Shown here: positions 1 through 64,000 of the stretch, piece after piece
Position numbering within the stretch: the stretch's first letter is position 1
Layout of the letters: each line of letters begins with the position of its first letter
Source of the DNA: Flavobacterium luminosum
Lineage (GTDB): Bacteria > Bacteroidota > Bacteroidia > Flavobacteriales > Flavobacteriaceae
Assembly (NCBI RefSeq): GCF_023635005.1
Contig: NZ_JAMLJM010000008.1
Location: 1-64,000, forward strand
Length of the DNA: 64,000 bases
Direction of reading: 5' to 3'
Position numbers and translations under genes: made by a program
The notes under the pieces: model-generated
Told to the model about the DNA's origin: nothing
Database searches by the model: none
Seen by the model: the letters and a program-made list of their open reading frames with translations, nothing else

Positions 1-147
1 GGAACTAGCATGCTGAACAGTCTTAATTGACCAATGACAAAATTTAGCTTTTATCTTTCTCTTTCTTCTGTTGAAATAAATTTATAAAATTTTCAAAGAA
101 CTTCCTTTTACAAACATAGGATGACAAAACAAAAACCAAATAAATAA

Positions 148-1326
148 ATGCCAAACAACTGGACAACATATAAACTTGAAAAAGTTGCTACTTTACAAAG
201 AGGATTTGATTTGCCTAATACTAAACGAACTGATGGCAAATATCCCGTTATTGCTGCCTCAGGCTTTAGTACTTGGCATAATGAATTTAAAGTTAAAGGA
301 CCAGGTGTTACAACTGGTCGTTCAGGAACATTAGGACAGGTTCATTTTGTCAAAGGAGATTTTTGGCCTCTAAATACTTCTTTATGGGTTAAAGATTTTC
401 ATGGTAATGATGAAAAGTTTATTTATTATTTTCTGAAGACATTAAATTTTGACGAATATAATTCAGGTACTAGTGTACCAACTTTAAACAGAAATGATGT
501 TCATAAATTAGATGTCACAATCCCTGATTTACAAGAACAAAAATCCATCGCCGCCATACTTTCCGCCATCGCCGACAAAATCGAAAACAACCTAGCCATC
601 AACAAAACCCTAGAAGAAATGGCTATGGCGTTATACAAACACTGGTTTGTAGATTTTGGTCCGTTTCAAGACGGCGAGTTTGTGGAAAGTGAGTTGGGTA
701 GGATTCCTAAGGGTTGGGAGGTGAAAAGTTTAGGTTGTATTGTTTCTGTTTTAGGAGGTTATGCTTTTAAATCTGCTTGGTTTCAAGAGACTGGAGTAAA
801 AGTTATAAAAATAAAAAACATAAACAATAATATTGTAGACATCAATAATTGTACGTGTATTTCAGAAGAAATTTCAAAAACTATAAATCCCAAATTTAGA
901 ATAGCAAAAGGAGATTTCTTAATTGCAATGACAGGTGCAGAAGTTGGAAAAGTTGGAGCCGTTCCTGATTATGGTCAAGAATTATGGTTGAATCAGCGTG
1001 TAGGTAAATTAGTAGATAAAGATTTAAAGAATGCTTCAATACTTATTGGTAAATTGTTGCAGACCTCCGATTTTTATAAAGTAATGCAAGGTTTGGCTTA
1101 TGGTAGTGCTCAGCCAAATATTAGCACATCTGATATTGAAAGCATTAAAATTGCATTACCAATAGATAAATCTATCTTAAACGATATTATTGAAGAGTTT
1201 GTTAGTTCTCATGAAATTATTATTCAAAATCTAACAGAAAACCAAACCCTAACCCAATTACGAGATACCTTGTTGCCTAAATTAATTAGTGGTGAGGTGC
1301 GGTTGAAAGAGTTTAGGGAAAGTTAA
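148..1326 (+). CDS. hsdS: Type I restriction-modification specificity subunit HsdS
   Basis: This 392-residue protein has the usual HsdS plan. A first target recognition domain (about residues 1-125) is followed by a central conserved helix region with EQKSIAAILSAIADKIE and ALYKHWFVDFGPF. A second recognition domain (about 185-345) and a closing conserved helix with LRDTLLPKLISGE follow. In the family, the two recognition domains read the two halves of the target and the helices set the spacing and bind HsdM. hsdR lies downstream at 3212, beyond two opposite-strand genes. hsdM is not visible and is expected to the left. The first 147 bases hold no convincing gene. Base composition is mosaic: the recognition domains are AT-rich, while the conserved parts are C-rich. 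Confidence 0.95.
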   Translation: MPNNWTTYKLEKVATLQRGFDLPNTKRTDGKYPVIAASGFSTWHNEFKVKGPGVTTGRSGTLGQVHFVKGDFWPLNTSLWVKDFHGNDEKFIYYFLKTLNFDEYNSGTSVPTLNRNDVHKLDVTIPDLQEQKSIAAILSAIADKIENNLAINKTLEEMAMALYKHWFVDFGPFQDGEFVESELGRIPKGWEVKSLGCIVSVLGGYAFKSAWFQETGVKVIKIKNINNNIVDINNCTCISEEISKTINPKFRIAKGDFLIAMTGAEVGKVGAVPDYGQELWLNQRVGKLVDKDLKNASILIGKLLQTSDFYKVMQGLAYGSAQPNISTSDIESIKIALPIDKSILNDIIEEFVSSHEIIIQNLTENQTLTQLRDTLLPKLISGEVRLKEFRES

Positions 1327-1391
1327 AAGTAAAAAGGATAAAGTAAAAAGTGTGGGATGCTTCCTTGCGTCAGCAGGTTTGTTAAAATGAT

Positions 1392-1412
1392 AAAAGGGCT
1401 TGTAGCCCTTTT
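1392..1412. terminator. Bidirectional hairpin terminator after hsdS
   Basis: AAAAGGGCT and AGCCCTTTT form a perfect 9-bp stem around a TGT loop. A-runs and T-runs flank it, so it can end both hsdS and the converging minus-strand operon whose stop codon begins at 1414. Confidence 0.8.
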
Positions 1413-2293
1413 TAAATTTCTAATGTTTGTAAGTACTCTGAGAATTTGATGTTGTTAGAATTAGCAATTTTTTCTGTTTCTTTTTCTAACGCATCGGGTG
1501 TGATGAATTCAAAAGTATCTTTGTAATTTTTGTAACTCAAATCAAACAATTCGTGTTGTTTGGTATTCTTTTCAGGTTCTTCAAAGGCGATTTTAATTTT
1601 ATTTACTTCTCCATTTACATTTGTAACAAATTTATGTAAAGCTTCGTGTATGATTTTAGTTTCATACAAATGATTTACAATAGTTTGCTCGCCTAAACTA
1701 AAATCAACTACCTGTATAGCATTAATTGCACCGTTTTTAGTAATCAAACTTACATCGGTAGCTTTTAAAATTCCTTGAAAAGTATGAGGATTAAAATGAT
1801 ATTTTAAGTTTGCTTTTTCGTCTAATCCTTCTTTTTCGAAATAAGGTTTGATTTTTTTAGCAAACGAGATATTTTGTTTTTTTATATCAATTGACAAAGA
1901 CTCACCTACAAAGTTGAAATAATATTGACTAAACTCTTTTTGAGTAAAAGTAACAGGTAAAGCTTCAGGTTTAGCAAATGATAAAACATTGTTGCTGTAC
2001 TTGCTCAAATAGTTGATGTAATCCGCTGTAAAAACATCATAAGCAGCTAAGAGTTTTTGCTGTTCTTTTAAGTTGTTCGTTTCAACAACTTTACTTTTTA
2101 TTTGCTGCAATGTTTTTAAAGCAAACTGACTAATTCCGTTATGATGAGGAGCAAGTTTGTCTAAAAGTTGAATCTTTGCTTTTGAATATTCGAAAAACAC
2201 CTTTTTTTCAGTTATAGCCAATACACCAACCACTACTTTTTCCAATGAAAAAGAGTTGGTTTGAATGCTTACAAGACTAAAAAAAGTTTTCAT
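1412..2293 (-). CDS. DUF3037-like partner of the HipA-like kinase
   Basis: A 293-residue soluble protein with no signal peptide. Its first 45 residues (FSLVSIQTN ... VVVGVLAIT) resemble the start of DUF3037, a family often found beside HipA-like kinases. The rest is alpha/beta and lysine-rich and I do not recognise it. Its ATG overlaps the stop of the upstream kinase gene (TAATG junction), so the two are almost certainly cotranscribed and translationally coupled. The pair lies antisense between hsdS and hsdR. Family assignment rests on weak N-terminal resemblance plus context. The biochemical role is unknown. Confidence 0.5.
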   Translation of the reverse strand: MKTFFSLVSIQTNSFSLEKVVVGVLAITEKKVFFEYSKAKIQLLDKLAPHHNGISQFALKTLQQIKSKVVETNNLKEQQKLLAAYDVFTADYINYLSKYSNNVLSFAKPEALPVTFTQKEFSQYYFNFVGESLSIDIKKQNISFAKKIKPYFEKEGLDEKANLKYHFNPHTFQGILKATDVSLITKNGAINAIQVVDFSLGEQTIVNHLYETKIIHEALHKFVTNVNGEVNKIKIAFEEPEKNTKQHELFDLSYKNYKDTFEFITPDALEKETEKIANSNNIKFSEYLQTLEI

Positions 2294-3135
2294 TATATGG
2301 GTGTTTTACTACTTATTATTGTGGATTTAACCTTATCAATTAGCACTTCATCACTCAGGTAATCCTGAATTTTTTGAGCTAAACTTGGGGTTAATTTCCA
2401 AATATCTTCTAACTGCGAGATTACTTGGTTTATGCAATCTTGATGATTAGTTTTCAACAAAAGTACAAAATTATCAACAATTTCTACAAATTTTGTATAA
2501 TCAAAATAACGAATGACACTTTTGTAATAATCCGTTTCGTGTAATTTGTTGGTAGTGTCAAAGGGCATTTTAGGATTAAAAATTCCTATTTGATTTATTC
2601 CTCCAAATATAAAAGCATGGTCAAATGCCACAATTTGTTGTTTGGTTTCAACCTTGTTTAAGAGTAAATTGTAGTTAAACCCAGGATTAAAAAACTTACC
2701 TCTATCAACGTTATTAATCCACAAGTCAAACATGGCAATTCTTATAATATCTTCTGGATTTAAAATAGAATTAAATTCTTTTCTACTGTTGCATTTTTGT
2801 AAATCATTTACTTCGGAAGCAGTAGCTAAATTTTTAGATCCAAAACATATATCGTTAACTTTTAATCTTTTGTTACGCTTAATTTTTTCTTTTATGAGTG
2901 TACCCTCGGCAACTTCTACCAAAGCAATGTCAGGTGTTGGAATGTTTAATTTTTTAAGTAAATAATGAGCTACAATTTCATAAGCCAAACAATTTACTTC
3001 AACATGATTAATGCTTGTTATATACTTACAAAAATAAATAGCATCATTCGAACACACGAAACGCAATGGCGAATGTCCGTCAGTTTCTTCTTCTTTTATA
3101 AGATATTGTGTTTGAATTTTAGGGATAATAATCAT
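2293..3135 (-). CDS. HipA-like kinase (HipA_2 type)
   Basis: This 280-residue protein shows a small kinase fold of the HipA-like type. It has a lysine in FCKY (residue 37) at the nucleotide site and a catalytic-loop-like FDLWINNVDRG (D137, N142, D144, R145). N156 precedes LLL, and a DH pair (172-173) sits at the metal-binding position. It lacks the N-subdomain-1 of classical HipA and is much shorter than the roughly 440 residues of HipA. No HipB-like HTH antitoxin is adjacent; its operon partner is the DUF3037-like gene. It is divergent from hsdR, with a perfect palindrome between the two. Role unknown: a toxin-like or regulatory kinase tied to the restriction system is an inference. Confidence 0.75.
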   Translation of the reverse strand: MIIIPKIQTQYLIKEEETDGHSPLRFVCSNDAIYFCKYITSINHVEVNCLAYEIVAHYLLKKLNIPTPDIALVEVAEGTLIKEKIKRNKRLKVNDICFGSKNLATASEVNDLQKCNSRKEFNSILNPEDIIRIAMFDLWINNVDRGKFFNPGFNYNLLLNKVETKQQIVAFDHAFIFGGINQIGIFNPKMPFDTTNKLHETDYYKSVIRYFDYTKFVEIVDNFVLLLKTNHQDCINQVISQLEDIWKLTPSLAQKIQDYLSDEVLIDKVKSTIISSKTPI

Positions 3136-3138
3136 TTT

Positions 3139-3152
3139 AAATAGGCCTATTT
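3139..3152. promoter_or_regulatory. 14-bp perfect palindrome between the HipA-like kinase gene and hsdR
   Basis: AAATAGGCCTATTT reads the same on both strands. It begins 3 bases upstream of the kinase start codon and lies about 60 bases upstream of the hsdR start. Position and symmetry suggest an operator for one or both transcripts. The binding protein is unknown. Confidence 0.5.
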
Positions 3153-3211
3153 TGTAGTAAATATAGTATTTATATCAAAAAAACACTATTTTAGGGCATT
3201 ATTTTTAAGTT

Positions 3212-6211
3212 ATGACAACAGAAGCCAAAATAGAACAAGCTACGATTGACTGGTTAACCGATATGGGATATGAACATATTCACGGTACCACTTTTACGTT
3301 TCCTGAAAATGAAGTCGTAGATAAAGCTACTTTGTTAGCGTTTATACAAGAGCAACATCCGCATTTGCCTGCGGAGTTGTATCCGTTAATTGTGGCTGAG
3401 TTTGTCAATAACAAAGGCGCTGATTTGTTGTATCGCAACCGTGATTTTCATTTGAAGTTAACCAAAGGCTTAGATTACGAATACCAAGACGCCAACGGTA
3501 ATGAAAAAGCGGTGCATGTGTATCCTATCGATTTTCAAAACCCAGAGAAGAATACGTTTTGGGTAGTGAATCAACTCAGTATTAAAGGCAAAAACAAACG
3601 CCGCCCTGATGTGATTGTGTACATTAACGGTTTGCCTTTAGTCGTTTTTGAATTGAAAAATTGGTTTGATGAAAACACCAATTTGCAGGAAGCGTTTAAT
3701 CAGATCCAACATTACACCAAAGATATTCCGTTGTTGTTTGAATACAACGTAGCCACAATCGTAAGCGATGGTAACGTAGCCCAACACGGTATGTATAATG
3801 CTTCTAACGAATGGTATGCCGCTTGGAAAAGTATCAATGGCACTACCATCGTAGAAGACGATTTTCAAATGCATACGTTGTTATTTGGTTTGTTTCCTAA
3901 AGAACGTTTACTGAATTACATTAAAAACTTTGTCTTTTTTGAAGACCATAACGGCACTTTGATTAAGAAAGGCGCGAAATACCATCAATTCTTTGGCGTT
4001 AACTTTGCCGTGGATGCAGCTAAAAAAGCAATACGCCCTTATGGAGATGGACGCATCGGGGTGATTTGGCATACGCAAGGAAGCGGTAAAAGTATTTCCA
4101 TGGCTATTTATGCAGGAATCTTACGTAGCCTACCCGAATTGAAAAACCCAACTATTGTGGTTCAAGTGGATAGAAGCGATTTGGATTTTCAGTTGTATGA
4201 AAACTTTGTGTTGGCCAAAGACTTAGTAGGCGATGTACAACATGCCGATTCCACCGATGATTTAAGACGACTGCTTTCGGCAGGAAGTGGTGGGGTTATT
4301 TTTACAACCATAGAAAAGTTCCGTTTGAAATCAGGAAATGAAGATTCGTTAGGCGAATTAGAACATCCTGTTTTATCGGAACGCGAAAATATTATTGTGA
4401 TGGCCGATGAAGCCCACAGAACGCAATACGGTTTGTTAGATGGTTTTGCCTCTAATTTACGTAAAGCGTTACCGAATGCTTCGTTTATAGGCTTTACAGG
4501 AACGCCAGTAGATAGCAAAGATGCCGATACACAAGAAGTGTTTGGGGAAACCATTCACGTATATGACATCAAACAAGCGGTAGATGACAAAGCAACAGTT
4601 CCAATTTATTACGAACCTCGTTTAGCCAAACTGCATTTAGCTAATGAAAATTTAGATTCGGATGTTGATACCTTAACTTGGGAACAAGAAGACAGTTCTA
4701 ATTTGAAATGGGCGGCTTTAGAAGATGCGGCAGGTTCGCAAGAACGTGTTGAAAAGATTGCTAAAGATATATTGAGTCATTTTACCAATCGTACGGAAAC
4801 CTTACCAGGGAAAGCGATGATTGTTTGTATGAGTCGCCGAAACAGTGTAAAAATGTACGATGCTTTATCACAATTAGAAGGTTGTCCTGAAATTGCTGTT
4901 GTGATGACAGGAAATATTTCTAAAGACCCAGTAGAATGGAATCCACACATCAGAACGCAAGAAGCTACCGAAGCTTTAAAGAAACGTTTCAGAAATCCGA
5001 AAGACCCGTTGCAAATTGTAATTGTTCGTGATATGTGGTTAACAGGTTTTGATGCGCCTTGTGTGCATACTATGTATGTCGATAAGATCATGAAAGGGCA
5101 TAACTTAATGCAAGCCATTACCAGAACCAATCGTGTGTTTAAAGATAAGCCTTCGGGGGTTATTGTAGATTACATTGGCATTGGCGACCAGTTACGAAAA
5201 GCAACCGATAAATATACAGGTGGTGGAGGAAAAGGAGAGCCAACCATTGATATGGAACAAGCCTTGAATATGTTTTTAAATCAAGTAGAAGCTTGTAAAA
5301 ATATGCTGCCTGAAACCATAGATTACAGTCAGTGGAAAGCCTTGCGTGAAAGTGATAAAATGCTGTTGGTCAAACAAGCCTTAAATGCGTTATTGAAATA
5401 CGATGAGGTAGCCGACCAATTTATGATGGAAGAAAAGAAATTAACAGGTTTGTTATCCATTGTAAAATCGCAACCTGAAATTCAGGAATATGCTATTGAT
5501 ATTTTGTTTTCGCAACACGTATCCAAAGCCATACGAAACGCCAAAACACCAAAGGGAAACGGCAGAGCCACTCAAAACGAAATTAAAGAACTCATTAGTA
5601 GAAGTATTGAATCGGATGATATTATCGATGTATTTGCAATGGCAGGTATTGAAAAAGCCGATATTTCTATTTTAGACGAGCAGTTTTTATTGGGCGTTAA
5701 AAAAGACAAAGACAGTATCGCCATTAAGATAGAACTCTTAAAAAATATTTTGAAAGACGAAATCAGAATGCGTTTGCCTCAAAATATCAAGAAATATACT
5801 TCGCTAAAAGAAGAATTAGAAAAAGTAATTGACCGTTATCACGCCAACGCTATTGATTCCTACACCACAATAGCCGAATTAGTAGAACGTGCCAAAGAAA
5901 TGCAAGACGAAGACAAACGTAAATCGGAATTAGGCTTGTCGGATGAAGAGTTGGCATTCTATGATATTCTAGCAGCCAAAAAAAACATCATCAACGAAGC
6001 AGGACCCATTCAAGACGTAGTCCACAGCGTAGTAAAAGCGGTAAAAAGCAACCTACAAATCGACTGGACGAATAAAGAAGACGCCAAAGCTGCTATTCGT
6101 TTAGCCGTTAAAAAAGAATTGCGAGGAAAAGTAAGTATATTAGAACTAAACGCTATTCTTCAAGAAATTATGGAACAGGCAGAAGGGCAGTTTAAAGAGT
6201 GGAGGGCTTAA
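3212..6211 (+). CDS. hsdR: Type I restriction enzyme motor/nuclease subunit HsdR
   Basis: This 999-residue HsdR combines an N-terminal PD-(D/E)xK nuclease (D133, E147-x-K149 in LPLVVFELK) with a superfamily 2 translocase. It has Walker A HTQGSGKS near 287-294, DEAH at 399-402, motif III FTGTP, motif V LTGFDAP and motif VI QAITRTNR. A C-terminal helical region follows that in the family contacts the HsdM/HsdS core. All catalytic motifs are present, so cleavage should be active. It is separated from hsdS by the antisense kinase pair, so hsdR probably has its own promoter in 3136-3211. Confidence 0.96.
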   Translation: MTTEAKIEQATIDWLTDMGYEHIHGTTFTFPENEVVDKATLLAFIQEQHPHLPAELYPLIVAEFVNNKGADLLYRNRDFHLKLTKGLDYEYQDANGNEKAVHVYPIDFQNPEKNTFWVVNQLSIKGKNKRRPDVIVYINGLPLVVFELKNWFDENTNLQEAFNQIQHYTKDIPLLFEYNVATIVSDGNVAQHGMYNASNEWYAAWKSINGTTIVEDDFQMHTLLFGLFPKERLLNYIKNFVFFEDHNGTLIKKGAKYHQFFGVNFAVDAAKKAIRPYGDGRIGVIWHTQGSGKSISMAIYAGILRSLPELKNPTIVVQVDRSDLDFQLYENFVLAKDLVGDVQHADSTDDLRRLLSAGSGGVIFTTIEKFRLKSGNEDSLGELEHPVLSERENIIVMADEAHRTQYGLLDGFASNLRKALPNASFIGFTGTPVDSKDADTQEVFGETIHVYDIKQAVDDKATVPIYYEPRLAKLHLANENLDSDVDTLTWEQEDSSNLKWAALEDAAGSQERVEKIAKDILSHFTNRTETLPGKAMIVCMSRRNSVKMYDALSQLEGCPEIAVVMTGNISKDPVEWNPHIRTQEATEALKKRFRNPKDPLQIVIVRDMWLTGFDAPCVHTMYVDKIMKGHNLMQAITRTNRVFKDKPSGVIVDYIGIGDQLRKATDKYTGGGGKGEPTIDMEQALNMFLNQVEACKNMLPETIDYSQWKALRESDKMLLVKQALNALLKYDEVADQFMMEEKKLTGLLSIVKSQPEIQEYAIDILFSQHVSKAIRNAKTPKGNGRATQNEIKELISRSIESDDIIDVFAMAGIEKADISILDEQFLLGVKKDKDSIAIKIELLKNILKDEIRMRLPQNIKKYTSLKEELEKVIDRYHANAIDSYTTIAELVERAKEMQDEDKRKSELGLSDEELAFYDILAAKKNIINEAGPIQDVVHSVVKAVKSNLQIDWTNKEDAKAAIRLAVKKELRGKVSILELNAILQEIMEQAEGQFKEWRA

Positions 6212-6236
6212 TAATTAATTTGTCATCGTATCATTT

Positions 6237-6332
6237 GTCATGCCGAATTTAGTTCGGCATCTAAAAGATAAGTCAGATTGAGATGCTGACTCGAGCCTAG
6301 CGAACGGGTGAAGCAAACGAGTTCAGCAGGAC
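6237..6332. repeat. Intergenic palindromic repeat (REP-like)
   Basis: Two hairpins lie back to back: ATGCCGAA/TTCGGCAT (6240-6260) and an imperfect stem with GCTGACTCG near 6285 and CGAGTTCAGC near 6318. The outside bases GTCATGC and GCAGGAC make the whole unit an imperfect inverted repeat. Palindromes built on GTCATGC(C/T)GAA are common between genes in Flavobacteria. A single copy is seen in this window. Confidence 0.55.
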
Positions 6333-6361
6333 AAAAATAAATAGCGTAATAAGACATCAAA

Positions 6362-6373
6362 ACAAACGTTTGT
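6362..6373. promoter_or_regulatory. 12-bp palindrome upstream of the NAT gene
   Basis: ACAAACGTTTGT is a perfect palindrome 26 bases upstream of the start codon at 6400. It could be an operator. No other support. Confidence 0.3.
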
Positions 6374-6399
6374 AATTAAAATAAAGGATTCTAAATACT

Positions 6400-7221
6400 A
6401 TGCAAAGTCCAATAGATATAGCTGCTTATTATAATAGAATTGGTTTTACGGCGACACCTAAAGTCGCTTTAGAAACCTTACAACAATTGAATTTTCTTCA
6501 TGCGACCACAATACCTTTTGAGAATTTAAACCCTATTTTAAAAGTGCCGGTGGCGATAGACCTCGCTTCGGTGGAACAAAAAATAGTACACGAGGGGAGA
6601 GGGGGTTATTGTTTTGAGCAAAATAGTTTGTTGTATCATGTGTTGCAGCAGATAGGTTTTCAGGTAGTGCCTTTGGCGGGTAGGGTGGTTTGGAATATGC
6701 CAGAGGAGACGATGACTGCGCAGACGCATTTGTTTTTAAAGGTAACCCTAGAGGGGCAGGAGTATTTGGTGGATGTTGGCTTTGGGGCACAAACCTTAAC
6801 CCAACCGGTTCCGTTTGTCTTGGGGGAAGTCCATCAAATACCCCACGAGACCATTCGTATTATCCAAAAGGATTCGTATTACATAATGCAAACGTTATTG
6901 CATGAGGAGTGGCGACCGATGTACAAGTTTACGGCGCAGGAGGCTCATTTTGTTGATTTCGAAGTAGCCAATTGGTACACCTCTACCCACCCGAAACATA
7001 TTTTTACCAATATTCTCACGGTGGCTCTAGCAGGGCATGAAGGAAGGTATGCTTTGGCAGACAATAAATTTTCGACCTATTCCTTGGAGGGGAAGGCTGA
7101 GGTGAAGCACGTGACCTCGGTAGCGGAACTAAAAGCCATTTTGACGGATGTTTTTAAACTTAAATTGCCTGATTCCCCTATTTTGGAGGAGAAGTTGGAA
7201 GCCATAGTCAGTAAATCTTAA
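6400..7221 (+). CDS. nat: Arylamine N-acetyltransferase
   Basis: This 273-residue enzyme transfers acetyl from acetyl-CoA to arylamines, hydrazines or related amines. The family catalytic triad is complete: Cys71 in RGGYCFEQN, His110 in QTHLFLKV and Asp125 in LVDVGFG. Length matches the usual 270-280 residues. It stands alone between an intergenic repeat and a terminator, so the physiological substrate cannot be read from context. Confidence 0.93.
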   Translation: MQSPIDIAAYYNRIGFTATPKVALETLQQLNFLHATTIPFENLNPILKVPVAIDLASVEQKIVHEGRGGYCFEQNSLLYHVLQQIGFQVVPLAGRVVWNMPEETMTAQTHLFLKVTLEGQEYLVDVGFGAQTLTQPVPFVLGEVHQIPHETIRIIQKDSYYIMQTLLHEEWRPMYKFTAQEAHFVDFEVANWYTSTHPKHIFTNILTVALAGHEGRYALADNKFSTYSLEGKAEVKHVTSVAELKAILTDVFKLKLPDSPILEEKLEAIVSKS

Positions 7222-7225
7222 TAGG

Positions 7226-7258
7226 AAAAGGACCGTCAACCACTGTCCTTTTTTTTTG
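7226..7258. terminator. Terminator between nat and the GNAT gene
   Basis: AAAAGGAC pairs with GTCCTTTT around an 11-base loop and is followed by a T-run. It serves nat, and the A-run lets it also work for the converging gene. Confidence 0.75.
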
Positions 7259-7288
7259 CTTTAGGCTGTATTTCTTTTAATTTAAGTA

Positions 7289-7816
7289 TTAAGCATCGTT
7301 CAAAACCAACTTCATCATGAAATCCGTCTGTTCTTCCTCACCCAATTTAAAAATATGTTGACCGAAAACCACAAAACCATTTTTCTCATAAAAGCGAACG
7401 GCTCTATAATTCTTTTCCCAAACGCCCAACCAAACATAGTCGGCCTTTTTTTGTTTTGCTCTTTCGATTGCGGTTTCATACAGTCGTTGTCCTATATTTT
7501 TACCGTGGTACTCATTGAGGACATAGATGCGTTCAATTTCAACTGCTTGGGGATCTTTTAATTCGGTTTGTGCCGCTTCGAAATTGAGTTTCAGATAACC
7601 AATGACTTTGTCGTTGTGGGTGGCAAAATAAAATTCAGAGTCTTTGTTGGTCAACTCCGCTGTTAATTTTTCATCGGAGAAACCTTGTTCCAAATAGGTT
7701 TTCATATTCTCTTCGGTGTTGGTGTCCGAAAAGGTTTCCTGAAACGTTTGTCGCCCAATTTGTTGTAACTGCTCTCTTTCGTTTACGGTGATTCTTTTTA
7801 TTTCAATAGGGTCCAT
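7289..7816 (-). CDS. GNAT family N-acetyltransferase
   Basis: A 175-residue GNAT protein. The core strand and acetyl-CoA pyrophosphate loop are seen in EIERIYVLNEYHGKNIGQRL, with the V-shaped beta4 before it and YEKNGF near the C-terminus. This resembles spermidine/spermine-type or RimI-like acetyltransferases of Flavobacteria. The substrate is not predictable. It is a single gene, convergent with nat. Confidence 0.88.
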   Translation of the reverse strand: MDPIEIKRITVNEREQLQQIGRQTFQETFSDTNTEENMKTYLEQGFSDEKLTAELTNKDSEFYFATHNDKVIGYLKLNFEAAQTELKDPQAVEIERIYVLNEYHGKNIGQRLYETAIERAKQKKADYVWLGVWEKNYRAVRFYEKNGFVVFGQHIFKLGEEEQTDFMMKLVLNDA

Positions 7817-8133
7817 AGTGTGGGTGTCGGTTAAGGATTTTATGCATTAAAAGTACCATATTGGCTACTCTAAAGGTATTAATTTCTGATGAGGTAGGCT
7901 AGTTTGCATCGTTTTTTATTGTATGCAATTGCAATAGCGATTCCGACTTTGAGTTTTACAGCTACAGATATGAGGGATTTTTGATAGAATGCCCCGAAGA
8001 CCAAATAACCCAAGATTATTTTCTGTATATTTGTTAGAATGCGTTTTGAATTTTACACTAAGGAATGAGAGACATAGCGCGATATACGGTCTGAAATTTA
8101 ATATTAGCGACCAAGTCAAATAAACAACATTTT
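7817..8133. other. Gap between the GNAT gene and arsA
   Basis: 317 bases without a credible gene. The only clear signal is a plus-strand -7 box candidate, TATATTTG at 8026-8033, about 100 bases before the arsA start. I found no well-placed -33 TTG. A 67-codon minus-strand reading frame here (7916-8119) has no recognisable features. Confidence 0.45.
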
Positions 8134-9888
8134 ATGACACAATATTTATTCTTTACCGGTAAAGGAGGCGTAGGAAAAACGTCGTTAGCCTGTGCTACCG
8201 CTGTTGCTATGGCCGATGCGGGTCAAAAAGTATTATTGGTGAGTACCGATCCAGCGTCTAATTTAAAAGATGTATTAGAGAGCGATGTCACCGAACGAAT
8301 TACGGCTGTGGCAGGAATACAACAGTTGTATGCTATTAATATCAACCCCGAATATGCCGCGGAAGACTATCGCAATAGGGTCATTGCCCCTTTAGAAGGC
8401 ATTGCTACGGCAGAAGAGTTAAAAAAAATACGGGAAGATCTTTCCGGAGCCTGTACTACAGAAATTGCTTCTTTTGATGAATTTTCCCGTTTTGTATCAG
8501 GGGAAGCCGAGGAAGGAGCTTTTGACGTGATTATTTTTGATACAGCTCCTACGGGACATACGTTGCGTTTGTTAGAATTACCAGCGGCATGGTCGAGTTT
8601 TACCGAAGAAAATCCAGAAGGGGCTTCTTGCCTAGGACCCACCTCTGCGTTAAAGAGTAGTAAGGAAAGATACCATACGGTAGTGGAGCGATTGCGTGAT
8701 CCTTCGTGTACGACTTTTTATATTGTTTCCAGAGCCGATAAAGCCTCTTTGAAAGAAGCGTCACGTACTAGTGATGAGATTCGGGCGTTAGGCATGACAC
8801 ATCAGTATTTGTATATTAATGGTGTTTTTAAAGCGCTTAGTTCAGAAGATGTGTTGGCTCAAAAGATTGAAAAACTGTCTCGTGAGCAATTGGAAGCGCT
8901 TCCTGCGAACTTAAAACTATTGGAAAGCAAAGAATTTCCGTTATTGCCCTATAATGTTTTAGGGATTGAAAAATTGCGCTCTCTTTTTGATGAAACCCTT
9001 CAAAAAAGTATTGCAGAAACCGTAGCGATTGCCCAAAGAGAAGCTTCACCTTTGCAGTTGGAAAATATTGTTCAGTTAACCGAATCGCTAAGTGCCCATC
9101 AGCAACACGGTTTAATTATGACCATGGGTAAAGGAGGAGTGGGGAAAACCTTGGCTGCTTCTGCCATAGCTGTTTTGCTTGCGAAGAAAGGCTTTGAAGT
9201 GCTCTTAACGACTACCGATCCGGCAGCACATGTTCAGGATTTTATAGATCAATTGGGAGCACTTCCACCAACGTTAACAGTGGAACGCATAGATCCTAAA
9301 ATTGAAACCCAACGATATACCGAAAAAATAGTAAATCAAAAAGGAAAAGACTTGGATGAGGAAGGTAAAAAACTCATGTTAGAGGATTTAAAATCTCCTT
9401 GTACCGAAGAGGTAGCAGTCTTTCACGCGTTCTCTAAAGCCATTAGTAAGGCTAGAAAAAAGTTTGTAGTGATGGACACTGCACCTACGGGACACACCTT
9501 ATTATTACTCGACACCGCGGGGAGTTATCATCGGGATATCATGAGAAACATGTTGAATGCCGATAGGGTAAAAACGCCGTATATGTTCTTGCAAGATCCT
9601 GAACTGTCTAAAATCATATTGGTTTCATTGCCGGAAACCACTCCAATGCGGGAGGCGGCTTCTTTGCAAAACGATTTGAAGCGGGCCGGTATTCAACCGT
9701 ATGCTTGGCTTATCAATCAGAGTCTTTCGATGGTTCCTGACATTACCGATCCTTTACTGAAAAGTCGCGCTCATGCAGAAACCGAAGTCATCCGAACTAT
9801 TCAATCGGAACATGCCCAAAGAACGTATGGGATTCCTTTTATAGCAGAAAAAGAATTGCTATTGGAATTACTGAAACAGCATGAGTAA
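8134..9888 (+). CDS. arsA: ArsA-type arsenical pump-driving ATPase (two-domain)
   Basis: This 584-residue protein has two tandem ArsA/GET3 domains. Each has a deviant Walker A GKGGVGKT (residues 9-16 and about 332-339) and the signature DTAPTGHT. The three cysteines that bind As(III)/Sb(III) in the E. coli protein have counterparts here, in SGACTTE, GASCLGP and SPCTEE. It should be a soluble ATPase that docks on an ArsB-type carrier. No arsB, arsD or arsR is next to it; an ArsC-like gene sits at 21309. It may therefore be a stand-alone metalloid ATPase or act with a distant carrier. Confidence 0.9.
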   Translation: MTQYLFFTGKGGVGKTSLACATAVAMADAGQKVLLVSTDPASNLKDVLESDVTERITAVAGIQQLYAININPEYAAEDYRNRVIAPLEGIATAEELKKIREDLSGACTTEIASFDEFSRFVSGEAEEGAFDVIIFDTAPTGHTLRLLELPAAWSSFTEENPEGASCLGPTSALKSSKERYHTVVERLRDPSCTTFYIVSRADKASLKEASRTSDEIRALGMTHQYLYINGVFKALSSEDVLAQKIEKLSREQLEALPANLKLLESKEFPLLPYNVLGIEKLRSLFDETLQKSIAETVAIAQREASPLQLENIVQLTESLSAHQQHGLIMTMGKGGVGKTLAASAIAVLLAKKGFEVLLTTTDPAAHVQDFIDQLGALPPTLTVERIDPKIETQRYTEKIVNQKGKDLDEEGKKLMLEDLKSPCTEEVAVFHAFSKAISKARKKFVVMDTAPTGHTLLLLDTAGSYHRDIMRNMLNADRVKTPYMFLQDPELSKIILVSLPETTPMREAASLQNDLKRAGIQPYAWLINQSLSMVPDITDPLLKSRAHAETEVIRTIQSEHAQRTYGIPFIAEKELLLELLKQHE

Positions 9889-9943
9889 TTTGAGTAGGGA
9901 CGATTCGGAGAAAATAGTGGTTTTGCCGCGAATATGTAATAAT

Positions 9944-10430
9944 TCACAAACACGATTCATTTTCTTCTGCGATTGTACGGTATTTTAACGGTGTCATTCC
10001 CATGTGGGTTTTGAAAGCGGTGTAAAAGGTGGTTTTGTTTTTAAATCCGGCAAGATTCCCCAAAGCTTCTATGGTATAATTCGAGTGACGCTTATAAAAA
10101 GGGTAGTTTTAAAATCATTCCCGCTAGGAAAGGAATAAAAATTAAATACAACTTGAATTTTGGTAAAAAGTGCAATTGCAACAAGGTATTGAAAAAATAA
10201 AACAACGGCATGATGCACAATAAAGGGAGTATTTCGCACAAGTACACTAACCAACTATTGTTAGGATGCGCATGAAGCACTATTAAATGAAAGGTGTAGC
10301 AGCCCACTGTTGTACTTAAGAAAACGGCAAACCAATAGAGTTCTTGTATTTTTTTATAGTAATTGACAGAGAAGACGATCAGGATAAAGAGAACGGATAC
10401 TAATAGTGTTAGTGATAATAGTAAAAACAT
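9944..10430 (-). pseudogene. Decayed AraC-family regulator with membrane N-terminus
   Basis: The first 112 codons (10430 to 10092) encode hydrophobic membrane segments like the sensor half of 7TM-AraC proteins, then hit a stop. Right after it, in another frame, comes a clear AraC DNA-binding end: YTIEALGNLAGFKNKTTFY, then FKTHMGMTPLKYR, closed by a stop at 9944. The middle of the gene, including the first HTH helix pair and part of the membrane domain, is missing. An internal deletion plus frame loss best explains this. Confidence 0.8.
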
Positions 10431-10790
10431 AAAACTAGTTAATCGTTTTTGGGCACCACAAATAAATAAAAAAAGGGTAGAATTTAATATATTTTAGGGT
10501 ATAAATTATTTTATTTGTACGACGAAAGTAGTAATGTGGTAGCCTATGCTATTCTAAGTATAGGGATCCTCACTATTTTTTCTTCTTTGGTAATTCAGTT
10601 TCGAATGCCAAAAAATAGTACTCCCTAGCCATAGAATATTTGAATTGAAGACCTCTAAATATTATTTTTGATGGTTCTGATACCTCAAGTAAATTACTAT
10701 TGAGTGCAATAAAAGACTACTTTTTCAACAAGGAAACATAACACTATGTTAACCTGCTGCATGCAAAGTTTTAGTAACTTTAAATAAAAA
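10431..10790. other. Gap upstream of a small membrane protein
   Basis: 360 AT-rich bases with no gene seen. They hold an imperfect inverted repeat: ACTATTTTTT at 10572-10581 and AAAAAATAGT at 10610-10619, with AGGGA/TCCCT outside (10562 and 10622). No RNA gene was recognised. Confidence 0.4.
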
Positions 10791-10958
10791 ATGTCAAACA
10801 CAATTATCATAGCGCTTTTGTTGGTAGCCGGAGGTATTTTACTTCGTTGGATTTATTTACGCAACGAGAAAGATAAAGCGGAATTAGAGCAACATTTTAT
10901 GGATAATTACTCTAAAGGCCGTGAGACAGAAATTAACGATGAGGATTCCAAACACTAA
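10791..10958 (+). CDS. Small single-pass membrane protein
   Basis: A 55-residue protein starting MSNTIIIALLLVAGG. One transmembrane helix (residues 4-19) is followed by a charged tail (RNEKDKAELEQHF ... EDSKH). The start has an A-rich upstream region, as is normal here. I recognise no family. The layout, a short helix with an acidic/basic tail, suggests a membrane-anchored accessory peptide. Confidence 0.55.
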   Translation: MSNTIIIALLLVAGGILLRWIYLRNEKDKAELEQHFMDNYSKGRETEINDEDSKH

Positions 10959-10980
10959 GTGTAGAGGAATCCTTTTTTGT

Positions 10981-11205
10981 TTATGCTTTCTTCGATTCTT
11001 TTCGTTGTGCCCACCATTTCACTAAGGAAACATAGAGAACGGCTTGGGGTAAAGTAATCATAAAGTTAAATGCGAAGGCTTTCATCCATTCGGAAAAAAA
11101 AGGAGTCGCATTGAAATTATGAATCATGCTATTCACCAATGACAAGGGAGTGGCGATTTTAAGCACGAAACGGGTGGTAGACCAAAGAGATTTAGGGGTA
11201 AACAT
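10981..11205 (-). CDS. Small two-helix membrane protein, DUF2798-like
   Basis: A 74-residue protein with two hydrophobic stretches (about 12-27 and 44-64) joined by NFNATPFFSEWMKAF. Length and the helix-NxG/F-WxxAF-helix layout resemble DUF2798. Function unknown. It is convergent with the preceding small membrane gene. Confidence 0.5.
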   Translation of the reverse strand: MFTPKSLWSTTRFVLKIATPLSLVNSMIHNFNATPFFSEWMKAFAFNFMITLPQAVLYVSLVKWWAQRKESKKA

Positions 11206-11248
11206 AGTAGGGATATCAGGTTACGTAATACAATTTTGAAAGGAAGTG

Positions 11249-12250
11249 TTAGGAAGCATTGATTTCATCCATCACTTCTTTAGTGATTTCCAGACTTTGT
11301 ATCTTTTTCTCAGGATCATACACCGGACTGGTAATCATTAATTCATTGATATTGGTATATTCGATGAAACTTTTTATTTCCTTCACTAGCGTTTCTTTGT
11401 CTCCAATAAACGAACAAGCCGTCATTTGATTCACATGGTAACGTTCTACATCATTCATTAGCGCATCGAAATTAGCCATCGGTGGTTGTAGCGGCTGACG
11501 TTGGTTCCGAACTAAATTCCAAAACATCTGATATAAAGTAGTGGCTAGCAATTGAGCTTCTTCTTTAGTAGGTGCAGCAATCACATTCACACAAGCCATC
11601 GTTTTGGGTTGTTCCAAAAATTCAGAAGGTTCAAAATGGTTTTGGTAAAATTCAAAAGCCTGAAACATTTGTTTTGGGGCAAAATGTCCCGCAAAAGCAT
11701 ACGGTAAGCCATAGGCTGCCGCTAATGCCGCACTTTCCATACTAGAACCTAGAATCCAAATAGGCACTTGGGTTCCTTCCGCAGGGAAAGCTCGTACTGG
11801 TGAACCGGTATTGTCGGTTGAAAAATACTGTTGCACTGCACTTACATTGGCCGGAAATTGCTGTGCTTGTTCAAAAAAATCCTTGCGAATCGCTTGAGCC
11901 GTTACCGTATCGGTACCGGGAGCACGTCCCAATCCTAAATCGATTCGTTGCGGGTAGAGCGTCGCCAGAGTACCAAATTGCTCGGCTATGATTAAAGGGG
12001 AGTGGTTGGGTAACATTATCCCTCCAGAACCCACTCGGATGGTTTGGGTCTGACTGGCAATGTAACCTATCAGTACCACCGTAGCCGAACTGGCTACATG
12101 AGGCATATTGTGATGTTCTGCTAACCAGAATCTGTGATAACCTAATCGCTCTGCAGCCTGTGCTAAGGTTTTGGTTTTTTGCAGTGTATCGCCTGCTGTA
12201 CTTTCTTGAGTCACTAAGGCTAATTCTAGGATAGAAACGGGAATGTTCAT
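11249..12250 (-). CDS. Luciferase-like flavin-dependent oxidoreductase (LLM class)
   Basis: This 333-residue TIM-barrel protein matches the group of bacterial luciferase-like monooxygenases that act alone. It has [20 protein letters not shown] near the N-terminus, [13 protein letters not shown], and [11 protein letters not shown] for flavin binding. The family uses FMNH2 and O2, or F420. The substrate is unknown. It is a single gene, upstream of and divergent from the pirin cluster. Confidence 0.9.
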
Positions 12251-12439
12251 GGTTTTTATACCGTATATTTTTGGTAAAATTAAAGCTTTATTCGAAATCT
12301 TTCAAAAAGCAAATGTTAACACTATGATAATGTTTACCGGTTTCGAGTATTCCCATTTCTAGTGTTAGCAGAGTGATTTCTTAATCTGGATTAAGAAGTT
12401 CAGCCCTTGTTCTGTAGTATTTTTGAAAGGTAAATCAGT

Positions 12440-12769
12440 ATGCTTATGTGGAATTTACATTTTTTGGTAATAGGTACAAATGAAATCATTCTGGAAACTC
12501 TGGTCAGAGTAATTACTTCGGTAGATCACTGGACGGCTCATTCTTGTAATGAATTAGAGTCGATGTTCGAGTACCTGAAACAACATGAAGTGAATGTTTT
12601 GTTGTTGAGCAGCGGTCTTGAAGACGAGGTAGAACGAAAGATTAAAACCATTGTTCCTTTTTTGTATCCGGAAACGGCGGTGATAGCCCATTATGGCGGT
12701 GGGAGCGGTTTGCTTAGAAACGAAGTTTTATCGGTATTTCCGGATGCTATTGCAAATCAAAATAGTTAA
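12440..12769 (+). CDS. Degenerate receiver-like small protein
   Basis: A 109-residue protein with alternating beta/alpha segments like a response-regulator receiver domain: LHFLVIG (beta1), VNVLLLSS (beta3), TAVIAHYGG (beta4). The acidic pocket and the phosphoacceptor Asp are missing; the beta3 position is serine. So phosphorylation is unlikely, and it may work as a protein-binding module. It starts the plus-strand run with two pirins and OsmC, 21 bases before the first pirin. The receiver assignment is fold-pattern reasoning only. Confidence 0.5.
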   Translation: MLMWNLHFLVIGTNEIILETLVRVITSVDHWTAHSCNELESMFEYLKQHEVNVLLLSSGLEDEVERKIKTIVPFLYPETAVIAHYGGGSGLLRNEVLSVFPDAIANQNS

Positions 12770-12790
12770 AAAATAAATACAACTTACGAT

Positions 12791-13666
12791 ATGAACAGAA
12801 AAGAATTTTTAAAAAAAGGTTTATTCGGTACCGGAATGTTTGCGGCTACTGCAACGTTGGGTAATATTTTAAATAACGACAATGATGAAATAAAAAAACC
12901 GGAGGTACTAGGGTTCAATCATATTCCAAACACCGATTCTAAAATTATGGAAAATACAATTTTACACAAAGCCCATACTAGGGGACATGCCAACCACGGT
13001 TGGTTGAAGAGTTATCACACGTTTAGTTTTGCCAATTATCATAACCCGGAGCGTATGCACTTTGGTGTTTTGCGAGTACTGAATGACGATACTGTAGATC
13101 CAGGAATGGGATTTGGAACGCATCCTCACGATAACATGGAAATTATCAGTATTCCTCTTGAGGGCGACTTAGAACACAAGGACAGTATGGGAAATACCAC
13201 GGTGATTAAGAGTGGCGATGTGCAGGTAATGAGTGCCGGTACTGGTATTTTTCATAGCGAATACAATAAAAACAAAGACCAAAGAGTTAAGTTTTTACAA
13301 ATTTGGTTGTATCCTAACAAACGCAATGTGCAGCCTCGTTATGATCAAATTACTTTGAATGTGGCTGAGAGAAAAAATAAATTCCAACAAATTTTATCGC
13401 CTAATACGGATGATGAAGGAGTTTGGATTCACCAAGACGCTTGGTTTCACATCGGGAAATTTGATAATGAAGTCACTTCTCAATATCAATTAAAAAAGAA
13501 AGGGAACGGCGTGTATGTTTTCGTGATTAGTGGTAGTGCTTCTGTTGAAAACCAATTGTTGGAGACTAGAGATGGTTTCGGAATCTGGGATACAGACGCC
13601 TTTACTATTACTGCTAATGCTGAAAATACGGAGATTTTATTAATGGAAGTTCCGATGACTTTATAA
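12791..13666 (+). CDS. Pirin family protein with N-terminal leader
   Basis: The cupin part starts at Met52 (MENTILHKAHTRGHANHGW). It carries the metal ligands of pirins in GTHPHDNMEI and the His/Glu of GIFHSEYN. This group (YhhW-like) includes quercetin 2,3-dioxygenases. The first 51 residues are extra: NRKEFLKKGLFGTGMFAA resembles a degenerate Tat-type or membrane-anchor leader followed by a linker. Either the protein is exported or the true start is at Met52 (12944). It is first in a tandem with a second pirin. Confidence 0.88.
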   Translation: MNRKEFLKKGLFGTGMFAATATLGNILNNDNDEIKKPEVLGFNHIPNTDSKIMENTILHKAHTRGHANHGWLKSYHTFSFANYHNPERMHFGVLRVLNDDTVDPGMGFGTHPHDNMEIISIPLEGDLEHKDSMGNTTVIKSGDVQVMSAGTGIFHSEYNKNKDQRVKFLQIWLYPNKRNVQPRYDQITLNVAERKNKFQQILSPNTDDEGVWIHQDAWFHIGKFDNEVTSQYQLKKKGNGVYVFVISGSASVENQLLETRDGFGIWDTDAFTITANAENTEILLMEVPMTL

Positions 13667-13768
13667 GTCAAGTGCTTAATGAATCGCTTGTATTGATTTA
13701 GAAAGCCGAAAGGCTAGCGGATGTCAATTCCATTTTGTAACTTAGTTGAATAAGATAAAACAGAGCAC

Positions 13769-14656
13769 ATGTCGAATGTTGGATTAATTATAGAAGAAAG
13801 AGCCGCAGATATCGGTAATTTTCTGGTAGGACGCTTGTTGCCTTTTCGCGAAAAAAGAGCTGTCGGACCTTTTGTGTTTATAGATCATATGGGCCCTGCG
13901 TTAATGAAAGACTATCAGAATTTGGATGTGCCGCCGCATCCGCATATTGGGTTGTCTACTTTAACGTATTTGTTTGAAGGAGCGATCATGCATCGCGACA
14001 GCATTGGAACCGAATTAGAAATTCAACCCGGAGCTGTGAATTGGATGACTGCCGGAAAAGGAGTCGTGCATTCCGAACGAACACCCGAATATCTACGGAA
14101 TACGGAGAAAAGCCTTCACGGGTTGCAAATTTGGGTCGCTTTACCCAAAGCCTTCGAAGATATCGATCCTACGTTTACTCACGTGGAAGCCAAGGATATT
14201 CCCGCTTGGGAGCAGGAAGGCGTCTCTATGAAACTCATTGCCGGTGAGGCATTTGGTAGAAAATCCCCGGTTCCGGTGTATAGTCCACTATATTTCATAG
14301 AAATCAAGAGTACCAAAGATACCGTGTTGCATATAGGTAAGGATTTGTTCGGAGAAAGTGCGATGTACATTCTTGAAGGGTCTATTATTAGTGATGGGAA
14401 TACCTACGGCGACAAACAAATTCTGATTGCCAAAGAGAGTCAATTGTGCCAGTTTGAAATGACGGCCAATACCACAGTGTATATTTTTGGTGGCGAGCCG
14501 TTTCCGGAAGAACATTTTATCTTTTGGAATTTTGTCCATAGCGACCGCTCCGTTATCGAGACGGCCAAACAAAATTGGATAGACCAAAAGTTTCCTAAAG
14601 TTCCTAACGAAACCGATTACGTACCTTTACCACAACCTCCATTTAATAAAAAATAG
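13769..14656 (+). CDS. Pirin family protein (second paralogue)
   Basis: A 295-residue bicupin. The metal site is PPHPHIGLSTLTYLFEGAI with MTAGKGVVHSERTP (three His and a Glu), and a C-terminal half-cupin follows. It differs clearly from the upstream pirin and has no leader. The osmC gene starts 2 bases after its stop, so the two are cotranscribed. Pirins are iron-binding redox-related proteins. Grouping with OsmC suggests oxidative or electrophile stress. Confidence 0.92.
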   Translation: MSNVGLIIEERAADIGNFLVGRLLPFREKRAVGPFVFIDHMGPALMKDYQNLDVPPHPHIGLSTLTYLFEGAIMHRDSIGTELEIQPGAVNWMTAGKGVVHSERTPEYLRNTEKSLHGLQIWVALPKAFEDIDPTFTHVEAKDIPAWEQEGVSMKLIAGEAFGRKSPVPVYSPLYFIEIKSTKDTVLHIGKDLFGESAMYILEGSIISDGNTYGDKQILIAKESQLCQFEMTANTTVYIFGGEPFPEEHFIFWNFVHSDRSVIETAKQNWIDQKFPKVPNETDYVPLPQPPFNKK

Positions 14657-14658
14657 CT

Positions 14659-15054
14659 ATGATAGAAGTAAAAGCCTCCACAGGACAAGAGCATTACAAA
14701 ACCATTATTAGTACCAGCAAAAATAGCCTTATTGCTGACGAACCTTTAGCCGAAGGGGGACAGGATTTGGGTTTTACTCCCAAAGAATTGTTAGCAGGCT
14801 CTTTGGCTTCTTGTACTTCCATAACGTTGCGCATGTATGCTGACCGTAAAGAATGGAAAGTAGAAAATATCTCTGTTTCGGTAACTTTAGAGATTGATAG
14901 AGAAACCAATACCAGCAGTTTTAAACGAACCGTCGCCATTACAGGAGATTTGGATGAACAGCAACGCAACCGAATGTTGACCATTGCCAATGCTTGTCCC
15001 GTTCATAAAATTCTTTCTGGATCGATTACTATTCATACTGAATTAGCGAGCTAA
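14659..15054 (+). CDS. OsmC family peroxide-reducing protein
   Basis: A 131-residue OsmC/Ohr-superfamily protein. LLAGSLASCTSITLRMYADRK contains the first reactive Cys, and NACPVHKILSG the second. The family reduces organic hydroperoxides with a dithiol cofactor. It sits 2 bases after the second pirin and ends at a strong terminator, so it closes the operon. Confidence 0.9.
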   Translation: MIEVKASTGQEHYKTIISTSKNSLIADEPLAEGGQDLGFTPKELLAGSLASCTSITLRMYADRKEWKVENISVSVTLEIDRETNTSSFKRTVAITGDLDEQQRNRMLTIANACPVHKILSGSITIHTELAS

Positions 15055-15066
15055 TTAGTGCTGTTT

Positions 15067-15106
15067 AAAAAACAAAGAACGAACCTTTTGGGTTCGTTTT
15101 TTGTTT
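15067..15106. terminator. Bidirectional terminator between osmC and hutI
   Basis: ACGAACC (15079-15085) pairs with GGTTCGT (15091-15097), flanked by A- and T-runs that extend the stem. It serves both converging genes. Confidence 0.85.
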
Positions 15107-16340
15107 ATAGTAATTTTCCGTTGAGGATGACACTTTCAATGAGATTACTTCCAAATTCGTAAGGGAGTTGATAATAAGAGACCAAAGGCTTGGTGATGAT
15201 GAGGTTTGCTATTTTTCCTTTGGTGATACTTCCGTGGCTATCACTGATTCCCATGGCATAAGCACCATTTATCGTCGCCGCATTGATGGCTTCTTCTGGA
15301 GTCATTTTCATTTTTATGCAAGCGGTAGCTACCACAAAATTCATATTTCCGGAAGGAGTAGTCCCTGGGTTAAAATCGGAAGCCAAGGCTAGAGGTAAGC
15401 CAGCGTTCATCATTTTTCGAGCCGGAGTATACGGAATACTGATAAAGTAAGAACAACTCGGTAAGGCAACCGGTATGGTTTTACTTCCTTTTAGCGCTTC
15501 AATATCTTCATCGGTGACAATCTCTAAATGGTCGACCGATAAAGCATTATGGGCTACACAAGCTTTAATTCCGTTGATGGCGGTAAACTGATTGACATGG
15601 ATTTTGGGCACTAACCCGTATTTTTTACCGGCTTCCATAATACGCTCGGTTTCTTCAACAGAAAAATACCCGGTTTCTAAGAAAGCATCGATGTAATCGG
15701 CAAGATGTTCTGCCGCAATTTTCGGTAGCATTTCATTGACAATCAAATCGATGTAACCGGTATGATTTTCTTTAAATTCACTAGGAAAAGCGTGGGCTCC
15801 CAAAAAGGTCGCTTTAATTTTTGCCGGATACTCTTTAGCTAGTCGTTGAATTACTCGTAGCATTTTAATTTCACCTTCGACAGTTAAACCGTAACCGGAT
15901 TTAATTTCTACAGCACCGGTGCCCTGGCGCATGATTTCTTCCAATCGAACTTTCGATTCTTGGTAGATTTCCTCTTCACTGGTTTCGTTTAATTTTTTCG
16001 CTGAATTTAATATACCGCCGCCTCGATTGGCAATTTCTTCATAACTCAGGCCATTAATGCGGTCTACGAATTCACGGATTCGGTTTCCGGCATACACGAT
16101 ATGCGTATGGCTATCACACCACGCCGGTAACACTACTTTTCCAGAAGCATCAATAGTCTCATCTACTTCCAATGTTGGACAGTCTTCCATAGCGCCAAAA
16201 TCGGCAATACGGTCGTCTTCAATTAAGAGGTAGGCCTGATCTATTTTGGGTAATATTCCCATTTCTTTTCCTGCTACCCATTTTATAGGTTCTGTCCTTG
16301 TTTGAAGTAATTCTTTTATGTTTTTAATGAGAATTTTCAT
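15105..16340 (-). CDS. hutI: Imidazolonepropionase
   Basis: This 411-residue amidohydrolase catalyses the third step of histidine breakdown: imidazolone-5-propionate to N-formimino-L-glutamate. The metal ligands are in place: HTHIVYAG (two His), GAHAFPSEF (His), KIHVNQF (His) and ASDFNPGT (Asp). Length fits the family. No hutH, hutU or hutG is nearby, so the pathway is dispersed. Confidence 0.95.
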   Translation of the reverse strand: MKILIKNIKELLQTRTEPIKWVAGKEMGILPKIDQAYLLIEDDRIADFGAMEDCPTLEVDETIDASGKVVLPAWCDSHTHIVYAGNRIREFVDRINGLSYEEIANRGGGILNSAKKLNETSEEEIYQESKVRLEEIMRQGTGAVEIKSGYGLTVEGEIKMLRVIQRLAKEYPAKIKATFLGAHAFPSEFKENHTGYIDLIVNEMLPKIAAEHLADYIDAFLETGYFSVEETERIMEAGKKYGLVPKIHVNQFTAINGIKACVAHNALSVDHLEIVTDEDIEALKGSKTIPVALPSCSYFISIPYTPARKMMNAGLPLALASDFNPGTTPSGNMNFVVATACIKMKMTPEEAINAATINGAYAMGISDSHGSITKGKIANLIITKPLVSYYQLPYEFGSNLIESVILNGKLL

Positions 16341-16438
16341 GGTATTTAAATTTATGTAAAAATACTATAATGCTGCGTTTTTAGTATTTAAAGCAAGAAT
16401 TAAATTCATTATCATTAAAAAAAATGCTTTTTAAATTG

Positions 16439-16467
16439 TTGATTTTGAATATAATTGCTTAAATTTG
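16439..16467 (+). promoter_or_regulatory. Promoter of the corA leader
   Basis: TTG at 16439-16441, an 18-bp spacer and TAAATTTG at 16460-16467 match the Bacteroidota -33/-7 promoter pattern. Transcription would start near 16474, about 175 bases before corA. This leaves a long leader containing the hairpin at 16575-16610. Confidence 0.6.
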
Positions 16468-16574
16468 AGAGGATTACTGTTTTTATGTTATTATTGAATT
16501 GACGCTGTTGTGTTGATTAGCACACACTTTGATTTTCATTTTATTTAAAGTAAAGTTAGTTATTTTAATTCGGG

Positions 16575-16610
16575 AAAGCTGTTAGGATTTATTCTGGCAG
16601 CTTTTTTTTT
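16575..16610 (+). terminator. Terminator hairpin inside the corA leader (candidate attenuator)
   Basis: AAAGCTG (16575-16581) pairs with CAGCTTT (16598-16604) and is followed by a run of nine T's. No plus-strand gene lies upstream, so this intrinsic terminator can only act on an RNA that starts in the same gap. It lies 41 bases before the corA start. A five-codon reading frame (MLLLN) sits at 16485-16502 in the leader. Confidence 0.6.
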
Positions 16611-16650
16611 AACTTCTATTTTTGTAATATTACTACTAAATTCTTTGGGA

Positions 16651-17721
16651 GTGCGAAAAATTAAATACAAAAAAGGCAGGAAAGTAGTGCCTACTGTTCT
16701 TGAATATACTGGAATTCACAAGGAGGTTCCAACCGATATGCAGTTGTTTGTTTATGACACACATGATTTAATGGAATGTTCTGATGTGCGTTTCAAACAT
16801 ATAGCCCATCAGTTTGATATGAATAAGACCAATTGGCTGAACGTACACGGATTGAATGATGTAGAAGAGATTCAGGAGATTGGCAATTATTTGAAGGTGG
16901 ATCATTTTATGTTGGGGGATATTCTTAACACGACCAAACGTACTAAGATTGACGAATATCACGACGTCCTTTTTTTTAATATTAAATCGTTGTTACCCGC
17001 TAAAGATTCCGACAATATCAATGTAGAGCAAGTAAGTTTTCTTTTAAAAGACCGATTGGTGACTTCGTTTCAGGAAAAAAGAAGCGATTTCTTTGCGCAC
17101 TTGAGGGAACGTATCAGATCGCATTCCGGTATTGTAAGGGATAAAGGACCCGATTATTTGTTGTACTTGTTGTTGGATGCAGTTATGGAAAATTTCTACA
17201 TTACCATAGAAGCCGAGGAGGATAAGGTAGAAGAATTGATTAACGAAACCAAAAAGAGCACCCAACTGTCCATTTTAGAGCAAATCGAAAAACATCGCGA
17301 TAATTTTCATTTTCTCAAACGGGCTATTATACCGCTAAGGGATTCGTTACATACGATAAAAATGACCAAAGAGGATAATGTTTTTAATGTTATTGAAAAG
17401 GAGAATTACAGTTTTTACGAGCGTTTGTATCAAAAAAGTTTAGAGTTATTAGAACAAATTGAATACGATTTGGGGAATTTAGAAAGTGCTTCGTCTATCT
17501 TTTTTTCGATGCAGAATCATAAGATGAATGAAGTCATGAAAACACTCACGGTAGTATCGGTATTTTTTATGCCTTTGACCTTTATTGTGGGGGTTTATGG
17601 AATGAATTTCGACAACATGCCTGAATTGCATTGGAAATATGGTTATTTCATGGTCTTGGGCGGCATGTTTTTGTTATTTGTGATGATGGTGTATTATTTT
17701 AAATGGCGTAAATGGTATTAA
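16651..17721 (+). CDS. corA: CorA magnesium/cobalt channel
   Basis: CorA forms a pentameric Mg2+ channel in the inner membrane. The protein has a large soluble N-terminal domain, a long stalk helix and two C-terminal membrane helices. The family signature GMN is in VGVYGMNFDNMPE, followed by a short basic tail. I place the start at GTG 16651 (MRKIKYKKGR); TTG at 16645 is also possible, and no ATG occurs before 16738. The gene is followed after 1 base by the DUF1003 gene. Confidence 0.92.
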   Translation: MRKIKYKKGRKVVPTVLEYTGIHKEVPTDMQLFVYDTHDLMECSDVRFKHIAHQFDMNKTNWLNVHGLNDVEEIQEIGNYLKVDHFMLGDILNTTKRTKIDEYHDVLFFNIKSLLPAKDSDNINVEQVSFLLKDRLVTSFQEKRSDFFAHLRERIRSHSGIVRDKGPDYLLYLLLDAVMENFYITIEAEEDKVEELINETKKSTQLSILEQIEKHRDNFHFLKRAIIPLRDSLHTIKMTKEDNVFNVIEKENYSFYERLYQKSLELLEQIEYDLGNLESASSIFFSMQNHKMNEVMKTLTVVSVFFMPLTFIVGVYGMNFDNMPELHWKYGYFMVLGGMFLLFVMMVYYFKWRKWY

Positions 17722-17722
17722 G

Positions 17723-18415
17723 ATGAAAAGTTTTGTTAGTAATATTTCCAATAGAGAGTTTGATATCCATGAAATGGTTTTGGGGGAAGATCTCCGAAAA
17801 TCGATTTTAGAGTTTATTAAGAAAGAGCATCCGGATTTTAATGAGAACAGTAAAATGTCGCTCTCGGAACTGAATTTTTTCAGAGAGCAATATATTTCTG
17901 AATTTTTATCAAAAGAGGTATCCGAATTGAATGAACTCGAAAAAACGGTAGACAAAGCGCTGGGCGATAAACCCTCTTTGCTTTATGGTTTGGAGGAGAA
18001 AACACAAGATTACACTTTTGGGCAACGCGTGGCCGATAAGGTAGCTGAATTTGGCGGTAGTTGGACCTTTATCATTTCGTTTGTTGTTTTCTTGATCCTC
18101 TGGATTATTACCAATGTCTTTTTTTTACTGAACAAAGGGTTTGATCCGTTTCCTTTTATTTTACTGAATTTAATTCTATCGTGTATTGCGGCGTTACAGG
18201 CACCGGTAATTATGATGAGCCAAAACAGACAGGAGGAGAAAGACCGGGAACGCGCTAAGAATGATTATATGATTAATATCAAATCAGAATTAGAAATCAG
18301 AATGTTACATGAAAAAATAGACCATTTAATCATGCATCAGGAAGAAGCGTTAATCGAGTTGCAAAAAGTTCAGATCGATATGATGAATGATATTCTTAAG
18401 CATGTGAAGAAATAA
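17723..18415 (+). CDS. DUF1003 membrane protein
   Basis: A 230-residue protein with an acidic N-terminal region, two transmembrane helices (about 112-135 and 143-165) and a charged coiled-coil-like tail, EEKDRERAKNDY onward. The DUF1003 core FGGSWTFIISF ... SCIAALQAPVIMMSQNRQ is unmistakable. Function is not established. The gene is 1 base from corA, so it likely shares its transcript and may be involved in Mg2+/ion handling (inference). Confidence 0.88.
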   Translation: MKSFVSNISNREFDIHEMVLGEDLRKSILEFIKKEHPDFNENSKMSLSELNFFREQYISEFLSKEVSELNELEKTVDKALGDKPSLLYGLEEKTQDYTFGQRVADKVAEFGGSWTFIISFVVFLILWIITNVFFLLNKGFDPFPFILLNLILSCIAALQAPVIMMSQNRQEEKDRERAKNDYMINIKSELEIRMLHEKIDHLIMHQEEALIELQKVQIDMMNDILKHVKK

Positions 18416-18519
18416 TGGTGTAAAAGTTTTGTTTCAATTACTTAAAATACTTAGCTTAAAAATTGTGTAACATAATAAATACCCATACATTTGTAATTGT
18501 ATTCAAAATTCCGGAAAAT

Positions 18520-18705
18520 ATGTTTGAATTTCAACAGTACTTAGGTTTTCTTTTATTTTTAGCCATCCTTACTATGGGATTCTGGTTAATGATTTTCTTA
18601 ATTAATTTCGTATTCTACTGGGTAGGAGGTTACTTATGGGAATCTTACAAAGAAAAGAGAGCTCAAAGACTTGCAGAACAAGAAGAAGAACAAGCTACAG
18701 TATAG
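18520..18705 (+). CDS. Small membrane protein with charged tail
   Basis: A 61-residue protein starting MFEFQQYLGFLLFL. Its membrane segment or hairpin covers residues 7-40 (LFLAILTMGFWLMIFLINFVFYWVGGYLW cut short here), followed by KEKRAQRLAEQEEEQ. The ATG at 18520 is preferred over an upstream TTG. It is closed by a strong terminator. No family known to me. Confidence 0.6.
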   Translation: MFEFQQYLGFLLFLAILTMGFWLMIFLINFVFYWVGGYLWESYKEKRAQRLAEQEEEQATV

Positions 18706-18725
18706 TTTGGTTCTTTTCAGAAATA

Positions 18726-18754
18726 AAAAACCTCGACACAGTCGAGGTTTTTTT
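18726..18754. terminator. Bidirectional terminator
   Basis: CCTCGAC (18731-18737) and GTCGAGG (18741-18747) form a perfect stem with an ACA loop, between an A-run and a T-run. It serves the small membrane gene and the converging TonB receptor. Confidence 0.88.
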
Positions 18755-18762
18755 GTGGGTTG

Positions 18763-21234
18763 TTATCCCATGATGTCTCCATCGCCATTATTGTCATTTT
18801 GACGTGGTCTGAAGTCTTTATCAGTTTTCTTCTTGTTGAATCGGTACGTAAACGAAAAGGTAAAACTTCTTTTTCTGAATTGCATTTCACTATATGAATT
18901 CAAACCAGGTAATTGTATGTCCTGAATTCTTTTACGAGAATTGAATACGTCGTTAACATTGAATGAAAGCGTTCCCATATCCTTTAAGATATCTTTGCTA
19001 AATCCAAGATTGGCACTAGCAATTCCTTTAGAAGTTCCTTGCGCCGTTTTTTGAGGTGCAAAATACATTCCGTTGGTTTGCCATTCAATTTTATACGGTA
19101 AAGTTATTCTTGATGTCAAACGGCTAAACCAGCTTGTCGCTTTTCTATCGAAATTAATCGTTACCGGGTTGTTGTTCACATCCACATAGTTGAATTCTCC
19201 ATCGGTTGTACTGTGGAAGAAATTAAAGTTTCCGTTTAATTTCCACCATTTTTTGAAGTTATAGTTCAAATTAAATTCAAAACCTATTTTGTCTTCTGTA
19301 CTTAAGTTGAAAGGCTTGTTTACCACTACCGGTAAGCCGTCAATTTCATCTCCTCGTTTTCTTCGTACGATCTGGAATGAATCCGTAGTGTGATTTAAAT
19401 ACAGCGACGTATTAAAAGTAAGTTTGTCCCATTTTTTTAGGAAACCAATGTCAAAAGCATTCGTAAAGGCTGGATTAATTTCAGGGTTTCCTTCAAATAA
19501 GTTTACGTTACTAGTGTACGATGCAAACGGATTGATGAAACGATCTCTCGGACGAGTAATTCTTCGACTGTAGTTCACAGAAATATTGCTGTCTTCACTG
19601 AATTCATAGGTTAAGAAAGCACTAGGGAAGAAATTATCGTACTTTTTAGTCGTAAAATCATCTGTTTTCAAGAAGTTTACTTCTATATGCGAATACTCAT
19701 AACGTAATCCCAATAAGAAAGAGAACTTGCTGATTTTAGAACCAAACTGAGTATAACCTGCCGTTACATTTTCTTTGTAATTTAAAGTATTGGTAAAATA
19801 GTCAATATCAGTGTATGGATCCGTAAAACTTCTTCTTTCTTGTACTTGATAGTCGGACGTAAAGTCTACATAGTTTCCTCTGAATCCAGCTTCAAATTGA
19901 GAGTTTTTCCCTAACGGAATTACATAATCTGCTTGGATTAAGTTACGGTTTTGTCTGTTGTTTCTTCTTGTTTTTTCAGAAGATACGTAAGCATTGGTTT
20001 CTACGATTCGTCCTTGAATATCAGTATTCTCGTCTTCATTTTCGGTACCAAAAGCTCCGTCGATGGTTAATTTATGACCGTCTTTTTTGAATTTCTTTAC
20101 AAAGTTGGTAGTAAATTCAATGTTTTCATTATCGCCAAGTCCTCTGTTGAAGCGTTGTCTGGTATTGATGAAATCAAGATTGTTGTCATAATTATAATAA
20201 AATACATTATCATCGTTGTTGCCTTTATTGTTACGGTAGTTGAAGGCATTGGTCCACGAAGTATTTTTGTCTAACATTAATTCGATACCAAAATTGATAT
20301 TAGCTCCTTTACCATAACGATCGCTGGTACGACGCTCTTCGGTGTAATTTCTCAAGCTTCCATCAGGATTTAAATTTTCCTGATTAATCAAAGTACTACC
20401 TGGGTTCAGTCTTTTGTTGTAACCCAAAGTGGTAAAGAAGTTAAACGCTTCTTGTTTTACGTTGATATTAGCCGAACCGCTAGTGTTTTCTGGAGTTCCC
20501 GCTGAAACGATGAAAGTTCCGTTAACCCCTTGATTTTTACCTTTTTTCAGTAGGATGTTAATAATTCCTCCGCCTCCTTCCGCATCGTAACGAGCTGAAG
20601 GGTTGGTTACTACTTCTACTTTATCGATAGCGTCAGCCGAGATTAATCGTAAAGCATCGTTAACACTAGCAGCGTTAGATGGTTTGCCGTCGATTAAGAT
20701 GCGTACGTTTTCATTTCCTCGTAAAGCCACAGCACCTTCCGTACTCACTGAAATCGAAGGTAAGTTGTCTAAAACATCACTAACGGTACCACCACGAACA
20801 AGTACATCTTTTCCTACGGTGTACACTTTTTTGTCTAATTTAATGTCGACAGAAGTTCTTTCAGCACGAATCACTACTTCGTCGATCATTTTAGCATCAT
20901 CTTCTAGGGCGATAGTGCCAAGAAAAGTGTCTGCCGAAATGTTTTTGTCTTTTATTTCATAGGTTTTAAAAGACATAAATTCGACTTTAATAGTGAATTT
21001 GCCCGGGCGAATGTCGATTTTGAATTCCCCTTTGGCATCCGTTACAGCCCCAGAAACAACTTGGTTTGTACCTGTAAGTACTGTTACCGTAGCATAATCT
21101 AAAGGAGCTGAAGTTGATTTTTCAACAACTTTTCCTGAAATAGTTACTCTTTTTCCTTCTTGTCTTGGCTGAGCCGATAACAAGGAAAAACAGAACAGGA
21201 ATACTAGAAGTAAAGATTTTTCTATTAATTTCAT
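18763..21234 (-). CDS. TonB-dependent outer membrane receptor (OMP_b-brl_3 type)
   Basis: This 823-residue outer membrane protein has a signal peptide ending near SAQPRQ and a carboxypeptidase-regulatory-like domain (about 30-120). A plug follows (VLVRGGTVSDVLDNLPSI, VTNPSARYDAEGGGGIINI), then a 22-strand-type beta barrel. The Gly-rich plug tail and RKRSFTFSFTYRF near the end match the OMP_b-brl_3 group, whose substrates are mostly unknown. A -7 box (TATTTTTG, minus strand) lies at 21254-21261. It is a single gene without a SusD partner. Confidence 0.9.
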   Translation of the reverse strand: MKLIEKSLLLVFLFCFSLLSAQPRQEGKRVTISGKVVEKSTSAPLDYATVTVLTGTNQVVSGAVTDAKGEFKIDIRPGKFTIKVEFMSFKTYEIKDKNISADTFLGTIALEDDAKMIDEVVIRAERTSVDIKLDKKVYTVGKDVLVRGGTVSDVLDNLPSISVSTEGAVALRGNENVRILIDGKPSNAASVNDALRLISADAIDKVEVVTNPSARYDAEGGGGIINILLKKGKNQGVNGTFIVSAGTPENTSGSANINVKQEAFNFFTTLGYNKRLNPGSTLINQENLNPDGSLRNYTEERRTSDRYGKGANINFGIELMLDKNTSWTNAFNYRNNKGNNDDNVFYYNYDNNLDFINTRQRFNRGLGDNENIEFTTNFVKKFKKDGHKLTIDGAFGTENEDENTDIQGRIVETNAYVSSEKTRRNNRQNRNLIQADYVIPLGKNSQFEAGFRGNYVDFTSDYQVQERRSFTDPYTDIDYFTNTLNYKENVTAGYTQFGSKISKFSFLLGLRYEYSHIEVNFLKTDDFTTKKYDNFFPSAFLTYEFSEDSNISVNYSRRITRPRDRFINPFASYTSNVNLFEGNPEINPAFTNAFDIGFLKKWDKLTFNTSLYLNHTTDSFQIVRRKRGDEIDGLPVVVNKPFNLSTEDKIGFEFNLNYNFKKWWKLNGNFNFFHSTTDGEFNYVDVNNNPVTINFDRKATSWFSRLTSRITLPYKIEWQTNGMYFAPQKTAQGTSKGIASANLGFSKDILKDMGTLSFNVNDVFNSRKRIQDIQLPGLNSYSEMQFRKRSFTFSFTYRFNKKKTDKDFRPRQNDNNGDGDIMG

Positions 21235-21308
21235 GTTTTTAGTTTTACAAAAGCAAAAATAAGAGTCATGAAATTTTATTTTCCCAAAGTAATGTTAAAT
21301 GAGAAAAA

Positions 21309-21650
21309 TTACAGAATTTCTTTAATTTTTTCAGTGGGTCTGCCAATTACCGCTTTGGATCCATTCACGATAATAGGTCTTTCGATGAGTTTCGGATTCT
21401 GAATCATGGCTTCAATTAATTCGTCTTCGGATAAGTCTTTTCCTTTGTATTGTTCTATCCAAATGGCTTCTTTTTTTCGAATTAAATCTATAGCCGGAAG
21501 GTTTAATTTTCGAAGTAATTCTTGTAATTCTTCCTTAGTTGGAACATTGTCTAAATAGTTAATAATTTGAAAATCAACTTTAGCGTTTTCTAGAAAAGCG
21601 ATGCCTTCTCTAGATTTAGAACAACGGGAATTATGGTATATGGTAATCAT
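21309..21650 (-). CDS. ArsC/Spx-family protein (arsenate reductase-like)
   Basis: A 113-residue thioredoxin-fold protein with the active-site start IYHNSRCSKSREG (Cys10) and ERPIIVNGSKAVIGRP near the end. This matches the glutaredoxin-coupled ArsC (YfgD-like) group. Arsenate reduction is possible, and an ArsA homologue exists 11 kb away. Many members of this group are not proven arsenate reductases. Confidence 0.85.
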   Translation of the reverse strand: MITIYHNSRCSKSREGIAFLENAKVDFQIINYLDNVPTKEELQELLRKLNLPAIDLIRKKEAIWIEQYKGKDLSEDELIEAMIQNPKLIERPIIVNGSKAVIGRPTEKIKEIL

Positions 21651-21733
21651 TTTTTTTTATTGGTTTGAAATGTTGTAATTTGTAACAAAAATAGGTCTTT
21701 TGCTACTTATTTTCATAATTTAAAATCACAGAA

Positions 21734-22651
21734 ATGTATATCGAACAATTCAATACTTCCAAATTCAAATTTATTCTGTATTTGCCATTTCCGTTTTTGT
21801 TTTTAGGGATGATGTTGCTCAATTTTATGGCTATTAAGCTTTTAAATCTTGATGTGAATCAGATTATTCAGAACGAGATTGATAAAAATGGTGTTAATCG
21901 TTTCTTTATTGATACGATGTTGTCTTTTGTATTTGGACTAATCTTATTGTTTGTTTGGGTGAGATACGTTCAGAAAATAAGTCTAATCCGGTTTACAACT
22001 TCTAGAAGCAAGGTTGATTGGAAGCGTATTTTCTTTGCCTTTTCCATTTGGGGAGGCTTCCAAATCATCGTTACTGCGTTAAGTTATTATAGCTCTCCAG
22101 AGAATTATGTATGGAATTTTGATGCGTCTAAATTCTTCGTTTTTTTACTCATCGCTGTGATTCTCATTCCTTTTCAAACTAGTTTCGAAGAATATTTATT
22201 CCGCGGGCATTTGTTGCAAGGTTTAGGTGTTTTGACTAAAAACAGATGGTTTCCATTGTTGTTTACCTCCATTATTTTTGGTTTAATGCATTTAGCGAAT
22301 CCTGAAGTGACCAAAATGGGGAATATTATTTTAGTGTATTACATAGGAACGGGTTTCTTTTTGGGGATTATTACTTTAATGGATGAAGGACTTGAATTGG
22401 CGTTGGGTTTCCATTTGGCTAATAATTTGATTACCGCGTTGATGGTAACCGCTAATTGGACTGCTTTTCAAACGCACTCAGTTTTAAAAGATATTTCTAA
22501 CCCGAGTATCGGATTTGAAATTCTTATGCCGGTTTTTGTGGTATTTCCATTGCTATTGCTGGTTTTTTCATATAAATATGGTTGGAGTAATTGGAAAGAA
22601 AAATTAACCGGAAAGGTAACTAAAGTGAATGCTAATCCTTATATAGAGTAA
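21734..22651 (+). CDS. CPBP family intramembrane metalloprotease
   Basis: This 305-residue polytopic membrane protein has the three ABI/CAAX-protease motifs: EEYLFRGHLL (EExxxR), FGLMHLAN (His) and FHLANN (His). It may cleave within the membrane. The target is unknown. menE begins 1 base after the stop codon, so the two genes form an operon. Confidence 0.9.
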   Translation: MYIEQFNTSKFKFILYLPFPFLFLGMMLLNFMAIKLLNLDVNQIIQNEIDKNGVNRFFIDTMLSFVFGLILLFVWVRYVQKISLIRFTTSRSKVDWKRIFFAFSIWGGFQIIVTALSYYSSPENYVWNFDASKFFVFLLIAVILIPFQTSFEEYLFRGHLLQGLGVLTKNRWFPLLFTSIIFGLMHLANPEVTKMGNIILVYYIGTGFFLGIITLMDEGLELALGFHLANNLITALMVTANWTAFQTHSVLKDISNPSIGFEILMPVFVVFPLLLLVFSYKYGWSNWKEKLTGKVTKVNANPYIE

Positions 22652-22652
22652 T

Positions 22653-23702
22653 ATGAGTCTTCCAGCGTATTCCATTGTTCATGATCAGTTTAAGTTTAAT
22701 GGAGTTCATTTTTCTAAAGAAGAACTCTGTGCTATTGCTGAAGGTTATCTTAATCAAGAAGAAGAGTATCTAAAGGATGCCGGTCATTTTATCTTGCAAT
22801 GGTTTGATGAAAACGATTTTGTGAATGTGCAAACTTCTGGAACTACAGGAACGCCAAAACTCATTGCTATCAAGAAACAAGCTATGATGTATTCGGCTTT
22901 GGCTACGGGTGAATTTTTTACGTTAGCTCCTGGAGATAAAGCCTTGTGTTGTCTTCCGGTGAAATATATTGCTGGAAAAATGATGTTGGTTCGTGCTTTT
23001 ATTCTAGGTTTAGCAATCGATTTAGTAGCACCTCAATCAAACCCGATGGAAGGCAATAGTACGATTTACGATTTTGTAGCGATGGTTCCTTTGCAGGTAG
23101 AAAAATCGATGCAGCAGTTACATCAAATCAAAAAAATAATTATTGGAGGCGCTAAAGTGAATGCTGAGTTAGCGGCACAACTTCAATCTACCATGACAGC
23201 GGTTTATGAAACCTACAGTATGACTGAAACGGTTACCCATATTGCGGCAAAAAGAGTAGGGGAGAAAACGTTTAAACTTTTACCTAATGTTACTATTTCA
23301 ACGGATGCTCGTCATTGTTTGGTCATTGCTGCTCCTTTATTAAATCCCGAACTCATCGTCACAAATGATGTAGTTACTTTACTTTCGGATACCGAATTTA
23401 TCTGGGAAGGAAGAATTGATAATGTGATTAATAGTGGAGGGATTAAATTATTTCCAGAACAAATAGAAGAGCAACTTTCGGGAAAACTTTCCGGTCGCTT
23501 TTTTGTGGGAGCAATAGCGGATCCAATTCTCGGCGAGAAATTAGTGTTAGTCATAGAAGGAGCGCCTTACGAATTGGATTCAACTGTTTTCGATTCGCTT
23601 TCCAAATACGAGAAACCCAAAGCAATGTATTTCATTCCGTCTTTTTTAGAAACCGAAACAGGTAAAATCAAACGAAAAGAAATATTGAAGACCTTAAACT
23701 AA
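22653..23702 (+). CDS. menE: O-succinylbenzoate-CoA ligase (AMP-binding)
   Basis: A 349-residue short acyl-adenylate enzyme with the P-loop-like SGTTGTPKLI, the AMP-binding ETYSMTETVTH and the C-terminal GKIKRKEI lysine. Small size and sequence fit MenE, which activates o-succinylbenzoate in menaquinone synthesis. No other men gene is in the window. It is coupled to the CPBP protease gene. Confidence 0.85.
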   Translation: MSLPAYSIVHDQFKFNGVHFSKEELCAIAEGYLNQEEEYLKDAGHFILQWFDENDFVNVQTSGTTGTPKLIAIKKQAMMYSALATGEFFTLAPGDKALCCLPVKYIAGKMMLVRAFILGLAIDLVAPQSNPMEGNSTIYDFVAMVPLQVEKSMQQLHQIKKIIIGGAKVNAELAAQLQSTMTAVYETYSMTETVTHIAAKRVGEKTFKLLPNVTISTDARHCLVIAAPLLNPELIVTNDVVTLLSDTEFIWEGRIDNVINSGGIKLFPEQIEEQLSGKLSGRFFVGAIADPILGEKLVLVIEGAPYELDSTVFDSLSKYEKPKAMYFIPSFLETETGKIKRKEILKTLN

Positions 23703-23730
23703 AAAGAGCAATTGATTAATTGCTCTTTTT
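23701..23730. terminator. Bidirectional terminator
   Basis: AAAAAGAGCAATT and AATTGCTCTTTTT form a 13-bp perfect stem with a GATT loop. It lies between menE and the converging DUF2490 gene. Confidence 0.88.
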
Positions 23731-23737
23731 AGTTTTT

Positions 23738-24472
23738 TTAGTCAGCCTCTGGTGTTACTATGGTTGATGAGGATTTGTGTTCTTTGTGGGCTAGTGTAAA
23801 ATTGATTCCGCAAAACAAAAAATGGGTATTGGTGTTTTTGGTGGCACTCAAATCTCTTTGCCATAAGTAACCCACAGTCACTCCCATTGAGTTGCTTGCT
23901 TGATAACCGATACCTCCAAAAAGTCGATTTCTACTGAATGTTGGTGCATCACTGGAAAAAAACACTTCATCATAAGTGTTTACAAATAAGGTTTTAGCTT
24001 GAATCGTTTCATTGTTTAAAGGTACAATTAAACTGAGACGGTATCTGTAGCGTTCTGCATTCGTGTTGCTATCGGTTATCGGATCATGAAAAAACCTTTT
24101 TTCTGTTCTAAAGCGTTGTTCAATTCTTACTCTAGAGATAAACTCAGAATACGCATATTGTAACCAAACACGAAATTCTTCTCTAGTTTTTTTGCTGTCG
24201 GTATAAGTGTTGTAAGACCCTAGACCTGCAAATAACTGATGTTTCTTATTAAAATTATAACCTCCTCCGGCTTTTATTTCGTAGTAGTCGATTTTAGAAA
24301 AATCGGCAATCGATCGTGCTTGTGTTTCCCCATACACATACCATTTCGGGTTAAATCGGTAGCTTACAGATAAAGTCGAGAAACCTGACAGGTGCTCTTT
24401 TTTTTGTGCAAAAAGCGTATTATGAGAGGTTAAAACTGCGATTAATAATAGTATAGGAGAAATGTTTCTCAT
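23738..24472 (-). CDS. DUF2490 outer-membrane-like protein
   Basis: A 244-residue protein with a signal peptide (cleavage near LFAQKKE). Repeated amphipathic strands with aromatic girdles (YVYGETQARS, YRYRLSLIVPL, GVTVGYLWQRDL) indicate a small beta barrel of the DUF2490 family. It is downstream of pit on the same strand, but a hairpin terminator lies between them. A role in phosphate entry is possible but not shown. Confidence 0.85.
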   Translation of the reverse strand: MRNISPILLLIAVLTSHNTLFAQKKEHLSGFSTLSVSYRFNPKWYVYGETQARSIADFSKIDYYEIKAGGGYNFNKKHQLFAGLGSYNTYTDSKKTREEFRVWLQYAYSEFISRVRIEQRFRTEKRFFHDPITDSNTNAERYRYRLSLIVPLNNETIQAKTLFVNTYDEVFFSSDAPTFSRNRLFGGIGYQASNSMGVTVGYLWQRDLSATKNTNTHFLFCGINFTLAHKEHKSSSTIVTPEAD

Positions 24473-24540
24473 GTTATATAATGAATGTTTACAGAACGTA
24501 AAGTACGTTTTAAATGTTTGTTATTTTTCTAAAGCAAATT

Positions 24541-24573
24541 TAAAAAAAAAGAGACTAAGTATTTAGTCTCTTC
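24541..24573 (-). terminator. Terminator after pit
   Basis: GAGACTAA and TTAGTCTC form a stem (24551-24570). On the minus strand it is followed by a run of nine or more T's, so it ends the pit transcript. Confidence 0.8.
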
Positions 24574-24591
24574 CTTATAGTTTATGCTATT

Positions 24592-25911
24592 TTAAAGAAA
24601 AATTTTCAAGAAATAGTATAGTAGTGCTGCTAAAAGGGCAGATACGGGAATGGTTAAAATCCAAGCCCATAATAAATTAATAGTAACTCCCCATCGTACA
24701 GCAGACACACGTTTCGTTACTCCAACACCAATGATTGAACCTGTAATGGTGTGTGTAGTAGATACAGGGATTTTAAAGTGTTCTGTGATAAATAAGGTTA
24801 AAGCTCCAGCAGATTCTGCAACTACTCCTTCAAAAGCAGTTACTTTAGTAATTTTAGATCCCATGGTTTTTACAATTTTCCAACCACCACTCAAAGTTCC
24901 TAAAGCAATCACACTGTAACACGTTAAAGGAATCCATTCCGGCATTTTAGCTTCAATTCCTTTGTCCGGATTTGGTAAAACAACTTGAAGCCATTCTGGC
25001 ATAGCCATTACATCCACACCATTTGTATTGATATAAACGGCTACAGCTGCTGCAATAATTCCCATTACTTTTTGAGAATCATTACCTCCATGACCTAAAC
25101 TGAAAGCGGCAGAGGATAACAATTGGGTTTTTTTCAGAATTTTTTCTGCTTTTCCAGCGGAGAAACTACTAAATAGTAAACAGATTGTACTTAAACTGAA
25201 GATGATAAAGCCCACCAAAAGCCATTTGATGTTTTCTGGCTCTCCCATAACACTCCAAAATTGAGACTCGAATCTTGGTTTTTTAATTTCGTGGTACGGT
25301 TTCATTACGTAATAAAGAAACCCAACAGTAGCAGCCATAAAACTCAAAGTAAAAAGTTTCGGATAGATACTTTTTTTAGCAGAATACATGAACCACAAAG
25401 ATACCAAGTAAGAAATTAGCATACCTACAAGAGGTGCTAAGGCTATAAAAGCAATAACAACCAATACACCTGAAGGTAATAATTCTCCTTCTTTCGCTGC
25501 TTTAAACCAGTTTACGATAGCCAATCCGGCATGTTCTGGATCAGCAACTTTTCCAGAAAAACCATGGGCTAAGGCTGCTCCGGCAAATCCACCAATTAAA
25601 GTATGAGAAGAAGAGGAAGGTATTCCTTTCCACCAAGTAAATAAGTTCCAAGCAATAGCCGCTAAGATTCCGGCTAGAATTACTACTAAATCGATGTTGG
25701 CGGTACTGGCCGTTTTAGCCACGGTATCCGCAACCCCAAATCCAAAAACCCAATACGCTAAAAAGTTAAAAAACGCTGCCCAAAGCACTGCTTGGAAAGG
25801 AGTTAAAACTTTTGTTGCTACAATGGTGGCAATGGAATTGGCCGCATCGTGAAAGCCATTAATATAGTCAAATAATAAGGCTAAAAGGATTATGATGATA
25901 AGTAAAGTCAT
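24592..25911 (-). CDS. pit: Inorganic phosphate transporter, Pit family
   Basis: This 439-residue polytopic symporter carries both duplicated signatures: FHDAANSIATIVATKVL near the N-terminus, and HGGNDSQKVMGII with STTHTITGSIIGVG in the second half. Pit proteins move metal-phosphate complexes with H+ or Na+. It follows the DUF47 gene by 24 bases, the standard Pit/DUF47 pairing. Confidence 0.95.
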   Translation of the reverse strand: MTLLIIIILLALLFDYINGFHDAANSIATIVATKVLTPFQAVLWAAFFNFLAYWVFGFGVADTVAKTASTANIDLVVILAGILAAIAWNLFTWWKGIPSSSSHTLIGGFAGAALAHGFSGKVADPEHAGLAIVNWFKAAKEGELLPSGVLVVIAFIALAPLVGMLISYLVSLWFMYSAKKSIYPKLFTLSFMAATVGFLYYVMKPYHEIKKPRFESQFWSVMGEPENIKWLLVGFIIFSLSTICLLFSSFSAGKAEKILKKTQLLSSAAFSLGHGGNDSQKVMGIIAAAVAVYINTNGVDVMAMPEWLQVVLPNPDKGIEAKMPEWIPLTCYSVIALGTLSGGWKIVKTMGSKITKVTAFEGVVAESAGALTLFITEHFKIPVSTTHTITGSIIGVGVTKRVSAVRWGVTINLLWAWILTIPVSALLAALLYYFLKIFL

Positions 25912-25935
25912 ACGTTTATGATCGAAAAATCGACA

Positions 25936-26580
25936 TTAAGAATGTTTAACAGAAATTTGTTCAATTACGTTAGAAACGTCTTTACATCTGTCTGATGCCA
26001 TTTCCAAAGCAGATAAAACTTCTTTGTATTTGATTACTTTAATAGCATCCGATTCATTTTCGAAAATATCAGCTACCGCTCTATCAAAAACCACATCTCC
26101 TTTGCTTTCCAATTTGTTGATTTTTTTACAAATCGCTTTAATAGAAGCATGATTGTTTAAGTCTTGTAAATCTTTCACTGCAGTGTGGATTAATTGACAA
26201 GCCTCAAGATTGATTTCTGTTAACTTTCTAATTGATTTAGTAATTTTTTCAATTTGATACAAACGCATTCTGCTAGCCGCTCCGTGCATGTTATCAGCCA
26301 CATTGTTAATCGCTTTGATCAAGGCATTGATGTCTTCTCTATCGAAAGGAGTTATGAAGTTTTTGCTCAATTCTAATTGAGTTTTATGCGTAATTCCTTC
26401 TATCTTGTTCTCTAATTCTTCAATTTTTTTCAAATAACTTTCCCTTTCTTCTTTAGGAACGTTCACCGCTTCATGCAATACTTCAGCTAATGTTACTAAT
26501 GAACTACTAGCTTGCTCAAATAATGGGAAAAATTTAGTGTCTTTTGGGACTAAAAATTGAAAGATACTGTTAAGGTTCAT
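25936..26580 (-). CDS. DUF47 (PhoU-like) regulator of Pit
   Basis: A 214-residue all-helical PhoU-like protein with the metal-binding pattern of the family: the acidic/His stretches NAEVLHEAV-like near 30, FDREDINALIKAINNVADNMHG and EMASDRCKDVSNVIEQI. DUF47 proteins control the partner Pit transporter. It is first gene of the minus-strand operon DUF47-pit(-DUF2490). Confidence 0.92.
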   Translation of the reverse strand: MNLNSIFQFLVPKDTKFFPLFEQASSSLVTLAEVLHEAVNVPKEERESYLKKIEELENKIEGITHKTQLELSKNFITPFDREDINALIKAINNVADNMHGAASRMRLYQIEKITKSIRKLTEINLEACQLIHTAVKDLQDLNNHASIKAICKKINKLESKGDVVFDRAVADIFENESDAIKVIKYKEVLSALEMASDRCKDVSNVIEQISVKHS

Positions 26581-26752
26581 GATTTCTAATTTTATTGGTG
26601 CGAAAGTACGTTGGTTGTGTTAAGAAATGATTAAATTAATATAAAACTCGTATTAACAATTTCGTTACATTTTCTTAATACAAGATCCTACGGTTTGATA
26701 TGGTTTTTGTATTTTAGCATCTCAAATTTACGAAAATAATTAACACAACACT

Positions 26753-28396
26753 ATGGAATTAAACTTCAATAAAAACGAAGATCATAACAAACTTTTACTT
26801 TCAGAATTAAGACAACGATTAGCCAAAGTGAAATTGGGCGGAGGCGAAAAAAGAATAGAAAAATTGCATGCCGAAGGCAAGATGACCGCCAGAGAGCGCA
26901 TTGATTATTTGTTGGATAAAAATGAAAAATCAATTGAAATTGGCGCTTTTGTAGGTGATGGAATGTACCAAGAACACGGCGGTTGTCCGAGCGGTGGGGT
27001 AGTAGTGAAAATAGGATACATCCAAGGAAAACAATGTATCGTAGTAGCCAATGATGCTACGGTTAAAGCCGGTGCTTGGTTTCCGATTACCGCTAAAAAG
27101 AATCTACGCGCTCAGGAAATAGCCATGGAAAACCGTTTGCCTATTATCTATTTAGTGGATTCTGCGGGTGTTTATTTACCACTACAAGATGAAATTTTTC
27201 CAGATAAAGAACATTTTGGACGTATTTTTAGAAACAATGCGTTGATGAGCAGTATGGGAATCACCCAAATTGCTGCTGTAATGGGAAGTTGTGTAGCCGG
27301 TGGGGCTTATTTACCTATTATGAGTGACGAAGCTTTGATTGTAGACAAAACTGGAAGTATTTTCCTAGCAGGGAGTTATTTGGTAAAAGCCGCTATTGGC
27401 GAAACTATCGATAATGAAACTTTAGGAGGTGCTACGACTCATTGTGAGATTTCGGGGGTAACCGATTTTAAAGCGAAAGACGATGCTGCTGCTTTAGACA
27501 GAATTAAGAGTATTGTTGGTAAAATGGGCGATTTTGAGAAAGCAGGGTATAACCGCGTGAAACCGCAAAAACCCGCTTTAAATCCGGAAGATATTTATGG
27601 TATTTTACCTAAATCCCGTGCGGAACAATACGATATGATGGACATCATCAAACGTTTGGTAGATAATTCAGAGTTTGACGAATATAAAGAAGGCTACGGA
27701 CAAACCATTATTACAGGTTATGCCCGTATAGACGGTTGGGCTGTAGGAATTGTTGCCAATCAGCGTAAGATTGTTAAAACTACCGGATCGAAAACGAAAC
27801 CTAGCGAAATGCAGTTTGGTGGCGTTATTTATTCGGATTCTGCCGATAAAGCAACGCGTTTTATAGCCAATTGTAACCAAAAGAAAATTCCTTTGGTATT
27901 CATGCACGATGTCACCGGATTTATGGTAGGTAGTAAATCGGAGCACGGAGGAATTATTAAAGATGGTGCTAAGATGGTGAATGCTGTATCGAATTCGGTG
28001 GTGCCGAAATTTACCATCATTGTAGGAAATTCTTATGGTGCCGGAAATTATGCGATGTGCGGTAAGGCGTATGATCCTAGATTAATATTTGCTTGGCCAA
28101 GTGCTGAGTTGGCAGTAATGGGAGGGGCACAAGCGGCTAAAGTATTATTACAAATTGAAGCCGCTTCTTTGAAAGCCAAAGGAGAAGAAATTACTCCCGA
28201 AAAAGAAGAAGAATTATTCAACAAAATTAAGTCCCGTTACGATCAGCAAGTTTCGCCTTATTATGCTGCTTCTCGTTTGTGGACTGATGCTATTATCGAT
28301 CCTCTTGAGACTAGAACATGGATTTCCATGGGTATTGAAGCCGCTAATCATGCACCGATTGAAAAGCCTTTTAACCTAGGAGTAATTCAAGTGTAA
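26753..28396 (+). CDS. Acyl-CoA carboxylase carboxyltransferase (beta) subunit
   Basis: A 547-residue protein with two crotonase-like halves. It has MTARERIDYLLD near the N-terminus, GGAYLPIMSDEALIV and GNSYGAGNYAMCGKAYDPR. The length and KARER-type start fit propionyl- or methylcrotonyl-CoA carboxylase beta subunits. These move carboxyl from biotin to the acyl-CoA. No biotin carboxylase or carrier gene is adjacent, so the partner is elsewhere. Chain-length preference cannot be read with confidence. Confidence 0.9.
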   Translation: MELNFNKNEDHNKLLLSELRQRLAKVKLGGGEKRIEKLHAEGKMTARERIDYLLDKNEKSIEIGAFVGDGMYQEHGGCPSGGVVVKIGYIQGKQCIVVANDATVKAGAWFPITAKKNLRAQEIAMENRLPIIYLVDSAGVYLPLQDEIFPDKEHFGRIFRNNALMSSMGITQIAAVMGSCVAGGAYLPIMSDEALIVDKTGSIFLAGSYLVKAAIGETIDNETLGGATTHCEISGVTDFKAKDDAAALDRIKSIVGKMGDFEKAGYNRVKPQKPALNPEDIYGILPKSRAEQYDMMDIIKRLVDNSEFDEYKEGYGQTIITGYARIDGWAVGIVANQRKIVKTTGSKTKPSEMQFGGVIYSDSADKATRFIANCNQKKIPLVFMHDVTGFMVGSKSEHGGIIKDGAKMVNAVSNSVVPKFTIIVGNSYGAGNYAMCGKAYDPRLIFAWPSAELAVMGGAQAAKVLLQIEAASLKAKGEEITPEKEEELFNKIKSRYDQQVSPYYAASRLWTDAIIDPLETRTWISMGIEAANHAPIEKPFNLGVIQV

Positions 28397-28477
28397 TGAA
28401 CTAAGTAGAAACAAATATAATTTCAGTTTTTTAGATTGCAATGATCATTAAACTTTCCTTAAAATAAATTAAAAATC

Positions 28478-28516
28478 AAAATCTACCATTATCTTTATAT
28501 GGTAGATTTTTTATTA
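28478..28516 (+). terminator. Terminator after the carboxylase gene
   Basis: AAAATCTACCAT (28478-28489) pairs perfectly with ATGGTAGATTTT (28499-28510) and T's follow. It lies only 14 bases before the M1 peptidase start, so that gene must start from a promoter overlapping the hairpin or depend on readthrough. Confidence 0.8.
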
Positions 28517-28523
28517 TCCCTTT

Positions 28524-30152
28524 ATGAAAAAAGTAGTATCAACTTTGCTTTTGGTAAGCAGTTTTCAATTGGTTTTTGCACAGCTCACCGTGGCCAAAGA
28601 AACTTTTACCCGTCGCGATTCCTTACAAGGAGGATTACGCCCAGAACGAACTTCCTTTGATGTGCAACGCTATGATTTGAATATCATGATTAACCCCGAA
28701 GAAAAGTCGATCGTAGGGTATAACGACATTGCATTTAAAGTAGTGACTCCAACTGCTAAAATTCAGGTCGATTTGTTCGAAAACTTACAAGTAGACAGTA
28801 TTGTCTATAATCACAAAAAATTAGCGTTTCAACGTGAATATCTAGCCACTTTTATCGCCTTTCCGGAAAAATTAAATCCAGGAACGGAACACAGCATTCG
28901 TTTTTATTATTCAGGTAAACCGGTTATCGCTAAAAAAGCACCATGGGATGGCGGTTTTGTATTCAGTAAGGATACTGCCGGAAAACATTGGATAGCCGTA
29001 GCTTGTCAAGGTTTTGGTGCCAGTTCTTGGTTTCCAGTGAAAGATACACAAAGTGATGAACCTGATTTTGGTACTTCCGTTCGCGTAGCAGTCCCTAATG
29101 GGTTAATGAATGTTTCAAATGGAAGATTTTTAGGGAGTAAAGACCTGAACAATGGGTATACGCGCTGGGATTGGGAAGTTAAAAATCCTATCAATACTTA
29201 TGATATTACTATTAATGTAGCCGATTATGTGCACATTCATGACAACCACAAAGGCTTGGATCTAGATTATTATGTGTTACGCGCTAACGAAGAAAAAGCT
29301 CGTAAGCATTTTGAAGAAGTGAAACCCATGATGGATTGTTTCCAGTCTAAATTTGGAACGTATCCTTTCGCGGAAGATGGTTACAAATTGGTGGAGACTC
29401 CGTATTTGGGGATGGAACACCAGAGTGCAGTGGCCTACGGGAATCGTTATTTGAAAGGGTATTTAGGTAACGACTTGTCTCATACCGGCGTTGGACTACT
29501 ATTCGATTTTATTACGATTCACGAATCAGGACATGAATGGTTTGGTAATAGTATTACGTCTAAGGATATAGCCGATATGTGGATACATGAAGGGTTTACA
29601 CAATATTCTGAAATTGTCTTCGTAGAATGTCAGTTTGGTTATGAAAAAGCGATGCAATATGCCAACGGTCTTCAACAAAATGTAAGAGGCGATAGTCCTA
29701 TTATTGGACACTATGGAGTTAACAAAGAAGGAAGTGGCGACATGTACCCGAAAGGAGCTTTATTACTAAATACGCTTCGTCATATTGTGGCCGATGATGC
29801 TAAATGGTGGAGTATGTTGTTGAAATATTCTGAAACCTTTAAAAAACAAATCATAACCCATCAAGACGTAGTTGACTTCTTTAACAAGGAATCGGGAATG
29901 GAGTTGACCCCTATTTTTAACCAGTATTTGCGTTATACCGAAATTCCAAAATTAGAATTCCGAAAAGATAAAAAAGGGGTAGCGTACCGTTGGGTGACTA
30001 ACGAGAAGAACTTTAGCATGCCTGTAGATGTTATGATTAAAGGAAAAAAAGTAAGATTGAACGGTACAAACGACTGGAAAACAGTAAATTCGAAAGTGAA
30101 ATCACCTCAAGAAATTCAACCTATTAAAGAGCATTTTTATATCCGTTATTAG
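28524..30152 (+). CDS. M1 family metallopeptidase
   Basis: A 542-residue secreted aminopeptidase-like protein with a signal peptide (cleavage after VFAQ). The zinc site is HESGH at 333-337 with Glu356, the HExxH-18-E pattern of M1. The substrate motif GAMEN is changed to LGMEHQSAV. It is shorter than typical M1 enzymes because it lacks the C-terminal helical domain. Likely periplasmic or surface peptide trimming. Confidence 0.92.
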   Translation: MKKVVSTLLLVSSFQLVFAQLTVAKETFTRRDSLQGGLRPERTSFDVQRYDLNIMINPEEKSIVGYNDIAFKVVTPTAKIQVDLFENLQVDSIVYNHKKLAFQREYLATFIAFPEKLNPGTEHSIRFYYSGKPVIAKKAPWDGGFVFSKDTAGKHWIAVACQGFGASSWFPVKDTQSDEPDFGTSVRVAVPNGLMNVSNGRFLGSKDLNNGYTRWDWEVKNPINTYDITINVADYVHIHDNHKGLDLDYYVLRANEEKARKHFEEVKPMMDCFQSKFGTYPFAEDGYKLVETPYLGMEHQSAVAYGNRYLKGYLGNDLSHTGVGLLFDFITIHESGHEWFGNSITSKDIADMWIHEGFTQYSEIVFVECQFGYEKAMQYANGLQQNVRGDSPIIGHYGVNKEGSGDMYPKGALLLNTLRHIVADDAKWWSMLLKYSETFKKQIITHQDVVDFFNKESGMELTPIFNQYLRYTEIPKLEFRKDKKGVAYRWVTNEKNFSMPVDVMIKGKKVRLNGTNDWKTVNSKVKSPQEIQPIKEHFYIRY

Positions 30153-30203
30153 TTTTTCAACGGTAATCGTGTTGCTTCGGAAAAGGTTGTAATACGCAGT
30201 ATT

Positions 30204-30241
30204 AAAAAAGGAGTTCGGTATTTGTATGGAACTCCTTTTTT
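30204..30241. terminator. Bidirectional terminator
   Basis: AAAAAAGGAGTTC pairs with GAACTCCTTTTTT around a 12-base loop, between the converging M1 and GltB-like genes. Confidence 0.85.
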
Positions 30242-30245
30242 GGTA

Positions 30246-31829
30246 TTAGAAAGATTGAAAAGTCGCTTTTTTCCAAAAATAGCAGTAGGCGTTAGGAACG
30301 GTGGTTTCGTTTAACAAACAGCCAGGTTCTAGTTCCGGAAAAGTTTCCGCGTAAGTTTCTATTTTATTTCGTTCTACTCGGGTACTAATCACATCGCGTG
30401 TCACTCCATTCGGGTGATGAATTCCAGCCGAAGCCATTAATTCCATCGCGCTTTTAACGGTCTCTTGTTGGAATCGGGCTACACGAATACTTTTTTCTTC
30501 AGGAACCAATCCTTTCGTGAGTTTAGGATCTTGAGTCGCTACTCCGGTAGGACAGGTGTTGGTGTGACATTCTAATGCTTGTATACATCCTAAGGCAAAC
30601 ATCATTCCACGGGCCGAGTTGCACAAATCGGCACCAATAGATAAGCAACGAATAATATCGAAACCAGAGACCACTTTACCGCTGGCAATAATTTTAATCT
30701 CGTCTTTAATTCCAAAACCATTCAAGCAGTCATATACAAAGGCTAAAGCATCTCGTAACGGCATTCCTACATGATCGGCATATTCAGGAGGTGCAGCGCC
30801 AGTACCTCCTTCGCCACCATCCACGGTAATAAAATCAAGGTAGGTTTGTGTGGTGACCATCGCTTTACAAATTGCAATAAACTCCGATTTGTTTCCGATA
30901 CAAATTTTAATTCCGATAGGTTTTCCTCCCGAATGTTTTCGAAGCAGTTTTACAAACTCCATGAGTTCTAGAGGCGTGGTAAAGGCCGAATGTTTCGGAG
31001 GTGATACAATGTCGTTGTCTTTTTGAACCAAACGAATTGCTGCAATTTCGTCAGTCACTTTTTCTTTCGGTAAAATCCCTCCGTGTCCAGGTTTAGCTCC
31101 TTGGGAGAATTTAATTTCAATCATTTTTACATTTTCAAGAGTCGCTCTTTTTTTGAATTCTTCCAAGGAAAAATTACCTTCCGCGTCTCTGGTGCTGAAA
31201 TAGCCGGTACCAATATTCCAAACCACATCTCCTCCGGGCTCCAGGTGATAAGGAGATAATCCGCCTTCCCCCGTATTGTGGTAAAAACCACCTTGTTTGG
31301 CTCCGGCATTTAAGGCTAAAATGGCATTTTTACTCAAAGAACCATAACTCATCGCACTAATATTGAATAGGCTTGCCTCATAGGGGCGCGCACATTGGGA
31401 AGATCCAATGGTCACTTTTGGCGTTTCATTCACTTCATGAAACGGAATGGCTTTTACGCTATGATTGATCCATTCGTAGCCAACTTCGTAAACGTTAAGT
31501 TGTGTTCCGAAAGGCTGCGTAGAAGTTTCTTTCTTACTTCTTTGGTACACCAAACTGCGTTGTAAACGATTAAACGGCTTACCTTCGGTATCGGTTTCAA
31601 TGAAATACTGACGCATTTCTGGTCCGATAGATTCCAACAAGTAACGCATTCTTCCCAACAAAGGAAAATTTCGTTTGATGGTTTGTTTGGACTGGTACAT
31701 GTCGTAGAGTCCCATGAGAATTAAAGGAAAGAAAATCAGTAATAAAAAACTGAACTTCCAATTCACGAAAATTAAAATGGCCAATAGTGATAAAATGGTA
31801 ATGCTAAAAACAATAAATGCTTTCCTCAT
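30246..31829 (-). CDS. FMN-binding glutamate synthase family protein
   Basis: This 527-residue protein has two N-terminal membrane helices (about 5-40), then the FMN/iron-sulfur core of the glutamate synthase large subunit: EGGTGAAPPEYADHVG, GADLCNSARGMMFALG and CHTNTCPTGVATQDP (the Cys cluster). It lacks the glutaminase and C-terminal domains, so it is not a full GltB. The family is common in Bacteroidota and its reaction is not settled. It is a single gene. Confidence 0.88.
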   Translation of the reverse strand: MRKAFIVFSITILSLLAILIFVNWKFSFLLLIFFPLILMGLYDMYQSKQTIKRNFPLLGRMRYLLESIGPEMRQYFIETDTEGKPFNRLQRSLVYQRSKKETSTQPFGTQLNVYEVGYEWINHSVKAIPFHEVNETPKVTIGSSQCARPYEASLFNISAMSYGSLSKNAILALNAGAKQGGFYHNTGEGGLSPYHLEPGGDVVWNIGTGYFSTRDAEGNFSLEEFKKRATLENVKMIEIKFSQGAKPGHGGILPKEKVTDEIAAIRLVQKDNDIVSPPKHSAFTTPLELMEFVKLLRKHSGGKPIGIKICIGNKSEFIAICKAMVTTQTYLDFITVDGGEGGTGAAPPEYADHVGMPLRDALAFVYDCLNGFGIKDEIKIIASGKVVSGFDIIRCLSIGADLCNSARGMMFALGCIQALECHTNTCPTGVATQDPKLTKGLVPEEKSIRVARFQQETVKSAMELMASAGIHHPNGVTRDVISTRVERNKIETYAETFPELEPGCLLNETTVPNAYCYFWKKATFQSF

Positions 31830-31933
31830 GATAGTTGATTAGTTTGTGATTTTGGGTTAAAGTAATAAAAATATTTTATTCTTTAAAGGAATACAACTAA
31901 ATTAGTGGACGTATAGTTTTTTTATTTTTGAAG

Positions 31934-32920
31934 ATGAAACATTTTTATTTAATAGTATTTTTATTGGTAGCAGTCACTGGCTGTAAAACGATTCAAGAGT
32001 CGCCCAAGGAGTCCCACTTTGCTATTGCTATTCATGGGGGAGCCGGTACCATTCTGAAACAAAATATGACTCCGGAATTGGAAGCCGAATATAGAGAAAC
32101 ACTAAAAAAAGCGGTTCAAACGGGGTATGCTATTCTCAAACAAGGAGGAACAAGTTTAGAGGCGGTCCAAAAAACAATCATGGTTTTGGAAGATTCTCCA
32201 CTTTTTAATGCTGGCAAGGGTGCGGTTTTTACCAGTGAAGGAAAAAACGAGTTGGATGCTGCTATAATGGATGGAAAAACCTTAAAAGCGGGATCTGTGG
32301 CTGGGGTGACTACCGTGAAAAATCCCATTTTGTTAGCCAATGCGGTTATGACCCAATCGCCTCACGTGATGTTAACCCAAAAAGGAGCGGAAGAGTTTGC
32401 TAAGTTGCAGGGATTAGAACTAGTGGATCCTTCGTATTTTTATACTGAAAAAGCTTTTAAAGCCTTAGAAAGAGCTAAAAAAGCAGAACAAGAAAAAGAC
32501 AGTAAGTTTGGAACGGTAGGCTGTGTGGCTTTGGATCAATACGGAAATTTAGCCGCAGGAACTTCTACCGGAGGAATGACCAATAAACGTTGGAATAGAG
32601 TAGGTGATGCACCAATTATAGGAGCAGGAACCTATGCCAATAATAATTCATGTGCGGTTTCAGCAACGGGTTGGGGTGAGTTTTTTATCCGATCGGTGGT
32701 GGGACATGATATCTCTGCTTTATTGGAATATAAGAAAATGAAATTACAACAAGCCACTCAAACGGTCATGAACAAAGTACAAAATTTAGGAGGCGATGGA
32801 GGAGTGATTGCTATCGACAAGAAAGGAAATATTTCTTTCGAGTTTAATACCCCGGGAATGTATAGAGCTTCTATTGATAAAGAGGGCAAGGTATACGTAG
32901 GGATTTATAAAGGCGAATAA
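31934..32920 (+). CDS. Isoaspartyl peptidase/L-asparaginase, lipoprotein
   Basis: A 328-residue Ntn-hydrolase (T2 family). The autocleavage Thr is residue 194 in KFGTVGCVALD, with GTSTGGMTNKRWNRVGD for substrate binding. The start is ATG at 31934 (an upstream TTG is unlikely). A signal peptide ends in a lipobox, VAVTGC, so the protein is probably anchored in the envelope. It removes isoaspartyl residues or hydrolyses asparagine. A TATTTTTG box lies 3 bases before the ATG. Confidence 0.92.
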   Translation: MKHFYLIVFLLVAVTGCKTIQESPKESHFAIAIHGGAGTILKQNMTPELEAEYRETLKKAVQTGYAILKQGGTSLEAVQKTIMVLEDSPLFNAGKGAVFTSEGKNELDAAIMDGKTLKAGSVAGVTTVKNPILLANAVMTQSPHVMLTQKGAEEFAKLQGLELVDPSYFYTEKAFKALERAKKAEQEKDSKFGTVGCVALDQYGNLAAGTSTGGMTNKRWNRVGDAPIIGAGTYANNNSCAVSATGWGEFFIRSVVGHDISALLEYKKMKLQQATQTVMNKVQNLGGDGGVIAIDKKGNISFEFNTPGMYRASIDKEGKVYVGIYKGE

Positions 32921-32950
32921 TTGGGATACATTTTCTATTTATTATAACGC

Positions 32951-32998
32951 ATAAAAAAACACCCCAAAAATAAAGTGTTTTTGGGGTGTTTTTTTGTT
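32951..32998. terminator. Bidirectional terminator
   Basis: AAAAAAACACCCC pairs with GGGGTGTTTTTTT around a loop of about 16 bases. It serves the asparaginase gene and the converging HNH gene. Confidence 0.82.
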
Positions 32999-33791
32999 AT
33001 AATGCAGCAGGCACATTGGCCCAATTGATTCCTCTTTTAATTCGAAGGAGTTGGGTTTCGGTTACATTGTAACGCTTGGCTAATTTGCTAAGAGGGACAT
33101 TTTCATTCATTCGTTTTTTAAGAATCATTACTTCCTTAACAGTTAGTTTGGCTCTTGTAATTCTACCCGGATATACTGCCACCGCTTTGGCTTTAATCAC
33201 AAAAGGGCTATTTTTTTGGTGAGCCACATTTTCCTCACGGGTCATCCATTTTAGGTTAGAATGATGGTTGTTGAGTTTGTCAAAATCTAAATGTGCTACT
33301 AAATTGTGTTCTGGTGATTCTTTTTCAAGAAATGCTGTTGCCACAAATCGATGGGTGAGCCCGCTGAACGTTTTCTTTCTTTTGGCTTCTAATTTTCTGA
33401 ATTTTTGTTGGTATTTACTCCAAACAATTTCCAGTTCTTCTTTTTTGGCTTCTAATTCTTTTAAGAGCCTCAAAAATTCTTCTTCATTGTCTTTGCATTG
33501 TTTTAACAGCGAACGAAGGTCTCGAATTTCTTGCTTCAAACCTTCAATTTGAGCCCTTGTTTCATCAACGTAGGCCTGGTTTTTTGGACTATGAGGGGTG
33601 TGAACCGTAATATTGAAAGACGGATATCCTTCGGTGGTATTCTGACTGACAAGATTTTCTTCATTGGTTTGAAGATTCAGCTTTTTTATCTTGCCATGAT
33701 TGGAAACAAACAGTCTGAATTTTTCTTTGAAAGGGGATTTTAATTCAATCTCACTCCAAATTTCTTTGTCAAAATATCTTTTCAAATGCAT
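32997..33791 (-). CDS. NUMOD4/HNH-like protein with inserted coiled coil
   Basis: A 264-residue protein in four parts. A NUMOD4-like start is seen in RLFVSNHGKIKKLN (about 26-60). A long charged coiled coil (about 78-142) follows. An HNH core comes next: HRFVATAF, then VAHLDFDKLNNHHSNLKWMT, with the His/Asn residues of the family kept. A C-terminal HTH ends the protein (KLTVKEVMILKKRM ... LAKRYNVTETQLLRIKRG). Domain types are those of phage and homing nucleases, but the coiled coil is unusual. No element or intron is visible around it, so a host DNA-related role is possible. Confidence 0.75.
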   Translation of the reverse strand: MHLKRYFDKEIWSEIELKSPFKEKFRLFVSNHGKIKKLNLQTNEENLVSQNTTEGYPSFNITVHTPHSPKNQAYVDETRAQIEGLKQEIRDLRSLLKQCKDNEEEFLRLLKELEAKKEELEIVWSKYQQKFRKLEAKRKKTFSGLTHRFVATAFLEKESPEHNLVAHLDFDKLNNHHSNLKWMTREENVAHQKNSPFVIKAKAVAVYPGRITRAKLTVKEVMILKKRMNENVPLSKLAKRYNVTETQLLRIKRGINWANVPAAL

Positions 33792-33811
33792 AGTAAAACA
33801 ATTTAAGTAAA

Positions 33812-34907
33812 TTAATTTTCTTTTTGCCCCATCATCATCAGATAAGCTTTTAAAAACTCATCTAAATTTCCGTTCATCACTCCTTCTACGTCACTAGTTT
33901 CGTATTGGGTACGAACGTCTTTAATTAGTTTGTATGGATGCATCACGTAGTTACGTATTTGCGATCCCCATTCGATTTTCATTTTACCGGCTTCAATATC
34001 AGCTCTTTGTTCCAAACGTTTTTTTAACTCTATTTCGTACAACTGTGAGCGAAGCATTTGCAAGGCTCTTTCACGGTTGTCGTGTTGAGAACGGGTCTCG
34101 GAGCACTGAATTTGAATTCCAGTGGGTTTGTGCAATAATTGTACTTTAGTTTCTACTTTGTTTACATTTTGTCCACCGGCACCGCTGGAGCGAGCAGTGG
34201 TAATTTCGATATCAGCCGGACTAATGGCGATTTCTATAGTGTCGTCTACCAAAGGATATACATATACTGAGGCAAAAGACGTATGGCGTTTGGCGTTACT
34301 GTCGAACGGTGAGATTCGCACTAAACGATGTACCCCATTTTCCCCTTTGAGGTACCCAAACGAATAGTCGCCTTCAAATTCTAACGTTACCGTTTTAATT
34401 CCAGCGACATCACCTTCTTGGAAGTTGAGCTCTCGGATTTTGTAGCCGTTCTTTTCGCCCCACATCATGTACATACGCATTAACATGCTGGCCCAGTCAC
34501 AACTTTCGGTTCCTCCTGCTCCGGCAGTAATTTGCAATACAGCACTCATTGAATCGCCTTCGTCGGAAAGCATGTTTTTAAATTCAATGTTTTCGATGTG
34601 CGTTTGCGTTTTTTCAAACAGCTCGTCCAACTCCTGTTCGCTCAAATCGCCTTCTTTGCAAAATTCATAAGCAATTTGTAACTCGTCACAAAGATTCACG
34701 GCTTTCTCATAATCTTCGACCCATTTTTTCTTGGAACGAAGGTTACGAACAATTACTTCCGCTTCTTTGGCATTGTTCCAAAAATCAGGTGCAAAGGTCT
34801 TTTCTTCCTCGTTGGCAATCTCGATTAGTTTGGCATCGATGTCAAAGATACCTCCTCAACGCACCTAGGCGTTCTACAATACCTTTTATTTGATCGGCAT
34901 TTGTCAT
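33812..34907 (-). CDS. prfB: Peptide chain release factor 2, programmed +1 frameshift
   Basis: RF2 ends translation at UAA and UGA. The gene starts at ATG 34907, and after 21 codons meets an in-frame TGA (34842-34844). Reading continues in the +1 frame to 33812. The downstream part carries the peptide-recognition SPF in [12 protein letters not shown] and the catalytic GGQ in [11 protein letters not shown]. The frameshift lets RF2 levels control their own synthesis. An internal ATG at 34699 would give a truncated protein and is not the true start. Confidence 0.95.
34841..34856 (-). promoter_or_regulatory. RF2 programmed frameshift site
   Basis: On the minus strand the order is AGGAGG, TAT, CTT, TGA, C. 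This is the classical slippery CTT followed by a poorly read TGA, with a Shine-Dalgarno-like hexamer just upstream. It is nearly identical to the E. coli arrangement. Confidence 0.93.
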
Positions 34908-35059
34908 ATAAATTTTTTATTTTTGAATTTTATAAGGAATTTATCCGTCAATAGTATACACAACGAATAGTATAAATTAAATGAATAATTTATTTCGCTT
35001 GGGTTTTATGTAAGTATTGGGGACAAATACTTAGCAAATTTACTAATACTTTTGTTAAA

Positions 35060-36085
35060 ATGGAAATAAATTTAATTAGTGATACTGTCACTAAGCCAAC
35101 CAACGAAATGTTACACGCTATGTATCAGGCTAGAGTGGGCGATGACGTGTATAAACAAGATCCGACGGTTAATGCTTTAGAGGAGAAAGTAGCCCGTATG
35201 TTTGGAATGGAAGCGGCTTTGTTTTTTCCTTCTGGTACTATGGCCAATCAAACGGCATTAAAACTCCATACCAATCCAGGTGATGAGATTATTTGCGATA
35301 AATGGTCCCATATTTATCTTTACGAAGCGGGAGGTGCTGCTTTTAACAGTGGTTGTTCTCTAAGTTTGCTCGATGGTCATCGAGGAATGATTTCGGCGGA
35401 TATGGTTAAAAATGCCATTAACGATCCCGAATTTTTTCATGCGCCATTGTCTACCTTGGTAAGTATTGAAAATACGACCAACAAAGGAGGAGGGGCCTGT
35501 TACGACATTGAAACGTTAAAAGAAATCAAGCAAGTTTGTTTGGATCATAACCTGAAATACCATTTGGACGGTGCTCGTTTGTGGAATGCACTCGTAGCCA
35601 AAGGACAGTCACCGAAACAATTTGGTGAGTTGTTTGATACGATTTCGGTATGTTTGAGTAAAGGTTTAGGCGCTCCTGTGGGCTCGGTTTTGGTATCTGA
35701 TGCGGCTACGATTAAAAGAGCGTTACGTATTCGTAAAATCTTTGGTGGCGGTATGCGTCAGGCAGGATATTTGGCAGCGGCGGGAATCTATGCTTTAGAC
35801 AATCATGTAGAGCGTTTGGCGGAAGATCATCGTAGAGCCAAAGAATTAGCTTTTATTTTACAAAGATTGCCATGGGTAGCTTCGGTAGAACCGGTAGAAA
35901 CGAATATTTTAATTTTTACGGTACAGTCGCATTTGGATGAAAAATTTGTTATTCAAAAATTGAAAGAAAAGAGCATTCACATTAGTTCTATGGGACAAGG
36001 TAAACTGCGTATGGTGACCCATTTGGATTACCGTCAAGTGATGCACGAATATGTTTTGGAAGCGTTACAGCGATTACAATTCTAG
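35060..36085 (+). CDS. ltaE: Low-specificity L-threonine aldolase
   Basis: A 341-residue PLP enzyme that splits threonine or allo-threonine into glycine and acetaldehyde. It has [12 protein letters not shown] at the start, LDGARLWNA (PLP-contact Asp and Arg) and the PLP lysine in [15 protein letters not shown]. Length fits. A TACTTTTG box lies 5 bases before the ATG, so the mRNA may be nearly leaderless. Confidence 0.93.
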
Positions 36086-36111
36086 CTATGTTCTAACTAG
36101 CCAAAAGAAGC

Positions 36112-36147
36112 TAAAAAGTCGGAATCGATTTTTTAGCTTTTTTTATT
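36112..36147 (+). terminator. Terminator after ltaE
   Basis: AGCTAAAAA pairs with TTTTTTAGCT (one extra T) and is followed by a T-run. Confidence 0.75.
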
Positions 36148-36314
36148 GCGGTATGATTGCTGTTACTTTTGGTGTAACTGTTTTTGAATTAGTAAGTTAT
36201 AATTTTAACTTTTGTTTAAAGCCATAGAACAGTCAAGGGGTTTGTTGTCGTTTCTTTTTTGAAAGTATTTTCACAAATTGATGATGTATTTTTGAAGCAA
36301 CCATCTTTTGGCGA

Positions 36315-36698
36315 TTAACGTATTCTCTTGTAGGTTATTTTCTTTAATTTGCTTTTCAGTTGTTTGGAAGGTTTGTAACTTATTTTAGCACTTTTGATCG
36401 CTGCTTTTCCCAGTTCTTCTTCCTTTTCGGTTGCTGTTCCCGCTATGTTTAATTGAAAGGTTCCTAGAGTTTCAATTTTTACAATATTACCGTTGGTTAA
36501 CGACTCACCAATAGCCTCGCTCAGGGCTATGATTACGCCATAGCAATCGGCTTTGCTCATGGAGGAACGACTAGCGACGATGCGTGAAAGGTCTTCTAGT
36601 GTCACCTCGCCTTGGCTTACTGCACAAGGATAGTATTTGACTTCTGGTGGCGAAACCAAATTGTTTTTCTTGGGAATCATTTTAAAGTGTACGGCCAT
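36315..36698 (-). CDS. HU-like DNA-binding protein (TIGR01201 type)
   Basis: A 127-residue bacterial-histone relative found in Bacteroidota. It has AVHFKMIPKKN and PPEVKYYPCAV at the start, then the HU dimer core (LEDLSRIVASRSSMSKADC ... IVKIETLGTFQLNIAG) and a basic tail, KQLKSKLKKITYKRIR. It should bind and bend DNA. The upstream region holds a -7 box and a phased repeat array (36740-36833), suggesting tight control. Confidence 0.9.
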   Translation of the reverse strand: MAVHFKMIPKKNNLVSPPEVKYYPCAVSQGEVTLEDLSRIVASRSSMSKADCYGVIIALSEAIGESLTNGNIVKIETLGTFQLNIAGTATEKEEELGKAAIKSAKISYKPSKQLKSKLKKITYKRIR

Positions 36699-36739
36699 AA
36701 AAAGAGAGTATTCGGTTGGATTATTGGATACAGTCTAGA

Positions 36740-36747
36740 CAAATATA
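36740..36747 (-). promoter_or_regulatory. -7 promoter box of the HU-like gene
   Basis: Read on the minus strand this is TATATTTG, a perfect TAnnTTTG box, 42 bases before the start codon. The expected -33 region falls within the adjoining inverted repeat, and no TTG is visible there. Confidence 0.6.
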
Positions 36748-36749
36748 AC

Positions 36750-36833
36750 AAAAGATGTACGACTTTTAGTATAAAGTCGTACATCTTTTGGGTGATTCTT
36801 GTACATCTTTTATGCAGAAGTTGTACATCTTTT
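36750..36833. repeat. Phased GTACATCTTTT repeat array upstream of the HU-like gene
   Basis: Three direct copies of GTACATCTTTT start at 36779, 36801 and 36823, exactly 22 bp apart (about two helical turns). A fourth copy is inverted at 36750-36760. The inverted copy and the first direct copy extend into a perfect 17-bp inverted repeat (36750-36766 and 36773-36789) with a six-base loop. The array starts 2 bases upstream of the -7 box of the HU-like gene, so a role as operator is likely. The inverted pair could also act as the terminator of ybaB. Confidence 0.75.
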
Positions 36834-36892
36834 ATAAAATTAACGCGTACCAATCAATTTTATAATCCTCGTAGCGATAGAAAAATCGGAGT

Positions 36893-37216
36893 TTATTTAA
36901 ACAAATCCATGCCTGGAATATTTGGCATGCCTTCTTTGGCTACTGCAGCTAATTCGGTTTCGTGAACGTTGGTCGCTTTCTCTATGGCTTTGTTTAAAAC
37001 GTTAACCAAGTAATCTTCTAACATTTCTTTATCGTTAAGCAAATCGTCTGCGATGGAAATATTCTTGATTTTTCGGTTGGCAGTTAGCGTAACTTCTAAC
37101 AATCCGTCATTGCTTTTTTCGTCAATTAAAACAAAGTCTAAACGCTTTTTGGTTTCTTCTACTTTTTGTTGGGTTTCTTTCAATTTGCCCATCATGCCCA
37201 TGATATCTCCAAACAT
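36893..37216 (-). CDS. YbaB/EbfC family nucleoid-associated protein
   Basis: A 107-residue protein with a long N-terminal helix ([18 protein letters not shown]), the sheet core with [15 protein letters not shown], and a C-terminal helix. YbaB dimers bind DNA without strict specificity. It lies upstream of the HU-like gene on the same strand, so two nucleoid proteins are neighbours separated by the repeat array. Confidence 0.92.
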
Positions 37217-37285
37217 TTCTTTTAAATTTTAAATTAGTTACGCAAAATTACTAAATTGCATCTCATTTAAACAACTAAAAGAAAA

Positions 37286-39424
37286 ATGAAAAACCTCATT
37301 AAAATAACTTTTTTAAGCCTTATTTTTGCTTTTTCAATTAACAATGTAACTGCACAAAAGAAAATGTCAAAAAATATTCAGCCTCCGGTAGCTAAGATTG
37401 TTCCCAAGAAATTAGAAAAACACGGAGATGTTCGTATCGATAATTACTATTGGTTAAACCAAAGGGAAGACAAAGAAGTGATTGATTATCTGAATGCTGA
37501 AAACAAATACTATGAGCAAATGACCGCCCATACGAAGGATTTTCAGAAGCTTTTGTTTGAGGAAATGAAATCGAGAATTAAAGAAGATGACCAATCGGTT
37601 CCGTATTTATACAATGGTTATTGGTATATTACCCGATATGAAAAAGGACAAGATTATCCAGTTTATTCTCGTAAAAAAGGAAGTTTAGAGGCTCCTGAGG
37701 AAATCATGTTCAATTGTAATGAAATGGCCAAAGGGCTTTCGTATTTTCAATTGGGCGGTGTGAGTGTGAGTCCTAATAACAAGTTTGCCACTTTTGGTGT
37801 TGATAAAGTGAGCCGAAGAATTTATACTATTCAGGTTAAAAATCTTGAGACAGGGGAAATTCTTTCGGATAAAATAGAAAACTGTACAGGCGGATCGGTT
37901 TGGGCTAATGACAATCAAACTATCTTTTATACTACTAAAGATCCGGTAACCCTTCGTTCTAATAAAATTTTCAAACATAAACTAGGTACAGACTCTAAAG
38001 ATGACGTATTGGTGTTTGAAGAAAAAGACGAAACGTTTAGTGTTTTTATTTACAAAGAAAAATCGAAGAAATATTTAGTGATTGGTTCTCAAAGTACCAT
38101 GACTACCGAATATCAAATCCTGAATGCTGATACACCGGATGCCGATTTTAAAGTGTTCCAAAAACGTACTCGTGGGTTAGAATACAATATTTCGCATTTT
38201 GGCGATAGTTTCTACGTGTTGACTAATACGGATCAAGCGACCAATTTTAAATTGATGAAAACACCGGAAACGGCTACAGAAAAAGAAAATTGGAAAGATG
38301 TTATTGCTCACCGCGACAATGTATTGTTAGAGGACATTGAAATATTTAAAGATTATTTGGTAGTTGAAGAACGTGAGAACGGTTTGACAAAACTACGCAT
38401 CATGCCTTGGAGTGGTGTAGGAGAGTACTACCTTCCTTTTGACAGTGAAACGTATACGGCTTACACTTCAACTAATGTCGATTTTGATACCACTGTTTTA
38501 CGCTATGGTTACCAATCGTTAAAAACACCTTCTTCGATCATTGATTTTGATATGAAGAACCAAACCAAAGAAGTGAAAAAAGAACAAGAGGTTTTGGGCG
38601 GTAAGTTTAACAAAGACAACTACGAAGAAAAACGTGTTTGGGCTACCGCTAAGGACGGAACCAAAGTGCCTATTTCTATGGTGTATCGTAAAGGAATCCA
38701 ATTGAATGGTAAGAATCCATTATTGCAATATGCTTATGGATCTTATGGCTATTCGATGGATTGTACTTTTTCTTCAACTCGCTTGAGTTTGTTAGATAGA
38801 GGATTTATTTTTGCAATCGCTCACATCCGTGGAGGTGAAGATTTAGGACGTCCTTGGTATGAAAATGGTAAGTTGTTGAACAAAAAGAATACGTTCACAG
38901 ACTTTATTGACTGTTCTAAGTTTTTAATTGAAAATAAATACACTTCTCCAAAACACTTGTATGCTGAAGGAGGTTCTGCGGGTGGTTTGTTGATGGGTAC
39001 TGTAATTAATTTAGCTCCAGAATTATACAATGGTGTGATTGCAGCCGTTCCGTTTGTGGATGTGGTGACAACGATGTTGGATGATTCTATTCCGTTAACG
39101 ACAGGCGAATATGATGAATGGGGTAATCCTAACGATAAAGAATACTATGATTACATGAAATCGTACTCCCCTTACGATAATGTTGAAGCCAAAGCGTATC
39201 CTAATATGTTAGTTACAACAGGTTTGCATGATTCACAAGTGCAATATTGGGAGCCGGCAAAATGGGTAGCGAAGCTAAGAGCGGTAAAAACAGATAAAAA
39301 TGTTTTGTTCCTAGACACCAACATGGATACTGGGCATGGCGGGGCTTCAGGACGTTTTGAAGCACTAAAAGAGATTGCCAAAGAATTTAGTTTTTTACTG
39401 GATTTAGAAGGAATTAAAAAATAA
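37286..39424 (+). CDS. S9 prolyl oligopeptidase-family protease
   Basis: A 712-residue protein with a signal peptide (cleavage near VTAQK), a seven-blade propeller domain and a C-terminal alpha/beta hydrolase. The catalytic Ser is in GGSAGGLLMG, the Asp in GLHDSQVQYWEP and the His in DTGHGGASG. RGGEDLGRPWYENGK matches oligopeptidase B/PtrB. It probably cleaves peptides after basic residues in the periplasm. Confidence 0.93.
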   Translation: MKNLIKITFLSLIFAFSINNVTAQKKMSKNIQPPVAKIVPKKLEKHGDVRIDNYYWLNQREDKEVIDYLNAENKYYEQMTAHTKDFQKLLFEEMKSRIKEDDQSVPYLYNGYWYITRYEKGQDYPVYSRKKGSLEAPEEIMFNCNEMAKGLSYFQLGGVSVSPNNKFATFGVDKVSRRIYTIQVKNLETGEILSDKIENCTGGSVWANDNQTIFYTTKDPVTLRSNKIFKHKLGTDSKDDVLVFEEKDETFSVFIYKEKSKKYLVIGSQSTMTTEYQILNADTPDADFKVFQKRTRGLEYNISHFGDSFYVLTNTDQATNFKLMKTPETATEKENWKDVIAHRDNVLLEDIEIFKDYLVVEERENGLTKLRIMPWSGVGEYYLPFDSETYTAYTSTNVDFDTTVLRYGYQSLKTPSSIIDFDMKNQTKEVKKEQEVLGGKFNKDNYEEKRVWATAKDGTKVPISMVYRKGIQLNGKNPLLQYAYGSYGYSMDCTFSSTRLSLLDRGFIFAIAHIRGGEDLGRPWYENGKLLNKKNTFTDFIDCSKFLIENKYTSPKHLYAEGGSAGGLLMGTVINLAPELYNGVIAAVPFVDVVTTMLDDSIPLTTGEYDEWGNPNDKEYYDYMKSYSPYDNVEAKAYPNMLVTTGLHDSQVQYWEPAKWVAKLRAVKTDKNVLFLDTNMDTGHGGASGRFEALKEIAKEFSFLLDLEGIKK

Positions 39425-39488
39425 TTTATAGATTTGTAAAGTTTTGGAGGCTTTAAATTTTTAAGAATTGTAGCCGCAAGTATACTAT

Positions 39489-40529
39489 ATGAAAAAAGAA
39501 ATAAAAGCTTATAATAATGTTTTAGAATTAGTAGGGAACACACCGCTAATCAAACTAAGCAAGCTTACAGAAGAGATTCCGGGTAATTTTTATGCAAAAG
39601 TAGAGGCATTTAATCCCGGCCATTCATCCAAAGACAGAATTGCACTTCATATTATAGAAGAGGCTGAACGACAAGGTATTTTGAAACCAGGAGATACTAT
39701 TGTAGAAACTACTTCCGGAAATACAGGATTTAGTTTGGCTATGGTAAGTATTATTAAAGGTTACGACTGTATTTTGGCGGTAAGTTCGAAATCGTCACCG
39801 GATAAGATCGATATGTTAAAGAGTATGGGAGCCAAAGTATATGTTTGTCCTGCTCACGTATCTGCCGATGATGAACGTTCTTATTACAATGTAGCGAAGC
39901 GTTTGCACGAAGAGACCAAAGGTTCTGTGTATATAAATCAGTATTTCAATGATTTGAATATTGAAGCACATTACAAAACTACAGGTCCTGAAATTTGGGA
40001 TCAAACTAATGGGCAGATAACTCACATCATAGCGTGTACCGGTACCGGAGGAACATTGTCTGGAACCGCAAAATTCTTAAAAGAACAAAATCCTAACATT
40101 AAAGTTTTAGGAGTTGACGCTTATGGTTCGGTATTGAAAAAATACCATGAAACGAGAGAATTTGACAAAGAAGAGATTTATCCATACAGAATTGAAGGTA
40201 TTGGGAAGAACTTAATTCCAACGGCTATCGATTTTGACGTGATTGATAAATATACTAAAGTTACCGATGAGGATAGTGCGCACATGACGCGTCAGATTGC
40301 TAAAACGGAAGGCTTGTTTGTTGGTTACACTTCGGGAGCGGTAATGCAAGCGATCAAACAATTTGCTGAAGAAGGCGAGTTTGATGAAAACAGTATTGTA
40401 GTAGCGATTTTCCCTGATCACGGATCTCGTTATATGAGTAAAGTCTTCAATGACCAATGGATGAGAGACCAAGGCTTTTTTGATAGTGTTAACTTAGAAG
40501 AAGTACAAAAAATAGAATACATTAAATAA
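39489..40529 (+). CDS. Cysteine synthase/cystathionine beta-synthase-like PLP enzyme
   Basis: A 346-residue beta-family PLP enzyme. The PLP lysine lies in [12 protein letters not shown], the substrate loop in [11 protein letters not shown] and the phosphate cup in [10 protein letters not shown]. It lacks CBS domains. The length and C-terminal extension ([20 protein letters not shown]) point to the Flavobacterial cysteine synthase group that is close to cystathionine beta-synthase. O-acetylserine sulfhydrylase or serine-dependent activity are both possible. Confidence 0.88.
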
Positions 40530-40531
40530 AT

Positions 40532-40560
40532 AAAAACTCCAGCGAAAGCTGGAGTTTTTT
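40532..40560. terminator. Terminator between the PLP enzyme and methyltransferase genes
   Basis: AAAAACTCCAGC pairs with GCTGGAGTTTTT around a GAAA tetraloop. Bidirectional. Confidence 0.9.
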
Positions 40561-40583
40561 GTTTTACGACACTAAAGTTTTCT

Positions 40584-41207
40584 TTACTTTTTACGACCAA
40601 CAAATCGTATTACGAACCCAATTCCATTATGATATAATCCTTCTTTGAGTTCGATTTCTTTTTCTTCTAGGGTTATAATTTCGAAATCTTTGAAATCGGA
40701 GCGTATTTCCTCTAGCGAGAATAAAGCATTGATGTCTTTTGGTCCACCTACTTTTTCATTTTTAGAAACATACTCCAAGTGTTTTTTACTGAATGCTTCA
40801 AAAATGACTATTCCTCCTTGGCGTAAGTATGAAATGAGTGTTTGATGGATTTGTGATTTCTTTTCAGGCGGAAAGTGAGCAAAGATCAGTGCCATGGCAT
40901 CAAATTGTTCAGAGGTATAGTGCAGCGTCTCTAATTCGCCTACCTGATAGTCGATGTTTACCTGATTTGCTTCGGCAAGGCGTAAGGCTTTGTTTTTTCC
41001 TTCCACACTGATATCGAAAGCAGATACGTTCCAACCCAATTTAGCAGCGAAGACAGCATTGCGTCCTTCACCTTCGGCAGGAAAGAGTATACTTCCGACT
41101 TCAAGTTTCTCTAATTGTTCTTTTAGATATTGGTTCGGCTCTATGCCATAGGCAAATTCTTCCTGGGCATAACGGCTATTCCACATCTCTTTTAACGTAT
41201 TGTTCAT
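40584..41207 (-). CDS. Class I SAM-dependent methyltransferase
   Basis: A 207-residue methyltransferase with motif I in [19 protein letters not shown], an acidic end of beta2 (SAFDIS) and motif IV-like ALIFAHFPP. It resembles TehB/thiopurine-type enzymes that act on small molecules. Substrate unknown. It precedes nothing on its strand except the terminator. Confidence 0.85.
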
Positions 41208-41268
41208 TATGTTGCTATTTAGCGGTTACTGTTTGTAGTATTGATTAAAGGCATTGGTACTTTCTAGT

Positions 41269-42024
41269 TTACATCGCCAAATAACCACCGTCTACAGGAT
41301 AGTAAGAGCCTGTAACGAACGAAGCCGTATCAGAGGCTAGGAAGAGGCACATGGCTGCCACTTCTTCAGGATTGCCGAGACGATGTAAAGCATGTTTTTG
41401 TTCTAATGCTAGTATGGCTTCTTTACCCATCGTGGTTTCGTTTACCAATCCGGTATAGATGAAACCAGGACCAATTGCATTGACTCTGATATTGTCTAGT
41501 GCATGATCTAGGGCTCCCGTTTTAGTCAATCCCACGACAGCGTGTTTGGAGGCCACATAAGCAGCCGCTCCTTGAAATGCTACTTGTCCCAAAATAGAGG
41601 CAATGTTAATAATGCTTCCTCCTTTCGCTTTGATCATTTCAGGGATTTGGTATTTCATCCCATAGAAAACCCCGTTAAGGTTAATATCGATGACTCTTTG
41701 CCAATCGGCTAGGTCTATATCTGCTACCTTGCTGAAAGCGCTTCCCACGCCTGCATTGTTCACGGCGATATGGAGTGCACCAAATGCTTTGATGGTTTCT
41801 GCTACCAAATGTTTGCTGTCTTCCGCAATGGCAGTATTCGCTTTTACAAAAATGGCTTCTCCTCCGTTTTGTTGAATTTCTTCCACCACTTTTTTTCCAG
41901 CTTCCTCATTGATGTCGCTGATGGTTACTTTTGCTCCTTCTTTAGCAAAAAGTAGGGCAGTGGCTTTACCGATGCCTGAACCAGAACCGGTTATTATAGC
42001 TACTTTGTTTTGTAATTGTTTCAT
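41269..42024 (-). CDS. SDR family NAD(P)-dependent oxidoreductase
   Basis: A 251-residue classical short-chain dehydrogenase. The nucleotide-binding motif is TGSGSGIGKA, followed by NNAGVGS, the catalytic Ser near NIASILGQ and YVASKHAVVG (YxxxK). The end, TGSYYPVDGGYLAM, is typical of glucose-dehydrogenase/FabG-like members. ISDIN at the end of beta2 favours NAD(H). Substrate unknown. Confidence 0.92.
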   Translation of the reverse strand: MKQLQNKVAIITGSGSGIGKATALLFAKEGAKVTISDINEEAGKKVVEEIQQNGGEAIFVKANTAIAEDSKHLVAETIKAFGALHIAVNNAGVGSAFSKVADIDLADWQRVIDINLNGVFYGMKYQIPEMIKAKGGSIINIASILGQVAFQGAAAYVASKHAVVGLTKTGALDHALDNIRVNAIGPGFIYTGLVNETTMGKEAILALEQKHALHRLGNPEEVAAMCLFLASDTASFVTGSYYPVDGGYLAM

Positions 42025-42466
42025 GTTTATTGTTTTTTATTGATTCAATGAAAAGGAGACTTCTGTTGATTGGTAAGATTACTATTAGCCTTCTATAATT
42101 TTGGTTCTCTAGGCTTTTTGTTTTGGATGGTATAGCATAATGCTTCTACTAATTTAGTAAAAAGGAATGTCAAAAAAAAGGACTCTAGGTTATTCTTAAC
42201 ATTAAAGTTCTTGTAAACAATGGAAGTATGAAGGTAATGGACTGCCTAACTTGATTGTATAATTTGTAGCAATAATTCCAAAAGGAGAGTAAAGAGCCAT
42301 CGAGGAAATTAGTGAAGTGAACCAAAACGAATGATAGTAGAAAATGTCGTTCTATATCGGTCGCAAGGTTATAAAAAATGGCGAATTTTAGGAAGTAAAG
42401 GGTCGTTGTTTAGAAACACATCAGACTTACAGTACCTAAAATTCGCCAAAATATTGAGAGCAGTTT
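42025..42466. other. 442-base gap with one long-loop hairpin
   Basis: No gene seen in either strand. TGGCGAATTTTAGG (42379-42392) and CCTAAAATTCGCCA (42435-42448) form a perfect 14-bp stem around a 42-base loop. On the minus strand a T-run follows, so it may terminate the DsbA-like gene. Confidence 0.5.
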
Positions 42467-43450
42467 CTATTTTTTTATGGTCCAAAGAGCACCATTCTTG
42501 GTGGTGAATTTTTCGAGAATTCCTTTGGTTACCAAGTCGTTTAATTGTTTTTCGCTTTCCGCTCTTGGTGTTCCCGATAATTCGGAATATTCTTTGGCGG
42601 TTAAGGAAGGGTATTGAGAAAATAAGACTTCCCAGTTTTTAATGTATTCTTTTTTTGTAGCGGATTCGTGCAATTTTAAAACGGCTGTTTCATAGAACGC
42701 ATACGGTTTTGAACCATATACTGTTTCTTTTTCTCCGGTAGTACTAATAAAGAACATGGTCGGGAAACCTCTTACGCCAAACTGTTTGGCTAAATTCAAA
42801 TCTTCTTCGAAGTATACCTTAGCTTTTCCGTTGTAATCGGTTTTTAATTGCTCCACGTTCAGGTTTACCTTTTGAGCAGCGATAGCTAGATTTTCCCATT
42901 TAGCAATATTCTTTTTTTGCAAGAAAACCATTTCTCTGATTTCTCTCATAAAGGCTATTGCTTTTTCTTGACTTTGCATTTGAGCCGCTTTAAATGCGAT
43001 AGAGGGTGGGTAAGAGGATTGTAGCGGATCTTCCAACCAAACATCACCATCAATAGGCATGTCGTAGTATATGCTTACTTCATCCCAATGATGGGCTACA
43101 TCAGAAGGCTTGCTGATTCCACCGCTATTATAACTCCAATCCGGTAATAAGCCTCCCATACGGTATTCAATTTCTATGCTATTCCCGTATTCTAATTTGA
43201 GTTTTCGTAGTTGTGGTTCAATTCCCCAACAAGAAGAGCAAATAGGATCCGTGAAATAGATAACTTTTACCGGTTTTTCTGTGGTTTGTGTTTTAACTTC
43301 TTTTGCCGAAGAAGTACTTTCGCCTATTCCACAAATACCTTCTGTAGGGTCACATAAAAGAGGATTGTTTTTGTTTTCCATATTCTTATTGGTTTGTGCT
43401 TGACCATTTAGGTTTGTCAGCATGATTACTAGTATTGTTAAAAGTTTCAT
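42467..43450 (-). CDS. Exported DsbA-like (SpxH/FrnE-type) thiol oxidoreductase
   Basis: The start is ATG 43450 (a TTG at 43477 is upstream but lies in the promoter). 327 residues: a signal peptide ending near NGQAQ, a short Cys pair (C33, C40 in LLCDPTEGICGI), then a DsbA fold with CxxC C71-C74 in DPICSSCWG and GVRGFPTMFFIS. The fold matches the SpxH/FrnE group, usually cytosolic, but here it is exported. A small winged-helix-like C-terminus (SGTPRAESEKQLNDLV) is also seen. It is divergent from an HxlR regulator that probably controls it. Confidence 0.82.
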   Translation of the reverse strand: MKLLTILVIMLTNLNGQAQTNKNMENKNNPLLCDPTEGICGIGESTSSAKEVKTQTTEKPVKVIYFTDPICSSCWGIEPQLRKLKLEYGNSIEIEYRMGGLLPDWSYNSGGISKPSDVAHHWDEVSIYYDMPIDGDVWLEDPLQSSYPPSIAFKAAQMQSQEKAIAFMREIREMVFLQKKNIAKWENLAIAAQKVNLNVEQLKTDYNGKAKVYFEEDLNLAKQFGVRGFPTMFFISTTGEKETVYGSKPYAFYETAVLKLHESATKKEYIKNWEVLFSQYPSLTAKEYSELSGTPRAESEKQLNDLVTKGILEKFTTKNGALWTIKK

Positions 43451-43474
43451 TGTATTACCTACTTTAAGAGCACA

Positions 43475-43567
43475 CAAAACTACTTAACTATAACTGTAGT
43501 TAAGGTATTGTTTTCCTTTTGGAAATTACTTTCCTTTTGGAAACTACCAACGATCTTTGTAATTTTG
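43475..43567. promoter_or_regulatory. Divergent promoter/operator region of the DsbA-like gene and hxlR
   Basis: Minus-strand -7 box TAGTTTTG (43475-43482) serves the DsbA-like gene. Just upstream of it lies an inverted repeat, CTTAACTA (43483-43490) and TAGTTAAG (43497-43504), in the promoter spacer. For hxlR, TTG 43537-43539, a 20-bp spacer and TAATTTTG 43560-43567 form a promoter. Two copies of the palindrome TTTCCTTTTGGAAA (43512-43525 and 43530-43543, 18 bp apart) overlap its -33 box. This is a typical layout for joint repression. Confidence 0.7.
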
Positions 43568-43591
43568 GAAATAGATAGTTAATAAGTATTT

Positions 43592-43954
43592 ATGAAAAAA
43601 AGTGCGACCATCAATGCAACTCCTATATGCAAGATTAAGATGCAAGGGATTAGTGACGCTATGAGTTTGTTGTCTGGAAAATGGAAGTTTCACATTTTAG
43701 GAACTCTGATGGAAGGGGATACCTTGGGATTTATGGATTTGTTGCGTGAGATCGAAGGGATAGGGACAAAAATGCTTTCAAAAGAGCTTCAAGATTTAGA
43801 GATGAATAATCTGGTAACTCGTACTGTGATGAATACGAAGCCTATAACGGTTAAATATTCGATAACTGAATATGGAAAAACCTTATCACCTCTTATTGAT
43901 GAATTGGCGAAGTGGGGGATTGACTATCGAAAATCTGTTCGTGAAAGAGGGTAA
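43592..43954 (+). CDS. HxlR family transcriptional regulator
   Basis: A 120-residue winged-helix regulator with LLSGKWKFHILGTL, the recognition helix region GTKMLSKELQDLEMNNLVTR and YSITEYGKTL in the wing. Cys13 in PICKIKMQ is at the position used by redox- or aldehyde-sensing HxlR members. It is divergent from an exported thiol oxidoreductase and is likely a thiol-stress sensor for it (inference). Confidence 0.92.
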   Translation: MKKSATINATPICKIKMQGISDAMSLLSGKWKFHILGTLMEGDTLGFMDLLREIEGIGTKMLSKELQDLEMNNLVTRTVMNTKPITVKYSITEYGKTLSPLIDELAKWGIDYRKSVRERG

Positions 43955-44060
43955 TTAATTATAGTTTTGAAGGTTTAGAGTTGTAGCACAATTTGGATTT
44001 CAAACCTAGGTTAAACAAAGTTATATTTCTTGAAAAAGTTGAGATGGTTTAGCCTACTCC

Positions 44061-44105
44061 ATTTCACTGCTAACATCTCTAAAGTTGCGAGATGTTAGGT
44101 GAAAT
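44061..44105. terminator. Hairpin after hxlR
   Basis: ATTTCAC + CTAACATCTC pair with GAGATGTTAG + GTGAAAT, with a two-base bulge and a nine-base loop. No long T-run follows, so it may be a weak terminator or an RNA-stabilising hairpin. Confidence 0.55.
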
Positions 44106-44131
44106 TTATACTTTGAATGATTATCAATGGA

Positions 44132-44737
44132 CTAATTCTTTATTATCGAAAATTCATCATTACCGCGAATTATTATTTCTTTTGCATTTTTAATATTCTT
44201 CTCCGATTTAGTAAGCAGAGTCACGATATTTAGTTTCAATTTTTCATCTTTGTTTTCAAATGTTTCAATAATAATTTTTAATATATAATTTTCATCAACA
44301 ACATAAGTATTATAATCAGCATTAATTATAGCATCGTCAATTTTAAAAATAGTCTGCTTTTCTTTAAGCTTAAGGTATTTAGCTTTTAAATCATTTAATG
44401 TGATTGGTTTTGGAAGATAATTGTTTTTTGTTTCAATCTTTAATTTTCCATAATATGTCACATTATTGATTACAACTTCGCCTTTTTCAACAGCTACGGA
44501 AGAGATTTCATTTGGATTTAATGTTCTAAGAATACTTTCGTTAACCAGTTTACCATTTATGAAATAAGCTGGTTTTTTATTCTGTTTCGTTTCATTTTGG
44601 TAGACAATTTTTATTGAATCACTTTGAATAGTAGTTTCAGGATTTGTTATAGTCAATCCAACTACTTTTACAGATTTTTCTTGTCCAAAAGAAACGAAGG
44701 CCACTAGTAGACTTATCATAAAAAAGCTTTTTTTCAT
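44132..44737 (-). CDS. Exported protein with TonB-plug-like segment
   Basis: 201 residues from ATG 44737. The signal peptide ends near VSFGQ. The middle, PAYFINGKLVNESILRTLNP followed by NEISSVAVEKG and KLKIETK, resembles the plug-type module of Bacteroidota TonB and BlaR-associated proteins, without any barrel. The C-terminal half is unrecognised. Function unknown. It is a single gene next to a decayed gene at the element boundary. Confidence 0.6.
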   Translation of the reverse strand: MKKSFFMISLLVAFVSFGQEKSVKVVGLTITNPETTIQSDSIKIVYQNETKQNKKPAYFINGKLVNESILRTLNPNEISSVAVEKGEVVINNVTYYGKLKIETKNNYLPKPITLNDLKAKYLKLKEKQTIFKIDDAIINADYNTYVVDENYILKIIIETFENKDEKLKLNIVTLLTKSEKNIKNAKEIIIRGNDEFSIIKN

Positions 44738-44941
44738 CAATTTAGTTTTTAATTTATTATCAACGTTTTTTGCTTTGACTCCACGTTACTACCTTTGATC
44801 ACAATATATAACGAATGTAAACAAATATTACTTGACATAACTATTATTTGGAAAAGATTAACTTCTTAAGAAACTTAAAAACCCGTTATCAAACAAAATT
44901 AATTTACGCAATGTGAAACAGTTTTTTAAGGTTTTTGGCTT

Positions 44942-45181
44942 TTATTTTTGTCGTTTGCCTAGATTTTCAACTTCAGCAATCCATTTTCTTCTTTTTTCTT
45001 CTTTCGAATCTTTGATAATTCCAAAATAGGATACTTTAACAGAATTGATTCCACAAAACTGCAATGTTGATTTTTTTAGCTGATTTACACTCGGTCTCCC
45101 ATAGATTAGCCAATAGTACCAGCTTGGTTGGTCAATTGTGGTGATAATTCGAGCTGTTTTACCTTTTAATAATTTATTTCA
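44942..45181 (-). pseudogene. C-terminal remnant of a flavodoxin-fold NAD(P)H oxidoreductase
   Basis: About 78 codons read GKTARIITTIDQPSWYYWLI, then QLKKSTLQFCGINSVKV and EEKRRKWIAEVENLGKR, closed by a stop at 44942. This is the usual end of NAD(P)H:quinone reductase-like proteins. The N-terminal part, including the flavin-binding region, is gone: an in-frame TGA and unrelated sequence replace it. The break lies beside the start of the mobile element, so insertion or deletion there probably destroyed the gene. Confidence 0.72.
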
Positions 45182-45508
45182 AAAAGATTAATATAGCCCA
45201 AAGTGGCTAATAAAGAGTAGTTTACAAGAGTGGGAAATCCAATCGGTAACGATTTAGTAATGGTGCTTACTGCACTCGCTTTCATCTGATTACCTTGTAA
45301 ATCAATACTGCAAATATAAAAAAATAAAGGGTAAAGTACATAGGTGCTTTACCCTTTTTTTCTTTCCTCTCATACAAAAATTATGAAAAAAAATTCCCCC
45401 ACTGTGGGGAACCTGTGATATTTATTCCAGTATATTTTCCAAATTTTGGTTCATCATCAATAGATGTAATTCCGAAACAGATAGTGATAACTTTTAAAAG
45501 ACTAAGCT
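45182..45508. other. Left junction zone of the conjugative element
   Basis: A minus-strand open stretch (45183-45311), beginning MKASAVSTITKSLPIGF at about 45290, is a coding-like fragment that I do not recognise. A strong hairpin follows: AAAGGGTAAAG (45326) with CTTTACCCTTT (45347), flanked by A- and T-runs. An inverted repeat, TTCCCC (45394) and GGGGAA (45406), lies upstream of rteC. Base composition shifts toward higher GC from about here. TTATATTTGC is one mismatch from the GTAnnTTTGC core used by CTnDOT-type integrases (minus strand, about 45311-45320). Confidence 0.45.
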
Positions 45509-46354
45509 ATGGAAATCCTGTTGAGTAAAATATTATCGCAAATAAGGTATCAAGAAGATAAACTCGCTTCCGATTTGATGCCAACGGCGGAAAAGGCGTA
45601 TCAAATGACCTTATTCCTGAATGAAATGCTTCTTAAAGTAAAAGCCAAGATTGTGCAAAGTGGGTTTAAGAACGAACAGCAGGAAATTAACTTTTTTAAG
45701 AACATCAAACCCCAAATCTTAGGAAAGCTCATCTACTACAATAAAGTATTTCGATTTGAAACGACCTGTCCGGTCAGCACAGGGAAAATACATCAGAGTT
45801 ATTACGAGAATGAATTAAAATCTCTCAAATCAGAATATAAGGAGAGTATTTGCAATACCTATTTTTACAGGTACTACCGTGCAGGAAGAACAGACCGTGA
45901 CCACAGCTATTTTATGCTCGGAAAAATTAATTACCACGATGGTTTAAATAGCGGAGTTTTTGAAATAGACCTTAGCTTTTCCACTTATTACGATAACAAA
46001 ATAGCCCATATTATTGCCAATGAACTACTCTATACTTATTTGCTAAACAAAATCAATCCCGAAGAAAATCCTGACTTCGTTTTACTAAATGACGATGTGA
46101 ATAAGGATATTTCGTGGACTAATTCGCAAAACGCACTTATCGAACTGATATATGCCCTGTATGCTTCCAGTTCTATCTCACACGGAAGTATCGGTATCAG
46201 AAAACTGGCTTTGATTTTTCAAATCCTGTTCCGAACTCCTGTAAATGATATACATCACGCTTTCCACAGAATGAAAACCCGTGCAGGTTCCCGAACGGCA
46301 TTTTTAGACCAGCTTAAAGTTTCATTGGAAGAATATATGGATAAAGACCTTTGA
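45509..46354 (+). CDS. rteC: RteC family regulator (copy 1)
   Basis: 281 residues. RteC-family features are FKNEQQEINFFKNIKPQILG, KLIYYNKVFRFET, YFYRYYRAG and the WTNSQNALIELIYALYAS block. RteC of CTnDOT activates the excision operon by binding upstream of its promoter. Here the xis genes follow directly, with a set of TTGGCA half-sites between. The upstream rteA/rteB two-component genes of CTnDOT are absent. Confidence 0.92.
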   Translation: MEILLSKILSQIRYQEDKLASDLMPTAEKAYQMTLFLNEMLLKVKAKIVQSGFKNEQQEINFFKNIKPQILGKLIYYNKVFRFETTCPVSTGKIHQSYYENELKSLKSEYKESICNTYFYRYYRAGRTDRDHSYFMLGKINYHDGLNSGVFEIDLSFSTYYDNKIAHIIANELLYTYLLNKINPEENPDFVLLNDDVNKDISWTNSQNALIELIYALYASSSISHGSIGIRKLALIFQILFRTPVNDIHHAFHRMKTRAGSRTAFLDQLKVSLEEYMDKDL

Positions 46355-46375
46355 CTATTAAAAGGCATTGGTTCA

Positions 46376-46408
46376 AAGCAGTACATTTATGTGTACTGCT
46401 TTTTTTTA
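46376..46408 (+). terminator. Terminator after rteC
   Basis: AAGCAGTACA and TGTACTGCTT form a stem around a six-base loop and are followed by eight T's. Confidence 0.88.
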
Positions 46409-46416
46409 CCCATATC

Positions 46417-46562
46417 TGCCAATTGGCAAATGAAGGCAAAATAACGTAGTTAATAATTCAAAAGCCCTCGAAACCCTTATTAAACAAGGGTTTTTCCCGA
46501 TTGCAAAAATTTTCAAAAAACCGTCAAACCAATTGGCAGACATTGGCAGACAAACTTTGCCA
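46417..46562. promoter_or_regulatory. TTGGCA half-site array between rteC and the xis genes
   Basis: TGCCAATTGGCA (46417-46428) is a perfect palindrome. Further right are CCAATTGG (46529-46536), a 10-bp tandem repeat of ATTGGCAGAC (46532-46541 and 46542-46551) and an inverted TGCCA near 46558. A hairpin AAACCCTT/AAGGGTTT (46471-46493) lies between. In CTnDOT, RteC acts at an inverted repeat upstream of the xis promoter, so these are candidate binding sites. Confidence 0.55.
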
Positions 46563-46602
46563 CCCTTAGCAATTTTGCATTGTGAACATTAATAGCAATG
46601 CA

Positions 46603-46956
46603 ATGAAAATAATCACTATCGAAGAAGAAGCGTGGCAACAGCTCAACAGCCGTATCAATGCGATTGCCGATTATCTCAAAAGGTTAAATGATACAAGCTA
46701 CGATGACTTGTGGCTGAACAACCACGAGGTATGCCAATACCTGCACATCAGCGAAAAGACTTTGTGGCGTATGCGTACCAAAGGCGAAATAGCTTATTCA
46801 AAACTTTACGGGCAATACTTCTATACGATTGGAGCAATCAAGGATATGCTCAATGCCAATGCTATACAAAGCAATGATGAATTTGTACAGGAGCTTATGG
46901 CAAAAGGCAAAAGCTATATCAAGAAAGGTAGAAAGCTGAAATCAGGTAAATCTTAA
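46603..46956 (+). CDS. Xis-like helix-turn-helix protein 1
   Basis: 117 residues from ATG 46603 (a GTG at 46582 is less likely). The MerR/excisionase-type HTH is LWLNNHEVCQYLHISEKTLW, then RMRTKGEIAYSKL and QYFYTIGAIKDML. Position matches xis2c of CTnDOT. It should bind DNA at the element ends or promoters to promote excision. Confidence 0.85.
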   Translation: MKIITIEEEAWQQLNSRINAIADYLKRLNDTSYDDLWLNNHEVCQYLHISEKTLWRMRTKGEIAYSKLYGQYFYTIGAIKDMLNANAIQSNDEFVQELMAKGKSYIKKGRKLKSGKS

Positions 46957-46967
46957 AACGTGCGGTT

Positions 46968-47276
46968 ATGAACATTGACAGAATGGAATTTTTGGCGTGG
47001 ATGGAACGCCTAATGGAACGCCTCGATATGCTGGGCGACAATATAGACAGCTTACAAAAGAAACGCAACAGCATTGACGGAGAGGAATTGCTCGACAATC
47101 AGGATTTACTGCAAATGCTGAAAATCAGCAACCGTTCCCTGCAACGGTATCGCTCCATCGGCAAGTTGCCCTATTACACCATAAGTGGCAAACTGTATTA
47201 CAAACTGTCTGACGTGCATCAGTTCATCAGGGAAAGTTTTAATCCGCCTTTACCCAAACTGAACGCCAATGGATGA
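46968..47276 (+). CDS. Xis-like helix-turn-helix protein 2
   Basis: 102 residues. The helical N-terminus MEFLAWMERLMERLDML is followed by the HTH, ELLDNQDLLQMLKISNRSLQ, then RYRSIGKLPYYTISGKLYYK. It begins 12 bases after the first Xis-like gene and corresponds to xis2d. The two proteins share a layout, so they likely arose by duplication. Confidence 0.85.
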   Translation: MNIDRMEFLAWMERLMERLDMLGDNIDSLQKKRNSIDGEELLDNQDLLQMLKISNRSLQRYRSIGKLPYYTISGKLYYKLSDVHQFIRESFNPPLPKLNANG

Positions 47277-47361
47277 CAAACACTGCCTTTGACTGCCATA
47301 TCAGGCAAGTGAGCAAACGCTTCATATACATTCGGCATTTGAACTTTAAAATATTCAGATT

Positions 47362-48825
47362 ATGAGCGAAGAAACAGAAAACAAACAGCAAACTCCCGAA
47401 CAGTTATCGGATATATTACTGGTATTGGATAAGCAAAAGAATAAAATACAGGCGGTTACCGGCATAGACGAAAACGGCAAATTGAAGACTACTGACCCCA
47501 CAAAGGAAAACCAAAGCCAGTTTATGCGTGTGGATAAGCACGGCGATTTGTTCTCCAACTTCTTCTCTAACTTTTGGAGGCAGTTAAAAAATCCGACCAA
47601 TTTTTCATTCTTCAAAGTATCGGCTGATGAAGCCGTAGATAAGGCTAAGGAAATGCAAAAGCAGGTAGATAATCCTACACCCGAAGGCGAAAAGGAAATG
47701 AAAAAGAACGAGGTAAAAGCCGAACCCGAAAATGAACAAAAACAAGAAAATAAAAATGATATGGCAACAACACAGACAACACCGGATACCAGCGAATACC
47801 GCTACAAGCCGGAACAGATTGATTGGGAAACAATGAACAATCTCGGAATAGGCAAAGAACGCCTTGAAAAAATGAACCTTTTAGACCCGTTGCTAAGAGG
47901 TTACAAGACCAATGACCTTGTACCTGTAAGCGTAAACCTCGGCGGGGCTATTGTTCGCACAGATGCCCGTTTGTCTTTACAGACTGCACCGGACGGAACC
48001 GTAGTGGCAGCGATACACGGTATCAGGAAAGAGCCTAACCTGAACTTTGAGTTTTTCGGACACAAGTTTACCGATGAGGATAAGAAAAACCTGCTCGAAA
48101 CGGGGAATATGGGTCGTGTGGTTGACTTGACCAATTCCAAGACAGGCGAATTGATGCCGTCAATTATCAGCGTGGACAGGCTAACCAATGAGCTGATTGC
48201 CCTGAAGACCGAATTTGTCAAAATTCCCGATGAGATTAAGGGTGTAAAATTGAACGATGAGCAAAAACAAACCTTGATGGAAGGCAAATCGCTTTATTTG
48301 GAAGGAATGATTTCTAAAAAGGGCGATGAGTTTAGTGCCAATGTACAGTTTAATGCGGATAAAAGATATGTTGAGTTTCTGTTTGATAGAAGTAACAATA
48401 ATCAGCAAACACAAGAAAACCGGCAGAACAATCAGCAAAGCCAACCGCAGGAAGCTCCGAGAACTTTTAGAGGTAAGGAACTTGATGATGAACAATACAA
48501 TAAGTTCAAAGCTGGACAAACTGTTTATATAGATGGTCTGATAGATAAAAAAGGACAAAAATATCAGGGCTACATCACGCTCAACAAAGAAACTGGCAAA
48601 ACAGATTTCTCGTTCCAAAATCCCGACAAGCTCAAAGCCCAAGCGAAACCAACCGAAGCCCACAAAACGCAGACTGCGGTTAATTCCGAGGGAAAAACCA
48701 ACGAAGCAACCAAGAATATCAAAGAGCCTTTGAAATCGGGGCAGCAAACACCCAAAAATGAAAAACAGCAGGAACAACAGAACAAACCCAAAGCACCTGC
48801 AAAATCCAAAGGCGTAAAAAGATAG
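47362..48825 (+). CDS. DUF3945/DUF4099 domain protein
   Basis: 487 residues. The N-terminal part (LVLDKQKNKIQAVTGIDENG) is typical of Orf3 of CTnDOT-like elements. The middle (about 150-290) is DUF4099-like. Two DUF3945 repeats follow, LNDEQKQTLMEGKSLYLEG and LDDEQYNKFKAGQTVYIDG. The last 60 residues are Gln/Lys/Pro-rich and disordered. The role in excision is unclear, but it is always next to the topoisomerase in such elements. Confidence 0.88.
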   Translation: MSEETENKQQTPEQLSDILLVLDKQKNKIQAVTGIDENGKLKTTDPTKENQSQFMRVDKHGDLFSNFFSNFWRQLKNPTNFSFFKVSADEAVDKAKEMQKQVDNPTPEGEKEMKKNEVKAEPENEQKQENKNDMATTQTTPDTSEYRYKPEQIDWETMNNLGIGKERLEKMNLLDPLLRGYKTNDLVPVSVNLGGAIVRTDARLSLQTAPDGTVVAAIHGIRKEPNLNFEFFGHKFTDEDKKNLLETGNMGRVVDLTNSKTGELMPSIISVDRLTNELIALKTEFVKIPDEIKGVKLNDEQKQTLMEGKSLYLEGMISKKGDEFSANVQFNADKRYVEFLFDRSNNNQQTQENRQNNQQSQPQEAPRTFRGKELDDEQYNKFKAGQTVYIDGLIDKKGQKYQGYITLNKETGKTDFSFQNPDKLKAQAKPTEAHKTQTAVNSEGKTNEATKNIKEPLKSGQQTPKNEKQQEQQNKPKAPAKSKGVKR

Positions 48826-48831
48826 TGAATA

Positions 48832-50916
48832 ATGAAAACAATTATTGCAGAAAAACCAAGCGTAGCAAGGGAAATAGCCGGACTTGTGGGAGCATCCGAT
48901 AAAAAGGACGGCTACCTTACGGGTAACGGCTATTTTGTTACGTGGGCATTCGGACATCTGATAGGATTGGGAATGCCCGAAGATTACGGCATTTCGGGGT
49001 TTGACAAAGCATCCTTGCCGATACTTCCAAACCCTTTTATGCTGACCGTTCGCAAAGTCAAAAAAGACAAAGGCTATCAAGCCGATGCTGGTGCATTGAA
49101 ACAGCTAAAAGTGATTGAAAAACTGTTTAACCAAAGTGAAAGCCTCATCGTGGCAACCGATGCAGGTCGTGAGGGCGAACTCATCTTTCGGTACATTTAT
49201 GAGTATCTGAAATGCTGTAAGCCCTTTAAACGGCTTTGGATAAGCTCGCTGACCGAAAAAGCCATTAAACAGGGCTTTGACAACCTAAAAGACGGAAAGG
49301 AATTTGACGGATTATATCAGGCGGCACAAGGCAGAAGCCGTGCCGATTGGCTCGTAGGCATCAATGCTACACAGGCATTGAGCATTGCCGCAGGCAACGG
49401 TATTTATTCGCTCGGAAGAGTGCAAACGCCTACACTGGCTTTGATTTGCAAACGGTATATAGATAACAAGAATTTCGCCGTACAGAAATATTGGCAGATA
49501 CAATTATCCCACTCCAAAGAGCAAATTGATTTTAAAAGTATTTCTGCTACCAAATGGCAGGATAAAAAGCTGGCAGATGATACATTAAAATCTATTGAAA
49601 GGAATGGTAATACTGTAACAGTTACTTCCGTAGAAAATAAGAATATAACGGAGCAGCCGCCTTTGCTTTTTGACCTCACAGGCTTGCAAAAGGAAGCCAA
49701 CAAAAAGCTGAACCTCTCTGCTGAAAAAACTTTGAATATTGCTCAAAGCCTGTACGAAAAGAAATTCATTACCTATCCACGTACCGGGAGCAAATACATC
49801 CCCGAAGATATGTGGGCTGAAATTCCCAACCTCGTGAGGGCATTGCAGAACAGGGAAACCTGCAAAGCTGCTTTATCCAAAATTAAATGGGGGCGTTTCA
49901 ATAAGCGTATTGTAAATGATTTGCGTGTTACCGACCACCACGGATTGTTGATTACAGATAAAGTCCCGTCCGTTTTGAGTGCAGACGAAAATGCGGTGTA
50001 TGATATGATTGCCTTTCGCCTGCTCGAAGCCATTTCGCAAGCCTGCATCAAAGAAATAACCGATGTTTCCTTACAGGCAATGCACTATGATTTCACCGTA
50101 AAAGGCTGTAAAATTTTGGAAGCAGGCTGGCGTATGATTAAGGGTAATTTTTCGGAAGATGATGCAGAACCTATACAGGATTTGCCCGAATTGAAAAAAG
50201 GCGATGAACTTAAAATAAAAGAAGCTGCCATTCTCGAAAAGAAAACCAAACCTCCTGTGCTTTATACCGAAGCTGGGCTTTTGTCGGCTATGGAAACCGC
50301 AGGTAAGGAAATCGAAAACGAAGAAGAACGGAAAGCCCTGCAAAACATCGGTATCGGTACTCCGGCTACAAGAGCCGCCATTATCGAAACACTGTTTACC
50401 CGTAACTATATCCAACGAGAAAAAAAATCTTTAATACCAACCGAAAAAGGATTGCAGGTTTACGAATTGGTTAAAGACCGAAAAATTGCGGACGTGGCTA
50501 TGACCGCAGAATGGGAACTCGCTTTGCAGAAAATTGAGAACAACGAAGCGAATGCCGGAAGTTTTCAAAAGGAAACGGAAACCTTTGCAAAGTCCATTAC
50601 CGATGAATTGCTGCAAACCTCCATTGCTCAAAACAGCCTCCCTAAATTGGTTTGTCCGAAATGTAAAAGCCAACAGCTTATTATCCGTGATAAGATTGTT
50701 AAATGCTCCGATGAAGTTTGCGGCTGGATACAGTTTCGCAATGTGTGCGAAGTGCAAATCAGTATTTCCGATATTGAAAACCTTGTGAATAAAGGGAAAA
50801 CCAATCTTATCAAAGGAATGAAAAGCAAGGCAGGAAAGAAATTCGATGCTTATATCGTATTGGATGCCGATTGCAAAACCTCTTTTGAGTTTGATAATAA
50901 AAAGCCAAAAAGATAA
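48832..50916 (+). CDS. topB: Type IA DNA topoisomerase (TopB/Exc-like)
   Basis: 694 residues. The Toprim domain has IIAEKPSVAREIAGLVGA and ATDAGREGELIFRYIYEY. The active-site Tyr315 is in FITYPRTGSKY, with SLGRVQTPTLALI. A zinc-ribbon-like end has four cysteines (CPKCKS and CSDEVCGW). CTnDOT Exc is a topoisomerase III of this type that is needed for excision. The next gene starts inside its stop codon (TAATG). Confidence 0.94.
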   Translation: MKTIIAEKPSVAREIAGLVGASDKKDGYLTGNGYFVTWAFGHLIGLGMPEDYGISGFDKASLPILPNPFMLTVRKVKKDKGYQADAGALKQLKVIEKLFNQSESLIVATDAGREGELIFRYIYEYLKCCKPFKRLWISSLTEKAIKQGFDNLKDGKEFDGLYQAAQGRSRADWLVGINATQALSIAAGNGIYSLGRVQTPTLALICKRYIDNKNFAVQKYWQIQLSHSKEQIDFKSISATKWQDKKLADDTLKSIERNGNTVTVTSVENKNITEQPPLLFDLTGLQKEANKKLNLSAEKTLNIAQSLYEKKFITYPRTGSKYIPEDMWAEIPNLVRALQNRETCKAALSKIKWGRFNKRIVNDLRVTDHHGLLITDKVPSVLSADENAVYDMIAFRLLEAISQACIKEITDVSLQAMHYDFTVKGCKILEAGWRMIKGNFSEDDAEPIQDLPELKKGDELKIKEAAILEKKTKPPVLYTEAGLLSAMETAGKEIENEEERKALQNIGIGTPATRAAIIETLFTRNYIQREKKSLIPTEKGLQVYELVKDRKIADVAMTAEWELALQKIENNEANAGSFQKETETFAKSITDELLQTSIAQNSLPKLVCPKCKSQQLIIRDKIVKCSDEVCGWIQFRNVCEVQISISDIENLVNKGKTNLIKGMKSKAGKKFDAYIVLDADCKTSFEFDNKKPKR

Positions 50917-51794
50917 TGACCGATATTACCATATCCCAAAAGGAAATAGCACCGCTTATCCATACCATTAGGGATAAGCAAGTTATTCTTGATGCTGATT
51001 TAGCAATGCTCTATCAGGTAGAAACAAAAGCCCTAAACAGGGTTGTAAAGAGAAACCAAAACCGCTTTCCCGAAACTTTTTGCTTTCAGCTTAGCGAACA
51101 GGAAGTAAAATCTTTGAAGTACCAATTTGGCACTTCAAACGTTGGACGGGGCGGGAGGCGTACGCTACCCTTTGCATTTTGTGAGCAAGGAGTGGCAATG
51201 ATGTCCGCATTGTTGCGAAGTGATATAGCGGTAAAGGTCAGCATTGAGATTATGAATGCCTTTGTAGAAATGCGGAAAATGCTTATCAGCAATGCTTCGC
51301 TGTTTCATCGTTTGAATAATATAGAACTGAAACAACTACAAGCCGACCAAAAATTTGAGGAAATCTTTAAGGCATTGGAAAGCGACAAGCTCCACAGCGA
51401 AAATGGCATCTTCTACAACGGTCAGGTTTTCGATGCTTACGCCTTTGTGTCGGATATTGTACGAAGTGCCAAAAGCTCCATTATCCTGCTGGATAACTAC
51501 GTGGACGATACAGTGCTGACTTTGCTGGGCAAGCGCAAGGAAAATGTAACCGCTACAATCTATACCAAAACTATCAGCAATCAGCTACGGCTGGATGTAC
51601 AACGGTACAACAGCCAGTATGCTCCGATTGAAATTGAGGTTTTCTCCGATGCTCACGACCGCTTTTTGATTATTGATAATGCAGAACTATACCACATCGG
51701 GGCATCTCTCAAAGACCTGGGCAAAAAATGGTTTGCCTTTTCGAGAATGGATATTGAGGTCGGCAGGATGCTCCAAATTCTAAACAATCCATAA
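50916..51794 (+). CDS. ORF6N-domain protein with PLD-like C-terminus
   Basis: 292 residues. The ORF6N domain (about 10-100) has IRDKQVILDADLAMLYQVET and RFPETFCFQLSEQE, as in phage antirepressors. After a linker, a second domain (about 160-290) has HDRFLIID at 247-254 followed by HIGASLKDLGKKWFAF. This is the phospholipase-D pattern HxKxxxxD with Arg in place of Lys and only one copy. It is cotranscribed with topB. Regulation or DNA binding is likely; nuclease action is doubtful. Confidence 0.85.
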   Translation: MTDITISQKEIAPLIHTIRDKQVILDADLAMLYQVETKALNRVVKRNQNRFPETFCFQLSEQEVKSLKYQFGTSNVGRGGRRTLPFAFCEQGVAMMSALLRSDIAVKVSIEIMNAFVEMRKMLISNASLFHRLNNIELKQLQADQKFEEIFKALESDKLHSENGIFYNGQVFDAYAFVSDIVRSAKSSIILLDNYVDDTVLTLLGKRKENVTATIYTKTISNQLRLDVQRYNSQYAPIEIEVFSDAHDRFLIIDNAELYHIGASLKDLGKKWFAFSRMDIEVGRMLQILNNP

Positions 51795-51939
51795 AATGAA
51801 CCTCTGAATTTTCAGAGGTTTTTTATTGCTCATTGCGACAAATCCTGCCACACAAAGCCAAACCCTGCCACTTCTTCAAAGGCACTTATCTACCGCTATA
51901 ATTTTAGGCTTCAAGCAAAATTCTAAACAAAATTATAGT

Positions 51940-52377
51940 ATGAGTACACAGCAAAAAGACTTGTCGTATTACAGATTACGACTACAAGAACATCTTAATT
52001 CAGGCTTTCCTGAAAAAGCCAGCGACCACAAATTTATCGACCAGCGTTCTTCGTGGGCTGCCAATGCTTACGAGGGTGCTTTCAGTTCGGGAAACGCTAT
52101 TGAGCAGTGCAACGAAATAGCCAATTACATTCTCTTTGAGGGCTTACATTTTTCAAGGTTCGATACCATTTTTCAGGTGGTCTGCAATGAGTTCGATACC
52201 CTAATGGCAGACGAGGAACTTCGACCATTTGCCCTGAAAATGTTCCGTGTTTGCGAGCCTGTTTTTGCCAAATATAAACTGACCGATGATTTCGCCTACG
52301 GTTATGAGTTTGATGTACTCTACACCGAAATAACGGGAACCATCGCAATATGGATAACCGAAAATGGGCTTCAGTAA
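51940..52377 (+). CDS. DUF1896 family protein
   Basis: 145 residues from ATG 51940 (an upstream TTG at 51826 would add an unrelated stretch). It has [20 protein letters not shown] and [15 protein letters not shown], as in DUF1896 proteins of Bacteroidota elements. Function unknown. The methylase-helicase gene starts 14 bases before its stop, so the two are translationally coupled. Confidence 0.85.
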
Positions 52378-55300
52378 AAAGCAACATCTCCAACAGAATA
52401 TTGATGCCCTGCGAATTGCTTTTAAACTGGAAAAGGAGAACCGACAAGCCACCGTAGGCGAAAGACTGCTAATGATGCAATACAGCGGATTTGGCGGTCT
52501 TAAATTCGTTCTGAACCCCGTTGAATATGAGATGGACATCAACAATTGGAGAAAGACCGAACACGACCTTTTCTCTATTACGCAGGAGCTGCATCAGGTT
52601 TTAAAAGAAAATGCCACAGACGAAAAGCAATACAAACGATTTGTGGACAGTATGCGAAGCTCCGTACTCACAGCATTCTACACACCGCCGGAGGTTATAG
52701 ATGCCGTTTCTTCCGTATTGCGTGATAGCGGTTTGAAGATTGATAAATTCCTCGAACCCTCCGCAGGTATCGGCTCATTTATACAATCCTTTTCGGAAAA
52801 TCAAAAAGCCAATGTTACTGCTTACGAAAAAGATTTGCTAACGGGCAAAATCCTAAAGCAGCTTTATCCCGCAAATAATATCCGCATAAGCGGTTTTGAG
52901 GAAATCCCCGAAAAGGAACAAAGCAGTTACGATGTTGTTGCCAGCAATATCCCGTTCGGTGATACCTCTGTATTTGACCTTTCATACTCCCGAAGTAGAA
53001 ACCCCGCAAAGGAGCAAGCTGCCCGAAGCATTCATAACTATTTCTTTTTGAAAGGAAATGATATGCTCCGAGAAGGTGGTTTGCAGGCTTTCATTACCTC
53101 ACAGGGGATTTTGAACAGCCCGAATAATGAGCCGATACGCAGGGCATTAATGGAAAACAACAATTTGGTTTCAGCTATCCGCTTACCCAACAATCTGTTT
53201 ACAGATTATGCAGGTACAGAGGTTGGCTCTGACCTGATAATCCTGCAAAAGAATACAGCAAAACCAAATTTGACCGAAGCGGAAGAATTGTTTTGCCAAA
53301 GCAACAAAACAGGATATGGTACACCCAGCAATGCTTTATTTGAGGACGGTACAAGAATTATACATACGCATTGGAAAGTAGATACTGACCCTTACGGGCA
53401 ACCTGCATTAATCTATACACACAAAGACGGCGTTGAGGGCATTGCAAATGCCCTCAAAGAGATGCTTTCCGAAGATTTTGGTAACCACCTGAATTTGTCT
53501 TTATACAAAGGCGAACAACACGATGAACCTTTTATACAAATTCCAACGCCGGTAATTCCGCCTCCCATTGTTGAGCGTGAAATCATTCAGCCCCAGCAAC
53601 AGCTTTTTACGACACCTGTGATAAGACAGGAAAGTCCGCAGGAATTAAAACAGCTAAGCATTTTCGACCTATTTGAAAATACAGGTGAAACTGTGGCTGT
53701 CCTTGCTCCGCCAAAAAAAGCAACATCAGCCAAAAGACAGACCAGCCAGAGAAAACGAATGCCTATCAGTCGCCAGCCCGACCTGTTCAGTTCTGCAATG
53801 CAGCAACCTTACACGCTTCCTGTTTCAAATGGCAATAAAACATTTAATGGCAAAGAACAGGAAGTAATCGGCGATTTGTTTTCGCAACAAAACGGGAATG
53901 GCCAAGCTGATAAGCCAGCCATTCCCGTAGCCGTTCTTGCCGCCATTCCCGAACCTGCGCCGTTTAGTAACGAACTGCAATCGTTCCACCGAAACGATTG
54001 CCTTGTGGTAGATAATGGCTGGGTGGGTTATCTGCAAAGTGTAGATACCGCAGACGGTACGGCTGTCTTCCACCCGTTGCAATTACCTCCTACGCAAAAA
54101 GCAAGAGCCGAAGCGTATATACAGGTACGTGATGTTTACCAACAGCTTTATACCAAAGAAGCACAGCACCAAACTGAACACAAAGAAGAAAGGGAAAACC
54201 TTAACCGATTGTACGATGCCTTTATCAAAAGGTATGGCAATCTGAATAGCGCCGATAATATCAAGCTCATTAAAACGGACAGTGCCGGAAAGGAAATGCC
54301 TTATCTGGAGCGTGTGGTGGGCGGCGTGGTACACAAAGCGGATATATTCAGCCGTCCGGTCAGCTTTTCCATCACAACATTAGCTACCGACAATCCCGAT
54401 GAAGCGTTGGCGGCATCGCTGAACAAATACGGAAGTGTGGATTTGGACTATATGTCCGAAGTGAGCAATATGACTGCCGATGTGCTGAAAGAAGCCTTAC
54501 ACGGCAGGATTTTCTATAACCCTTTGCAACAGGAATATGAAATCGCCGAACGCTGGATTGCAGGTAACGTGGTAGAAAAAGCGGCGGATGTAAGAAACTA
54601 CCTCGAAAACAATCCCGATGATGCCCAAGCCAAAGAAAGCCTTACTGCTTTGGAAGAAGCCCGCCCAAGACGAATTGAATTTGAAGAGCTGGACTTTAAC
54701 CTCGGCGAACGCTGGATACCGACTGGCGTTTATGCCCGTTTTGCTTCGCATCTTTTCGATACGGATGTGCGTGTACATTATTCCGAAAGCTCCGATGACT
54801 TTTCTGTAACCTGTGGACAGAAGAATGTGCATATATGGGACAAATATGCTGTTAAGGCAGAGAGCAGAACGTTTGACGGGATTAACCTGCTGAGGCACGC
54901 CCTTGTCAATACTACGCCTGATATTACCAAGAAAATCACAATAGATGATAAGGAAGTAAAGGTTAGGGATATGGAAGCCATTCAAATGGCAAACACCAAG
55001 ATTGACGAAATCCGAACTGCCTTTACAGAGTGGCTCCACGCCCAAAACAATGAGTTTAAAAACAGGCTGACCGACCAATACAATGATACCTTTAACTGTT
55101 TCGTCCGACCGAATTATAACGGAACACATCAGGAGTTTCCGGGATTAGACCGCAAGGGGTTAAAAATCCAAGACCTGTATGATAGCCAAAAGGACACCGT
55201 TTGGATGATTAAGCTCAACAACGGTGCTATCTGCGACCACGAAGTAGGTGCAGGAAAAACGCTGGTAATGTGTACGGCAGCACAGGAAATGAAGCGGTTG

Positions 55301-57790
55301 GGGCTGGCTCACAAACCAATGATTATCGGGCTGAAAGCGAACGTACCCGAAATTGCCGAAGCATATAGAACCGCCTATCCGCACGCTAAAATACTCTATC
55401 CGGGCATTGACGATTTTACGCCTAAAAAACGCTTGCGGATTTTTGGTGATATTAAAAACAACGATTGGGATTGCGTGATACTCACACACGACCAATTTTC
55501 TATGATACCGCAATCGCCCGAAATGCAAAAGGAAATTCTCGAAATAGAACTGGACAGTGTGGAGCGTAACCTCGATGTGCTGCAATCGCAAGGAAATGAA
55601 GTTACCAGAGGGATGCTTGCCGGAGCGATAAAGCAAAAAGAAAATCTCGAAGTAAAGCTGAAAACCCTGCAACACGATATTGAGAACCGTAAAGATGATG
55701 TGGTGGACTTCAAAATGATGGGCATAGACCATTTGTTTGTGGATGAAAGCCACCAGTTTAAAAACCTCATTTTTAATACACGCCATTCAAGGGTTGCCGG
55801 ATTGGGAAATATGGACGGAAGCCTAAAGGCTTTGAACCTGCTCTTTGCCATTCGCACTATCCAAGACCGTATTGATGCGGATATGGGTGCTACTTTTCTT
55901 TCGGGTACAACCATCAGCAATTCACTGACAGAGTTGTATCTGCTGTTTAAATACCTACGCCCAAGAGCATTGGCAAAGCAAGGCATTCATTCTTTTGATG
56001 CGTGGGCGGCTATTTACGCCCGTAAGACCACCGATTATGAATTTTCGGTGGCTAATAATATCGTGGCGAAAGAACGTTTCCGCTATTTTATCAAAGTACC
56101 GGAACTGGCTCAATTCTATTCCGAAATCACGGATTACCGTACAGCGAAAGATATTGGAATTGACCGCCCCGAAAAGAATGAGGTGTTATACAACATACCG
56201 CCAACTCCCGACCAGGAAGCATTTATCCAAAGCCTGATGCAGTTTGCCAAAACGGGCAATGCCACTTTATTAGGAAGAGAGCCGCTTTCTCAACGGGAAG
56301 AAAAAGCAAAAATGCTGATTGCTACGGACTACGCCCGTAAAATGTCGTTGGATATGCGAATGGTAAGCGATATTTATGAAGACCACCCCGACAACAAGGC
56401 TTCTCATTGTGCCGCTAACATTGCGAAGTATTACCACCAATACAATGCGCAAAAAGGAACGCAGTTCATTTTCTCGGATTTAGGTACTTATAAACCGGGT
56501 GAATGGAATGTATATTCTGAAATTAAACGCAAGCTCGTGGAAGACCACAACATACCTCCACACGAAGTCCGGTTTATACAGGAAGCTAAGAATGATAAGC
56601 AGCGTAAGGAACTTATCAAAGGAATGAACGAGGGCAAAATCCGTGTGCTGTTCGGTTCAACAAGTATGCTCGGCACTGGCGTAAACGCACAGAAAAGAGC
56701 CGTTGCCGTACACCATTTGGATACACCGTGGCGACCGAGCGACCTTGCCCAAAGGGACGGGCGGGCTATCCGAAAAGGCAATGAAATTGCAAAGCATTTT
56801 GCGGACAACAAAGTACAAGTAATTATCTATGCCGTAGAAAAATCACTGGACAGCTATAAGTTCAACCTGCTATTCAACAAACAGCTTTTTATCGACCAGC
56901 TAAAGAATAATAATCTCGGTAAGCGTACCCTTGACGAGGGTAGTATGGACGAAAAATCGGGTATGAACTTCTCGGAATATGTAGCAATTCTCTCAGGAAA
57001 TACCGACTTGCTGGATAAAGCCAAAATAGAAAAGCAGATTGCCGGACTGGAAAGCGAAAAGCAGGCTTACAGTCGTTCTAAATACAGTGCCAAATATAAA
57101 TTGGAAGACTATACAGCCGAACTTGACAAAGCCCAATCACGCTTTGACCGTATGAGCCTTGATTGGGGAAACTTAGAGCAACGGTTACAAAAACGGCAGG
57201 ACGGTACGGTTGTAAATGCTCTTGTGCTGGACGGTTTATCGCCGAATGCCGATGTAAAACAGACGGGTGCAAAACTTAACCAGCTTGCGGACAAAGCACG
57301 TACAGGAGGCGATTATGAAGAAATCGGTAGCCTGTATGGTTTTCAGCTATTGGTAAAAACCGAAGTTTCCCAAAAAGAGGGCGTGGATATTCGTGTGAAC
57401 CGATTTTTTGTACAGGGCGAGGGCAATATCAAATACACGTTCAATAACGGTGTTATGGCAAAAGACCCCGAAACGGCATCACTGAATTTTTTAAGGGCTT
57501 TGGAAAAGCTGCCTGTCTATATTAAAAAGGAACAGGAGAATATTGCCGAGTTCCAAAAAGATTTGCCTGTGCTTCAGGAAGTGGTTAACGGTACGTGGTC
57601 TAAAGAAACCCGTTTAAGCGAACTTAAAACTGAACTGGCTGCCGTAGAAAGGAAAATACAGCTTTCCATAGAACCTGTTAAACAAGTAGAAGAACCTGCG
57701 GAACAAACTGAAAAAAAGCAGCAAGCTCCAAAGGTGTCAGAAAGCATTATCAGAACTAAAGGTATCCATTTGCCACGAGGCGTACTATGA
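52364..57790 (+). CDS. Giant N6-methylase/SF2 helicase fusion protein
   Basis: 1808 residues. The N-terminal part is a SAM-dependent N6-adenine methylase fold, with motif [13 protein letters not shown] (about 129-140) and motif IV NIPFGD (about 195) in place of NPPF. A proline/glutamine-rich linker follows (about 385-530). A superfamily 2 helicase comes next, with Walker [11 protein letters not shown] (about 960), DESH (1127-1130) and motif [12 protein letters not shown] (about 1463). The C-terminus is coiled. The family (COG4646-like) is common in Bacteroidota conjugative elements. It may protect or process element DNA (inference). Confidence 0.88.
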
Positions 57791-57796
57791 AAAGAA

Positions 57797-57826
57797 AACG
57801 GGGATCTGCAAGTCCCCGTTCCTTTT
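57797..57826. terminator. Terminator after the methylase-helicase gene
   Basis: AACGGGGA and TCCCCGTT pair around an eight-base loop, followed by a T-run interrupted by CC. It separates this gene from the converging second rteC. Confidence 0.75.
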
Positions 57827-57836
57827 TTATCAATTT

Positions 57837-58664
57837 CTAATATTCATCTTCTTCCAGCTCATCCATCCGTTTTATCAGCGCATCACGCAGGCTGTCAAGA
57901 AACTTCGTCCGGTTTATTTTTCGGGCTTTCAGCTCCATAAATGTATGGTAAAAGTCGCCTAAATCAACATTAAAGATGCTTTCAAATGTTTTGGCGATTA
58001 CTTTAATATCCGTATTGTCAAATACACCCTGAGCGTGAAGGGCATATATCAATTCTGTCAATGCAGTTTTACTGCCTCGCCAATTTAAGTTAGGTAATTC
58101 TATTGATTTGCTTTTATGTATCGGGCTGTGAAGCTGGTCTTCAAGATATACTTGTATCAGGTCATTGGCGATGATTTTTGCAGCCTTATAATCGTGGGAA
58201 GTGGAAAAATTATGGTCCGCTTCAAAATAATAGGTGTCCAGACTTAGTTTAATGTCATACTTTCCCCGTACAAATAGCTTATCATCTATAAAAGTATTAT
58301 TGGTTCTGTAATATTTATAAAATTCGAGGTTATTGTCAAAATATCTTTTGAGTTTTTCCAATTCATCATTATAGTATTTCTTCACTGCCTTACCGCCATA
58401 AGGTTTCTTTGTTTCGATTTTATAGATAGCGTTATAATAGATGAGCTTTGAAACAATAGCGGGCTTTTGATGCTTGAAAAAACGAATTTCTTCCTCTACA
58501 TTTTTAAATCCTCTGTTCAATACATATTCTTTCACATTAGACAGGCATTTGATGATAAGTTTTATTATCACTTCAATCTGTTGTATGGAGCAATCCGTTT
58601 CAGTTTCTAATTCTTTGATTGCGGCTTCCAGATTATTCAACGTTTCGTTATAAAATTTATCCAT
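57837..58664 (-). CDS. RteC family regulator (copy 2)
   Basis: 275 residues from ATG 58664 (GTG at 58694 also possible). It aligns by eye with copy 1: GFKNVEEEIRFFKHQKPAIV, SKLIYYNAIYKIETKKP, YKYYRTN and ALTELIYALHAQ. It is on the opposite strand, at the far end of the excision block. It may control the neighbouring cargo or compete with copy 1 for sites. Confidence 0.88.
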   Translation of the reverse strand: MDKFYNETLNNLEAAIKELETETDCSIQQIEVIIKLIIKCLSNVKEYVLNRGFKNVEEEIRFFKHQKPAIVSKLIYYNAIYKIETKKPYGGKAVKKYYNDELEKLKRYFDNNLEFYKYYRTNNTFIDDKLFVRGKYDIKLSLDTYYFEADHNFSTSHDYKAAKIIANDLIQVYLEDQLHSPIHKSKSIELPNLNWRGSKTALTELIYALHAQGVFDNTDIKVIAKTFESIFNVDLGDFYHTFMELKARKINRTKFLDSLRDALIKRMDELEEDEY

Positions 58665-58739
58665 CCTGTTTATTTTGAAATTTCTATTGGACACCTACAT
58701 TGAATTAGTTGATGTCATTACATAGGGTTAGCTAATCGG

Positions 58740-59987
58740 TCAAAGTGCCTTTTTACGATTTCCTTTCGATGATTTAAAGGTTAAAACAGCAATTACCGCC
58801 AAAGCCAACGTAAGCATACCTCCATACAAGAACTCTTTTTCGGGAAACCGTGTGCCTAAAAAACCTGCTATCGGGTATGCTATTGCCCACCACAAATGAG
58901 AAAACGCAAAGTGAGAACCGTACACCTTACCTTGATTTTCTGATGCAATGTTTTCGCCTATTAATGTTTCTGACGGCATATCGGCAAGCGTTTGACCTAT
59001 ACCTGCCAAAACCCATAAGAACAGCAAGCCGTTGTACGGAACAAAATTGGCAAAGCTGATAGCTAAACCTATCAGGACAGCCCCGCTTATCAGCGATATG
59101 CTCCGTGTTTTGGTTTTATCAAGGCTGCCTAACAGAAAAGCCGTGATAGCTGCGCCTACTCCGAAAATTGCCATTATCCAGCCGTAATGCTTATCATCTA
59201 AAGCTAAAGATGTTTTTACCAAACCAACGGTATTTACCAATACCATAGCTCCGGCAATAGCAGATATAAATTCAATACTTAAAGAGAACCTTAAAATCTT
59301 GTTTCCAAACAATAAGCGAATACCTTTTATTACTTCGCTCCACGTATTGCCGGGCGGTGTACTATCGGTATTCACTCCTTTTTGCAGTGCTGCCACCGGT
59401 ATAGTCAATATCAGTAGTATGGCAATGAATAATGTTGCTCCATTGACAAAGAAAATCTGCTTGGCTCCTAACCATACCGCAAATATCCCCGCCAATGCAG
59501 GACCAAATACGCTTAACAACTGAAAAGTTGCCATTGATAAGCCGTTGGCTTCCCTGTATATTTCTTTGTCTACTATCTGTGGGATAATAGCCCTGTATGT
59601 TGGCGTGAAGAATGCAGCGAATACGTTCAATGCAAATATCAACCCATACACCTGCCACTCGGCATTTACAAACGGCAGCATACACACAATTGCCATTCTT
59701 GCCAGTTGCGTTATCAGCAATATGTTTTTTCGCTTTAATTTTTCAGACACTACGCCTGCAAAGGGCGAAAAAATGATATACGCCGTTACCCGCAAAGTGA
59801 GAGCCGATGCCAATATAGCTGCCGCATTATCGGGGCTGATTTCATAGGTAAGCAATGCCAATCCTAACCACGTAAAGGCATCCCCGAACAAACTTGCGAT
59901 TTGGGCAAAATAAAGCCTTGCGAAAGTCGAGTTCCGTAATGTTTTAAATGGTTCTGTAAACGCTTTTTTTAATAATTGTAATTCCAT
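58740..59987 (-). CDS. MFS transporter (EntS-like)
   Basis: 415 residues with about 12 transmembrane helices. The A-motif-like loop between helices 2 and 3 is FAGVVSEKLKRKNIL. NVFAAFFTPTYRAIIPQIVDKE is typical of the MFS_3/enterobactin-exporter group. Cargo gene of the element, next to a TonB receptor and metal-linked proteins. Exports a metal, metallophore or drug; which one cannot be read. Confidence 0.88.
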   Translation of the reverse strand: MELQLLKKAFTEPFKTLRNSTFARLYFAQIASLFGDAFTWLGLALLTYEISPDNAAAILASALTLRVTAYIIFSPFAGVVSEKLKRKNILLITQLARMAIVCMLPFVNAEWQVYGLIFALNVFAAFFTPTYRAIIPQIVDKEIYREANGLSMATFQLLSVFGPALAGIFAVWLGAKQIFFVNGATLFIAILLILTIPVAALQKGVNTDSTPPGNTWSEVIKGIRLLFGNKILRFSLSIEFISAIAGAMVLVNTVGLVKTSLALDDKHYGWIMAIFGVGAAITAFLLGSLDKTKTRSISLISGAVLIGLAISFANFVPYNGLLFLWVLAGIGQTLADMPSETLIGENIASENQGKVYGSHFAFSHLWWAIAYPIAGFLGTRFPEKEFLYGGMLTLALAVIAVLTFKSSKGNRKKAL

Positions 59988-60012
59988 TTTACATTTTTAA
60001 ATTATTCTTATT

Positions 60013-60058
60013 AAGCGGATAAGCACCGCCGTCAGACGGTGCTTTTTTCTATCCGCTT
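60013..60058 (+). terminator. Nested hairpin between the MFS and TonB receptor genes
   Basis: The inner stem AGCACCG/CGGTGCT is followed by a T-run on the plus strand. An outer stem, AAGCGGATA/TATCCGCTT, encloses it. Both neighbouring genes are on the minus strand, so the intrinsic-terminator form points against them. In the minus direction it may be an intercistronic processing hairpin. Confidence 0.6.
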
Positions 60059-60070
60059 CGTTATGGTTTC

Positions 60071-62473
60071 TTAAAAATTCATTATCAGTTTCACACTGAT
60101 ATTACGTCCCATATTGAAAACGCCCATTCTTCCCGTTGCCGGATTTTCAGGAGCATATTTCAGTCTGCTTAAATGACTTTGATAAGCCACATCAGCAAGA
60201 TTTTCTCCACTAATGAACAAAGACATAAAGTCGCTCCGGTTGAACGCCTTAATATTTGTTCCGATACCTGCACTCAATAAAGTGTATGCGGGTGTTGCTG
60301 TTTCTGTTCCGTAAGCACTGAAAAACTTATCCTGCTGAAAGAAGTGGTTAATCCCAAATTTGATGTAAGCGTTGGAAAACGTTCTATTTACATTCCTTAA
60401 TTCGGCTTTGATTTCGCCCCTGTATCTCGGGGCTGGGATAAACGGCAAGTATTTCGAGCTTTCGGGTTGGCTGCTTTGGGTAGCCTGTACATACGAAAAT
60501 GAGTTTTCCAAATGCAGCCATTCTATCGGTTGCGGGTGTATGTCCAAATAAATTTCGCCACCAACTAAGGTAGCGTTGCCCGCTGTATATTGAAAGGCTG
60601 GCGCACCATCAACAGGGTCGGGAATAATTTCCGTTCCGTCTTCCGCAACAAGTTTTTCGAGATAGATATAATTTTGAATGAAGTTTACAAATGGCGTAAG
60701 CTCCAACGTAATGTGTTTGGAGTTCAGAAAATAGGCAACATCTATCTGGTGACTGATTTCTGATTTTAAATCAGGTGTTCCGAACAGATAACGAAACGTT
60801 CCCTCGTGTCTTCCGTTCGCTGACAGTTCCGTACTGTTCGGCGCTCTGAAACCTCTCGATACATTGAATTTTAACGTAGAATTTTTATCGACTTGATAAG
60901 ACAATCCTAAGCTACCGGAAACGCCATTGTAGTTTTTATTAAAGGCACTGAACTTTAATTCCGCATCGGGGTCTGTACTTTGCACAGGCTCTTCGTCTTC
61001 ATTAAGATAGAGTTCTTTTGAGTTCATAGACCTGTTGTCAAATCTAAGTCCTCCGGCTAAAGTGAGTTTGCCAAAAGTTTTCTGTGTAAAAAGAAATGCT
61101 CCGGCATCAAACAGATTATAGGCAGGTATCAAAAATTCTTCCCCTCTGTTGGTGTTGGATTGCCACATACCACCGATACCAACCGAAGTTTCCCAGCCTC
61201 TTGATTTTTCAAAATTATACCGCACATTATAATTAAGTGTGTTCAAATCAAAGAACAATGCCGGTTCATTGGGAGCGGCGGGGTTTTCATACTCTCTTCG
61301 TTTATTGTTCTGAAAACCGAAATCGGCATTAATTGTACCTTTATTCAATATGAAATAATTGTTGGAAGAAACGCCCAAATGGTTGATGGTCTGATGTGGA
61401 AAACCGACCTTATACCCTTTATAATCATTTCCGCTTGCAACTACTTCATCGCCATTGGCATTTTCATAGATAAATCTTCCTAACTCGTCCCTTTCGCCCT
61501 CTACAAGATTAAGCGTGTTGTTATAAGAGCTGACGGTGAGGTGCGAGTGTCCCCACCTTTTGTTTATTCCCAAGAACAAGCTGCCGTTAAGTTCCTTAAA
61601 ACCCGAATTGAAGACTTTCCCATCGTAGGCATTTTGATAGTTGCCCGCAAATTTATTACTAAACCTGCCCAACCATTGTAAACCATCCTTATTGCCTGCA
61701 TTGGAAAGGGAGTAGCCTATCAGGTTATTATTGCTTTGGTAATTCGTAGAAACCTGCGTTTTTATCTCACCTATTGGCAAGGCTTTAGGAGCAAGAAAGT
61801 TAAGCACTCCGGCAATACCGTCCGAGCCGTACATCAGGCTGCCGGGACCTTTCACTACTTCCACTCTGTCCACCGCATTCTCATCTATTTCAATACCGTG
61901 TTCATCTCCCCATTGCTGCCCTTCTTGACGAATACCGTTATTCAATGTAATCACCCTGTTGTATCCCAATCCTCTTATGGTAGGTTTTGAAATTCCCGTA
62001 CCCGTTGTTATCTGGTTTACGCCCGGTATGTTTCTCAAACCGTCAATCAGGTTGGTAGCACTGTTTTGTTTTAAGGTGTTGCCGTCAACCGCTTTGACAA
62101 TAACAGGGCTTAATCTTAGTTCTGTCGAGCGGGTTACACCTGTGATGATTAACTCGTTCAGCTCCGTAATGGCAGGACTTAATACAAAGTCCATAACCGT
62201 ATCTTGTGCTATCGTTATTTTCTCGATTATTGGTTCATAACCTGTAAAACTTATCTCTAAAAGATATGTTCCCCGTTTCAGGTTTTTGATTTCATAATTA
62301 CCGTTTACATCCGTTGTGGTTCCGGCTTTTAAATCAGCAATATAGACTGATACCCCGGCTAAATTTTTATTATTTTCCTGGTCTTTTACTGTACCGGAAA
62401 TTCTGTTTTGTGCAAATATGTTTAAGGTTGCTGAAACAAAGGCAACCAATAGCAATACGCTTTTTAAATTCAT
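60071..62473 (-). CDS. TonB-dependent receptor (metal-linked cargo)
   Basis: 800 residues: signal peptide ending near IFAQN, carboxypeptidase-regulatory-like domain (about 22-110), plug (LIDGLRNIPGVNQITTG, VEVVKGPGSLMYGSDGIAGV) and barrel ending in the aromatic NISVKLIMNF. It differs strongly from the receptor at 18763. Context with a P-type ATPase, His/Cys-rich proteins and an MFS exporter suggests a metal or metallophore substrate. Confidence 0.92.
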   Translation of the reverse strand: MNLKSVLLLVAFVSATLNIFAQNRISGTVKDQENNKNLAGVSVYIADLKAGTTTDVNGNYEIKNLKRGTYLLEISFTGYEPIIEKITIAQDTVMDFVLSPAITELNELIITGVTRSTELRLSPVIVKAVDGNTLKQNSATNLIDGLRNIPGVNQITTGTGISKPTIRGLGYNRVITLNNGIRQEGQQWGDEHGIEIDENAVDRVEVVKGPGSLMYGSDGIAGVLNFLAPKALPIGEIKTQVSTNYQSNNNLIGYSLSNAGNKDGLQWLGRFSNKFAGNYQNAYDGKVFNSGFKELNGSLFLGINKRWGHSHLTVSSYNNTLNLVEGERDELGRFIYENANGDEVVASGNDYKGYKVGFPHQTINHLGVSSNNYFILNKGTINADFGFQNNKRREYENPAAPNEPALFFDLNTLNYNVRYNFEKSRGWETSVGIGGMWQSNTNRGEEFLIPAYNLFDAGAFLFTQKTFGKLTLAGGLRFDNRSMNSKELYLNEDEEPVQSTDPDAELKFSAFNKNYNGVSGSLGLSYQVDKNSTLKFNVSRGFRAPNSTELSANGRHEGTFRYLFGTPDLKSEISHQIDVAYFLNSKHITLELTPFVNFIQNYIYLEKLVAEDGTEIIPDPVDGAPAFQYTAGNATLVGGEIYLDIHPQPIEWLHLENSFSYVQATQSSQPESSKYLPFIPAPRYRGEIKAELRNVNRTFSNAYIKFGINHFFQQDKFFSAYGTETATPAYTLLSAGIGTNIKAFNRSDFMSLFISGENLADVAYQSHLSRLKYAPENPATGRMGVFNMGRNISVKLIMNF

Positions 62474-62545
62474 AAATCTGATTTTTTAATTCTTATAATT
62501 TGAGCTGGATAAACAGACGCTCCGGCTGCTTACCTCTATAAAAAA

Positions 62546-62914
62546 TCAAATTATTGGCGGACCTCTGTTTTGGGTTTCAGGAAGTGTGGCTTCGTAAAAA
62601 TTTGCCTTATATAATGTATATTCCGAACGATGTTCAACATTAATGCAAACAAACTGTATAGCGGTAAAAAGATGAACAGATACACAATGATTGTCACAAA
62701 GAAAACACTTCTTTAATACTTTGCTAAGGTGGGCTTTATGTTCGCAGAAACTATTGCTGCCATCTGAATAGTAAACAGTTTTTTCACATTTGGTTGCTTT
62801 TTCAAATGCAATAATTTCATCGTGGTGGTGAAACATAAGTGCAGGGCTGTTGCCGAACAGGTATAACAGCAACAGAAAAAGTCCTGCAAATTTTATGTTT
62901 CTTTTATCTTTCAA
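62546..62914 (-). CDS. Cys/His-rich small exported protein
   Basis: 122 residues from a TTG start (no ATG is available; an in-frame TAG lies two codons upstream). The N-terminal hydrophobic helix (FAGLFLLLLYLFGNSPAL) is followed by FHHHDEI, KCEKTVYY and CEHKAH, then CFLCDNHC. The spaced His and Cys clusters suggest metal binding. It is next to the TonB receptor, and resembles small unannotated proteins found beside such receptors in Bacteroidota. Confidence 0.65.
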   Translation of the reverse strand: MKDKRNIKFAGLFLLLLYLFGNSPALMFHHHDEIIAFEKATKCEKTVYYSDGSNSFCEHKAHLSKVLKKCFLCDNHCVSVHLFTAIQFVCINVEHRSEYTLYKANFYEATLPETQNRGPPII

Positions 62915-62971
62915 TTTTAGCTACGATATGGTTAAAAATGTTTTGGATTTTCCTGTAAACTCAACGGGTAT

Positions 62972-63295
62972 CTACCAAAGACAATCCTGAAAATCGGTTG
63001 CCATATGTAACAATAAGCCCAGCGCAACAATCCTGACTATTTTGTTGCCGAACAGCAAGAGCAAGAAATACACTGCTATTGCATAATACGAATGCAGGTA
63101 GTGAAAGCCAACGCTGCATCTGTTCGGGTCGAATATCGGTTCTGCAAACAGGTGGTCTATATCAACAAGCATTGTTGCTAACAAAATTATCCAGACCATC
63201 TTCCATTCCTTTCTGAAAAACACGAAGGCAACCAATCCCGGAAAGAGAAGGTGCAAAGCGTAGTGGATAATATTTTGCAGTACGAATAAGGACAT
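62972..63295 (-). CDS. DUF6122 membrane protein
   Basis: 107 residues with three or four membrane helices. Conserved polar sites are in IIHYALHLLFPG, MLVDIDHLFAEPIFDPNRC and LHSYYAIAVY, with HMATDFQDC at the end. The His/Asp pattern is like membrane-bound metal-dependent hydrolases. Function unknown. Cargo gene. Confidence 0.82.
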   Translation of the reverse strand: MSLFVLQNIIHYALHLLFPGLVAFVFFRKEWKMVWIILLATMLVDIDHLFAEPIFDPNRCSVGFHYLHSYYAIAVYFLLLLFGNKIVRIVALGLLLHMATDFQDCLW

Positions 63296-63435
63296 TTAGT
63301 TATTTTTCTTTGGTCGTTTTTTAGTCGGGTATGAAGCCTATTAATAGTTTATGTTGATTTGTTATGGAAATAAAGCCTTGCGGAAGTCTTATTCCACAAA
63401 GCCTTATTATTTCACCGCCAATTTTAGATGAAAAA

Positions 63436-63858
63436 TTAGTGTTGATGTCCGTGTGCTTTGTCAGCAGCAGAAACCTCATTTTTAAATTTTCCAACCAACT
63501 TTTTGCCCTCATAGGTAATCGTAACGGTGCAATTCGTATGGATGCCATTTTTAGGCAATGCCACTGTCAATGCTCCATTTTTACCTGCGATAAGATTAGC
63601 TGTTGATTTACTGCCATTTTCAAAAGCAAATTCTACCGAGCCGGTAGCCGTTTTGGTTAACGTTTTAGCATTGGCATCCAGCACATAAAAAGTAAGCGCA
63701 TTGTTGGCTTTTACCATTTCGATATGGTAGTTGTCAATATCTACCATTTTACCCCCGTGTGGAGCTGCACCGTGTCCGCTTTGAGCCATTGCAGGGCTAA
63801 TTGCTAAAGTTGCAATAGCAACCACTAAAGCCATTCCGATTGATTTGATTTTTCTCAT
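63436..63858 (-). CDS. His-rich exported protein (probable metal-binding)
   Basis: 140 residues: signal peptide ending near PAMAQSG, then HGAAPHGGKMVDIDNYHIEM and a beta-rich body, ending HGHQH. The start, AAPHGGK with YHIEMV, resembles small domains found with heavy-metal efflux adaptors. It likely binds metal in the periplasm, upstream of the P-type ATPase gene on the same strand. Confidence 0.75.
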   Translation of the reverse strand: MRKIKSIGMALVVAIATLAISPAMAQSGHGAAPHGGKMVDIDNYHIEMVKANNALTFYVLDANAKTLTKTATGSVEFAFENGSKSTANLIAGKNGALTVALPKNGIHTNCTVTITYEGKKLVGKFKNEVSAADKAHGHQH

Positions 63859-63892
63859 TTTTTTTGATTTTTAAAAAGTGAATAATTAAGAA

Positions 63893-64000
63893 TTAAATTT
63901 TTACCCTAAGTAATTTGATTGAATTAAGAAACACCAGCGTATCAGGTAACAGGTGGATGATGGCTGCCTGCACCGGTCCTAAAACTCCCGTTAACACCAA
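63893..64000 (-). CDS. Heavy-metal P-type ATPase, C-terminal end (partial)
   Basis: The last 35 codons visible from the right edge read GPVQAAIIHLLPDTLVFLNS and IKLLRVKI, then a stop at 63893. This is like the closing membrane helix of P1B-type ATPases (ZntA/CadA/CopA), where a LNSIKLLR-like end is common. The rest lies outside the window, so the metal cannot be assigned. Confidence 0.6.
   Translation of the reverse strand: MVLTGVLGPVQAAIIHLLPDTLVFLNSIKLLRVKI

What the first reader, a model, noticed from the sequence alone, without database searches (positions are those of the whole stretch)
1412..3152. HipA-like kinase and DUF3037-like partner embedded antisense between hsdS and hsdR
Seen: a two-gene, translationally coupled module (kinase motifs D137/N142/D144, DH 172) sits between two type I restriction genes and faces hsdR. 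Known: HipA-like kinases can act as toxins or regulators, and defence loci often carry embedded accessory modules. Inference: it may guard or control the restriction system, for example acting if the system is lost or subverted. The lack of a HipB-type antitoxin makes the DUF3037-like protein the natural candidate partner.
Basis: partly seen in the sequence, partly recalled or inferred. Interest (0 to 1): 0.65.

Follow-up and report, generated by a model that had tools for sequence, protein, structure and literature searches.

The report
Kinase toxin-antitoxin cassette inside restriction locus
Two genes lying backwards inside a bacterial restriction-enzyme locus are a divergent copy of a recently described phage-defence pair, a HipA-like kinase and its probable DUF3037 antitoxin, sitting in a slot that related bacteria fill with different cargo.

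Summary
Two minus-strand genes (K, 280 aa, 2293-3135; P, 293 aa, 1412-2293; TAATG stop-start junction) lie antisense between hsdS and hsdR. K is a HipA_2 kinase that also matches PADLOC PDC-M66A. P matches nothing itself, but 10 of its 13 first homologues match DUF3037. The pair is therefore a divergent PDC-M66 (DS-6/HipAD) system, reported in two papers as a toxin-antitoxin-like phage defence. It is an autonomous cassette: 79 of 80 named K loci carry P, and standalone copies share its upstream motif and hairpin. Type I restriction genes lie within 8 kb in 18 of 80 loci against 0 of 40 control windows: enriched in, not dedicated to, restriction loci. In the antisense embedded form, a conserved stretch in front of hsdR comes with the cassette; 10 related loci without the pair lack it. 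Cassette and hsdR have discordant histories. 'Guarding' the restriction system is unsupported; co-regulation of hsdR is the one novel, testable reading.

The parts
148..1326 (+). hsdS, type I specificity subunit (host locus, not part of the cassette)
   Evidence: Pfam Methylase_S 3.1e-34; PADLOC Specificity_I 2.1e-110
1392..1412 (.). terminator-like hairpin between the converging hsdS and P genes
   Evidence: terminator scan, minus strand; RNA fold of 1375-1425 z -2.7 on + and -3.8 on -; a similar hairpin follows P in 7 of 8 other loci looked at by eye (not L022)
1412..2293 (-). P: divergent DUF3037 protein, 293 aa, probable antitoxin; N-terminal DUF3037 part (about 1-130), C-terminal PD-(D/E)XK-like part (142-288) without a conserved catalytic motif
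   Evidence: DUF3037 through homologues; fold, motif
2293..3135 (-). K: HipA_2-family kinase, 280 aa, probable toxin/effector; TAATG junction with P
3136..3211 (.). divergent intergenic region between the K and hsdR starts. TGTAGTAAATATA at 3153-3165 (K side) is exact in 3 other embedded loci and 3 of 4 standalone ones (1 change in the fourth); an hsdR-side stretch (about 3174-3207) is conserved in the embedded loci only
3212..6211 (+). hsdR, type I restriction subunit (host locus, not part of the cassette)
   Evidence: Pfam HSDR_N, SWI2_SNF2, T1RH-like_C; PADLOC REase_I 1.6e-260

Best explanation
The pair is a divergent Bacteroidota member of the PDC-M66 / DS-6 / HipAD kind: a kinase toxin (K) held inactive by its DUF3037 partner (P), acting as a standalone, probably abortive, phage-defence module. 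It lies in the hsdS-hsdR junction of a type I restriction locus, a recurrent cargo slot. Likely steps: K and P are made from one transcript with coupled translation (inferred from TAATG); P binds K and blocks it, the N-terminal DUF3037 part being the essential one (inferred from co-occurrence and decay patterns; toxicity on DUF3037 loss is published for a relative); infection releases K (inferred, trigger unknown); K phosphorylates an unknown target and stops growth (inferred; a catalytic residue is needed for DS-6 defence, published). Shown here by sequence: family identity, near-constant pairing, conserved active site, purifying selection, autonomy of the cassette, its exchange at the slot, and a hairpin plus conserved divergent stretch that would separate hsdR transcription from hsdM-hsdS (transcripts not seen).
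For: K: HipA_2 3.2e-16, HipA_2 in 55 of 55 aligned sequences, PDC-M66A in 53 of 55, both counts including the window; model pLDDT 95.2 aligns over most of its length with CtkA (Z 15.3), PI4KII, CotH, a HipS-HipT complex chain (Z 12.4) and a HipBA chain (Z 12.0). P: DUF3037 in 10 of 13 homologues and 18 of 57 sequences, PDC-M66B in 7 of 57; the P profile finds the protein RefSeq calls DUF3037 next to a 'HipA family kinase' on a Pantoea plasmid (hmmsearch 2.1e-8; hhalign probability 87, E 3.6e-6 over 230 columns; the kinases 2.7e-19). Pairing: P present in 79 of 80 named K loci; the miss ends at a contig end (adjacency listed). Decay: of 94 loci 87 have K intact by my rule, and 86 of these keep the N-terminal part of P (the other is that same contig-end locus); 6 have K broken with P intact and none the reverse. 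Papers, passages read: deletion of DUF3037 is toxic and deletion of the HipA kinase abolishes defence against Bas51 (PMC12548924); a catalytic mutation abolishes DS-6 defence (PMC13092281).
Against: P itself has no significant Pfam, NCBIfam or PADLOC hit; only 18 of 57 homologues hit DUF3037 at E 0.01. The short DUF3037 protein of Bacteroides finegoldii is not found by the P profile with hmmsearch and reaches only probability 67 with hhalign. 19 of 55 K sequences also match PDC-M03A, another candidate system's kinase, though the window K does not. No DUF1829 was found in P, which DS-6B has. P-like genes with no kinase detected exist (L107, L108), both near contig ends. 4 of the 6 broken-K loci are MAGs, where frameshifts may be errors; 6 against 0 is only about p 0.03 by a two-sided sign test (worked out by hand). 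No activity was tested.
Confidence: 0.78

Rival explanations
1. Co-regulator reading: P (alone or with K) binds the 76-bp divergent region and sets hsdR expression together with its own, so that restriction and kinase release are linked.
For: In 4 of the 5 embedded loci (the fifth, L159, has a broken K and was not in the alignment) the K-hsdR intergenic region is 82% identical per column, first 9 nt of hsdR included, although P is only 58-73% identical among them. A 17-nt hsdR-side probe taken from the window matches the other embedded loci with 0-3 changes (L159 with 2), 10 related hsdR loci without the pair with 6-8, and 4 standalone cassettes with 5-6. A hairpin follows hsdS, so hsdR probably has its own promoter here. 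AlphaFold3 predicted contact of DS-6B with DNA (PMC13092281). The C-terminal part of P has a fold seen in DNA enzymes.
Against: The window's 14-bp palindrome is not conserved. The best-conserved block, TGTAGTAAATATA, also precedes standalone K genes, so it is explained by K's own promoter. In 13 of 18 loci with a type I gene within 3 kb the pair is on the same strand as that gene, with no divergent arrangement. The fold match of P is weak (best Z 7.9). No binding or transcript data.
Confidence: 0.2
2. Guardian reading: the kinase senses loss, modification or inhibition of the type I enzyme (for example by anti-restriction proteins) and then arrests the cell.
For: Enrichment near type I genes (18 of 80 against 0 of 40), including stop-start overlaps with hsdS in L044 and L101.
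Against: 62 of 80 loci have no detected type I gene within 8 kb. Standalone copies are closely related and carry the same upstream motif and hairpin. Among 16 junctions of this hsdR family the pair is in 5; the others hold other genes or nothing. Published relatives were shown on cloned operons with no restriction gene mentioned in the passages read.
Confidence: 0.07
3. Addiction module: a toxin-antitoxin pair kept because it stabilises the restriction locus or island against loss.
For: Near-constant K-P pairing and one-sided decay fit toxin-antitoxin logic.
Against: Most relatives found are not at such a locus; pair-bearing and pair-free versions of this locus coexist among close hsdR relatives, which strong addiction would oppose.
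Confidence: 0.12

Closest known systems
PDC-M66 / DS-6 / HipAD (HipA-like kinase + DUF3037; PMC12548924, PMC13092281, passages read)
   Same: Two-gene order kinase then DUF3037 protein, overlapping or nearly touching genes, conserved kinase active site, no HipB
   Different: K only about 19-26% identical to the more remote members aligned here; P below detection by the DUF3037 and PDC-M66B profiles and without detectable DUF1829; antisense inside hsdS-hsdR with a conserved divergent stretch in front of hsdR
DarTG2 embedded between hsdS and hsdR, with RptR (PMC12255303, passages read)
   Same: A toxin-antitoxin defence module in the same hsdS-hsdR slot; that paper calls the site a potential recombination hotspot
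   Different: Another toxin family (ADP-ribosylation of DNA, as a title in its reference list says); a separate repressor, RptR; orientation relative to hsd not checked here
TgvAB inside the VPI-2 type I locus (PMC11411939, passages read)
   Same: Two-gene anti-phage module inside a type I locus that protects without the restriction genes
   Different: GmrSD-like type IV restriction, not a kinase
HipBA / HipBST
   Same: Kinase fold (HipBA chain Z 12.0; HipS-HipT complex chain Z 12.4)
   Different: No HipB or HipS found; the partner is a DUF3037 protein; K (280 aa) is shorter than the HipA chains (about 400-440 residues)

Membership tests
PDC-M66 / DS-6 / HipAD | HipA-like kinase matching PDC-M66A | tested here: met
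   Window K PDC-M66A 2.1e-8; 53 of 55 aligned sequences
PDC-M66 / DS-6 / HipAD | Adjacent DUF3037 (PDC-M66B) protein | tested here: met
   Not by window P alone; through homologues: DUF3037 10 of 13 and 18 of 57, PDC-M66B 7 of 57; profile match to a RefSeq DUF3037 protein beside a HipA kinase
PDC-M66 / DS-6 / HipAD | Two-gene operon, kinase first | tested here: met
   TAATG junction; P follows K in 79 of 80 named loci
PDC-M66 / DS-6 / HipAD | Intact kinase catalytic residues | tested here: met
   D137, N142, D144, N154, N156, D172 invariant in 11 sequences found by homology without a motif demand; the larger set was partly selected for the motif
PDC-M66 / DS-6 / HipAD | DUF1829 C-terminal domain as in DS-6B | tested here: inconclusive
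   No DUF1829 hit in window P or listed among 57 sequences at E 0.01; partners of 126-127 aa also exist, so the domain is probably not defining
PDC-M66 / DS-6 / HipAD | Kinase toxic without partner; pair protects against phage | not testable with these tools
   Published for relatives only: toxicity and protection for the Retron-Sda1 operon, protection for DS-6
HipBA | HTH antitoxin HipB next to hipA | tested here: not met
   P has no HTH family hit; the neighbouring genes are hsdS and hsdR
HipBST | Separate HipS and HipB proteins with kinase HipT | tested here: not met
   The only partner gene is P, with no HipS or HipB family hit and with DUF3037 homologues
Type I restriction-modification subunit | Pair is an M, S or R component | tested here: not met
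   No such hit for K or P; 62 of 80 homologous loci lack detected type I genes within 8 kb

The most novel reading that the evidence does not exclude
By bringing a hairpin after hsdS and a divergent promoter region before hsdR, the antisense cassette has taken over hsdR expression: the same antitoxin (or kinase-antitoxin complex) that controls the kinase also controls hsdR, so one phage trigger would release both a growth-arresting kinase and a burst of restriction subunit.
Probability: 0.18. Interest if true: 0.62.

Novelty: new member of a known kind. Interest (0 to 1): 0.33.

Why it matters
It extends the HipA-DUF3037 defence family to divergent Bacteroidota members whose partner the current profiles miss, and gives a natural series (no gene, GIY-YIG gene, kinase pair, other cargo) at one hsdS-hsdR slot with discordant cassette and hsdR histories. 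If the divergent stretch does tie hsdR to the antitoxin, it would be a worked case of one defence system regulating the one it is embedded in.

Tried and rejected
1) The 14-bp palindrome AAATAGGCCTATTT upstream of K looked like an operator, but it is absent from L016, L019, L021 and the standalone copies; rejected as chance. 2) Viral contigs with window K as query: 17 pattern matches, no relative; with alignment A4: 11 relatives, of which 9 have a P match (not L229, L234). 3) Plasmids with window K or P: none; with a homologue: 8 records, of which I opened 2. Phages: one weak K match, Salmonella phage SW-37 (E 7e-3), with a P match beside it. 4) Nuclease activity of P: fold-like only (best Z 7.9; Foldseek best E 0.035); the consensus D of the second strand is S182 in the window (D in 33 of 57) and no conserved (D/E)xK follows (motif recalled), so a nuclease is unlikely. 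5) Antisense orientation as a requirement: 13 of 18 loci with a type I gene within 3 kb are same-strand. 6) Whether all embedded P sequences form one clade is neither shown nor rejected (AU p 0.42). 7) By sequence against solved structures, K finds only Shewanella HipA at E 0.068 and P nothing meaningful. 8) K also has sub-threshold Pfam matches to AlwI and CotH, not pursued.

Caveats on counts: the 80 named loci are the best 80 of 177 relatives and were found with a pattern containing the catalytic motif, so motif conservation among them is partly built in. Type I genes were detected with one hsdR, one hsdS and one hsdM query (that hsdM was picked by a recalled NPP[YF] motif and confirmed as N6_Mtase/HsdM_N); divergent systems are missed, and an hsdM-only hit may be another methylase. 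Some loci are cut by contig ends. The AU-tested groups were named after the identities had been seen.

Full report
Observation. The two ORFs exist as described. K (280 aa) spans 2293-3135 and P (293 aa) 1412-2293, both on the minus strand, between hsdS (148-1326, +) and hsdR (3212-6211, +). The K stop and the P start overlap in TAATG (read), so K is the upstream gene. Pfam confirms the host genes and gives K HipA_2 at 3.2e-16; the best Pfam hit of P has E 0.072. NCBIfam gives nothing for either. PADLOC gives K PDC-M66A at 2.1e-8 and P nothing. One K match exists in the genome at E 0.001.

Kinase. In 11 sequences found by homology, D137, N142, D144, R145, N154, N156 and D172 are invariant. In 55 sequences K37, E53, N154 and N156 are invariant and D172 is at least 90% conserved; D137, N142 and D144 are invariant there too, but most of that set was found with a pattern that demands them. 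All 55 match HipA_2 and 53 match PDC-M66A; 19 also match PDC-M03A, another candidate system, though the window K does not. The AlphaFold2 model (pLDDT 95.2, pTM 0.93) matches kinase folds over most of its length: CtkA Z 15.3 (rmsd 4.3, 233 aligned), PI4KII, CotH, a HipS-HipT complex chain Z 12.4, a HipBA chain Z 12.0; Foldseek best E 1.7e-5. The substrate is unknown.

Partner. P by itself is below profile detection. Of the 14 sequences of its first alignment, 10 match DUF3037 at E up to 0.1 (best 6.8e-7), the window not among them; of 57 in the larger one, 18 do at E up to 0.01. PDC-M66B is matched by 3 of 14 and 7 of 57. The P profile finds a Pantoea plasmid protein that RefSeq calls DUF3037 and that follows a 'HipA family kinase': hmmsearch 2.1e-8, hhalign probability 87 and E 3.6e-6 over 230 columns; the kinase aligns with the K profile at 2.7e-19. 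A Bacteroides finegoldii plasmid carries a kinase plus a 127-aa DUF3037 protein; it aligns with P residues 5-129 at probability 67, E 5.3e-5, but hmmsearch with the P profile does not find it. The P model (pLDDT 91, pTM 0.60) has a C-terminal part, 142-288, that resembles PD-(D/E)XK folds such as Can2, EndoMS, XisH and ERCC1 (best Z 7.9; no Foldseek match under E 0.001). The catalytic motif is not conserved. A dead, possibly DNA-binding, domain is an inference from this weak match.

Pairing and decay. Of 80 named K loci, 79 carry P; the exception, L094, is at a contig end (positions). Over 94 loci (80 named, the window, 13 unnamed) K is intact by my coverage rule in 87; 86 of these keep the N-terminal part of P, 3 of them as a short P of 126-127 aa (L028, L030, L065), and the exception is L094. 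Six loci (L016, L024, L043, L049, L159, L185) have K broken with P intact, one (L095) has both broken, and none has K intact with P lost. Four of the six are metagenome assemblies, so part may be error. The direction fits K as toxin and the DUF3037 part as antitoxin. dN/dS is 0.10-0.14 for K and 0.07-0.17 for P in close pairs. P-like genes without a detected kinase occur in L107 (right after hsdR) and L108, both near contig ends.

Literature. Three held papers contain 'DUF3037', one of them on Arabidopsis. PMC12548924 (passages read) reports Retron-Sda1 beside a HipA-like kinase and a DUF3037 gene, called PDC-M66 by PADLOC: deleting the kinase abolishes defence against Bas51, deleting DUF3037 is toxic, and the retron parts are not needed. 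PMC13092281 (passages read) reports DS-6, renamed HipAD: a HipA-related kinase and a DUF3037-DUF1829 protein, a catalytic mutation abolishing defence, and predicted contacts between the two proteins and with DNA. It cites Brenes and Laub 2025, which I did not see. Modules inside type I loci are known: DarTG2 between hsdS and hsdR (PMC12255303, passages, which calls the site a potential recombination hotspot); TgvAB, with RloF cited as lying between hsdR and hsdS (PMC11411939, passages). The preprint by Payne and colleagues on embedded defences was seen only as cited in other papers. Searches on embedding, HipAD, hsdS/hsdR and HipA gave no listed paper that I recognised as describing this pair inside a type I locus; I opened only the four papers named here, and preprints and most subscription papers are not held.

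Context. With one query each for hsdR, hsdS and hsdM, 18 of 80 named loci have a type I gene within 8 kb (15 within 3 kb, 11 within 500 bp), against 0 of 40 twenty-kb control windows (Fisher p 0.0006 for 8 kb). Among the 92 loci scanned (80 named, 12 unnamed; window and L159 not in this set) 18 have a type I gene within 3 kb: 13 with the pair on the same strand as that gene, 5 opposite; in L044 and L101 hsdS and K overlap. So the pair is enriched near type I loci but mostly lives elsewhere. In the genus, 17 of 398 genomes have a K relative; 6 loci are at least 55% identical (one, G771, a broken copy), and 3 of these (the window, G971, G771) are in this hsd locus.

The slot. In 398 genus genomes 14 loci, the window's included, have an hsdR at least 79% identical to the window's (the L171 copy is broken). 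With L016 and L019 added, 16 hsdS-hsdR junctions can be compared: the kinase pair in 5 (window, L016, L019, L021/L160, L159), a GIY-YIG gene in 4 (L157, L164, L168; L166), other genes in 2 (L158; L171 with UvrD), a CBS-domain gene at a contig start with no hsdS seen in 1 (L167), and no gene in 4 (L161, L162, L163, L165). In L159 K is split by about 1.6 kb holding three other ORFs, one of them weakly SecB-like. The hsdM-hsdS interval is also variable.

Exchange. Window hsdR is 95-96% identical to those of L021 and L159, whose P is only 58% and 53% identical; it is 81% identical to that of L016, whose P is 69%. The AU test rejects window+L021+L159 as one clade for P (p 3e-7) and window+L016 for hsdR (p 9e-30) (groups named after seeing the identities). 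Cassette and hsdR have therefore been reassorted at this junction.

Architecture. A hairpin at 1392-1412 lies between the converging genes and a similar one follows P in 7 of 8 other loci looked at, standalone ones included. In four embedded loci the K-hsdR intergenic region is conserved (82% per column). TGTAGTAAATATA is exact in L016, L019, L021, L018, L020 and L023, has one change in standalone L017, three in L159, and is absent from L022. The hsdR-side stretch is conserved only in embedded loci: 0-3 changes in 17 nt, against 6-8 in 10 loci without the pair and 5-6 in 4 standalone cassettes. So the cassette seems to carry its own promoter and terminator signals and, when embedded antisense, probably a promoter for hsdR. 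These are sequence patterns; no transcript was seen.

Conclusion. An ordinary but divergent member of a known defence kind, in a known kind of slot. The guard idea has no direct support. The coupling of hsdR to the cassette's divergent stretch is the part worth testing.

Noticed in passing
L242 (own genome contig C3) 232-3477, with window 1-148: The single hsdM hit of this genome (HsdM_N) is near the start of another contig, followed by an IrrE/HTH peptidase gene and a gene with a sub-threshold PIN hit, then what looks by eye like a transposase end. With hsdS at the window's start this suggests hsdM-(second toxin-antitoxin-like pair)-(insertion element)-hsdS; the contigs were not joined.
   Followed up: partly
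L159 8773-10367: An insert with three ORFs splits the kinase gene while P stays intact; one ORF has a sub-threshold SecB hit (6e-5) and two have none, which recalls toxin-antitoxin-chaperone modules. Newer cargo may have replaced part of older cargo in the same slot.
   Followed up: partly
L107 9668-10585; L108 9374-10492: DUF3037-like P genes with no kinase detected, one directly after hsdR, one beside a SocA/Panacea antitoxin-domain gene (3e-22); P may have partners other than HipA kinases.
   Followed up: partly
L017 13631-17715; L020 13842-15164: Two standalone copies lie near other likely defence genes: in L017 a UvrD helicase and an OLD-TOPRIM ATPase pair (Gabija-like by recall), in L020 a UvrD-type helicase part.
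   Followed up: partly
L157 1727-2092; L164 4151-4519; L166 3925-4284; L168 6468-6776: Small GIY-YIG nuclease genes recur in the same hsdS-hsdR slot (all four confirmed by Pfam).
   Followed up: partly
L028 10795-11178; L030 7521-7904; L065 10805-11185: Partner proteins reduced to the N-terminal part (126-127 aa) next to intact kinases; natural truncations for mapping the antitoxin domain.
   Followed up: partly
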